Shown here: in pieces, positions 1 through 33,829 of the stretch
Position numbering within the stretch: the stretch's first letter is position 1
Layout of the letters: each line of letters opens with the position of its first letter
DNA from: a virus
DNA: 33,829 nt
Direction: 5' to 3' (one strand)
Virus record (IMG/VR): IMGVR_UViG_3300001796_000034
Span: 1 to 33,829 of that record
Translations under genes and position numbers: made by a program
The notes under the pieces: generated by a model
Seen by the model: the letters and a program-made list of their open reading frames with translations, nothing else
What the model was told of the DNA's origin: nothing
Database searches by the model: none

Positions 1-40
1 GACGCGCAAAACGCAAAAGATTGACGCGCAAAACGCAAAA
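1..40. repeat. Two tandem transposase end-binding sites (attR-like end)
   Basis: Two copies of GACGCGCAAAACGCAAAA start at 1 and 23, a 22-bp period. The second copy is preceded by TT, giving TTGACGCGCAAAACGCAAAA at 21-40. Related motifs lie at the opposite end of the prophage (33561-33580, and inverted at 33701-33722). Mu transposase recognises 22-bp end sites, and the two outermost sites of Mu attR are adjacent, so this arrangement fits the right end of a Mu-like phage. The first copy lacks its leading TT, so the true phage terminus lies a few bases outside the window. The assignment comes from motif matching and context. Confidence 0.75.
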
Positions 41-85
41 AACCGGGCGATTTGGCTGTTTAGGAGCCAAATCGCCCGGTTTTTA
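37..85. terminator. Strong bidirectional hairpin terminator at the end of the late operon
   Basis: A perfect 17-bp stem pairs 41-57 with 65-81 around a 7-base loop. It is flanked by an A run on the left and a T run on the right, so it can act as an intrinsic terminator on both strands. On the minus strand it lies just after the holin gene and just inside the phage end. It would stop late transcripts from entering host DNA and block host transcription from entering the phage. Confidence 0.9.
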
Positions 86-137
86 CTTTTTGAGCGAGGT
101 GGGAGGCCACTGAGCAGCCAGGCAATAACAACCCCCG

Positions 138-473
138 TTAAAGAGTGTTTATGGGCGTTTTAGTACCATTTAAGCCACGTTTAAGTATTAAATTCATGCC
201 AAACACGGCCGCCTCTATGAGCAAATCTACCGTCTTATCCTCCAACTCGATATTGAATAGCCGCAAGGCGTACTGAGCCAACGCAAGAGCCTTTTCCTTC
301 TTAACTGACCCCGGCGCATCGGTAGTCTGCTCGATGTAATGGACAACATCATTGACGATCTTGCGCCCTTGCTCTATCTTACTAAGGCCGATTGTGTTCC
401 TGAGCAAATCCGCGCCCTTGAATGTAGCTAGTACGACCGCGCCTACGACAAGAGCCGCTATGAATGGTTGCAT
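138..473 (-). CDS. LLH-family phage holin
   Basis: This 111-residue protein has one strong N-terminal membrane segment (about residues 3-20) followed by a charged amphipathic region and a hydrophobic C-terminal stretch. Size and pattern match LLH-type holins of Gram-positive phages. Holins make pores in the cytoplasmic membrane at lysis and let endolysin reach the wall. An in-frame ATG five codons upstream exists, but GGGAGG sits inside that extension at correct spacing from the ATG at 473, so the shorter start was chosen. The gene follows the amidase directly and is the last gene of the late operon. The family call is from sequence pattern and context. Confidence 0.75.
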   Translation of the reverse strand: MQPFIAALVVGAVVLATFKGADLLRNTIGLSKIEQGRKIVNDVVHYIEQTTDAPGSVKKEKALALAQYALRLFNIELEDKTVDLLIEAAVFGMNLILKRGLNGTKTPINTL

Positions 474-474
474 T

Positions 475-1080
475 TCATTTCCTCCCATGTACGGTTTTTG
501 TGGCCTCGTCCCACGAGACCCTATAGCCTAAATGCTCTAAGAGACTTCTAACAGGGGCGTACGTCCTCCCAGCTTGCAGCAATAGCTCTATGTCGACCTC
601 GCGCCCATCAAGCATCAAGCGTGGGCTAAGCCGCCGAGCAATCATCCCTAGAAACGCATCCCACATGGGCAGGAGCTTTGCTGGGCAGTTCTTTCGCGTC
701 CATGCTCTATGCGTCGTCACCTTATCCACGCCCCAGCCGTACCGCTGGAGTATCAGCGCAACGAGCAGCGCAGCGTGCTCGTTAGCCTTTTGTTGTCTAG
801 GGGCCTCAGTGAACTCGCAGACCCCCACACCGATGCTCTGGCGATTAGCTGCTGCGCCAGCATGCCACGCCACCTCATTTTCTGGGATGCAGTGCACAGC
901 GGCCAGGTCATCGACGACCCAGTGGTACGATACCTGAGCGGCCGGGTGGTTTTGAAAGTAGTCCCTATTGTTTCTGGCGGTGGCACCCACATTGCCGGTA
1001 TTATGAATCGTGACCGAGGTCGGCCTCAGAGAGGTTCGCGGACGGTTAGCACTGGTGATGTGCGCATTAATGATCTCCAC
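475..1080 (-). CDS. Endolysin: N-acetylmuramoyl-L-alanine amidase (Amidase_2 family)
   Basis: This 201-residue lytic enzyme cleaves the amide bond between muramic acid and L-alanine of peptidoglycan. The Amidase_2/PGRP domain covers about residues 15-150. The zinc ligand pattern of T7 lysozyme is present: His26 in TIHNT, His124 in TTHRAW and Cys132 in NCPAKL. The last 50 residues, with APVRSLLEHLGYRVSWD, resemble the copper-amine-oxidase N-terminal-like repeat found in Firmicutes wall enzymes and may bind the cell wall. The GTG at 1080 was chosen because GGAGGG lies at good spacing; the ATG at 1116 is in frame but has no better site. It overlaps the end of the preceding membrane-protein gene and is followed by the holin. 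Confidence 0.92.
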   Translation of the reverse strand: MEIINAHITSANRPRTSLRPTSVTIHNTGNVGATARNNRDYFQNHPAAQVSYHWVVDDLAAVHCIPENEVAWHAGAAANRQSIGVGVCEFTEAPRQQKANEHAALLVALILQRYGWGVDKVTTHRAWTRKNCPAKLLPMWDAFLGMIARRLSPRLMLDGREVDIELLLQAGRTYAPVRSLLEHLGYRVSWDEATKTVHGRK

Positions 1081-1324
1081 TTGTTTCCCTCCAATCGATA
1101 TGCTCTGTTTGCGCAAGGCCTAAGCGCTGCAGCTTGATCACGTTTTCGGCGCGGGCCTTCCAAGCATAGAATGCTATAGCTATGCCAGTTGGTGTGCCTA
1201 TAAATGTGAGGTAGGCGGCAAGTTGGTTCCCATCAATGATGGTCACGTATGCGCCTATACCTACGCCTACGAAGTAGGTGAGGAGCACAAGTGTCAATAC
1301 TAGCTTAGAAAACTCGAATTTCAC
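1067..1324 (-). CDS. Small two-segment membrane protein, putative second holin or antiholin
   Basis: An 85-residue protein with two predicted membrane segments (about residues 8-30 and 35-52) joined by a short polar turn, then a basic, charged C-terminal tail. This resembles class II holins or holin regulators. The GTG start is preceded by GGAGG. It lies between the DGR reverse transcriptase and the amidase and overlaps the amidase start, so it belongs to the lysis block. I do not recognise a named family. The function is inferred from topology and neighbours. Confidence 0.6.
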   Translation of the reverse strand: MKFEFSKLVLTLVLLTYFVGVGIGAYVTIIDGNQLAAYLTFIGTPTGIAIAFYAWKARAENVIKLQRLGLAQTEHIDWRETSGDH

Positions 1325-1347
1325 GCGATCCCCTCCAGACGCCTTAT

Positions 1348-2385
1348 CTAGTCAGGCTCTCTCTTGCCATCTCGCTGTAGGACAAAGCCCTTAAGCAGAG
1401 TCCTCTTGAAACGATAAGAGTCGGCATGGGCAATGTGTGCCAAGTAACTTTGGACGGATGATTTAACCTCCGCGACGCCGATTTCACCACGCCCATATCG
1501 CTTCATTAGCCCTTTAAAGGCCTTTTTAATGCGCTTTTTGGCGTCGGTCTTGAGAAGCCTATGTGTCGGCCATATCCGATACCCTAGGAATCCGATACCC
1601 TTACTGATGGGGAGCACCTGCGTTTTGCTGTTCGTCTTGAGCCGGAGGCGAGCCCACAAGAACGTTTCTATCTCTTGCCGGGTACTGTGCAATTCGGCTT
1701 TGTCAGGGCCTACGATAACGAAATCATCCATGTACCTGATGTAGTACTTAACTCTCAGGCGCTCTTTTACAAAGTGGTCGAGCTCATTAAGATACACGTT
1801 GGCAAACAACTGTGAGGTCAGCGCGCCAATACCGATGCCGGTTTCGTCATGATTAGCGTCGAGCACGCGCTTAATGAGCCATAACAAGGAGGGATCTTTG
1901 ACCTTCCTCTTGACGATCTCAAGCAAAATACCCCTGTCAATCGACGGGAAATACTTCGAGATATCCCCTTTGAGACAGTAGACCTTGTCATGCTTTGCGG
2001 CGGCCTTCCTCAAATACCGGGTGAATCTGTCCACCGCCGCATGCGTGCCTTTCTGATTTCTACAGGCGTAGCTGTGTGATATAAACGTGCGGTCAAACAA
2101 TGGGCCGATCACGTTATGGATGGCATGATGCAGCACCCTGTCGCGAAATGAAGGGGCACTAATGACTCTTGGCTTAGGGACTCGAACGCAAAACTCCTTT
2201 GCTGGATGAGGGACATATGTCTTCCAGATAAGCTCGTTTTGAAGAGTGATAAGGTTCTCTTCTAGGTTTGTGGTGAACCTCATCGTCTCCCTACGGAATC
2301 GCTTGTCGCGCCTTGCTTTCAGGTATGCGCAATATAGGTTGCCGAAGTCGTAAATTTGCTCATACAGATACCCGACCCTTTTCAA
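1348..2385 (-). CDS. Diversity-generating retroelement reverse transcriptase
   Basis: A 345-residue reverse transcriptase that copies the TR RNA into mutagenised cDNA used to rewrite the VR of the target gene. Catalytic motifs are visible: the first Asp in KGDISKYF (about 139-146) and YMDD at 218-221. Motif 4 reads IGALTSQ (about 186-192), the I/V/L-GxxxSQ form typical of DGR enzymes rather than the QG form of retroviral or group II intron enzymes. There is no maturase or endonuclease domain, and the length is normal for a DGR RT. The start is TTG, preceded by GGGGGTG. The gene follows avd and TR in the same order as in phage BPP-1. Low-fidelity copying at adenines is known for the family and is supported here by the TR/VR comparison. 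Confidence 0.95.
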   Translation of the reverse strand: MKRVGYLYEQIYDFGNLYCAYLKARRDKRFRRETMRFTTNLEENLITLQNELIWKTYVPHPAKEFCVRVPKPRVISAPSFRDRVLHHAIHNVIGPLFDRTFISHSYACRNQKGTHAAVDRFTRYLRKAAAKHDKVYCLKGDISKYFPSIDRGILLEIVKRKVKDPSLLWLIKRVLDANHDETGIGIGALTSQLFANVYLNELDHFVKERLRVKYYIRYMDDFVIVGPDKAELHSTRQEIETFLWARLRLKTNSKTQVLPISKGIGFLGYRIWPTHRLLKTDAKKRIKKAFKGLMKRYGRGEIGVAEVKSSVQSYLAHIAHADSYRFKRTLLKGFVLQRDGKREPD

Positions 2386-2696
2386 GGGGCACCCCCTACA
2401 CTTGAGCTGAAGGTGGGCAGGAGGGATGTTCTTCGAGCAATCGCCTACTAAACATCCCCCTGCAATTCAAGTCTTTACCCATTTCGGGAGGGTATTAGGC
2501 CCCTTTCTCTTCGCGCGCTGTGCGACATCTCGTGAGCTGTCGCCTTCCGGCTAGAAGACAGAGCGGAGCGGAACCCAATGTTCCAGTTCGCGTTGGCGCG
2601 CGGATTGTTCAGATTCAGCGCGAAAACACCGGCGTTGGACGTATTGTTCCAGTCGCCGCCACGAAGCGGCAATAATGCGGCCTAATACCCATGGAG
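2386..2696 (-). ncRNA. DGR template RNA region (TR plus structured spacer)
   Basis: No convincing protein gene lies between avd and the RT. The region contains the 111-bp template repeat and, downstream of it on the minus strand, a roughly 175-base spacer with two hairpin-forming pairs: GCGACA/TGTCGC (2522-2527 with 2538-2543) and GGGATGTT/AACATCCC (2423-2430 with 2451-2458). In characterised DGRs the TR and the spacer before the RT are transcribed as one structured RNA that primes and templates cDNA synthesis. That role is inferred here from position; the hairpins are seen directly. An open frame across the TR that starts with TTG is a by-product of its similarity to the target gene. Confidence 0.7.
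2562..2672 (-). repeat. DGR template repeat (TR)
   Basis: This 111-bp copy corresponds to the 3' end of the target gene. Aligned with VR (3135-3245) on the coding strand it differs at 11 positions, all of them A in TR: six A to G, four or fewer A to T, and the rest A to C. TR has 21 A residues; 11 are changed in VR and none of the 90 other positions are. Mutable codons are mostly AAC/AAT, the usual design that avoids stop codons when adenines are randomised. The repeat lies between avd and the RT and is not part of a real gene. Confidence 0.97.
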
Positions 2697-3074
2697 TCAT
2701 TGCTTGGCGTTTTGAATCCATCCGCCTAGCATTCTCCCAATCTCATTGAGCTGTTTGGACCAATGCTCATATTTGCTAAACGGCAGAAACGGGCTACCTG
2801 CGGGAGCACTCTTGAGTTCGCTCGCTAACCTGACCATGGTCCTCAAAAACTGCAGCTCGATATCAATCTCCTGAAGCGTGGTTTTCTTGTGGTATTTCTT
2901 ATTGGCGGCAATAGTCAGCTTCAAGACGGTGTACATACTCTGCTTAATCTCGGCCGCCATGGTATGTCTTTCGGTCTTGGGGAACTGCTGCACGCACACG
3001 TATCCATACTGGATCATGTCGTAAATCTTCTGGGTTATAAGCATTGGTTCGACCTCAAACACCGCCCCGTCCAA
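2697..3074 (-). CDS. avd: DGR accessory protein Avd (four-helix-bundle)
   Basis: A 125-residue basic, mostly helical protein located between VR and TR. It has the length and pattern of the Avd accessory proteins, which form a pentameric four-helix-bundle barrel and bind RT and template RNA. Recognisable features are the N-terminal helix around LITQKIYDMIQYGYVCVQQF, a middle run rich in K and Q, and the C-terminal segment SKQLNEIGRMLGGWI. Avd is required for retrohoming in the BPP-1 system. The frame opens with TTG at 3074. An ATG at 3044 is an alternative start, and no strong ribosome site settles the choice. Confidence 0.9.
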   Translation of the reverse strand: MDGAVFEVEPMLITQKIYDMIQYGYVCVQQFPKTERHTMAAEIKQSMYTVLKLTIAANKKYHKKTTLQEIDIELQFLRTMVRLASELKSAPAGSPFLPFSKYEHWSKQLNEIGRMLGGWIQNAKQ

Positions 3075-3092
3075 ACCTTCGCTATCGCTCAG

Positions 3093-3112
3093 GTTTCAGA
3101 ATTCAGTGAAAC
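3093..3112 (-). other. Hairpin just downstream of VR (DGR target recognition element)
   Basis: GTTTCA and TGAAAC (3093-3098 and 3107-3112) form a 6-bp perfect stem around an 8-base loop, about 22 bases beyond the VR end. Known DGRs carry a short hairpin or cruciform downstream of the initiation-of-mutagenic-homing sequence that improves retrohoming. The stem is short, so the functional call is tentative. Confidence 0.5.
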
Positions 3113-3122
3113 AGACTACAGA

Positions 3123-4181
3123 TTACGAGATAAAAGCGGAGCGGAACCCAATGTCCCAGCCCGCGAGGGCGCGCGGATCGACCAGACTCAGCGCGAAAAC
3201 ACCGGCGTTGGACGTATTGTACCAGCCGCCGCCACGAAGCGGCAACCTTTCTGCGTTGTTTCGTACCCATAGTCCATCAGCGCCGTGGCTAGCGTCCACA
3301 GGCGCTAATCCAAGTGTCCTCATGATTTCTGGAATAGTCACTCCCGCCGCCGCTGCAGTCGGCTCAAGCGTCTTCCATAGGCTGGTGGCATCCGTTGTCG
3401 CGAACTGCACTGTATTATTGATTCGGATACCCGATGGAGCGGACGTCTCTGCGTCGTACTTCAATGTCCCCGCAGTTCCCGGAGCGACGTGGCTACCATC
3501 GGGCATGAGTGCTCGCCATAGCGCGCTTGCAGCCGATTGGTCGACGATACGGGCGGCATTATTGTTTGGGATCACCTGTATTTCCCCATGATTCAGCCGC
3601 AGTCCGCCTACCCACTCCCACACGTTGCCGTTCAGGTCATGTATGCCATCGTTGGTGCCATCATGTGCCCAGCTAGCCGGGCCGCTCCCTGTAGCACTTT
3701 TCTGCGTCCGAAACGGGGCTCCGGTTTCTACCAGCGTTGCTACGGCCCTTTCATGAGCAGCACCATGATCGGAGCCGAAATTGTTGTTGCCGCGCGGCGT
3801 CGTGTTGTTCCTTTTACTCCAAAGCGCAAGCCCCGCCCACTCCGCATTTGTCATGAGGTGCCATCCTGCGCCCTTGTTTTCGGAAAACAACTTGGCTTGG
3901 TCAAAGGTCACGCTAGTTCGCGGGTCCTTAAAAGGCAGACTGTACGCCCTGTCATTCATGACGATGTTTTGATACTTCGAGATGAAAACTTGCGGAATCT
4001 GCACGCCATCCACGACAAACATCGGGTGAGGAGCTGCGCTGCCGCCCGTTATGACATCGACAACATTAAATACAGGGACCCTCACCATAATTGATGGCAG
4101 CCCTCTATCGTCGAACAGAACTGTGTTTTTGCCGCCCGACAGAGCCTCCACGGCCAACTTCATATCGTCAAAGTTACTCAT
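3123..4181 (-). CDS. DGR target protein, FGE/C-type-lectin fold, putative receptor-binding tip
   Basis: A 352-residue protein whose C-terminal two-thirds has the formylglycine-generating-enzyme/sulfatase-modifying-factor pattern, including HDLNGNVWEWVGGL near residue 190 and the closing LPLRGGGWYN...GFRSA. This fold is a C-type lectin variant and is the usual scaffold for DGR-diversified ligands. Residues 313-349 are encoded by VR. Compared with TR, eight residues are altered: 319, 321, 332, 334, 335, 339, 341 and 343. The ATG is preceded by AAGGAGG and overlaps the end of the previous gene. It follows the baseplate and fibre genes, so it is probably displayed at the tail tip and binds host surface ligands. 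Catalytic FGE activity is not expected. Confidence 0.92.
   Translation of the reverse strand: MSNFDDMKLAVEALSGGKNTVLFDDRGLPSIMVRVPVFNVVDVITGGSAAPHPMFVVDGVQIPQVFISKYQNIVMNDRAYSLPFKDPRTSVTFDQAKLFSENKGAGWHLMTNAEWAGLALWSKRNNTTPRGNNNFGSDHGAAHERAVATLVETGAPFRTQKSATGSGPASWAHDGTNDGIHDLNGNVWEWVGGLRLNHGEIQVIPNNNAARIVDQSAASALWRALMPDGSHVAPGTAGTLKYDAETSAPSGIRINNTVQFATTDATSLWKTLEPTAAAAGVTIPEIMRTLGLAPVDASHGADGLWVRNNAERLPLRGGGWYNTSNAGVFALSLVDPRALAGWDIGFRSAFIS
3135..3245 (-). repeat. DGR variable repeat (VR)
   Basis: A 111-bp segment at the 3' end of the target gene, 100 of 111 identical to TR (2562-2672). All 11 mismatches fall at TR adenines on the coding strand. Identity runs in the 3' direction through the GC-rich IGFRSA codons, where the homing initiation site would lie, and ends ten bases before the stop codon. 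The pattern shows that the element has been active in this lineage. Confidence 0.97.
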
Positions 4182-4524
4182 GAGACGCGCCCTCCTTAGC
4201 CCACAAAGTAAGTACTACTCTCCCTATATCGAATGGCTCTGCGACCTGCTTCATCCGCGGGGCTCCATCGTCTCCCACTCCATCCGCGACCGTTGCGTAC
4301 CGTCTGGCGGGGATGGCGATTTGCGCTACATATCTCCTGCTCACCCCGGAGACTAGGAATCCGAACTCATTGGTACTGATGTCAAGCGACACATCAAAAT
4401 CCCTTTCAAACTGCGCGAGGTCGAGCGCCACCCCCCCATCTAGGACGAGCTCCGTGCTGTTCCTGACTGCAAATCCAAGTTTGGGGCCACTGTTCTTTTC
4501 GACAACAACTAGTTGTCCACTCAC
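4174..4524 (-). CDS. Hypothetical tail-tip or fibre-associated protein
   Basis: A 116-residue protein with a GTG start that overlaps the stop of the preceding gene as GTGA, and an end that overlaps the DGR target start. Translational coupling on both sides suggests it is made together with the diversified ligand. The sequence looks like a beta-rich structural protein, with VVVEKNSG and VSRRYVAQIAIPARRY and no membrane segment or cysteine pattern. I do not recognise the family. A role as adaptor or chaperone linking the variable protein to the fibre is possible but only inferred from position. Confidence 0.7.
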   Translation of the reverse strand: MSGQLVVVEKNSGPKLGFAVRNSTELVLDGGVALDLAQFERDFDVSLDISTNEFGFLVSGVSRRYVAQIAIPARRYATVADGVGDDGAPRMKQVAEPFDIGRVVLTLWAKEGASHE

Positions 4525-4685
4525 TTTGCATTCCTCGCTTTCTCAATCTCGCGGCACTTCTGGGCGATATGCTCCGCGCACTCCTTGGCATGCTTCGTAG
4601 CGGTCAGTCCCGCCTTTCCAAAGTCTCTTAGAATTTTTTCGGCTCTTTCACGACGTGCGGCATCGCGGATGATGACGTTAGCCAT
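4521..4685 (-). CDS. Small hypothetical protein in the tail-fibre block
   Basis: A 54-residue protein that is almost entirely helical and highly charged (KHAKECAEHIAQKCREIEK), compatible with a short coiled coil. Its ATG at 4685 overlaps the stop of the preceding gene as TAATG, and GGAGGG lies about 12 bases upstream, so this start was chosen over a longer in-frame one at 4715. The end overlaps the next gene as GTGA. No family is recognised. It could be a fibre assembly factor. Confidence 0.65.
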   Translation of the reverse strand: MANVIIRDAARRERAEKILRDFGKAGLTATKHAKECAEHIAQKCREIEKARNAK

Positions 4686-5131
4686 TATTGCAGCATCCCT
4701 CCTTGGACATAGCATTTGACAGTCACAACGGCGGCGCTCCCGGTGTGACGCACCTTGAACCCGTTAAGGGCCTTGTCATATACTTCAATGTCCCCCACGA
4801 GCTGCGGAGAGCCTAGCACCTCTGTAATCACCCTGTAGTTAAGCGTGCCTCGCGCCTTTGCGAGGGCAATCGTAGTACCCGAGTTACTAAATGGATACTC
4901 TAGGCTGTTTGTCAGCATTGCTTCCCTGATCTCGCCATCTAAGTCCGCTATATGGCGCTGAAACTGCAGGGCCTGCTGCACCAATACAGCGCCTGTCTCA
5001 TCTGCGCTTAGGATGCCTGTTTCGATATTGTTTAGGTTTGTCGCGCTGATTGGAGTCCCTTGCTGGATGATCGCTTGAGTCGTGGCATCAACTATGTGGT
5101 CTAGCCACGTCCTAAAGTTATACGCCCTCAC
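4685..5131 (-). CDS. Putative tail-fibre/baseplate-distal protein
   Basis: A 148-residue protein containing GTPISATNLNNIETGI near residues 25-40. This motif recurs in Firmicutes phage tail fibre and upper-baseplate proteins, where it precedes a helical trimerisation segment. A heptad-like helix follows (QQALQFQRHIADLDGEIREAM), then a C-terminal beta-rich part. It overlaps both neighbours by four bases or less and sits between the baseplate block and the DGR target, as expected for a fibre component. The assignment rests on motif and position. Confidence 0.65.
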   Translation of the reverse strand: MRAYNFRTWLDHIVDATTQAIIQQGTPISATNLNNIETGILSADETGAVLVQQALQFQRHIADLDGEIREAMLTNSLEYPFSNSGTTIALAKARGTLNYRVITEVLGSPQLVGDIEVYDKALNGFKVRHTGSAAVVTVKCYVQGGMLQ

Positions 5132-5439
5132 ACTCCCGCCTCCACTTCCACAAATCTATACGCAAAGACCGAGTAAAGTCCTTGCACTTGGGGCTTGCTG
5201 AATGACCTATCTGCTAAAGCTATGACATCTCCATCAACATCCACAAGGCTGATCCTACTGACCGTCCCCGAGACTGTGTCATCCAAGTAGACAAAGATTC
5301 TTATCAGGTCGCCGGTTAGCTCTGTCTTGAATATATTTACCTGCCGCGGGCTCCCGTTCAGAAGATAAGTTGCGTGAGACAGTGAAGTCTGCAATCTCGC
5401 AAGCTGCTTACTGATGCCCACCTGTGTCAGTGTTCTCAT
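5128..5439 (-). CDS. Hypothetical tail protein
   Basis: A 103-residue protein beginning MRTLTQVGIS with an AAAGGAG site at good spacing. After an N-terminal helix (about residues 8-25) the remainder is predicted beta-rich (GDLIRIFVYLDDTVSGTVSRISLVDVDGDVIAL), in line with a fibre or baseplate attachment domain. It lies between the YmfQ/XkdU-like protein and the fibre protein and overlaps the latter by four bases. I do not recognise a named family. Confidence 0.65.
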   Translation of the reverse strand: MRTLTQVGISKQLARLQTSLSHATYLLNGSPRQVNIFKTELTGDLIRIFVYLDDTVSGTVSRISLVDVDGDVIALADRSFSKPQVQGLYSVFAYRFVEVEAGV

Positions 5440-5452
5440 GGTTCACTCTCCT

Positions 5453-6235
5453 TTACCGTGGATGCTCTCCTGCCCTCACCTGATTGCAGAGAGGATACAG
5501 GTGCATATCACCCTTGAACTCTGTCCTTATATCCATTACTGAGCTGTGGCCGTTATACAAGACAAACGCCGACAGGCGGAACGTTTGGTTGGCTGCAACA
5601 ATCGATCCTGTCAGAGGGTAGCCGAAGCTCCCCATTGTGTGCGTCGATTCGTGGGTGCACGTTGTCTGCAACAAATGACCCGTGCGAGTCCCTACGGGCC
5701 ACACCCCGGCCACTAGCAAATTGCACAACGGGTAATTATAGAGCCCGCCTATGTACTCAGAGCGGGCCTCAATCCGTGTGCCGTACTCCAGCTCTATATC
5801 AAACAACAGGTTGGCTGGGATCATTGCATGCTTTAGGCGCAGGAGCTCATGTAGCATGTGATGCTGTCGCCAAGCTACAGCGACCTTTATGCAGAACTCT
5901 CCATAGAAAAGCCTTAAAACGTACTGGTCATGGCCCAACAACAGGGTTAGTGATGCCTGCAATTGCGCGAGCGTATAAGGCAGCCCAATGGCAAGTCGAG
6001 ACTGGACTCTAGCGCGGCGAAAGTCCAACACTTCGTCCCCAGTGGCGAAAATGCCAAGCACTCGCTCCCACCGCGTCACTGTTCCCTCATCAGCAGTCAT
6101 CACCAGACGATTTGCCTGCAACTGGTCTAGCTGCCCTTGAGACAACAGCGCTTCGGCGTCCGCGCTAACACCTAAGGCCACAAAATCCTTGATCTGCCTT
6201 AAGAACAGCGGAAGATAGTCAATGTACTGCCTCAT
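5453..6235 (-). CDS. YmfQ/XkdU-like baseplate protein (DUF2313 type)
   Basis: A 260-residue protein with the order and features of the YmfQ/XkdU (DUF2313) group: MRQYIDYLPLFLRQIKDF at the start, the conserved VTRWERVLGI segment, then RRARVQSRL and a TLAQLQASL helix. The family follows baseplate J in PBSX-like and Mu-like tails and corresponds to Mu gp48-type baseplate components that connect wedge to fibre. The C-terminal 100 residues have repeated Y-x-PLCN motifs (YNYPLCNLL and YPLCNQV), which may be a lineage-specific extension for fibre attachment. Confidence 0.8.
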   Translation of the reverse strand: MRQYIDYLPLFLRQIKDFVALGVSADAEALLSQGQLDQLQANRLVMTADEGTVTRWERVLGIFATGDEVLDFRRARVQSRLAIGLPYTLAQLQASLTLLLGHDQYVLRLFYGEFCIKVAVAWRQHHMLHELLRLKHAMIPANLLFDIELEYGTRIEARSEYIGGLYNYPLCNLLVAGVWPVGTRTGHLLQTTCTHESTHTMGSFGYPLTGSIVAANQTFRLSAFVLYNGHSSVMDIRTEFKGDMHLYPLCNQVRAGEHPR

Positions 6236-6236
6236 A

Positions 6237-7307
6237 CTACCCCTCCGTCAGCTGCACTATCCCAAGCACCGGCACCTCAAAGTGATCCCACCTTGCCGCC
6301 AACACAACATTTTGTGCCACGCCATTAAGCGTGGTATTTTGGACGTCAAGAACTGCATCGAGATTGAGTAGAAGAGACTCAACCCAGGAACTGCGCACTA
6401 CCGATTGCACGAAGGAAATACTCGCCAGATATGCGGCTATCTTATCCCTAGCTTGGGCTTCGGCCGCCGCTAGGGTGCCACCAGGCGCTAGTAGAACGGT
6501 GGCGCGCACGGAGACAGGCGCCTCTACAACAGTGGAGATAGTGACGTCGTGGCCGATAGGGGCAAGCCCGAGTCCTGTGCCTGCAGGTAGGGGATGGACA
6601 ACTTCCTGTACCTGCGCCACTAGCGTCGGGGTAGCGGGGCGCATCGACGCATCGCAAATCACGCACTGCACCTTACCCCCTTGCCCGTTAGGGGTAGGGA
6701 AGACGCGCACGCCGCCCACGCCGTGGATCTTACGCAGTTCTTGCTCGTATTGCGCTATGTTCCCGCCGAAGGGCTGCGCATTGACAGTGGCATAATACCT
6801 AGCTCGCAGCGCATCGTCGGTTTCCCCACTGAACCCCGGGATGAGGACGTCCGTCAGCGTGGCGCTGCTGATGTCAGCTACATGATCGATAGGCAGCAGC
6901 TGGCCGAAATACACGTTGCCGATTTGCCCTGCCTGCTGGCAATGCATCGCATAAGCCCCCGGTTCCAGCATCTCCTGCACCATGAATACGTGATTTCCTC
7001 CCTGCCAGCGCGTCCCCAGCGGCACGATGGCAGCGGCTCCATTACTCACAAAGATGCCACGCCGCACCGCAGCAGTAGCCGGCATGCGGTTAACCCCCAT
7101 CGCGGCACACACGCGTGTCAAATCATCTCCGCGAGCGGTGTCGGGCATGGTCGTGTCCAGCAGATTGCCTACATAGAAGTAGAGCTCCGCGAGCTGAGCC
7201 GCCATCGGCGCTAGGGCTGTGTAGATAAGGCTCCCTTCGCGAGTGTCAAGGTCGCTGGGCAGCCGGCTCATCATGTCGGCCATAATGCTCTCAAAAGTCT
7301 TTGTCAC
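6237..7307 (-). CDS. Baseplate J/gp47-like protein (XkdT type)
   Basis: A 356-residue wedge protein of the baseplate J family, homologous to P2 J, Mu gp47 and T4 gp6. Typical features are the N-terminal MTKTFESIMADMMSRLPSDLDTREGS segment, seen here as the start plus the conserved DTREGSLIYTALAPMA region, then the GFSGETDDALRARYYATV motif and the GGVRVFPTPNGQGGKVQ strand region. It joins the central hub to the sheath and fibres. It overlaps the XkdS-like gene by four bases and is followed by the YmfQ-like gene, the canonical order. Confidence 0.93.
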   Translation of the reverse strand: MTKTFESIMADMMSRLPSDLDTREGSLIYTALAPMAAQLAELYFYVGNLLDTTMPDTARGDDLTRVCAAMGVNRMPATAAVRRGIFVSNGAAAIVPLGTRWQGGNHVFMVQEMLEPGAYAMHCQQAGQIGNVYFGQLLPIDHVADISSATLTDVLIPGFSGETDDALRARYYATVNAQPFGGNIAQYEQELRKIHGVGGVRVFPTPNGQGGKVQCVICDASMRPATPTLVAQVQEVVHPLPAGTGLGLAPIGHDVTISTVVEAPVSVRATVLLAPGGTLAAAEAQARDKIAAYLASISFVQSVVRSSWVESLLLNLDAVLDVQNTTLNGVAQNVVLAARWDHFEVPVLGIVQLTEG

Positions 7308-7684
7308 GGCTGCACCCCCACACTAATTTCTTGGCTGCCGTAGATAGTGTCGATGGCGAAGCGAATAACGCCATCTTGCATCCTAAAGTCACGAACCGCC
7401 GTAATCCGCGCATCAACACTGAGCGCGTCTTTAATCATGCGCTTGGCCTCCGAGAACACATAGTCCGGGTCGCGCCCGATTAGACTGTGCAGCTCAGCGC
7501 CATATTGCCAAGAATAGATAATGTGCGCGTAGCGCGGAGTCAGCAGCGCGCAATAGGCGGCTTGTGCCACGGACGCAAGGCCGTCGCATACCCCTACAAG
7601 GCGCTGCCGGTCGAAGTCTAACTGCCATGTGCGGGAGGAAGGCTGGATGGTAACTGTCCGCTGTTCCGCAAGTGTTGGGATCAT
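7304..7684 (-). CDS. XkdS-like baseplate protein (DUF2634, gp25-like)
   Basis: A 126-residue protein of the DUF2634/XkdS group, which takes the place of the T4 gp25-like baseplate wedge protein. Recognisable are RTWQLDFDRQRLVGVCDGLASVAQAA, followed by YSWQYGAELHSLIGRDPDYVFSEAKRMIKDAL and the closing beta-strand pair. The position between the XkdR-like and baseplate J genes is conserved. It overlaps both neighbours by four bases, so translation is coupled. Confidence 0.88.
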   Translation of the reverse strand: MIPTLAEQRTVTIQPSSRTWQLDFDRQRLVGVCDGLASVAQAAYCALLTPRYAHIIYSWQYGAELHSLIGRDPDYVFSEAKRMIKDALSVDARITAVRDFRMQDGVIRFAIDTIYGSQEISVGVQP

Positions 7685-8106
7685 CTTGCATCCACCTCCC
7701 GCACTTCACTATACGGCTGAATGCGGTCTAGCAAGATGTACTTCGTATCGCCGCCCCTCTGCGGCCGGCAGAGGAGCAGCACGCCATCACCCACCCGCAA
7801 AGGCCGCCGCAGCTCCACCAACGGACGCAGCCGCTGGTCTGTCATGTGCGCGTCTATTCGATGGCTGTGCTCTTGGGCAATCTCTGTCGTGTGCTCGTTT
7901 ACGCGGTGATTATGCTGCATGACCACAACTAGCCCGATGCAGTTATCCGTAACATAGAGATGGCTCGCCGGTATCAGCAAGCGCGGCCCGACCTGTACCG
8001 CTAGAGGGGCAAGGGAGGTCACAGTGCCCGTCATAAAGCCGCCACGGCCAGTTCGATGTAGGAACGACTGCACGATAGACTTCACTTGTTCCACCGTGGT
8101 AAACAA
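7681..8106 (-). CDS. XkdR-like baseplate protein (DUF2577)
   Basis: A 141-residue protein of the DUF2577/XkdR type. It has a beta-barrel-like core (TGTVTSLAPLAVQVGPRLLIPASHLYV) and the late LRVGDGVLLLCRPQRGGDTKYILLDRI motif common to these proteins. A histidine-rich middle (HNHRVNEHTTEIAQEHSHRIDAHM) could bind metal or form part of the central spike. The family substitutes for a spike or hub component of contractile tails. It lies between XkdQ- and XkdS-like genes, the standard PBSX order. Confidence 0.85.
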   Translation of the reverse strand: MFTTVEQVKSIVQSFLHRTGRGGFMTGTVTSLAPLAVQVGPRLLIPASHLYVTDNCIGLVVVMQHNHRVNEHTTEIAQEHSHRIDAHMTDQRLRPLVELRRPLRVGDGVLLLCRPQRGGDTKYILLDRIQPYSEVREVDAR

Positions 8107-8132
8107 CCCTTATAACCTCCTTTAACAGGCCG

Positions 8133-9092
8133 TTAAACCAGCTTAAATTCTGCACTAGCGGTATGAACGACATGCGTAAAACTATGCTTGGCGGACTTAC
8201 AGAGCAGATACCCCTTCACGCCGGCAACCGGCAGCTCCACATAAACCATATTGCCGGCTCGCAGCGACTTGTCCCCCAGCACCTCCACCGACATGCTTTC
8301 CAGTACGCGGTTCTTAGCCTGCAACAGCGCATCCGCGCGGGCTTTCGCCTGCGCGGCGTTTACGTTATCGTCAAGCACCTCATAGTGCTGGAGTTGCCCC
8401 CACGCCCTAATAGTGGAGCTGTCCTTAGCCACATACAGCTCGCGGCTGCCGGTGTCCGGGTTGTCTCGCGCCAGCTTAATCTGGTTGAACGTGTCCGAAT
8501 CTATAGACCGATCGTACTTGTAATCGTAGAGCAAGTGCTCCGGGTCAATTACTAGCGACGTAACCGCAGTAGACACGTGCTTAAGTTCCACCCGCCCTGC
8601 GTTGTCTTTGAGGAAATACAGGTCGCGCGTGGCGACTAAGGTATCGGTCAAGCACTCTGAGATAATGTCCAATAGCTCCTGCGCGTCAAAAATGCGGCTT
8701 CCCAATCTGTAGCGAGTGTCCTGTATATCTCCCGTCTGCAGCTGAAAATCAGCGCAAATCCTGCGCACCACGTCGCTAGCCGTCAAGTTGTCGAATACAT
8801 ATGTTTCCTTTGTTTTAAGGTAGCGCAGCTGGTCGTAGGCTGTGACCGACACCGCCGCAGCCTTCGTGCGGCCGACGCGAAACACATAGCCCACAAACCA
8901 ATCTACGCCGTCTTTCGCCAGGCGCAAGATATTGCCCTCAGCCGGAGTCGGGATTAGCCCCGTATTGAGCATCTCACAGGTTACGACTCCGGCGCGGTTG
9001 ATGTTGTCCTCAAACTCTACATTGGTCACTAGTTCCGACATGTCCCACGTTTCGCCCGAAGCAGCTTGCAGGAGTACGCCTATTTGTGTCAT
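8133..9092 (-). CDS. XkdQ-like tail hub protein (gp27-like)
   Basis: A 319-residue protein of the XkdQ/YqbQ group, the PBSX-like counterpart of the T4 gp27/P2 gpD hub. Visible segments are the first strand region with DMSELVTNVEFEDNINRAG, the conserved ASDVVRRICADFQL and RIFDAQELLDIISECL helices, and KNRVLESMSVEVLGD followed by the GNMVYVELPVAGVKGYLLC barrel. It forms the central hub through which the tape measure and DNA pass. It overlaps the LysM protein by four bases. Confidence 0.88.
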   Translation of the reverse strand: MTQIGVLLQAASGETWDMSELVTNVEFEDNINRAGVVTCEMLNTGLIPTPAEGNILRLAKDGVDWFVGYVFRVGRTKAAAVSVTAYDQLRYLKTKETYVFDNLTASDVVRRICADFQLQTGDIQDTRYRLGSRIFDAQELLDIISECLTDTLVATRDLYFLKDNAGRVELKHVSTAVTSLVIDPEHLLYDYKYDRSIDSDTFNQIKLARDNPDTGSRELYVAKDSSTIRAWGQLQHYEVLDDNVNAAQAKARADALLQAKNRVLESMSVEVLGDKSLRAGNMVYVELPVAGVKGYLLCKSAKHSFTHVVHTASAEFKLV

Positions 9093-9787
9093 GCCTGCAC
9101 CTCGGGCAGCGTCAGCAGCTGGTTGACGGCAATGACATTCGGATTAGCGATTGTGGCCCTATTCGCATCGTAAATGCGCGGCCAGAGCTCACCGCGGCCG
9201 AAGTGCGCCCTAGCAATCCCCCACAAAGTCTCTCCGGGTCGCACGGTGTGCACCTTCGGAGCAGGCTTTCTTTCTTGCCGCACCGGTGCCGGTGCTGGCA
9301 CAGGGGCAGAGGCAGGTGTCGGAGCAGCGGCCGAGACTGCACTCGCCGTCCTTGCGGTCGCTTGCTGGGGTCTTGCCACTTTGGCGCTATGCACCCGGTA
9401 TTCCTTGAGCGCTAACGTGTAGTAGTAATCTCCTAGCTCTCCGAATGGCTGCCGATGCTTAAACCCGGTGATACTACACAACATGTTGATGTCTACGCCA
9501 TCTCCGGTGACGATGAGGCGAACCGGCTCTCTGGCCTCAAGCATGGCGACAATTGCCGCGACATACTCAGCCGGAGGCAGGGGATGAGGAACCTCCACAA
9601 ACCGGTATCGCTCCACTGTGAAGACGCTGTTAATCTCCGTAGCCATTAGCCCTCGATGTCCGATTTGCGTCACTTCGCCCAGAGCAATCACTTCGTAGTC
9701 CTTGTTAGCTGCAGCTATCGAAAAAGTCAGTTCCTCCAGCGGATTAACCGGTAGCTGCATGCCGGCCAAAAACGTCTTTGCACTCAT
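9089..9787 (-). CDS. XkdP-like LysM tail protein
   Basis: A 232-residue protein with an N-terminal tail domain (about residues 1-125) and a C-terminal LysM domain (about 180-230) reading VRPGETLWGIARAHFGRG...IYDANR...NPNVI. They are joined by a proline/alanine-rich linker (VSAAAPTPASAPVPAPAPV). LysM-containing XkdP proteins sit between the tape measure and XkdQ in PBSX-like tails and probably act at the tube-hub junction, contacting peptidoglycan. The linker is unusually low in complexity but translates cleanly. It overlaps both neighbours. Confidence 0.92.
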   Translation of the reverse strand: MSAKTFLAGMQLPVNPLEELTFSIAAANKDYEVIALGEVTQIGHRGLMATEINSVFTVERYRFVEVPHPLPPAEYVAAIVAMLEAREPVRLIVTGDGVDINMLCSITGFKHRQPFGELGDYYYTLALKEYRVHSAKVARPQQATARTASAVSAAAPTPASAPVPAPAPVRQERKPAPKVHTVRPGETLWGIARAHFGRGELWPRIYDANRATIANPNVIAVNQLLTLPEVQA

Positions 9788-11982
9788 CGCAGCACCTCGT
9801 CAATCCCGGAAAGTCCCGTCTCGATTTGCGCCTGTGTTTCCGCGACGAGGCGACGCTTAATATCGTTCCAGTCCTCGCCCTGATGCACCTCAACGTCGTT
9901 CGTAACCTCGCTGCTAAAGTCTAGGTAGTACACATTGGTATTGCGAGATGCAGCTGCCCGCATGAGCTTTGCATCGCTAGCGGAAAGGTGTAGGCTTTCT
10001 TCCTGCACGTTTGCTTGCAGAGCCGCAACTTCCCGCAGCGCCGACCTTTCGGCGATGTCCACCATGTAGGCCAGCGTTTGCCTAGAAAGGTCAATGCCTT
10101 GTTTAACCTTGTCTACCACACCGACTACGCCAACATTGCCTATGTCAAGCTTGCGGTCCCACGGCGCTGTAGCACTAGCTGCGGCCTCCGTGCCTTGCTG
10201 CGCAGCTGCTGCCGCGCGCCAGCGTGTTTCATCGGCTGCTAATTGCGCGGCCCTAGTCGCTGCCGCTACCGCCGCGCGTTGCTGCATCGCAGCCAGGGTG
10301 CCGGCCCGCGCTTGGCGTTTAGCCTCCTCTGCGGCCGCTGTCTCTGCGCTCCACGTTACGGTGGCCACAGCGTCTAGCGAGACGCCGGGAATCCGATTGA
10401 GCTTAGCGATGAGGGCATTTATGTACCCCACCGCGCCATTGACCATAGATTCAAGCGCTCCCAGCACCTTCACCTTGGCCACGGAAAAGGCATCGGCTAT
10501 GCCGAACCCTACACGTGCAAAAAAGACCGGCACTTGGTCAAAAAAGTTAAGCACGCTGTTCCAGATGCCCAATACGCCTACACGAAAGTCGATGTTGGTG
10601 TTCCACAATCGCAGAATGACCCTAGTAACCGCCACAAGCGCCGCAATCAGCGCCATGGCTCCTACCACGACCCACGTCATAGGGTTGGCCAGCAGGGCCG
10701 CATTCAGCCCCCACTGTGCCGCCGTAGCGGCAGCGGTTGCGCTAGCGCTAGCCAGAGTGCTTTTCGTGTTGATCGCCTTAACTGTCGCCGCGATAAGCTC
10801 TTGCGCGGCAGTGGCCATAACAATGCCTTTGTATATCCCAAGTGCAGCGCCAGCCACACCAATAGCCACGGCAACGCCAAACATAACCGGCTCAATGGTC
10901 GGCCAGTAGGTAGCAAAAAACCCGTATACATCAGCAGCTGCCCCTGCCAGCCAAATAAGCGCGCCGACCGTCAACCCCGCAGCCCACGCAAGGCCATCAA
11001 AGAATCGCTGCCCGTCAGCAGTGTCTAGCCACACCAACAACTCCTGCAGTGAGGCCATTACCCTCTGCACCGGTTGGTCGGCCTGTGTCATGCGGTCTAA
11101 GAAATTGGACCAATGGTTGCCCATTATAGCCATTGCCTGTCCGAACGTCACCGGCATAGACGAGAACTGCTTGTCGATCACATCGCGCTGCTGCATAATC
11201 GACGACACTACCACGTCGGCCGTGAGGCGGCCCTCTTCGGCCATGGCCCGGAGCTCGCCTTTAGTAACACCTAACGATGTTGTCATCATCTCTGCCAAAA
11301 CAGACGCATTCTCCATAATGCTGTTAAACTCTTCGCCGCGCAGCACGCCGGACGCGATGCCTTGGGAGAGCTGGATGAGCGCGTTCTGCGCCTCACTACT
11401 TGTCGCGCCCGAAACGACGAGACCCTTGTTCAGCGTCTCGGCAAACAACAGTGCCTGATCGTTGTTGCCTTTAAAGAAGTCTTGCCGCCCGATACGGGCC
11501 ACCAGCTCGGCCGTGGCCTCATACGATGCCCTGCTCCTATTGGCCACCGCCAACACCTGCGACTCAAGCTGCTCCCGCGTGCGCAAGCCGTCGTTAATCA
11601 GTGCCAGCCGCGCATCGGCCGATATGCGCGAGTCCGCCCTCGTCATCACGCGCTCGATGCCTGACCATGCCTGCTGCATGAGCTGCAGGCCTTGGTTAAC
11701 AACGATCACGGCACGCGATAGCCCCCCGAACCCGCTGGTCAGGTTCCGGGGGGCTTGGCTATTGTCGGTGTCGTCTAGTGTCCGGCGAAAATCATCGAGC
11801 GCATTGGAGGCTAGGTGGATTTCGGCGCGCGCCGCATCAAATGCTTGCCCTAGTTCGGGGGCGCTGCCGTTGGCGGTCATCATATCCATCGCGCCAATCA
11901 TGCGGTCAATGGCTGCAATACTGCGCTCAATCGGCTGCGTAAATTTGTCCGTCAATCTTAGCGTCGACGATACGGTGGACAT
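9784..11982 (-). CDS. Tail tape measure protein
   Basis: A 732-residue tape measure protein that sets tail tube length and is ejected with DNA. The region around residues 130-280 (LVARIGRQDFFKGNNDQALLF, IQLSQGIASGVLRGEEFNSI and EGRLTADVVVSSIMQQ) matches the tape-measure N-terminal domain found in many siphoviruses and myoviruses. Membrane-like hydrophobic segments follow at about residues 330-460, and alanine-rich helices at about 560-610. The start is ATG at 11982 with AGGAGG upstream. It directly follows the frameshifted assembly chaperone, as is almost universal. The length is short for a myovirus, suggesting a short tail. Confidence 0.93.
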   Translation of the reverse strand: MSTVSSTLRLTDKFTQPIERSIAAIDRMIGAMDMMTANGSAPELGQAFDAARAEIHLASNALDDFRRTLDDTDNSQAPRNLTSGFGGLSRAVIVVNQGLQLMQQAWSGIERVMTRADSRISADARLALINDGLRTREQLESQVLAVANRSRASYEATAELVARIGRQDFFKGNNDQALLFAETLNKGLVVSGATSSEAQNALIQLSQGIASGVLRGEEFNSIMENASVLAEMMTTSLGVTKGELRAMAEEGRLTADVVVSSIMQQRDVIDKQFSSMPVTFGQAMAIMGNHWSNFLDRMTQADQPVQRVMASLQELLVWLDTADGQRFFDGLAWAAGLTVGALIWLAGAAADVYGFFATYWPTIEPVMFGVAVAIGVAGAALGIYKGIVMATAAQELIAATVKAINTKSTLASASATAAATAAQWGLNAALLANPMTWVVVGAMALIAALVAVTRVILRLWNTNIDFRVGVLGIWNSVLNFFDQVPVFFARVGFGIADAFSVAKVKVLGALESMVNGAVGYINALIAKLNRIPGVSLDAVATVTWSAETAAAEEAKRQARAGTLAAMQQRAAVAAATRAAQLAADETRWRAAAAAQQGTEAAASATAPWDRKLDIGNVGVVGVVDKVKQGIDLSRQTLAYMVDIAERSALREVAALQANVQEESLHLSASDAKLMRAAASRNTNVYYLDFSSEVTNDVEVHQGEDWNDIKRRLVAETQAQIETGLSGIDEVLR

Positions 11983-11986
11983 AGCC

Positions 11987-12588
11987 TCACCTCCTCTTAG
12001 TTCGCTTCAGTCTCGCCGCTTCCAATTTTTCTTGCCGGCGGGCCTCGTCTACAAAGGCTAATAACACTGCCTGCTCCCGCAGCGGCAGGCTCATCCACTC
12101 ACTGGGGAAAAGATGGTGGCGGGTGAACAGGTAGTAGGCATAGACCGTTTCACCATCGTTTTCCCTTAGAAGTTTTTTACTTCGTCGCGATACTCCTCTA
12201 GCGCTTCCGGCTCAAAGCCATTCAGCTCCTGCACGGCCTTTATAAGGTCGCCAAACTCGCCGGGCAGCAGCATGGCTGCCAGCAAGTCCGTGTCGCCTAC
12301 GACACCGTAGCTTGCCTGCAGCTCCGCACTCTTTAAGTCCGGATATGTGACCGACGCAGCGCAAAGCCGCTGCATATACAGGCTGCCATTGACATCGCTT
12401 TGCCGCCGTTTGCTGGTGATGACCATTTTGGTACACGAGTCGCGCAGCTTGGCATTCTCCGCCTCAGAAATCGGCCTAAGCACCCACTCGATGGGCGCCC
12501 CGGCTTCATCGCGGAAGCGCTTGCTAATGACGAGCTTGCGCGGCTCGACTTGCTGACTGTTTTCGCGCAAAAACCCTTTTAGCGACAT
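11987..12588 (-). CDS. Tail assembly chaperone, -1 frameshift product (gpGT-like, XkdN plus extension)
   Basis: Reading the XkdN-like gene to the A AAA AAC heptamer and slipping back one base gives a 200-residue fusion. The extension starts just after the slip and reads about 60 residues, including NDGETVYAYYLFTRHHLF, PSEWMSLPLREQAVLLAFV and a basic end, then stops at 11987, five bases before the tape measure start. The tape measure ribosome site overlaps this end. In lambda the GT product brings tail tube subunits to the tape measure; a similar two-protein system is common in contractile tails. No start codon or ribosome site serves the extension alone. Confidence 0.88.
12166..12588 (-). CDS. 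XkdN-like tail assembly chaperone (unshifted product)
   Basis: A 140-residue protein of the XkdN/YqbN type, acidic near the C-terminus (EALEEYRDEVKNF), encoded between the tail tube gene and the tape measure. ATG at 12588 was chosen because GAGGAG lies eight bases upstream; another in-frame codon three residues earlier has no better site. Unshifted translation stops at 12166, immediately after the slippery heptamer. It is expected to be made in excess over the fusion product and to bind the tape measure during tail assembly. Confidence 0.9.
   Translation of the reverse strand: MSLKGFLRENSQQVEPRKLVISKRFRDEAGAPIEWVLRPISEAENAKLRDSCTKMVITSKRRQSDVNGSLYMQRLCAASVTYPDLKSAELQASYGVVGDTDLLAAMLLPGEFGDLIKAVQELNGFEPEALEEYRDEVKNF
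12172..12178 (-). promoter_or_regulatory. Slippery heptamer A AAA AAC for programmed -1 frameshift
   Basis: On the minus strand the sequence is GTA AAA AAC TTC TAA in the zero frame, so six A and one C form an X XXY YYZ heptamer directly before the stop. A -1 slip opens a frame of about 60 codons with strong protein-like composition that ends at the tape measure gene. Heptamer, frame and gene position all agree with the conserved tail-chaperone frameshift. Confidence 0.9.
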
Positions 12589-12589
12589 A

Positions 12590-13045
12590 CTACACACTCC
12601 TCAACGACTCAAGTAACTCCACGCCCTCAAACGTAAAGGATAGCTCCTGCTCTAGCACGCTGTCCTCCGTATCAAAGGCCGCAATGTCAATCTCGTCGAA
12701 GTTGCAGTGCGTAAGCACCTTGCTTTCGCGACCGTAAGGGCTGTCCGGGTCTTCGTTAGTGACGTGCAAACTAAAATACACATCGCGCCCTTTTTGTACA
12801 TAGTCCAAAAAGAGCCGGTCGAACAAGCTTGTCACCTTATAGATGGTCAGCACACCCGAGCCCTGCACCGATGTCGCCTTGTGGCCTACCATACGCCTGC
12901 CCATCGCCCGTATCTCGGTCTTATTCTTCGTCAGCGTCGCCTCAAGGCTCTTGGCGTAAAACAGCTCGTGATTCTGGCCATCGATGGTGATAAACGCCTT
13001 GGCCTCCCTGGAAGAAATCGCGTCTTGACTGCTAAAACTGACCAT
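12590..13045 (-). CDS. Tail tube (core) protein, XkdM-like
   Basis: A 151-residue protein matching XkdM-type tail tube proteins, starting MVSFSSQDAISSREAKAFI. It contains LEATLTKNKTEIRAMGRRMVGHK and the KGRDVYFSLHVTNEDPDS region typical of the family. Subunits form hexameric rings stacked inside the sheath and carry DNA. It follows the sheath gene and precedes the assembly chaperone. The ribosome site AGGAGG is clear. Confidence 0.92.
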   Translation of the reverse strand: MVSFSSQDAISSREAKAFITIDGQNHELFYAKSLEATLTKNKTEIRAMGRRMVGHKATSVQGSGVLTIYKVTSLFDRLFLDYVQKGRDVYFSLHVTNEDPDSPYGRESKVLTHCNFDEIDIAAFDTEDSVLEQELSFTFEGVELLESLRSV

Positions 13046-13056
13046 GGCCTAACCTC

Positions 13057-14370
13057 CTAACCGCTCACCACAATGGTGTTGTAAATGACGTCCATAGTAT
13101 CGACCGGCCGCAGCGCGTATGTGACTTCTGAGCTGTCGATAAGCGTACCGGGGCTCACCATGATGTCCTCCGGCACCACGTCGCGCAGCACGTTATCGCC
13201 TAGCGACTGCAGGTACTCCAAAATAGCGGCCTTAAACATATCGCGCCCGTTCTGGTTGTTAGGCACTTTGCCGACGAACCGCGCATGTCCTATGGCCACT
13301 ATATACGCCGCCACATCATCCACCGTGCGGATAATCTTGTTCTTCGAGAAGGAATACGGTCGCTCCAATGTAAATGTGGTCAAGCTGTTAATATCCTTTT
13401 GGATAACAACCTTGTTCTCGCCATCAAAGGACGGCACAAACACTAGGTGTCCTTGACGGGCCATGTCCTCCTGCTGCTGCACGGTAAAGCGCGCATCGAC
13501 ATCCACCGCGCCCAAATAAGGGCTGCTAGTCAAGCTCGCTGTAAGCGGGCACCCTGCGGTCGCCCCGGCAATATAGGCCGCTGCCACAACCTTGCTCACA
13601 GCAACGCCACCGTCTAGCACCACGCCGTTCTTTACGCTGATAACCCCTTCGTAATCCGCATTCGCCGTGTCTGGCACCACCACCTGAACGTAGCGGCCTT
13701 CGCCGCGCAGGCGGCGCGCAAAGGCAATAAACAACGCCTTAATACTCGCGTCGTCGCTCAGGCAGGCTGCCGCGGTGAAGTTGGCCGTTTCTAGGGCAGT
13801 GAGTGCATCGGCGTAGTCCTGCGTCGTTACGCTGCCGTCTGTTCCGCCCGTCAGTGCGCGGCCGGCATTAGTCGCCAACGTCGCTACGGTGTGCGAAAAG
13901 ACAACCCACTCGTTGGCAACAAGCCCGCTCGCATCCGTCACTTTTTGCCTGTTAACTTCTCGCCCTTCCGCCCATGTAATCACATGAAATGCGCCGGGCT
14001 CGCCCACCACATTCTCGATGGAGACTGTCAGCTTGTTCCCGTATGTGCCACCATACTTGGCGGTGGCCGTAAGGTTGCCTAGCGTACCGGCTGCCTTTGT
14101 GCCGGTATTAAGCCTGTAAATGAGCAGCTTCGAGGCGTTCTTGGCCGCCTCTTGGATGGCTAGCGCCGCCACCCCTAGCCGCGTCACCAGCGCGGCCACG
14201 TCGCGCGGCCACACCTCAATAATCTCATGATCGGCTAGCCACGGCAGCGCGATCGGCAGGCCGACAATGCCTCGCGACCCACTGGGCGGAGGCGTGGGGC
14301 CTTGCCCCACCACATTGATATAAAGACCCGGCAGCACCTTGTTCTGCGTTACCCACGTACCTCTTGGCAA
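13057..14370 (-). CDS. Contractile tail sheath protein, XkdK-like
   Basis: A 437-residue sheath subunit starting MPRGTWVTQNKVLPGLYINV with the GPTPPPSGSRGIVGLPI segment characteristic of XkdK-like sheaths. Later regions include LIYRLNTGTKAAGTLGNLTATAKYGG, here seen as the Y-GG-TYGNKL motif, and the C-terminal IDSSEVTYALRPVDTMDVIYNTIVV. It contracts to drive the tube through the host envelope, so this phage is a myovirus. The gene starts with TTG one base after the stop of a small upstream gene and has only a weak GGTGAG site, suggesting translational coupling. Confidence 0.95.
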   Translation of the reverse strand: MPRGTWVTQNKVLPGLYINVVGQGPTPPPSGSRGIVGLPIALPWLADHEIIEVWPRDVAALVTRLGVAALAIQEAAKNASKLLIYRLNTGTKAAGTLGNLTATAKYGGTYGNKLTVSIENVVGEPGAFHVITWAEGREVNRQKVTDASGLVANEWVVFSHTVATLATNAGRALTGGTDGSVTTQDYADALTALETANFTAAACLSDDASIKALFIAFARRLRGEGRYVQVVVPDTANADYEGVISVKNGVVLDGGVAVSKVVAAAYIAGATAGCPLTASLTSSPYLGAVDVDARFTVQQQEDMARQGHLVFVPSFDGENKVVIQKDINSLTTFTLERPYSFSKNKIIRTVDDVAAYIVAIGHARFVGKVPNNQNGRDMFKAAILEYLQSLGDNVLRDVVPEDIMVSPGTLIDSSEVTYALRPVDTMDVIYNTIVVSG

Positions 14371-14529
14371 TTATCTCACCACTTTCTTGCGCAGGTACTG
14401 ACTGCGCAGCCTATCGACGTCCCCTAGTGAATAGAGCTGGTCGGGGTCGAGGATAACCCTTAGGATATCCTGCTCTTGCCCGGTCGCGGCTCTAATCAGT
14501 TCACGCCCGGAGTATTTCTCTTCGCTCAT
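14371..14529 (-). CDS. Small conserved-position protein upstream of the sheath gene
   Basis: A 52-residue protein starting MSEEKYSGRE with GGAGG seven bases upstream of the ATG. It ends in a basic patch (LRKKVVR) and its stop is one base from the TTG start of the sheath gene. Its start overlaps the end of the tail terminator gene by four bases. It is charged and helical with no membrane segment. I do not recognise a family. Coupling to the sheath start suggests a regulatory or structural partner role. Confidence 0.7.
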   Translation of the reverse strand: MSEEKYSGRELIRAATGQEQDILRVILDPDQLYSLGDVDRLRSQYLRKKVVR

Positions 14530-14957
14530 TTCAAACCTCCTCTTGCCGCTATCCGCCGCATCAGCGGAGTGGCGTCGGTTTTCAGTAAATACACCTCAAA
14601 AGGTGCAATGTCGTGCAGCACCCCGTCCACAACTTCACGCCGATGCGAGGGCAGCCGCAGCCGGAAGTTAGCTCCGGCTATGCTCTGCAGCTCGGCCGAT
14701 AAAGAATCGAAAATGCTGTTTAAGTCCTCCGCCAAGCCGGCTTCCCGACGCGGGGAGTAGTAGGCTATATCGAGCTGCCCAGTGACGAGATACCTGCGGC
14801 CAAGGTCATGCTTTACTTCCGGCGAGCCGGCGAACCCAAGCAAGAAGCACCTCTCCGGCAGCCGCTGCGGCACAAAGTCCACATACACCGGAATGTCTGG
14901 GTGCAATCTATCCAGGGCAGCGGCCACGGCAGCTAGGATGCCATTTAGTATCCGCAT
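14526..14957 (-). CDS. Putative tail terminator protein
   Basis: A 143-residue protein located between the gp10-like protein and the sheath module, the position of the tail terminator in PBSX-like phages. It resembles the DUF6838-type terminators: an N-terminal amphipathic helix (ILAAVAAALDRL), the strand PVYVDFVPQRLPERCFLLGF, and a paired strand YLVTGQLDIAYYSP. It caps the tail tube and joins it to the head. Family similarity is from pattern; position strongly supports the role. Confidence 0.7.
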   Translation of the reverse strand: MRILNGILAAVAAALDRLHPDIPVYVDFVPQRLPERCFLLGFAGSPEVKHDLGRRYLVTGQLDIAYYSPRREAGLAEDLNSIFDSLSAELQSIAGANFRLRLPSHRREVVDGVLHDIAPFEVYLLKTDATPLMRRIAARGGLK

Positions 14958-15472
14958 TAACGCATCGCCTCCCGCAGCCGCTTATGTAGTCGCAGTGCCG
15001 CCGCCGCCAGCTCTGCCTTGGCCTTGGCCTCGCTGTCTGTCATCATAAAACGGCCCTTGACAAAAGGCCGTTTCAACCGAATAAATATACCCCATTTGCC
15101 TTGGTGTCGGCCAGACTTAATTTCCTTCGCCTGTTGGCCGTATTTTCGCGCTCCCCGCGTTAGCTCAATAAAGACCAAGCGGCCCGGCTGCTGCCGGTGG
15201 CCGTATTCGACGAAGCTAGCGTACTCCGTGGGGTTAAACACCTCGGCGAAGGAATCGTTGCCGATTGTTTGCACCCCGCTGCGCTCCCACTGGAGCCTAA
15301 GAGTAGGGGAATCCGGGCTGTCTCCGGCTGGCGTATCCTTTTTGCACCGCGCTAGGTGCCGGTCGGCCGTGCGGTTAATGATGGCCCGCTTATCATTTTT
15401 AATGGTCTCGCACGCCCCGGCCAGGCCTGCGCGGAGTTGCTTTAGCTGCTTAGAGTCAAAGCTCACACTCAT
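14957..15472 (-). CDS. HK97 gp10-like/XkdI-like head-tail joining protein
   Basis: A 171-residue basic protein of the HK97 gp10-like group. Typical features are an N-terminal helix with many lysines (KQLRAGLAGACETIKNDKR), the DTPAGDSPDSPTLRLQWERS segment, and AEVFNPTEYASFVEYGHRQ, which is the strongly conserved signature. These proteins act in neck completion or joining of tail to head. It overlaps neighbours by one to four bases. Confidence 0.88.
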   Translation of the reverse strand: MSVSFDSKQLKQLRAGLAGACETIKNDKRAIINRTADRHLARCKKDTPAGDSPDSPTLRLQWERSGVQTIGNDSFAEVFNPTEYASFVEYGHRQQPGRLVFIELTRGARKYGQQAKEIKSGRHQGKWGIFIRLKRPFVKGRFMMTDSEAKAKAELAAAALRLHKRLREAMR

Positions 15473-15828
15473 GCTCGCTCCTCCTCATACAGCGGCACCT
15501 CCGCATGGCTGACATAGATAAAGGGTCGACCCGCCCACAGAGTGAATGTCTGGCCTGTGGCCGAGGCGACCACCACCTTGTCCCCGGCAGTCACGCCCAC
15601 ATCCGGGGAGCAAAAGAGAGTGTAGCTGTTGTACACGCTTGCACTCTCATTCCCCAAGCTTAAATCGCGGTTGCGGCGCTGCGACAGGGCGCAGGCCACG
15701 TTTGTAGCCACAGCTGCCTCGGTCTGCCGCGTAACCTTATCTGGCCCCTTCGCGCTCGTGCGCCGGTACACAGTGCACCTGTCCCCGTAGGTAGCCTCTA
15801 GTGCCTGCCTAATCCGCGCGTCCATCAA
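15469..15828 (-). CDS. Head-tail stopper/XkdH-like protein
   Basis: A 119-residue protein with the pattern of XkdH/head closure proteins: RIRQALEATYGDRCTVYRR near the start, then ETEAAVATNVACALSQRR-like strands and YTLFCSPDVGVTAGDKVVV. Head stoppers prevent DNA leakage from the filled head. Position between the connector and gp10-like genes agrees. It overlaps both neighbours by four bases. Confidence 0.82.
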   Translation of the reverse strand: MMDARIRQALEATYGDRCTVYRRTSAKGPDKVTRQTEAAVATNVACALSQRRNRDLSLGNESASVYNSYTLFCSPDVGVTAGDKVVVASATGQTFTLWAGRPFIYVSHAEVPLYEEERA

Positions 15829-16157
15829 CGCCCCACCGCCACAGCGTACGCTCGCAGCCGGTCGTTGAAGTGGCTCAGCCCGGCCACCTCATTACTTGAC
15901 CCATACTGAATGGCCGTATCCCCACGCTTAATAGACTCGATCGGCCTGCCGGCAGCTGCGTCAGCCTGCAAGCGATAGAGCGCCACGCTCAAGTCCACCC
16001 AGAGCCACAGCGCTTGCTCTGGTACGGCGCGACGCTTGGTGCGCGCACAGAAGTATTCCCGCGCCCGCGCCACATAGCTTGTCACTGTAGCACTTGGCAC
16101 TTCGGGCAGCAGGGCCTGCACTTTCGCAGTCACGTCTGCAGTCAAAGTCTCGTCCAT
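15825..16157 (-). CDS. Head-tail connector (gp6-like adaptor)
   Basis: A 110-residue mostly helical protein that resembles gp6/gp15-type adaptors of Gram-positive phages: VTAKVQALLPEVPSATVTSYV, then VPEQALWLWVDLSVALYRL and the closing GDTAIQYGSSNEV...FNDRLRAYA motif. Adaptor rings bind beneath the portal. It follows the capsid module and precedes the stopper. Confidence 0.82.
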   Translation of the reverse strand: MDETLTADVTAKVQALLPEVPSATVTSYVARAREYFCARTKRRAVPEQALWLWVDLSVALYRLQADAAAGRPIESIKRGDTAIQYGSSNEVAGLSHFNDRLRAYAVAVGR

Positions 16158-16169
16158 GCGCGCACCTCC

Positions 16170-16361
16170 TTACTCTGGCTGCTCGTCGCCTTTGCCTTTC
16201 TTCTTGTTGGACTTTGACTCGGGCGCTTCCTTCACGGCATATCCATGCTCCTCGAACCACCGAATCAAATACGGGTCATCCGTGTGCCCCACGCCGTTTA
16301 CAAACATGACGCCTGCGCTAACACCGGTGTATTGCCCATTGGGCGCTTCGATCCTAGCCAT
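16170..16361 (-). CDS. Small capsid-region protein
   Basis: A 63-residue protein reading MARIEAPNGQYTGVSAGVMF then VNGVGHTDDPYLIRWFEEHG, with a lysine-rich tail. The G-x-YTGVSAGV-x-FVNGVG-x-T pattern is common in small proteins encoded just after the capsid gene of Firmicutes phages; a HeH/LEM-like helix may follow. Its start overlaps the capsid stop by one base. The precise role is unknown. It may decorate or stabilise the head. Confidence 0.75.
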   Translation of the reverse strand: MARIEAPNGQYTGVSAGVMFVNGVGHTDDPYLIRWFEEHGYAVKEAPESKSNKKKGKGDEQPE

Positions 16362-17317
16362 TAGGACACCTTAACCCTTCTCAGAGCAGCGATGCCGCGC
16401 GTAGCCTTAACGGCCATGGCAGCCACCATCTCTACCTCGCCGCGCTTCACTGCGCCCGGAGACTTAAAGTCGGGCAAGTACTGCGATACAATCTTGCTGC
16501 CGCGCGGCGTTACGGCGTGCGTGGCATCGAGCCCAATGCGCACAGCGTAAATCGACGTTTCTCCTGTAACAGCAGCAGTCTCAATTATGGGGTTAGCCGT
16601 GCCCGGCTTGTCCCCCAGCTCGATAAGCGGGATGCCTGCGTACTTCGTCACCGGTCGACCAAAGGCGTCTACGTCGTTAGTCGAGAAGAACCCCGAGCGG
16701 CGGGCGATGCCGTTCATCACTGCCTTGAGGCGGCGGTTCATGAGCAGAGCATCCGGGGTGCCGTTCATGGCCGCGAGCATTTGGTCGAGCAAGTCCATCA
16801 GCGCGTTCGCATTGGCCGTAATGGCCGCAGAGTTCGACAGGTCGATGGCTGCACCCGGCACTGTTTCCGTGCTGCTGCCGGTGACGGCCTTGTTAATGCC
16901 GTCAAACGCCAGCGCGTTTACGGCAGAGTCGCCGTTAATAAAATCGTCGCTAAACAAGGCCCGCGTGGCCTCGATTTTCTGCGCCAGCTGAAACGCCAGC
17001 TGGTTAGTAACCCCGCTCATCTCGTTTTGCACCACACGGTCAAGTTCAAAGGCACCGCCGAACACCTTAAGATTGGTGGTAATCTGCGTAGTGGCGGCCT
17101 CTTGGGGAGTGTACTCCGCGTTGATCGCGCGGCGGGTCGCGGTGGCCATCGTAGTTACGCGATTGTACACGTAGGCTAGAGTGGAGCCTCCGCCCGTGGA
17201 GACACAGTCATCAAACACCATCAGGTCTAGTAGCGCATCTTTGCGGAACTCGTTAATGACTTGCTGCGAGAGCTTGTCCTGCGCAAGCTGCTGCGCTTGT
17301 GCTAATGTAATAGGCAC
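16361..17317 (-). CDS. Major capsid protein (HK97 fold)
   Basis: A 318-residue capsid protein located after the scaffold gene. Visible features are the N-terminal helix MPITLAQAQQLAQDKLSQQV, the region EYTPQEAATTQITTNLKVFG, the long helix LMDLLDQMLAAMNGTPDALLMN, and the C-terminal VKATRGIAALRRVKV. These are consistent with HK97-fold capsid proteins without a long protease-processed delta domain. It forms the icosahedral shell. The scaffold is encoded separately just upstream. Confidence 0.88.
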   Translation of the reverse strand: MPITLAQAQQLAQDKLSQQVINEFRKDALLDLMVFDDCVSTGGGSTLAYVYNRVTTMATATRRAINAEYTPQEAATTQITTNLKVFGGAFELDRVVQNEMSGVTNQLAFQLAQKIEATRALFSDDFINGDSAVNALAFDGINKAVTGSSTETVPGAAIDLSNSAAITANANALMDLLDQMLAAMNGTPDALLMNRRLKAVMNGIARRSGFFSTNDVDAFGRPVTKYAGIPLIELGDKPGTANPIIETAAVTGETSIYAVRIGLDATHAVTPRGSKIVSQYLPDFKSPGAVKRGEVEMVAAMAVKATRGIAALRRVKVS

Positions 17318-17328
17318 TATAATCCCTC

Positions 17329-17865
17329 CTACTGTTTCGCTAGCTCAGCGGCGATAGCGTCCGCCAGAGAGCCGCTTGCTTTTGCGGGCGCAATGGTAGA
17401 CCCCGAGACCTCATAGCCGTGCTGCTTAAAGCGCGCATCGACGCCGGCCTGAACACAAGTTTCGAGCAGCTTAGCAAAAGCCGTAACCTTCGCCGCGATA
17501 ACGGCTTCACTGTCACCCTGCACGAATTCTGCTGCAGCCGGTGGAAGCTTCGCTTCGTTCAGCTTCGTGACGGTAATCTCCTTTAGCTCGTTGGCCCGCA
17601 GCTTGTCGGCCGCCTCCTTGAGCTTGGTCTCGGCTGCTTCGCGGAGCGTCTTCTCGCGCTCTAAATCAGAGAGCTTGGCGAGTTCGGCTGCCTGCTTCGC
17701 TTCTTGCGCGGCGAGGGCCTTGCTCTCCTTTTCCCACTCCTTCTTCGCGGCAGCTAGTTCTTGGGCAGTGTAGGTCTTCTCTGTCGTGGCAGGCGGTTGC
17801 ACGTCTGCACCTTTTGCGACTGCATCCTGATTGGGCGCTTGTTCTACGGGCTTATTCTCTTCCAT
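17329..17865 (-). CDS. Scaffolding protein (DUF4355 type)
   Basis: A 178-residue protein with a disordered N-terminus, a long charged coiled coil (about residues 30-100: YTAQELAAAKKEWEKESKAL then AAETKLKEAADKL), and a C-terminal LADAIAAELAKQ segment. This is the architecture of DUF4355 scaffold proteins encoded just upstream of capsid genes in Firmicutes phages. It guides capsid assembly and leaves the head. The start is ATG with AAGGAGG upstream. An intrinsic terminator lies immediately before it. Confidence 0.87.
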   Translation of the reverse strand: MEENKPVEQAPNQDAVAKGADVQPPATTEKTYTAQELAAAKKEWEKESKALAAQEAKQAAELAKLSDLEREKTLREAAETKLKEAADKLRANELKEITVTKLNEAKLPPAAAEFVQGDSEAVIAAKVTAFAKLLETCVQAGVDARFKQHGYEVSGSTIAPAKASGSLADAIAAELAKQ

Positions 17866-17900
17866 GGCCGGATGCCTCCTTGTTTATGTTGTTGGCATAT

Positions 17901-17927
17901 AAAAAAGCCCCCTCGCAAGAGGAAGCT
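17901..17927 (-). terminator. Intrinsic terminator between toxin-immunity pair and scaffold/capsid genes
   Basis: On the minus strand AGCTTCCTC and GAGGGGGCT pair (nine pairs including two G-U) around a TTGC loop and are followed by six T. It lies in the 97-base gap between the DUF4926-like gene and the scaffold gene, inside the late operon. It could reduce capsid transcription unless read through, which would need an antiterminator or a separate promoter. Confidence 0.8.
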
Positions 17928-17962
17928 GATTTATAGTGTATTAATGGGCTATTTATGGACTA

Positions 17963-18172
17963 TTACTTCGGCACAAACCGATAGATGACTTCGGCAATCT
18001 CTGAATGCAGAACCGTCACCAAACCCCCATCCATGGGCAGCTCAATCTCATATGCCTGCTCTTTATCAGGGCGCGGATGATACACATGCACCACGGTGCC
18101 CTCTCGCCCATCGCGCAGCACAACGACATCAAGGTCATTGACTTCTAGGCCGTTTGTTCTTGCCGTTGACAT
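17963..18172 (-). CDS. DUF4926-like putative immunity protein
   Basis: A 69-residue protein with LEVNDLDVVVLRDGREGTVV followed by AYEIELPMDGGLVTVLHSEI. This is the small beta-barrel pattern of DUF4926 proteins, often encoded next to DUF6883-type toxin domains. It overlaps the 3' end of the MuF gene by 38 bases, so it is made with it. I infer that it neutralises the toxin-like domain at the MuF C-terminus in the producing cell. The family call comes from pattern; no binding evidence is available. Confidence 0.7.
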   Translation of the reverse strand: MSTARTNGLEVNDLDVVVLRDGREGTVVHVYHPRPDKEQAYEIELPMDGGLVTVLHSEIAEVIYRFVPK

Positions 18173-19733
18173 ACGCCGTCACCATCCTTGGTATAGTAGG
18201 GCTTTCATCGTACAGCCATCCCGTTAGCAGTGGTTGCGTGTTTCCGTTAGGCCCCGTTATAAGCATATGCACCTCAAACTTCGTGCCATAACCTCTATTC
18301 CCTGCGTCAACTGCCTTCCAGCGCGCGAGGCCTTGCCGAATGGCTACATCCAAGGCGTCTGCGTTTGAGAGGTCAAAACCCAGAGCGCCCTTAAGTATTC
18401 TAGCTTTGTGCCGGCCAGAGTGATGCTCAGGGCTCAAGGAATACGTCGCGAGCTTCACACCTATGCCAGTAGCATGCTCATGATTTGTCAGCAGTTCACT
18501 CGGCGATTTTGCCATGTGCTTAGCTGCAAAGCCGTAATCCCACTTGAGCTGCTGCCAGTGAATCTCGCCCCTATTATACTTCTCGCGCTGAAAATGCTCA
18601 AGTGTCGGGAAGCGCTCCGCACCAAACATGGCTTGGTATCTGGCGTACTGCTGTAAGTCGCGGCCTATGTTCCTTAAGGCAGCCTCATGCGCTATTGCCT
18701 CGGGCGCACCGGCCACATGCTGCGCATGCCACTCCCTATAGGTCATGCTTGCCGGCACGGTATAGCTCTCGCCGGTGTGCCTGCGAGCTACACGCGTGGC
18801 GTCCTTGTCAAAGTCTTCGTCTGGCACATAAGGCACGGTGGTCGACCGGCAAAACGGGTGCAGAGGAGGCAGGTTTACGCTTGTCCGCGCATTACCTACA
18901 TCAAACACCTTGCCGTCTAGGCCGCGACACACCTCCGACGTGCGCAGGTCTAGCACTGCCAAGAACTCGTACTGCCGGGTGCCGTTTTGTTCGTATCCCC
19001 GCAGGTTCCCTTGATTAAAGACGTAGTTGGTTTCCGTCCGAATAAGCCTGCGTGCGTTAAAAGCACTGGTGTCCATCTCTTGCCGCAGCGCCTGCGCCAT
19101 CTCTTTGCCCGACCTGCCGGCAATCACGCCACTGGTGATAATGCGGTCTAGCCGCTCGGCCAGCATATCGCGCTGCGTCCAAATGCGCTCCGAGTAGTGC
19201 TTGCCGCTCCATTCCGTGTGCGCGGCTGCCGCAATAGCGTTAGTGTTCAGGCGCTCAAAGGGCCGTCCCACGCCCCTAAACTGCTGGTGGTCAAAGATGC
19301 TCTTGTAATAGGCTGCTTCAAACATCGTCGTTAGCGACTCGGCAGTGAACTGCTCATATCTCGCGTATAAGCTCGATGTAATAAGGTCGAGCTGCGCCTG
19401 CAGGTGTTCTAGGCGGCTAATCGCCCTGCCGTAGTAGAGCTTATCTAGCGCCTCGCCAGCTGTAGGGTCAAACTCTAGTGCCTGCACAAGTCTCTCGTAA
19501 TCTCGCAAAGTCGCCTGCAGGGCAACGGGGTCAGCAAGAGCCTGCTTTGCTTCAGCTATGTTTAACCCGTGCTTCGTGGCGTACCGGTCGTGAAAATGCT
19601 GGATCCGGCTCGCCATCGCGCCAGCAGCGTCGCCAAACCAGCGCGTCACCAGCTCCGCTTGACGGGTGGCAAAGCGGTCTGCCTTGCGCTCATTCTGCGC
19701 GCCGCGCTCCCGCCAGTAAGCAGCGCCCCTCAT
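18135..19733 (-). CDS. MuF-type minor head protein with C-terminal DUF6883-like toxin domain
   Basis: A 532-residue fusion. Residues about 205-302 form the Mu gpF head-morphogenesis domain: SGKEMAQALRQEMDTSAFNA, ARRLIRTETNYVFNQ, LDLRTSEVCRGLDGKVF and LPPLHPFCRSTTVPYV. A linker follows. Residues about 423-523 (GVKLATYSLSPEHHSGRHKA, ADALDVAIRQGL and VTAYVNG) resemble DUF6883, a domain found at the C-terminus of polymorphic toxins. MuF proteins are injected with DNA or carried in the head, and MuF-toxin fusions in temperate phages are a described class. It follows the portal and overlaps the DUF4926-like gene, the expected immunity partner. The toxic activity is inferred; no catalytic residues are assigned. 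Confidence 0.85.
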   Translation of the reverse strand: MRGAAYWRERGAQNERKADRFATRQAELVTRWFGDAAGAMASRIQHFHDRYATKHGLNIAEAKQALADPVALQATLRDYERLVQALEFDPTAGEALDKLYYGRAISRLEHLQAQLDLITSSLYARYEQFTAESLTTMFEAAYYKSIFDHQQFRGVGRPFERLNTNAIAAAAHTEWSGKHYSERIWTQRDMLAERLDRIITSGVIAGRSGKEMAQALRQEMDTSAFNARRLIRTETNYVFNQGNLRGYEQNGTRQYEFLAVLDLRTSEVCRGLDGKVFDVGNARTSVNLPPLHPFCRSTTVPYVPDEDFDKDATRVARRHTGESYTVPASMTYREWHAQHVAGAPEAIAHEAALRNIGRDLQQYARYQAMFGAERFPTLEHFQREKYNRGEIHWQQLKWDYGFAAKHMAKSPSELLTNHEHATGIGVKLATYSLSPEHHSGRHKARILKGALGFDLSNADALDVAIRQGLARWKAVDAGNRGYGTKFEVHMLITGPNGNTQPLLTGWLYDESPTIPRMVTAYVNGKNKRPRSQ

Positions 19734-19734
19734 G

Positions 19735-21078
19735 CTAGAACACTCTGCCCATCAGCAGGTTGTCTGTCGCGCTTTCTTCTCGCGCGCGCTCGGCCTGCAG
19801 CGTGGCCAGTTCCTCGGCGGCGTCTAGCACATCCGGCCACATGGCGATGATGGATTGATGCGAGAGAATCCCGCGCAAGCTAGCCATAATCTGTGCCAGT
19901 TCTAGGCGGTTGGCAATTTGGCTGCGGTCAAAGCTAAGGCTTACGGTCTTGTAGTCGTACTGCGTGCCGTAGCGCGTGTTAATGTGCTCCGTCAAAAGCT
20001 TAAGCTTTTTGCGCTCGGCAGACTTCCAGTACTTTTCCTTTTCGGCGCTCAGCTCTTCGATGCCAAAGAGCTTGTACTTTAGCGCCACACCCGACAGATT
20101 GCCAGCAAACTGCTCGTCCGTCAGGTTGGGCACTTGTGCGAGAAAGAAGATGTCCCTGTACAGCCTGTCTTTGAAGTTCTCGGTAGCGGCATCGTTAATG
20201 TCCTTGGTGATGAACTTAACCTCGCCACCCTCCGGCAAAAAGAGCGTGCGGCGCTGCCTTAGCCCCGCCTTGACCTTTTGCTGCCGCGCTATGCCCACCT
20301 CGCTGGTGGGCTCCTCTACTATCTCCTCGATGCCGTAAACCGCTAGATAGGCATCGGTGAAGTAGTCTAAGTCGTTCATGGTGTCGCTTTGCGCGCGATC
20401 ATAGGCATCAATCAGGCTTATTACATCCTCAAAGTCGCCCTTACAATCGCCGTTATTGCGGCGCACAATAAGCGGCACGTCAGACATTAAGTGAGCGCGG
20501 CGGCCAACTTCCACCCAGCCGCCGGTCTGACTGCATCTAAACGACACTATCTCCGTCGGCGTATACACATCCGCGCACTTGACAGCTGCCGCGTCAATGC
20601 TGGCCTGTTCCCAGACCCGTATCGCCAGCGACAGGAACCTGCCCACCTCATCGGCATAGACAGGAATGGCTTGGTCGGCTCTAAGCATGTGGAACTTCAT
20701 CGCGCCAGCTTTATCGATGTACATCAGCTCATAAGCGATGCCGCCAATGCTCATCTCCTTAGCGGCCTCAAAGTTCCTAGTGTCTGAGCCGTCAAGCAGC
20801 TCATCTAAGCGCGCCTTATAGGTTTTATCTGCCGTCTCGTACCTAAGCCCCTTGCCCATAAAGTAGGCCGTGGCCACATTGCTGATGTAACGCGCAAATG
20901 CATGCGCCAGCCTGTTATTTGGCAGTGTATCGTCTGGCATCACGCGCTGCCGTATAGCCCCTTTGTTCTGGTAGTAATCCCGCAGCTTGGCCATGCGCCG
21001 CTGCTGCTCCCCAAAGGCTTGCATACAGTAGTCGATAAGGCGCGCGTTAACGGGCGTATTAGCCGGCAGCACAATCAT
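19735..21078 (-). CDS. Portal protein (SPP1 gp6-like)
   Basis: A 447-residue portal of the SPP1 gp6 family: RLIDYCMQAFGEQQRRMAKL then DYYQNKGAIRQR at the N-terminus, the RYISNVATAYFMGKGLRY motif near residue 70, DRAQSDTMNDLDYFTDAYLA in the middle, and the clip region FLAQVPNLTDEQFAGNLSGVALK near 310. Portals form the dodecameric ring for DNA entry. Mu itself uses a different portal family, so the head module is of Gram-positive origin. It overlaps terminase by four bases. Confidence 0.94.
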   Translation of the reverse strand: MIVLPANTPVNARLIDYCMQAFGEQQRRMAKLRDYYQNKGAIRQRVMPDDTLPNNRLAHAFARYISNVATAYFMGKGLRYETADKTYKARLDELLDGSDTRNFEAAKEMSIGGIAYELMYIDKAGAMKFHMLRADQAIPVYADEVGRFLSLAIRVWEQASIDAAAVKCADVYTPTEIVSFRCSQTGGWVEVGRRAHLMSDVPLIVRRNNGDCKGDFEDVISLIDAYDRAQSDTMNDLDYFTDAYLAVYGIEEIVEEPTSEVGIARQQKVKAGLRQRRTLFLPEGGEVKFITKDINDAATENFKDRLYRDIFFLAQVPNLTDEQFAGNLSGVALKYKLFGIEELSAEKEKYWKSAERKKLKLLTEHINTRYGTQYDYKTVSLSFDRSQIANRLELAQIMASLRGILSHQSIIAMWPDVLDAAEELATLQAERAREESATDNLLMGRVF

Positions 21079-22832
21079 ATCCCCAGCCCCCTGCGTTCTT
21101 TAATAATGAGCCTGCGGCGGTTGCCGCCTTGGGCTAGAGTACGGCAGCCCTCCAGTGCGTCTGGGCCATCGTCGTAATCCGCCATCGGGAAGAACTTTAG
21201 TTGCTCCAGCAGCCGCTTATGCTGCGCGTTAAACTTCAGGTAGCGGTTCTTCACGTCCGGCTGCAGCGTCTGAATGCGCAGCACCTTATCCGTGCTCTGC
21301 GGCACCTCGGCGATCGGCAAGTAGACGCCAAGGCGAGCTGAGGTCTTCGCCAGCTGCTCTTTTAGGAACCACTGAAACTGCACCGTCTCCACGCCAAACT
21401 TCGTGTAGCGCTTGCCGTAGCTGCGCCGCAATCGCTCGGCCTTGGCCAGTATGTCGGCGATAATCGCATCGGGGTGGCGGCGCTCGATGTCGGCCTCTTC
21501 CACGTACATATAACCCGTGCTACTATCTAGCGCCAAGGTGATGATGGCGCTAAAGTCAGATCGCTTGTTCTTGCCCAAAGACGGGTCGACGAAACCATAA
21601 AACTGCATGCTAGGCGAGCTAAAGTCCACCTCATGCGGGTTATAGTAGTCGAACCACTCTTCTTGGAACAGGCAGTCATCAGGGTTAATAGGTTCGTTCT
21701 GGAGTTCAGAGTTAAAGGACGCCTCGCCGCCGTCCACACGCTCCCGCATTAGATCGTAGTAAGAGTTCTTTTCTTCCCATAGCACTACTGTGCCGGCTAG
21801 CATAGCCTCCCTGTTAGCATCAAAGAACGCTAACGCCTCTGCTTCGCGCTGCTCGTTCGCAAGGTCTGTGTAAATACGCTCCCACTCGCTCCAGAGCGGC
21901 GAAGCGGAGAAGCTAAGCACAGCTTTATACTTCACCCCTTGGTAGCCGGGGTTCTTAAGCACCTTAGCTAGCAGCCCGTCATAATGCAGCATCGTGCCGA
22001 TGTAGATAAAGTCGGTGTAGCTGTCGCCCGCCTTGCTCACAGCCTTCATAAACCAGTCGTAGAGCTTCTTGCGCTGTTCCGGCGTGCGCACGTTCTCGTC
22101 ATTCTCCAGGTCATCGAGGACAAAGAGATCAGGCCGCCAGTTTTTATGCTTGAGGCCGCGCACCTTCTGCCCGGCACCGAGCGCCTGCACCTTGATGCCC
22201 GTCTTCGTCAGTATGACGTCTTCGCGCCATACCGCACCGCGCAGGCTCCCGAAGTCCTCGCGTATAGCCTCGTTATCCTCTAGCTCCTCGGCAATGGCGC
22301 TCAAGAAGCCGGCTGCCTGTCCATACGTGTCCGACATAAGGATGATGTAGTGCTTGTACTCATAGAGCGTAGCGTGCAGCGAGTCCTTAAAAGTCAGGTT
22401 CGTGCTCTTGGCGTGTCCGCGGGGCGCAGCGTTTACCCGCTTGCACCCTTTAGCGCGGCTGATCGTCGCTTTGTCTTTCTCTGGGTTAAGGCTCTTCATA
22501 ACGCCGCTAAACCACAGCCGATCTAAGTCGGCGTGAAACGTTGGCGAAGGGCGACTAAAGTAGTGGGGGAGGTACGCCCGGCCAAAGAATCCTAGGTCAA
22601 AGGCCGCCAGCCTGCGCCTGATGCCACTTGGGCCGGTGAGCGCGGCCCCAGCTTGGTACTCTGCCAGCAGCTCTGCTCGCCATGGGCTACCGTCCAGCTG
22701 CAAATGTTTCTCGGTGAGTGCCTGCAGCAGAGCTCCTGCCGCCACTTGCCTCTCCTCATGGCGCCCGGCGGCCGCAGTTAAGGCCTCATTTAATATCTGG
22801 ATGCCGCGCCTTTTGGCTTTACTCATGCTCAT
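21075..22832 (-). CDS. Terminase large subunit
   Basis: A 585-residue packaging motor and nuclease. The Walker A-like motif is APRGHAKST (136-144) and Walker B is DLFVLDDLEND (235-245). The C-terminal RNase H-like nuclease starts with YGFVDPSLGKNKRSDFSAI near residue 412, and Asp416 is a likely metal ligand. It follows the DUF3486-like small terminase candidate and NusG paralogue and precedes the portal. Mu-like phages package headful from a site near the repressor end. A longer leader of about 290 bases precedes it. Confidence 0.94.
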   Translation of the reverse strand: MSMSKAKRRGIQILNEALTAAAGRHEERQVAAGALLQALTEKHLQLDGSPWRAELLAEYQAGAALTGPSGIRRRLAAFDLGFFGRAYLPHYFSRPSPTFHADLDRLWFSGVMKSLNPEKDKATISRAKGCKRVNAAPRGHAKSTNLTFKDSLHATLYEYKHYIILMSDTYGQAAGFLSAIAEELEDNEAIREDFGSLRGAVWREDVILTKTGIKVQALGAGQKVRGLKHKNWRPDLFVLDDLENDENVRTPEQRKKLYDWFMKAVSKAGDSYTDFIYIGTMLHYDGLLAKVLKNPGYQGVKYKAVLSFSASPLWSEWERIYTDLANEQREAEALAFFDANREAMLAGTVVLWEEKNSYYDLMRERVDGGEASFNSELQNEPINPDDCLFQEEWFDYYNPHEVDFSSPSMQFYGFVDPSLGKNKRSDFSAIITLALDSSTGYMYVEEADIERRHPDAIIADILAKAERLRRSYGKRYTKFGVETVQFQWFLKEQLAKTSARLGVYLPIAEVPQSTDKVLRIQTLQPDVKNRYLKFNAQHKRLLEQLKFFPMADYDDGPDALEGCRTLAQGGNRRRLIIKERRGLGI

Positions 22833-23123
22833 AACTCAGCCGACACCCTTTCTGCCAAACGCTTAAATTTGCCCTATACCACAGTCATGGCCCTTGCCCT
22901 AGTAAAGAGTCACAAACAAAATTTTAATGCCTCCTTAATGGCTTTAATCGCGATTTGAACGGTCTCCCTGCTCATGGCATGCTGCGCCCCTCCAGTTCCC
23001 TGCCGGGAGCGGGAGAGCGGTCTGCCATCTGTCACGGCCTGCCCGGACGGGGGACGAATCAACCCCGTCCGTTTGAGCCGCTTTGGAGGAAGGAGGAGGA
23101 GAGGAGGGAAACCATGCTTGGCT
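22833..23123 (-). other. 291-base non-coding leader of the late operon with GC-rich hairpin
   Basis: No convincing gene is present. On the minus strand the stretch between the NusG-like gene and terminase carries a perfect 9-bp stem (CGGACGGGG/CCCCGTCCG, 23044-23052 with 23063-23071) with a 10-base loop and no following T run, so it is not an intrinsic terminator. A purine/pyrimidine-biased tract (23083-23113) and a 21-codon open frame starting near 22978 are also seen; the latter is too short to call. A hairpin directly downstream of a NusG paralogue gene is compatible with an antitermination RNA element; that is inference. Confidence 0.45.
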
Positions 23124-23609
23124 TTAGGAGGGAATATCTTTGAAGTGGGCGGAGAGCGTTAGCCTATGCTCCTTGCCCATCACTCGTACACGTACAACAG
23201 CGCGGCGTTGGTGGCGGTCTACCGACACAATTCTATGCTCACACCCCGCCAGCGGGCCTGACAGTACTGTAAGGTACGGCTGCGCTTTAAGCTCTAGCGG
23301 CAGCAGCGGCAGGTTATGCGCGGTCAGCTGGCGCACAAACTCGGCTTCGTGGTCTGCCAGCTGCACCGGCTTGCCCGGGTTTAGCCAGCGGATCACGCCG
23401 GTCATGTCCTTCACAGTGTAGTACAGCTTGTCGGTCATGGGGGCATCCACAAACACATAGCCCGGTATCAGGGTACGCAGTCGATCCAGCCATCTACCTC
23501 CGCAGCGCTCTAGGCGCACAGCTGTAGGCACTCGGCCGGTAATGCCGGCATTAACTAGCTCGCCTTGCAGCTCCGCTTCGCGGCCCGTTAGACACTGCAC
23601 TACGTACAT
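23124..23609 (-). CDS. NusG-family specialised paralogue (LoaP-like antiterminator)
   Basis: A 161-residue NusG-type protein. The NGN domain (about residues 1-100) starts MYVVQCLTGREAELQGEL and contains LIPGYVFVDAPM and VIRWLNPGKPV. A KOW-type domain follows (about 105-155) with LTVLSGPLAGCEHRIVSVD and VRVRVMGKEH. The length is that of LoaP-type paralogues, which act on long operons in Firmicutes by antitermination through RNA hairpins. It lies just upstream of terminase and a minus-strand run of about 22 kb of structural genes. I infer that it helps RNA polymerase transcribe the late operon. Mu itself has no such gene. Confidence 0.9.
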   Translation of the reverse strand: MYVVQCLTGREAELQGELVNAGITGRVPTAVRLERCGGRWLDRLRTLIPGYVFVDAPMTDKLYYTVKDMTGVIRWLNPGKPVQLADHEAEFVRQLTAHNLPLLPLELKAQPYLTVLSGPLAGCEHRIVSVDRHQRRAVVRVRVMGKEHRLTLSAHFKDIPS

Positions 23610-24160
23610 TACTTTACGCCCTCTTGCTGCTTGTCCGCGAGGAACTTCGTCACTTGGCTGTAGAGGTCGGGGCGCTCCTTGGCCATGGCCTCAAAGACTA
23701 GCACCTTGACCGACTCTAGACCAGCGTCCATCAGCTCACGATTCTTCACATCGATGTTGCTCTTGTACGCCGCGGCTCGGATCAGCCCGGTGGCCTGCCT
23801 TATAAGCTCGCCAACCTCCATCTGGTCTAGCTGCTCAGCAGGGCGCGAATGTAGCGCGTTAAGCACTTGGTAGCTCAGCAGGCGGATTATGCCTTCGGTA
23901 GTATCGAGCTGCGGATACTTAGCTATTTCGTCCATGATGACCCTAAAGTTCTCCTGCGCGGCCCGCAGCGTCTCAAGTGAGGCGTGTAGGCTACTCGCAT
24001 GCCGCCAGACCGATGTGACGGAGATGTCAAAGCCTTGGGATTTGATGTAGTTGGCGATATCCGCGTAGGTGTACTCTGCCGGAGTGGTCATCATCTGCTC
24101 GACCACCTCTTTAATGTGCGGCGGGAGCTGGTCTACTTTGCTGCGCTTGCGGTTCGCCAT
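23609..24160 (-). CDS. DUF3486 protein (Mu gp27-like, putative small terminase)
   Basis: A 183-residue protein matching DUF3486: KRSKVDQLPPHIKEVVEQMM, then YADIANYIKSQGFDISVTSV with a helix-turn-helix, and a long helical C-terminal part. The family includes Mu gp27 and lies just upstream of the large terminase gene, where it is considered the small terminase subunit that binds the packaging site. It overlaps the NusG-like gene by one base. Confidence 0.9.
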   Translation of the reverse strand: MANRKRSKVDQLPPHIKEVVEQMMTTPAEYTYADIANYIKSQGFDISVTSVWRHASSLHASLETLRAAQENFRVIMDEIAKYPQLDTTEGIIRLLSYQVLNALHSRPAEQLDQMEVGELIRQATGLIRAAAYKSNIDVKNRELMDAGLESVKVLVFEAMAKERPDLYSQVTKFLADKQQEGVK

Positions 24161-24161
24161 A

Positions 24162-24497
24162 CTACACCTTAATGAGCGGGTCTTTAATCTCCTGCGCCAA
24201 GAGCCTTATCCCTTTGCCGGTGAGCTTGGCCTCAAGCTCGGTGTAGTGGGCGCAGTCCGCTAGCTCTACTTCCGCCTGCGTATCCACTCGCCGCAGGTGT
24301 ATGTAGCTTTCTTCCTGCAGGAAGTTAATGCAGTCGAGGAATAGATCCTCCGTAAGATACGGCAGCGCGTACTTAATGGTGGTCAGTTTGTTGTACTTGT
24401 GACGGAGGATGTTAATGGTTCTAAGCACCACGCCGTTGTTCTCGACAAAGGCTCCGGTGTTCAGGCGCTTGCGCATTTCCTCGCGGTTAATCTCCAT
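24162..24497 (-). CDS. Mu gp26-like winged-helix protein
   Basis: A 111-residue protein in the position of Mu gp26, with the order gp25-like, this gene, then gp27-like. The sequence fits a winged-helix pattern: VVLRTINILRHKY, YLTEDLFLDCINFLQEESYI and a C-terminal LTGKGIRLLAQEIKDPLI, resembling the VpaChn25_0724-type phage family. The function is unknown; DNA binding or packaging is possible. Its start overlaps the end of the gp25-like gene by 11 bases. Confidence 0.7.
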   Translation of the reverse strand: MEINREEMRKRLNTGAFVENNGVVLRTINILRHKYNKLTTIKYALPYLTEDLFLDCINFLQEESYIHLRRVDTQAEVELADCAHYTELEAKLTGKGIRLLAQEIKDPLIKV

Positions 24498-24807
24498 GAC
24501 GGCCGCCGCCTTTCACAAGTATGTCTAAAATCATATCCAGCTTCCGCTCAGTCTTGGCCTGTTCGCGGAAGAAATCGTCCTTCGTTAAATAGTTCTCGCG
24601 GATGGAAGCGACGTCGCGCGTCAGCCCGTCGACGCGGCCTTGCAAATCGGTGCGCACCGTAGCCAGCTCCACGCGGTCTGCCTTGCCCTGCACTGCCAGC
24701 TCGCACTTGTCGACGGACTCCATAGTGCGCTTGAGAAAGTAGCTTATGACTCCCACTACGATGCCGATGATGGTGGACGCTATAGGCCAAGCCAGCGTAA
24801 TGTTCAT
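24487..24807 (-). CDS. Mu gp25-like (DUF2730-type) membrane-anchored coiled-coil protein
   Basis: A 106-residue protein with an N-terminal membrane segment (about residues 6-24: WPIASTIIGIVVGVISYFL) followed by a charged coiled coil (about 28-95). This is the layout of DUF2730/Mu gp25. The start at 24807 was chosen because GGAGG is seven bases upstream; the frame extends further without a site. It is the first gene after the terminator and candidate Mor-dependent promoter, so it begins the late transcript. The role is unknown. Confidence 0.75.
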   Translation of the reverse strand: MNITLAWPIASTIIGIVVGVISYFLKRTMESVDKCELAVQGKADRVELATVRTDLQGRVDGLTRDVASIRENYLTKDDFFREQAKTERKLDMILDILVKGGGRHGD

Positions 24808-24825
24808 GCAGTTTCCTCCAAACAA

Positions 24826-24858
24826 AAGCTAAAAGCTATGAGTTGCTACTCATAGCTT
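24826..24858 (-). terminator. Intrinsic terminator after the Mor-like gene
   Basis: On the minus strand AGCTATGAG pairs with CTCATAGCT around a six-base loop (834-842 and 849-857 of the 24 kb block), followed by TTTTAGCTTTT. It lies between the Mor-like regulator and the gp25-like gene and would end early transcripts there. This corresponds to the boundary between early and middle transcription in Mu. Confidence 0.8.
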
Positions 24859-24887
24859 ATTATGGTATCTCTGCAGCGCGGTAGAGG
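24859..24887 (-). promoter_or_regulatory. Candidate Mor-dependent middle/late promoter
   Basis: On the minus strand a -10-like CATAAT (24859-24864) is present, and no -35 consensus lies 17 bases upstream. The Mu middle promoter also lacks a -35 box and needs Mor. The site lies just after the Mor-like gene and just before the gp25-like gene. Its start would fall within the terminator hairpin, which does not rule it out. Weak evidence. Confidence 0.35.
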
Positions 24888-24894
24888 AAGGATT

Positions 24895-25230
24895 TCACTT
24901 TTTTTCTTCGACAGAGAATATATTCAACTGCCCGTCTGATGGCCGACGCTTAATCTCTTTGGCTTTCTCCTCTACGATATGCCGCACGAAGCGTTCCGTC
25001 AAGTCGTACTTTTGGGCTAGCTCCACGTGGTTGGTGCCGTCAAACTCGCGGCGGATCAGCTCGTTGCGGATGGGGATGACCAGGCTTGAGGCCTTCGGGA
25101 TATACGGCTCGCTGCCGCCGTACATCTGGACGAGGAGCTTAAACGCGTCTATCCCCAACGCTTCGGCCATCTCCCGGTCTCGCCCCGCGAGGTCATCCAA
25201 TGTGAGCGCGGCCAGCAGGTCGTGCTCCAT
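24895..25230 (-). CDS. Mor-family transcriptional activator
   Basis: A 111-residue protein of the Mor/C family, starting MEHDLLAALTLDDLAGRDRE. The N-terminal part would form the dimerisation region and the C-terminal helix-turn-helix spans NHVELAQKYDLTERFVRHIV (about residues 66-86). In Mu, Mor activates the middle promoter. Here the gene lies last in the early block, before a terminator. Start at 25230 was chosen because GGGAGG is at correct spacing; the frame extends upstream without a better site. It overlaps the GemA-like gene by 38 bases. Confidence 0.9.
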   Translation of the reverse strand: MEHDLLAALTLDDLAGRDREMAEALGIDAFKLLVQMYGGSEPYIPKASSLVIPIRNELIRREFDGTNHVELAQKYDLTERFVRHIVEEKAKEIKRRPSDGQLNIFSVEEKK

Positions 25231-25729
25231 TCTGCTTCGCCTCCCTTCGCTCAGCCGAGCGCACATACCGCTTTAGCTGCTCAATTAGTTGCTGGCCTTG
25301 GGCAAAATTCACCCACCGAAAGGGCTCTTTGACGTCCGCGTGTACACCGAGAATCTTCTTTACAGCTCCGCACATGCGCTCGCCCGGCGCGGCACACGAC
25401 AGCCTGTCCTTCGGGTCAAGCTCCTGCAAGCGGTAAACTAACCGCCAAGCTAAGGCTTGCTGTTCGCGCGTCATCATGCCCGCGGGCGATGGGCTCTGTT
25501 GCTTGCGCGCCTTCGGCTCAGGCAGCTGCCGGTTCGCTAGGCGCATGCGGTTAAGCAGCTCTCGCTGCACCTGCATAAACTCGTCCTCAATTAGAGAGCT
25601 AATTGACTCCTTGCCGGTCATGCCCAGCACCAGCGCGTGGAGCAGGTCATCCCGCCCGCGGCCTACTAAGCCAAGCCCACTGCCGAGCGCGTACAGCCGC
25701 TTAATTTGCTCTTTGGTAATTGCGTTCAC
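25193..25729 (-). CDS. GemA-like protein (Mu gp16, DUF1018)
   Basis: A 178-residue protein of the gp16/GemA family: ITKEQIKRLYALGSGLGL, followed by the GKESISSLIEDEFMQVQREL segment and a C-terminal LKRYVRSAERREAK helix. GemA of Mu modulates host genes and DNA supercoiling early in infection. GTG at 25729 was chosen because GGAG lies upstream and the Gam stop is two bases away; a longer in-frame start exists. It overlaps the Mor-like gene. Confidence 0.87.
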   Translation of the reverse strand: MNAITKEQIKRLYALGSGLGLVGRGRDDLLHALVLGMTGKESISSLIEDEFMQVQRELLNRMRLANRQLPEPKARKQQSPSPAGMMTREQQALAWRLVYRLQELDPKDRLSCAAPGERMCGAVKKILGVHADVKEPFRWVNFAQGQQLIEQLKRYVRSAERREAKQNGARPAGRAHIG

Positions 25730-25730
25730 C

Positions 25731-26225
25731 TTACTGTAGCTCCTGCTTGTTAGTCTCATACCAGAAGGTGTCTGTCTTCTTCAGGCTGGCCCCGGCTTGC
25801 ACAATCTTCTCTTCGGGGTAGGTCTTTAGGACATCCTTGTTCACGACCTCAGTAACCTTAACGCAGTCTTCCATGCCCAGCTTGCGCAGGTTCGCTACGA
25901 CCTTCTCCATTAGCGCCGTCTTAATTACCACCGACGTTGACGCCCGAAAGCCCAGCTCGCCAAACGTCAGCAGCTTACTCTTGGCCTTGCCGAAATCCGG
26001 CCGGTTGAGCTCCGCAAACTCCTTGAGCTGCTTGCCCAGAGCCTCAACCCTCGCTTTGAGCGGCGCAGACACGCGCTCGGCGCTCTCCTTTAGCTCGTTA
26101 ATCTGGATGTTCATGTCGCCCTCGATGTTAGCCAGCCTAATTTCGGCTTCCGCAATCTCCATTAGGACTTGATTGGCGTCATCCCAAGTCCGGATTGCCG
26201 GCGCATCAGGTATTCTCGTCCTCAT
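25731..26225 (-). CDS. gam: Mu Gam-like host-nuclease inhibitor
   Basis: A 164-residue protein matching the Mu Gam family: an N-terminal WDDANQVLMEIAEAEIRLAN coiled coil, then LTFGELGFRASTSVVIKTAL and LRKLGMEDCVKVTEVVNK. Gam is a Ku-like dimer that binds double-strand ends and shields phage DNA from exonucleases. ATG at 26225 was chosen because GGGAGG is six bases upstream. It precedes GemA as in Mu. Confidence 0.93.
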   Translation of the reverse strand: MRTRIPDAPAIRTWDDANQVLMEIAEAEIRLANIEGDMNIQINELKESAERVSAPLKARVEALGKQLKEFAELNRPDFGKAKSKLLTFGELGFRASTSVVIKTALMEKVVANLRKLGMEDCVKVTEVVNKDVLKTYPEEKIVQAGASLKKTDTFWYETNKQELQ

Positions 26226-26309
26226 ATGGCACCTCCCTATTTTCCTCACTCTGCGTTTAATCCGGGCTTGTGACCGGCAGTGGCCGCATTACGCGGGGCT
26301 TGCGCCCCG

Positions 26310-26747
26310 TTAGAAAGGCATGTCATCGTCATCTGGCTCCGGCGAAGACGCGCCCTTGAGGTAGTCTAGGTAGTCTTGAGCGTCAATTCTCCGCTGGGTC
26401 GATTGAACTTGCGTCCCTTCCGGCTTGCTGCCGCCCAGGAACCTCACCTTATCCGCCACCACTTCGGCCACCTTGCGCTTGCTGCCGTCCTTGGCATCAT
26501 ACGTGCGTATCTGCAGCCTGCCTACCACGGCCACCGGCTTGCCCTTGCTTAGATACTCCGCACAGACCTGAGCTAGCTTGTTCCACACCACAATGTCCAC
26601 GAAGTCGGCTGCCGGTTGCCCATCGGCTGACGGCATATCTCGGTTTACTGCTAAGGTGAAGGTAGTGACCGGCGCGCCCTTGTTCGGCGTATAGCGCAGT
26701 TCCGGGTCTCGCGTTAAGCGGCCAATCAGCACTACTTGGTTAAGCAT
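26310..26747 (-). CDS. ssb: Single-stranded DNA-binding protein
   Basis: A 145-residue SSB: OB fold starting MLNQVVLIGRLTRDPELRYT, with VTTFTLAVNRD and FVDIVVWNKLAQVCAEYLSK, then the acidic tail ending DDDDMPF, which recruits host replication proteins. It lies between small early proteins and Gam. Mu relies on host SSB, so a phage-borne copy is an addition seen in some Gram-positive transposable phages. A GC-rich hairpin (26294-26309) follows the stop, with no T run. Confidence 0.95.
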   Translation of the reverse strand: MLNQVVLIGRLTRDPELRYTPNKGAPVTTFTLAVNRDMPSADGQPAADFVDIVVWNKLAQVCAEYLSKGKPVAVVGRLQIRTYDAKDGSKRKVAEVVADKVRFLGGSKPEGTQVQSTQRRIDAQDYLDYLKGASSPEPDDDDMPF

Positions 26748-26916
26748 AGTTGACCCTCTTCGGCCCTTTGGCGATAGTTCTGGTGATCCCCGTGTCGCGG
26801 TGCGCTATCTCCAGTACATCGCCCAAGTTCTTTACCACCAGCCAGTTAAGTGGATTTAGGCCGTACTCTCGCATCAGCATCTTCTGGTTGCGCGTCGGAC
26901 GCTTGCCGTTCTTCAT
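26740..26916 (-). CDS. Small DUF6906-like protein
   Basis: A 58-residue basic protein starting MKNGKRPTRNQKMLMREYGL then NPLNWLVVKNL. The KKP-T-x-QK-x-L-x-x-x-GLNP-x-NWL pattern is common in small proteins of Firmicutes prophages. ATG at 26916 overlaps the preceding stop as ATGA, which supports this start; the frame extends upstream only in a shifted context. The end overlaps the SSB start. The function is unknown. Confidence 0.75.
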   Translation of the reverse strand: MKNGKRPTRNQKMLMREYGLNPLNWLVVKNLGDVLEIAHRDTGITRTIAKGPKRVNYA

Positions 26917-27110
26917 GCCTGCGACACCGCGCCCTCGGCCTGCTCCACCTCGGCCAGCACTATTTCCCACCGCCATGCCGCAAACGCATGGCCTAAAACC
27001 GGGCTTACTCTAACCTTGCGCTTGGTCACGGTGTAAGTTAGCTCTAGCAGATCGGCGGCCGCCAGCAACTCGTCGCTCTCATCCGCAGACTCGCAGGTGA
27101 GAGTCTTCAC
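26913..27110 (-). CDS. Small hypothetical early protein
   Basis: A 65-residue protein with a GTG start that overlaps the stop of the upstream gene as GTGA and an end overlapping the next start as ATGA. It begins MKTLTCESADESDELLAAAD, then has a strand-rich part (YTVTKRKVRVSPVLGHAF). No family is recognised. Both overlaps are typical of coupled early phage genes, which is the main reason for calling it real. Confidence 0.6.
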   Translation of the reverse strand: MKTLTCESADESDELLAAADLLELTYTVTKRKVRVSPVLGHAFAAWRWEIVLAEVEQAEGAVSQA

Positions 27111-27250
27111 TGCAGCTCACCTTCTAGCGCCCAGCACCTTCGCAGGCGCATGTACTTGCTTGACGCGTAGACCTTAAGTCCGGCCACGTTCGGCGTCCAC
27201 CCGTAGCGCTCGCAATCCTGCATGTACGCCCTAAGCACGCGCGCGTTCAT
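27107..27250 (-). CDS. Small hypothetical early protein (47 residues)
   Basis: A short open frame starting at the ATG that overlaps the MuB stop as ATGA and ending at a TGA that overlaps the next GTG start. It reads MNARVLRAYMQDCERYGWTP then NVAGLKVYASSKYMRLRRCW. It has a basic, helical composition. No family is recognised. The tight overlaps on both sides and lack of any alternative gene in this interval support it. Confidence 0.6.
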   Translation of the reverse strand: MNARVLRAYMQDCERYGWTPNVAGLKVYASSKYMRLRRCWALEGELQ

Positions 27251-28182
27251 CCTACCAACCTCATTTCCATATGTTTAGCCATAGCTACCAGACCTTCGTA
27301 TGTATAGTTGTCGTTATCGTAGGCGTTGGCGAAGAGGGCTGTTGCGCCCCGGATAGCCTGCGGGCTGCGAGCCAGCGCGAAAAGGAAGTCGATCTCTTTT
27401 TCCTTCTGCTCCTCAGCCAGCACCGGGAACAGTAGCTTAATGTCCTCCCGCGTAATGTGGCTGGTGCTGTAGAGCTTGCGCTGCCGGGTGCGGTTGGCAA
27501 TCTGCGCGAACTCCGCCTTCTTGGTGCCGCCAAAGCGCGTAACCGTTTCGCTGTTGCCTACAAAAACTACGCCTAGCGTCAGGCCGCGCTCCGCAAAGTG
27601 GTCACTCAGCGCCCGCAGCGCCTCAACCGTGCGAATCGGCAAATGCTGCGCTTCGTCAAAGATTAGTACCATGCCGTCACGCAGCTTCCCGGCAATCCCT
27701 AGCCACATCTCGTCAATCGTCCGCTCGGTGACATTTAGCCGGTGGCATAGCAGTTTTAACAGCGATTTTAATGTCGTTAAACAGGGGTTTAGAGATATGT
27801 ATATAGCTCCGTCGGGGTTATCCGCTACGAACTTCTGCGCCGCTTTGGTCTTGCCAATCCCCGCGTCCCCGCAGGCGATGGCTAGGCCTCCTTGCAGCTG
27901 GCAGTTGCGGATCGTCTCGTAGACGCGCTCAGAGATGGATGTCGGCGCGTAGTCTGCCGCTACGAACTTGAGTGCGTTCCTTGCCTCTTCCTTAACCTTA
28001 AAGTAGCTGAGCAGCTTCTGTAGCTGCGCGTCCTTGTCGCCGGCGTAAGTCCCTTTCTTTAGCGGCGACATAATTGCGGCATTAATCCCCACCTGCTGGC
28101 AGGCCTTGTTCTGGCTGCCCAGCCGCGCGGCCAGAGCGTCAAACTGCTCTAGCGCCCACCTTTGTTCTGCCGTGTACTCCAC
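27247..28182 (-). CDS. MuB-like AAA+ transposition target protein
   Basis: A 311-residue ATPase. An N-terminal helix-turn-helix-like region (about residues 5-45) is followed by a AAA+ domain with Walker A GDAGIGKT (105-112) and Walker B VLIFDEAQ (172-179), then the sensor region VFVGNSETVTRF. MuB-type proteins bind target DNA and activate MuA. The domain order matches MuB. It lies downstream of the transposase, separated by 16 bases, the conserved AB order. Confidence 0.93.
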   Translation of the reverse strand: MEYTAEQRWALEQFDALAARLGSQNKACQQVGINAAIMSPLKKGTYAGDKDAQLQKLLSYFKVKEEARNALKFVAADYAPTSISERVYETIRNCQLQGGLAIACGDAGIGKTKAAQKFVADNPDGAIYISLNPCLTTLKSLLKLLCHRLNVTERTIDEMWLGIAGKLRDGMVLIFDEAQHLPIRTVEALRALSDHFAERGLTLGVVFVGNSETVTRFGGTKKAEFAQIANRTRQRKLYSTSHITREDIKLLFPVLAEEQKEKEIDFLFALARSPQAIRGATALFANAYDNDNYTYEGLVAMAKHMEMRLVG

Positions 28183-28198
28183 TTGCCTTCCTCCTCCG

Positions 28199-30196
28199 TT
28201 AGGTTCTTTTCCTCCGTTCTTCGGCGTTGCGGTTCATGCGTTGCATATCTATAACTACCCCGGTGGCATCGCCCACAGCCTGCTGTAGGCGCTCCTTCTC
28301 CTCGTTAGCCCGCACGGGGATAATTACCTTGGGCGGCTGAATTACCATACCTACCTTGCCGAGCTCCGCGCGCCTCTTCTGCAGGTCGAACATGTCAATC
28401 TGGCGGTCGGTCGGCAGCTGCGAGATGTAATCTTTGAGCTTGCCCTTCACGGCCTTCTTCACGCGCCTAATCTGTTCTTGGGCAATAGCCACTTCCTCAC
28501 CCGGCGACGCGAAGAACAAAGTAGTCTCAAGCGCCATCGGCACACTGCACAAGTACTTGTCCGTCTCCGCCTCGTACAGCCGCACACTGGCCAGATTTGC
28601 CGGATCGTAGCGCACATACACGTCCTTGCCGCGCATCCAGATCAGCTCTTCGCTGTCGTACTCTAGCCTCTCGCCGCTCACCGTGATATACACGCCCCTC
28701 CGGCCTACCTTCTGCAGTCGGCTGCTGCGCATTAGCATTAGAGCCAAGTCATCTTCCGTGGCCGTGCGCATGCCGACGTTCTGTATGCTCTCGTTCCAGA
28801 CCTCAATCCGCGTCTTGCCCTTATCCCTCTTCACCGGCCCGCCGTAAAGCCCCACGTTGTAGATGCCGTCAATCGCGTCTCCGACAAACCGGCGTATGCT
28901 GCTGTCTAGCGGCACGTCGCCTCGCTTAAGTGTGGCCTTAAGGCTCTCCGGCTTCTCTAGCACGTTGCCGCCGGTAAAGGTCTCACACACGCGCGATACT
29001 ATGTTTTTCAAGGTGCCAAATGTCCGCTCGATGGGCTTGGCCTTGGCGTTACGCACGATGGCGTTAGTCATCTCGATGCCAAGCCGCGTGAAGATAGGCG
29101 GGGGACTGCTCATTAGGTCTTTGTTCTTGCGGCTCCGGTGGCCTTTGCCGCCAATGTCGTGACATAAGAACTCTAAACCGTTATCTACGTAAATGTGGCG
29201 CGGTATGCCAAAGCGGTTAATAGCGTGTCTTAGTGCCAGCAAGGTTGACTGCGAGCACGGGGTGTCTGTCAAATTCCAGCCGACCATCACGCCGCTTCGC
29301 GCATCGATAAAAGCCGTCAGGCTCAAGCGGTGCTGCACCTCGCTGCCGTCATCGCGCTGCGAAATGATATCGAGCGTGTGGTTGTCCGCTACCCAGTAGT
29401 CGTTGGCGTTAAGATCGTCGTAGAGCCTGGTGATGTATGGCGCGCATCTTTCCTCATACGTCTTCATGCCCTTGCGGCCCATCGTCACCACAGCCTGCTC
29501 AAGCTTGCCCGCCAACCGCCTAAATGCTTTCTCGTGCGGCACCACCGCATCCGGCTCAAAGATTCTGGCCCACTCCTGCGTAAGCTGGTAGCACTGCGTC
29601 ACAGGCAGGCAGCGCTCGTCTAAAAAGAAGCCGACAAAAGCATTCCACAAGGTCGTTGGCACTGTGGTTTGTCCGCGGTTCCACCCGCCGCGCCGGTCTA
29701 CCAAGCCCTCTAAGTCCCCGGCCTTTACCGCCTGCCAGCGGCGGTACAAGATGCTCACGCTAATGTCTAAGTCCGGATACTGCTTCTTCATCGCATCAAC
29801 AAAGAGCTTGTCCGCGTCTGTCTGCCGCTCATAACCCGCCCTGTACTCCTGCCAGCCCTTAACTATCTGCGTCCAGAGCGCTATCTGCTCGCGCTCCTCG
29901 GCGCTAAACTCGTCAAAGGCTCGCCTGCGCTCAGGCTCCTGCGCCGGTGCCTTGGCCCGCTTTCGTGGCGCGACCGGCTCCGGCTCCGGCAAGTCTTTGG
30001 GCTTCTGCTGCTCCAAGTAGCGTAGCTGCAGGTCAGCAGGGAGGGTTCTAAGAGGGATCATGTACTGAACACGGTTATTGCGCGGAGCTTCGTGAGGCTC
30101 CGAAAGGAGTCTGCCCTCGCTGATCGCGAGTTGCACTGCCCGCTCGCTACACCTCATCAGTTGCGCCACCTGCTTAACCGTCAATAACTCGTCCAT
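28199..30196 (-). CDS. MuA-type DDE transposase
   Basis: A 665-residue transposase. Residues 1-50 hold an N-terminal DNA-binding domain (LTVKQVAQLMRCSERAVQLA). The catalytic triad sits at D271 (VADNHTLD), D338 (YVDNGLEF) and E390 (PIERTFGTLK), close to D269/D336/E392 in MuA. A Mu-type C-terminal beta-barrel and tail follow, with KDVYVRYDPANLASVRLYE near residue 530. It cuts and joins phage ends during lysogenisation and replicative transposition. The ribosome site is GGCAGGTGA and the start is ATG. Two hairpins lie just upstream (30219-30258). Confidence 0.96.
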   Translation of the reverse strand: MDELLTVKQVAQLMRCSERAVQLAISEGRLLSEPHEAPRNNRVQYMIPLRTLPADLQLRYLEQQKPKDLPEPEPVAPRKRAKAPAQEPERRRAFDEFSAEEREQIALWTQIVKGWQEYRAGYERQTDADKLFVDAMKKQYPDLDISVSILYRRWQAVKAGDLEGLVDRRGGWNRGQTTVPTTLWNAFVGFFLDERCLPVTQCYQLTQEWARIFEPDAVVPHEKAFRRLAGKLEQAVVTMGRKGMKTYEERCAPYITRLYDDLNANDYWVADNHTLDIISQRDDGSEVQHRLSLTAFIDARSGVMVGWNLTDTPCSQSTLLALRHAINRFGIPRHIYVDNGLEFLCHDIGGKGHRSRKNKDLMSSPPPIFTRLGIEMTNAIVRNAKAKPIERTFGTLKNIVSRVCETFTGGNVLEKPESLKATLKRGDVPLDSSIRRFVGDAIDGIYNVGLYGGPVKRDKGKTRIEVWNESIQNVGMRTATEDDLALMLMRSSRLQKVGRRGVYITVSGERLEYDSEELIWMRGKDVYVRYDPANLASVRLYEAETDKYLCSVPMALETTLFFASPGEEVAIAQEQIRRVKKAVKGKLKDYISQLPTDRQIDMFDLQKRRAELGKVGMVIQPPKVIIPVRANEEKERLQQAVGDATGVVIDMQRMNRNAEERRKRT

Positions 30197-30218
30197 GTCA
30201 TCACCTGCCTCATCAGTA

Positions 30219-30258
30219 CCGGGAGGTTACCTCCGGCAGACGGGGAGCTTGTCCCCGT
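30219..30258 (-). other. Paired hairpins upstream of the transposase gene
   Basis: Two short inverted repeats lie between the 42-residue gene and the transposase start: ACGGGGA with TCCCCGT (30240-30246 and 30252-30258) and CCGG-AGG with CCTCCGG (30219-30236). Neither is followed by a T run on the minus strand. They could slow or regulate translation or transcription of the transposase. Direct observation; function inferred. Confidence 0.45.
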
Positions 30259-30268
30259 TTCGGCTGTC

Positions 30269-30397
30269 TTAAATGTAGAACGGCCTTCTTGCGCTGTACC
30301 GGCGCTTTAATTGGTACACCGCGACGAGCGAGTTGCGCCAAACCAAGTAACCCGCGCCCGCAGCCGAGATTACCCCTACACCGCCAAGGTTAATCAC
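30269..30397 (-). CDS. Small membrane protein of 42 residues
   Basis: A short open frame starting GTG at 30397 that overlaps the preceding stop as GTGA. It has a glycine/alanine-rich hydrophobic segment (LGGVGVISAAGAGYLVW, about residues 4-20) and a basic tail (LKRRYSARRPF). One membrane segment with a positive C-terminal end is likely. It lies just before the transposase. No family is recognised. Confidence 0.6.
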   Translation of the reverse strand: MINLGGVGVISAAGAGYLVWRNSLVAVYQLKRRYSARRPFYI

Positions 30398-30714
30398 TGG
30401 TCTGCCACCTTAGTCTTTAAGTGGTCAAGCCTGTGCATCGTGACCCTCTCAACGGCGTCGCGCAGCGCTTCGGCCGACACCGCATCCACTTTTTCTGCGT
30501 AAAGGTCAGTGGGCCGGCGCTTCTCGCCGTTGGCCATCACCCTGGTGAGCACTGCAATGGCCGCACCTGCGGAACCATACTGCCCTAGGCACACTCCCCC
30601 CGGGTCAAACTCCGTCGCCGCAAATATGTAGTGCCTCGTTTTGTCCGCACTCGGCTGAATCCACACGCTCGACGTCTCAACTACCGCCTGCCCGTCTTGG
30701 CTCCTAACCAGCAT
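30394..30714 (-). CDS. Hypothetical early protein
   Basis: A 106-residue protein. ATG at 30714 was chosen because AAGGAGG lies eight bases upstream; the frame extends further without a site. Composition is soluble, with strands near SSVWIQPSADKTRHYIFAAT and helices in the C-terminal half (SAEALRDAVERVTMHRLDHL). It lies between the XRE regulator and the small membrane protein in the early operon. I do not recognise it. Confidence 0.65.
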   Translation of the reverse strand: MLVRSQDGQAVVETSSVWIQPSADKTRHYIFAATEFDPGGVCLGQYGSAGAAIAVLTRVMANGEKRRPTDLYAEKVDAVSAEALRDAVERVTMHRLDHLKTKVADQ

Positions 30715-30734
30715 CTCCTCATCCTCCTTGATAA

Positions 30735-31007
30735 TTAGTGCCCCGTGTCTACTTCCAGTGGCACTCCATATCTCTTCGCACACAGCTTTAAGACCGCAAG
30801 ACTCTCCTCTGCCGTGCTCTCATCCACTAGCGCCCCCACTGTCATTCCGAGCCCTGCGGCTAAAGCTTTCAGGCTAGTCAGTGAAGGCTCTATCACTCCA
30901 GCCTCCATGCGGTAAATGGTCGACTTATGGAGGCCGCATTGCTCCGCGAGCCGTTCCATCGATAACCCTTGCGTCTCCCTAAGTCTTTTTAGCCTTGCTC
31001 CAAACAT
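30735..31007 (-). CDS. XRE-family helix-turn-helix regulator
   Basis: A 90-residue regulator beginning MFGARLKRLRETQGLSMERL with the HTH at about residues 14-55 (LSMERLAEQCGLHKSTIYRM). ATG at 31007 was chosen because GAGGAGGGAACAA precedes it; an upstream in-frame extension has no site. It is divergent from the plus-strand gene at 31085 with a 77-base intergenic region that contains GCATATATGC (31033-31042), a possible operator. It may control the early operon, the divergent gene, or both. Confidence 0.88.
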   Translation of the reverse strand: MFGARLKRLRETQGLSMERLAEQCGLHKSTIYRMEAGVIEPSLTSLKALAAGLGMTVGALVDESTAEESLAVLKLCAKRYGVPLEVDTGH

Positions 31008-31032
31008 TTGTTCCCTCCTCGGCAGGATGTAG

Positions 31033-31042
31033 GCATATATGC
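31033..31042. promoter_or_regulatory. Palindrome in divergent intergenic region
   Basis: The perfect palindrome GCATATATGC is centred between the XRE regulator and the divergent orphan gene. On the minus strand it overlaps a -10-like CATATA that lies 17 bases from TTGGCT. It is a candidate operator or promoter element. Weak evidence. Confidence 0.35.
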
Positions 31043-31084
31043 AACGAACACACTGGTTAGCCAAATAACAAGGAGGTGAGAAAC

Positions 31085-31390
31085 ATGATCGTGGTTAGTT
31101 CTATCGAGCAGTTCCATGCCTTCGTAGCTGCTGCTAAAGCTAAGGGCATCCCAATGCAGATTCTCAAGTCCGAGCGCCAGTCTTTTCATGGAGGGGGCTC
31201 CATTGATTCGTCAGAACGGCCGAACACATTCTTATTCACCTATGTACTCTGCTGCCAGCTTTACACCGTCTACCTGAGTTCAAAGAGCCCGATGGCCGAG
31301 AAAGATTCTGTGCGAGCCTTGTTTAGCGAGTATGACGCTCTGTCTTGTGCTAAACTCAAGCTCTCTCAGGGCACCATTACAGTGGACTAA
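31085..31390 (+). CDS. Plus-strand orphan protein of unknown function
   Basis: A 101-residue protein, ATG at 31085 with AAGGAGGTG six bases upstream. It is one of only two genes in the phage on the plus strand; the other is the repressor. Features: N-terminal SSIEQFHAFVAAAKAKGI helix, a strand-rich middle, and two adjacent cysteines in VLCCQLYTVYL. It faces the XRE regulator head to head and the small minus-strand gene tail to tail. The layout resembles a lysogeny-expressed cargo (moron) gene. I do not recognise the family. Confidence 0.7.
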   Translation: MIVVSSIEQFHAFVAAAKAKGIPMQILKSERQSFHGGGSIDSSERPNTFLFTYVLCCQLYTVYLSSKSPMAEKDSVRALFSEYDALSCAKLKLSQGTITVD

Positions 31391-31406
31391 GCCCCTGCCG
31401 TAGAGT

Positions 31407-31426
31407 GGCCGGATTGCACTCCGGCC
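31407..31426. other. Hairpin between convergent genes
   Basis: GGCCGG and CCGGCC form a stem around an eight-base loop in the 39-base gap between two convergent genes. A T run is absent, so termination would be weak or factor-dependent. It may still separate the two transcripts. Confidence 0.4.
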
Positions 31427-31429
31427 GCC

Positions 31430-31582
31430 TTACGGTCCCGGAAGCTTTATTAGCGCTTCTATGAGCCGGATTCTTCTGTCGACATCGGTCTCTTCCGCCA
31501 ACATTTCCAACAGCAGATTTTCAAGAAAGAGCCCGTTGTGAAAATATTGCTCCACGACCTGTTCGTACGTCATCTTCTTCAT
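31430..31582 (-). CDS. Small hypothetical early protein (50 residues)
   Basis: A 50-residue acidic helical protein: MKKMTYEQVVEQYFHNGLFL then ENLLLEMLAEETDVDRRIRL. ATG at 31582 has GGAGGTGAGGAC directly upstream. This ribosome site lies next to the left copy of a 30-bp direct repeat. A longer frame from an ATG at 31747, also with an AAGGAG site, would add 55 residues with a hydrophobic patch, but it crosses the inverted repeat and the G-rich repeat, so the short form is preferred. No family is recognised. Confidence 0.6.
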   Translation of the reverse strand: MKKMTYEQVVEQYFHNGLFLENLLLEMLAEETDVDRRIRLIEALIKLPGP

Positions 31583-31592
31583 GTCCTCACCT

Positions 31593-31622
31593 CCCCCCCA
31601 CACCCCGGCCAGCCCCGGGGCT
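31593..31622. repeat. 30-bp direct repeat, left copy
   Basis: A GC-rich sequence with a C7 run, ACACCCCGGCCAG and the palindrome AGCCCCGGGGCT. It is repeated exactly at 31969-31998, 376 bp away. On the minus strand this copy leads into the ribosome site of the 50-residue gene. The bases after both copies are also partly similar, suggesting an old duplication of the segment. Confidence 0.9.
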
Positions 31623-31672
31623 CTCTTCGATTTGCTCTGACCATTTGCCAAGTAGAGTGACCACATGCAACA

Positions 31673-31942
31673 ACTGAGGATAAGGGGAACACGAGAGACA
31701 ACGCCGAGCCAAGCCCACAGACAGCGCTTCTTCGCGGTAGCACACATGGCGAGCTCCTTAGCAGAACAGCAGCGCAGAATGGTCGGATTCGCTGACCTTG
31801 CCAGTGGCGCGACTGCAGTACAACGTGCGTTCCCGGATCACGTCACTAGAAATGGGGTGTTAACTGCCCCGCTGTGCGGTAACGCACAGGCCATAACTCC
31901 GTAAAGTCGGCGAACCCCTCTCGTGTTCCCCTTATCCTCAGT
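31673..31942. repeat. 270-bp element bounded by perfect 25-bp inverted repeats
   Basis: The 25 bases at 31673-31697 (starting ACTGAGGATAAGGGG) are the exact reverse complement of 31918-31942. Between them lie 220 bases without a convincing gene. The inner part holds further hairpins, including CTGTGCG/CGCACAG around a GTAA loop near 31872-31889. No clear target-site duplication flanks the repeats. It could be a miniature transposon, or part of a structured early transcript. The inverted repeat is seen directly and the rest is inference. Confidence 0.8.
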
Positions 31943-31968
31943 AGAAGCTCCTGCCTCTCGCACCTCTC

Positions 31969-31998
31969 CCCCCCCACACCCCGGCCAGCCCCGGGGCT
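31969..31998. repeat. 30-bp direct repeat, right copy
   Basis: Second exact copy of the repeat at 31593-31622. Both copies lie outside the inverted-repeat element, with unequal spacing (50 and 26 bases), so they are not a target duplication. This copy is followed on the plus strand by TTTTCCC, so the palindrome AGCCCCGGGGCT could be a weak terminator for plus-strand RNA. Confidence 0.9.
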
Positions 31999-32111
31999 TT
32001 TCCCTTGCGCTCGGCGATTCTACCAGCTGCGACTCCTTGGCATGGCCTGACACGCGTGCCGCCCGGCTTATGTCCGGTTAGTGCCGGGCTATCATTGCGC
32101 CTAGCGGATAG

Positions 32112-32336
32112 CTAACCTGCCTCACTTGTATTTCCGTCATCAAGGGCAAAAAAATTGAGGTCAACGTGTAGTATTTTTGCCAACCTCAATAGTGTCCGAA
32201 CAGAAGGCATATAACGGTCATTCTCGATGTCGCAAATGTAGCTCCGCGACAGCTCGGCCTTGGCAGCCAACTCCTTTTGAGTCAAGTCACAATTCGCACG
32301 CGCCTGAGCAATTGTTTGACCTATGGTTTTTGTCAC
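32112..32336 (-). CDS. Cro/Ner-like XRE-family regulator
   Basis: A 74-residue protein that is nearly all helix-turn-helix: MTKTIGQTIAQARANCDLTQ followed by ELAAKAELSRSYICDIENDR. GTG at 32336 has GGAGGTG at good spacing; a GTG at 32345 is in frame but overlaps that site. It is divergent from the S24 repressor and transcribed toward the transposase, the position of ner in Mu and cro in lambda. Its own promoter carries a repressor operator, and a further operator-like GTATTTCCGTC lies in its last codons (32128-32138). Confidence 0.88.
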   Translation of the reverse strand: MTKTIGQTIAQARANCDLTQKELAAKAELSRSYICDIENDRYMPSVRTLLRLAKILHVDLNFFALDDGNTSEAG

Positions 32337-32359
32337 TATCCTCACCTCCGGCGCTACTG

Positions 32360-32412
32360 GTATTTCCGTCGCAGCCCAACTTCAGTGTATTGTATTTCCG
32401 TCATTACGTCAA
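32360..32412 (-). promoter_or_regulatory. Early promoter with two operator sites
   Basis: On the minus strand TTGACG (32407-32412) and TACACT (32384-32389) are spaced by 17 bases, a good vegetative promoter. The operator-like GACGGAAATAC lies between the boxes (32392-32402) and again downstream (32360-32370). Repressor binding there would block the Ner-like gene and the early operon. Confidence 0.7.
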
Positions 32413-32447
32413 TAGGTTTCTTGTAGATAAATGCTGCAAGGTCTTGC

Positions 32448-32473
32448 TATAATGAATTGTCGGAAATACCGAC
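32448..32473 (+). promoter_or_regulatory. Repressor promoter -10 and palindromic operator
   Basis: A perfect TATAAT (32448-32453) preceded by TGC forms an extended -10. Just downstream the palindrome GTCGG-AAATA-CCGAC (32459-32473) matches the half-site GACGGAAATAC repeated at 32360, 32392 and 32128. The S24 repressor probably autoregulates here. Confidence 0.7.
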
Positions 32474-32496
32474 TTTTCGGAAGGGGTGAGGCTTTT

Positions 32497-33111
32497 GTGA
32501 GCATCGGTAAGAAGGTCAAGGAAATCCGCAACCAACACGGCTTGACACAGTATGAGTTGGCCCGAAAGGCTAATATATCTCGGTCTTACCTCGGGGACAT
32601 CGAAGGAGGTCGATATAACCCAAGCGTGGAGACCTTGCGATGTATTGCAGAGGCTCTCTCCCAGCCATTGTCCGCGTTTTTTGATGGTGCTACGCCTCAG
32701 CCGGCGTCTTCACGAGCTGTTCGTGTTCCGGTGTTGGGGAGGGTGCCAGCAGGTATAGCACTTGAAGCCATTGAAGATGTGCTCGACTGGGAAGAAATAC
32801 CCATTGAGTGGACTAAGGGGAACCGGCAGTTCTTTGCCTTGAAGCTGCGCGGCGATAGCATGATGCCTAAGTACTTAGATGATGACGTTATAATAGTAGA
32901 GAGAACGGACACAGCCGAAAACGGACAGGACGCAGTCATCATCATCAACGGCCATGATGCTACTTTTAAGCGAGTCCTCGTAAATGAGAATGGAATCATC
33001 CTGATGCCAATCAACACCGCCTATCAACCACACTTTTTTTCTAAGTCTGATGTGCAGCGGTTGCCGGTCACGATCATGGGTGTGTGCAGAGAAATCCGCC
33101 GCAAACCATAG
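32497..33111 (+). CDS. LexA/CI-type phage repressor with S24 peptidase domain
   Basis: A 204-residue repressor. The N-terminal XRE helix-turn-helix covers about residues 3-60 (GLTQYELARKANISRSYLGD). The self-cleavage site is Ala85-Gly86 in VPAG. The S24 domain has catalytic Ser121 in RGDSMMP and Lys158 in DATFKRV. RecA-stimulated cleavage under DNA damage would induce the prophage; Mu repressor is instead ClpX/ClpP-controlled, so induction differs. GTG at 32497 was chosen because GGAAGGGGTGAG precedes it. It reads toward the phage left end, as c does in Mu. Confidence 0.95.
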   Translation: MSIGKKVKEIRNQHGLTQYELARKANISRSYLGDIEGGRYNPSVETLRCIAEALSQPLSAFFDGATPQPASSRAVRVPVLGRVPAGIALEAIEDVLDWEEIPIEWTKGNRQFFALKLRGDSMMPKYLDDDVIIVERTDTAENGQDAVIIINGHDATFKRVLVNENGIILMPINTAYQPHFFSKSDVQRLPVTIMGVCREIRRKP

Positions 33112-33560
33112 CGCGGGTTCTTTTAATGCCAGCGTTAAAATGCGTCATGTCCTCACTGGGCACGCCACGCCCGCCCTTCATCCCTTCGCCTCCATAATTG
33201 GCAACAAGACTACTATGAGGTGAGCTCCATTCGTTACTTTTGTGTCGTTTGGCCTTGTTTCCACCCGTGGCAACATGCCCTTCGTTGTCGCCGAAATCAA
33301 CTTCGCCGACAACGAAGGAAAGTTCCGCGGTTCCGCGGTAGTAAACTCACTGTTGTAACACCGGCACCTCTGGCTGGCGCCCTCAGTGTCAAAAGCCCCG
33401 CGGGGCGCGAACAATCGCACCACTGCAGGGCTTTTAGACTATTGTAAACTTCTTAAAATGACTATTTTAATATGTTTTAACGCGCTTTAACGCTCCGCCT
33501 AACTTCACCCCGACCGAGTCCAAAATCACCGCTGTCAGACCAAAAAACGGCCTTCTTCCC
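33112..33560. other. Non-coding left-end region with inverted repeats
   Basis: No convincing gene is present. A perfect 12-bp inverted repeat CCTTCGTTGTCG/CGACAACGAAGG (33279-33290 and 33307-33318) is followed by a tandem TTCCGCGG TTCCGCGG (33323-33338). A further pair AAAAGCCC/GGGCTTTT spans 33391-33436. The motif TTTAACGC occurs three times, inverted at 33132-33140 and direct at 33475-33483 and 33485-33493, the latter in an AT-rich tract. Some may be transposase or repressor accessory sites, or a terminator for the repressor. Assignments are tentative. Confidence 0.5.
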
Positions 33561-33728
33561 TTGACACGCAAAATGCAAAACCCAACCGGGCTTTGCACGT
33601 CTTCCAGTTTTTTCACGCCTAAATAACGTTGATATTGCTGGGTTTCTCGGGTCTATTCCTGATTATCTCGCCTTTTTACGCCTAATTTCGGTTCACACTC
33701 TTTTTTGCATTCTGCACGTCAATTCACA
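33561..33728. repeat. Mu-like left end (attL-like) with transposase-binding sites and terminus
   Basis: TTGACACGCAAAATGCAAAA (33561-33580) and the inverted TTGACGTGCAGAATGCAAAA (within 33701-33722) match the sites at 1-40. Two further repeats TTTTTCACGCCTAAA (609-623 of this block) and TTTTTACGCCTAATT (33673-33687) lie between. Reading inward on the minus strand, the element begins TGTGAATTGACG, so the TG...CA terminus expected of Mu-like phages falls at 33728. This arrangement suggests three or more recognition sites, as in Mu attL. Confidence 0.7.
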
Positions 33729-33829
33729 GCAAGGAAGTATAGAGACTCTCTAGGCGAGCAGTTCACCTTAAGGATCAGGCGCCTACGGTGTACTTGCGGG
33801 AGGATACATCATGAACTTCCAGACATCCT
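33729..33829. other. Flanking host DNA
   Basis: This 101-base stretch follows the inferred phage terminus and lacks phage-like repeats. GCAAG at 33729-33733 would be the five-base target duplication if the terminus is correct; the matching copy would lie left of the window and cannot be checked here. It includes the start of a gene described separately. Confidence 0.6.
33811..33829 (+). CDS. Partial host gene start
   Basis: ATG at 33811 preceded by GGGAGG at good spacing opens a frame reading MNFQTS before the window ends. Too little is visible to identify it. The prophage end lies about 80 bases upstream, so the insertion is in or near the promoter region of this gene. Confidence 0.45.

Follow-up and report, generated by a model that had tools for sequence, protein, structure and literature searches.

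A complete diversity-generating retroelement with adenine-only repeat differences in a Mu-like transposable phage

The phage and its DGR cassette

The window, the whole stretch of DNA that was analysed, is 33,829 bp long and is identical with the IMG/VR record. The genes and ends that place the diversity-generating retroelement (DGR) in a transposable phage are:

1..40 (+): left phage end with two 18-bp end repeats, GACGCGCAAAACGCAAAA, found by repeat search
475..1116 (-): endolysin (amidase), in the interval that separates the DGR from the left phage end; phrog_3088 7.8e-38
6237..7307 (-): baseplate J-like protein of the tail operon leading into the DGR target; Baseplate_J 1.1e-49
27247..28182 (-): MuB-like AAA ATPase; AAA_22 7.7e-13, phrog_296 'DNA transposition protein' 7e-51
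28199..30196 (-): MuA-like DDE transposase, 665 aa; Mu-transpos_C 1e-11, DDE_2 1.3e-05, phrog_310 7.4e-97
32431..33111 (+): CI-like repressor, at the end nearer MuA; phrog_4 3.7e-32
33563..33728 (.): right phage end, with 18-bp repeats at 33563-33580 (+) and 33703-33720 (-)

The 18-bp repeat occurred at four sites, distributed over both ends in an inverted arrangement, where 0.21 were expected by chance. The right tip was predicted at about position 33728, and the record seems to lack a few of the outermost tip bases at the left end; the phage would have TG...CA tips. The first-pass annotation had described a Mu-like phage of Firmicutes. The first term is borne out by MuA, MuB, the repressor and the end repeats, but not by the head and tail genes, which are of the SPP1-portal/PBSX-like contractile type and unlike Mu's own. 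The assignment to Firmicutes is drawn from the relatives; only about 100 bp of host flank, beyond the right tip, is included in the record.

Two other repeat structures were seen. Directly inside the left end (38-84) there is a 20-bp perfect inverted repeat with a 7-nt loop and a T run, probably a terminator. Near the opposite end, a 25-bp perfect inverted repeat (31673-31697 and 31918-31942, 220 bp apart) lies between the two copies of a 30-bp perfect direct repeat (31593-31622 and 31969-31998), and the structure as a whole, 31593-31998, looks like a small inserted element.

The DGR comprises the following parts:

1348..2385 (-): DGR reverse transcriptase (RT), 345 aa; RVT_1 1.3e-19, phrog_1423 2.8e-138
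2417..2563 (-): structured RNA of the TR-RT spacer, Rfam RT-14 (RF02921); 63.2 bits against a gathering threshold of 48.1, E 1.5e-06
2562..2672 (-): template repeat (TR), with 21 adenines and nine AAY codons
2697..3074 (-): avd, accessory variability determinant; Pfam bAvd 5.4e-36, NCBIfam DivGenRetAVD
3123..4181 (-): DGR target, 352 aa, with a TaqVP-like C-type-lectin/FGE fold, a probable tail adhesin; profile and structure matches
3135..3245 (-): variable repeat (VR), target residues 313-349, 90% identical to TR

The cassette is complete and of the Avd type, and its order is target-avd-TR-spacer RNA-RT, all on the minus strand. The BPP-1-like order target-avd-TR-RT that had been proposed agrees with the BPP-1 annotation. 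Avd matched NF033474 (DivGenRetAVD) with 123.1 bits, above the curated cut-off of 80; the TTG start of the avd reading frame is perhaps not the real one, and an in-frame ATG lies shortly downstream. The RT has an intact active site, with the motifs GALTSQ (the DGR-type GxxxSQ) and YMDD. The A at RT position 188, giving GALTSQ rather than GNLTSQ, was considered as a mark of inactivation and rejected, because six listed RTs share it, some of the loci that do so show adenine-dominated TR/VR differences, and BPP-1 itself has GSLTSQ.

Repeats, template RNA and hairpin

TR and VR, both 111 nt long, have 11 mismatched positions, every one of which is an adenine in TR. Thus 11 of the 21 TR adenines were altered and none of the 90 other positions (hypergeometric 7.5e-10), with A to G seven times, A to T three times and A to C once. 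The repeat coordinates, length and counts in the first-pass annotation, and the adenine-only pattern, were exact, and its eight altered codons, said to be mostly AAC/AAT, were counted as seven AAY (Asn) codons and one GAC. All 21 TR adenines occupy codon positions 1 or 2, and no randomisation of them can produce a stop codon. At their 3' ends the repeats share an identical final 20 nt, the likeness stops at the 111th base, and VR ends 12 nt short of the end of the target gene.

The same bias was found in related loci, which were admitted only if at least 70% of their differences fell at A: 902 of 959 TR/VR differences at 76 loci, and 536 of 559 in a second set of 42 loci passed through the same filter. 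IMG/VR was searched for a second copy of VR or of the exact TR/VR pattern, and for the left end of the phage; no exact match to any of them was obtained. Because the 90 non-adenine positions hold no change, the last homing event would have been recent on the scale of ordinary mutation, an implication that concerns that event and not present-day homing.

The repeats could instead be a drifted duplicated gene end lying beside an unrelated RT of the group II intron or defence type, and the RT does weakly resemble those of group II introns (TIGR04416, 147 bits, below the cut-off of 300). This explanation is refuted by the substitution pattern and its probability is negligible: the differences are adenine-only (7.5e-10), Avd scores above its curated cut-off, the RT-14 RNA is present, and dozens of homologous cassettes have the same adenine pattern.

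A long-range helix was found to join the sequence preceding TR to the spacer RNA:

2679..2690 (-): 5' arm of the TR-flanking helix, GGGUAUUAGGCC; helix search and covariation
2490..2501 (-): 3' arm, within the spacer, GGCCUAAUACCC; helix search and covariation

The search covered pairings between the 30 nt 5' of TR and the spacer in 76 related DGRs. A 12-bp helix occurred at corresponding sites in most of the 76, with a mean score of 13.5 compared with 8.9 for shuffled sequences. Covariation was computed for 49 of these DGRs, aligned by sequence only. Taken jointly with the first spacer hairpin, the TR-flanking helix gave 0.668, versus 0.249 in shuffles and at most 0.197 in slid controls, and 11 of the 12 long-range pairs in the 49-sequence alignment had changed on both sides. 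The helix is absent from the Rfam RT-14 model, in which the spacer arm stays mostly unpaired, its pairing partner lying beyond TR. Since the helix covaries, the TR transcript appears to be under selection as a structured RNA. In BPP-1 the best comparable helix was low-scoring, yet it was found at the same place, spacer 54-65, adjoining the priming adenine, A56. A strongly covarying helix that closes TR in DGR RNAs is a by-product of this work that may outlast its main finding.

The cassette has one further element, downstream of VR:

3073..3096 (-): hairpin/cruciform 3' of VR with a GATA (GRNA) loop; stem AAACCT-GA-GC/GC-GA-AGGTTT

In BPP-1, homing requires a hairpin after VR, and disruption of the stem cut tropism switching over 1000-fold; phage DGR hairpins have GC-rich stems of 7-10 bp and GRNA loops (Guo et al. 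2011; PMC3240598). The hairpin in the window has the GATA loop in the right place and 8 pairs, together with two adjacent G.A mismatches in the stem. Its DNA folding energy was -4.7 kcal/mol, versus -8.6 to -11.4 kcal/mol in relatives, that is, about half or less. A perfect VR-hairpin stem of at least 6 bp was present in 50 of the 76 relatives, where about 4 were expected.

Because of the two mismatches, homing is possibly less efficient. The extreme case would be a DGR that was silenced recently, all of its parts still being present and homing now being rare through degradation of the VR hairpin, and the mismatches, the low folding energy and the need of BPP-1 for the stem in efficient homing (PMC3240598) all speak for it. 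However, the absence of differences at 90 non-adenine positions leaves little time since homing, and RT, Avd and the spacer RNA are intact. Moreover, adjacent sheared G.A pairs can be stable, and the related locus L149 has the same kind of stem with a comparable double mismatch, so that the mismatch may be tolerated. Silencing is therefore considered rather unlikely. The weak hairpin lowers confidence in present activity, but not in the identity of the element as a DGR. The description of the DGR as active-looking, made earlier, is sound as regards the intact Avd and RT (YMDD) and the recent homing that the repeats imply; the activity itself was read from a single sequence, whose VR hairpin is less stable than those of its relatives.

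The target protein and the proposed cycle

The target matched Pfam FGE-sulfatase (9.5e-07) and phrog_2889 (2.1e-128), and its C-terminus matched a PHROG tail protein (phrog_5302, 6e-12). Its AlphaFold model had a pLDDT of 95.3. The best solved match was TaqVP (5vf4), with E values of 2.4e-44 by Foldseek and 2.6e-74 by phmmer, and superposition on TaqVP (VIA) gave a Z of 54.1 and an rmsd of 1.6 Å over 350 residues. Mtd of BPP-1 and TvpA were matched at Z 12-13, on par with FGE enzymes; as these values are no higher than those of the enzymes, Mtd and TvpA share with the target the lectin/FGE part of the fold. The variable residues of TaqVP form a putative ligand site at its C-terminus (PMC6328139). 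Through the link to the solved TaqVP scaffold, the varied residues of the target can be mapped to a binding site that is already known.

The target gene comes directly after the baseplate and tail genes and before the lysis genes. Since it follows the baseplate and tail genes, a tail adhesin is the likeliest role of the target, which would then be carried on the tail tip and would select the host receptor. An active DGR might also diversify, rather than a host-receptor adhesin, a different binding protein with an FGE/EgtB-like fold, surface-exposed or enzyme-like, belonging to either the lysogen or the virion. The Pfam name of the fold, FGE-sulfatase, would suit such a protein, and the DGR of the phage Mushu targets a Hoc-like capsid protein (PMC5883640). 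This is quite improbable in view of the gene's position between tail and lysis genes, the match of its C-terminus to a PHROG tail protein, and the structural matches, the best of which is the variable protein of a prophage DGR, Mtd being matched too.

Taken as a whole, it is highly probable that the locus is an Avd-type DGR, a cargo module within a Mu-like transposable (pro)phage, and that it diversifies a target with the TaqVP fold by adenine-mutagenic homing. In the proposed cycle the TR-spacer RNA, held by the helix that joins the pre-TR sequence to the spacer, would bind the RT-Avd complex. The RT would copy TR and err opposite adenines, and the cDNA would replace VR at the 3' end of the target gene, aided by the shared 3' end of TR and VR and by the hairpin after VR. 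The varied residues, which correspond to nine Asn codons together with Asp, Thr and Ile codons, would be displayed on the C-terminal lectin site of the target. If homing is ongoing, progeny phages would differ in binding through this varied site.

A more ambitious joint reading holds that transpositional replication is mechanically coupled to diversification and that the TR-flanking helix, the covarying helix seen across some 50 DGRs, is a shared core of DGR template RNAs. Replication of the Mu type that begins at the MuA/repressor end would cross the target gene co-directionally with transcription, an orientation that has been reported as favoured for DGR editing (PMC12875486). Each copy made in lytic growth could then gain its own VR, and the burst would consist of differently tipped virions. 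As a combined proposal this is improbable.

Related phages and the transposase leader

The carriage of a DGR by a transposable phage of Firmicutes, put forward at first as a novelty, has precedents. To judge from the title of Toussaint 2013, as cited in PMC5883640, DGRs in Mu-like Firmicutes phages had been reported before, and BalMu-1, YPCBV-1 (another transposable DGR phage), Mushu and the hankyphage can be added. The present phage is a clean and complete new example of a well-documented kind of DGR, not a new kind.

BalMu-1, a Mu-like phage of Bacillus alcalophilus, has a MuA-like transposase (37-39% identity), the order target-avd-TR-RT followed by lysis genes, an FGE-fold target and an RT-14 spacer RNA; its target and RT are only 44% and 46% identical, respectively, and no hammerhead ribozyme scored over threshold near its MuA. 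The TaqVP DGR (5vf4), from a Thermus aquaticus prophage, is alike in target fold and length, in its C-terminal VR and in the order avd-TR-RT, but the target is about 40% identical and both host and phage are different. BPP-1 of Bordetella (Mtd, bAvd, bRT) resembles the present DGR in gene order, Avd, RT, adenine mutagenesis and the GRNA-loop hairpin after VR. However, BPP-1 is not transposable, its spacer belongs to Rfam Phage_DGR (RF03022) rather than RT-14, and Mtd has extra domains and matches the target at a Z of only about 12. Mushuvirus mushu of Faecalibacterium prausnitzii is likewise a transposable Firmicutes phage with a DGR and Avd; it is the phage in which a Hoc-like capsid protein is the DGR target and VR variation was seen in virion reads (PMC5883640). 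The hankyphage of Bacteroides combines Mu-like transposition with a DGR having adenine-only differences (PMC6199706), although in a different host phylum.

MuA relatives were collected by an alignment-based search, which gave 51; the transposase as a lone query gave none. The closest targets (60-67% identity) were found in Desulforamulus, in Bacillota bins and in one virus contig. For MuA, neither the Desulforamulus genome nor the virus record gave a match; of the two bins one gave none, and the other gave only a distant one (28% identity), located on other contigs. Among 12 virus records that hold related targets, a MuA match was obtained in only 3. Conversely, a match to the RT was missing in 4 of 5 close MuA relatives searched, some of these records being fragments. 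Since most phages with related targets lacked a recognisable MuA, and most of the MuA relatives searched lacked an RT match, the DGR is a plug-in, swappable module of tail operons. The block target-avd-TR-RT is common to many phages that gave no MuA match, and its presence in a transposable phage is no special marriage. The earlier suggestion that the diversifier moves through genomes by transposition is therefore retained in a restricted form, namely that the DGR travels as cargo of the phage; many phages without a MuA match also hold the module, and an RT was not seen in several close MuA relatives.

Copies of a related DGR phage in Anaerovorax sp. IOR16 (L101, L102, L105) illustrate both gain and loss. 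Three right ends were joined to three different host sequences; the left end, sought by the end motif, was not found. VR was identical in two copies. The third copy had lost avd via VR-TR recombination, leaving behind a fusion of the two repeats in which three new differences had arisen, each of them at A. These copies indicate that transposition multiplies the DGR and that recombination between VR and TR can destroy it.

A separate observation concerns the leader of the transposase gene. A type II hammerhead ribozyme (30199-30265 (-)) ends 3 nt before the MuA start codon. It was the single hammerhead-II in the record and matched the covariance model with 48.9 bits against a gathering threshold of 37; none was found in 14 control genomes. 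The evidence is this covariance-model match, since RNA folding alone gave no strong signal (z -0.98). A literature search for the combination of hammerhead ribozyme, transposase and Mu-like returned no paper. The ribozyme loci considered were that of the window, L181-L201, L085 and L180. Of the 20 closest MuA loci that were scanned, 17 had a hammerhead upstream of MuA and on the same strand, and the ribozyme lay within 60 nt of the MuA match in 12 of the 22 MuA relatives having an upstream one. At one locus of the second batch the hammerhead was replaced by a twister-P5 upstream of MuA, and at one MuA locus of the first batch a twister-sister was present in addition. Within this phage group, a self-cleaving leader on the transposase transcript seems to be conserved, and the occurrence of self-cleaving ribozymes 5' of MuA in most close relatives is, like the TR-closing helix, a by-product that may outlast the main finding.
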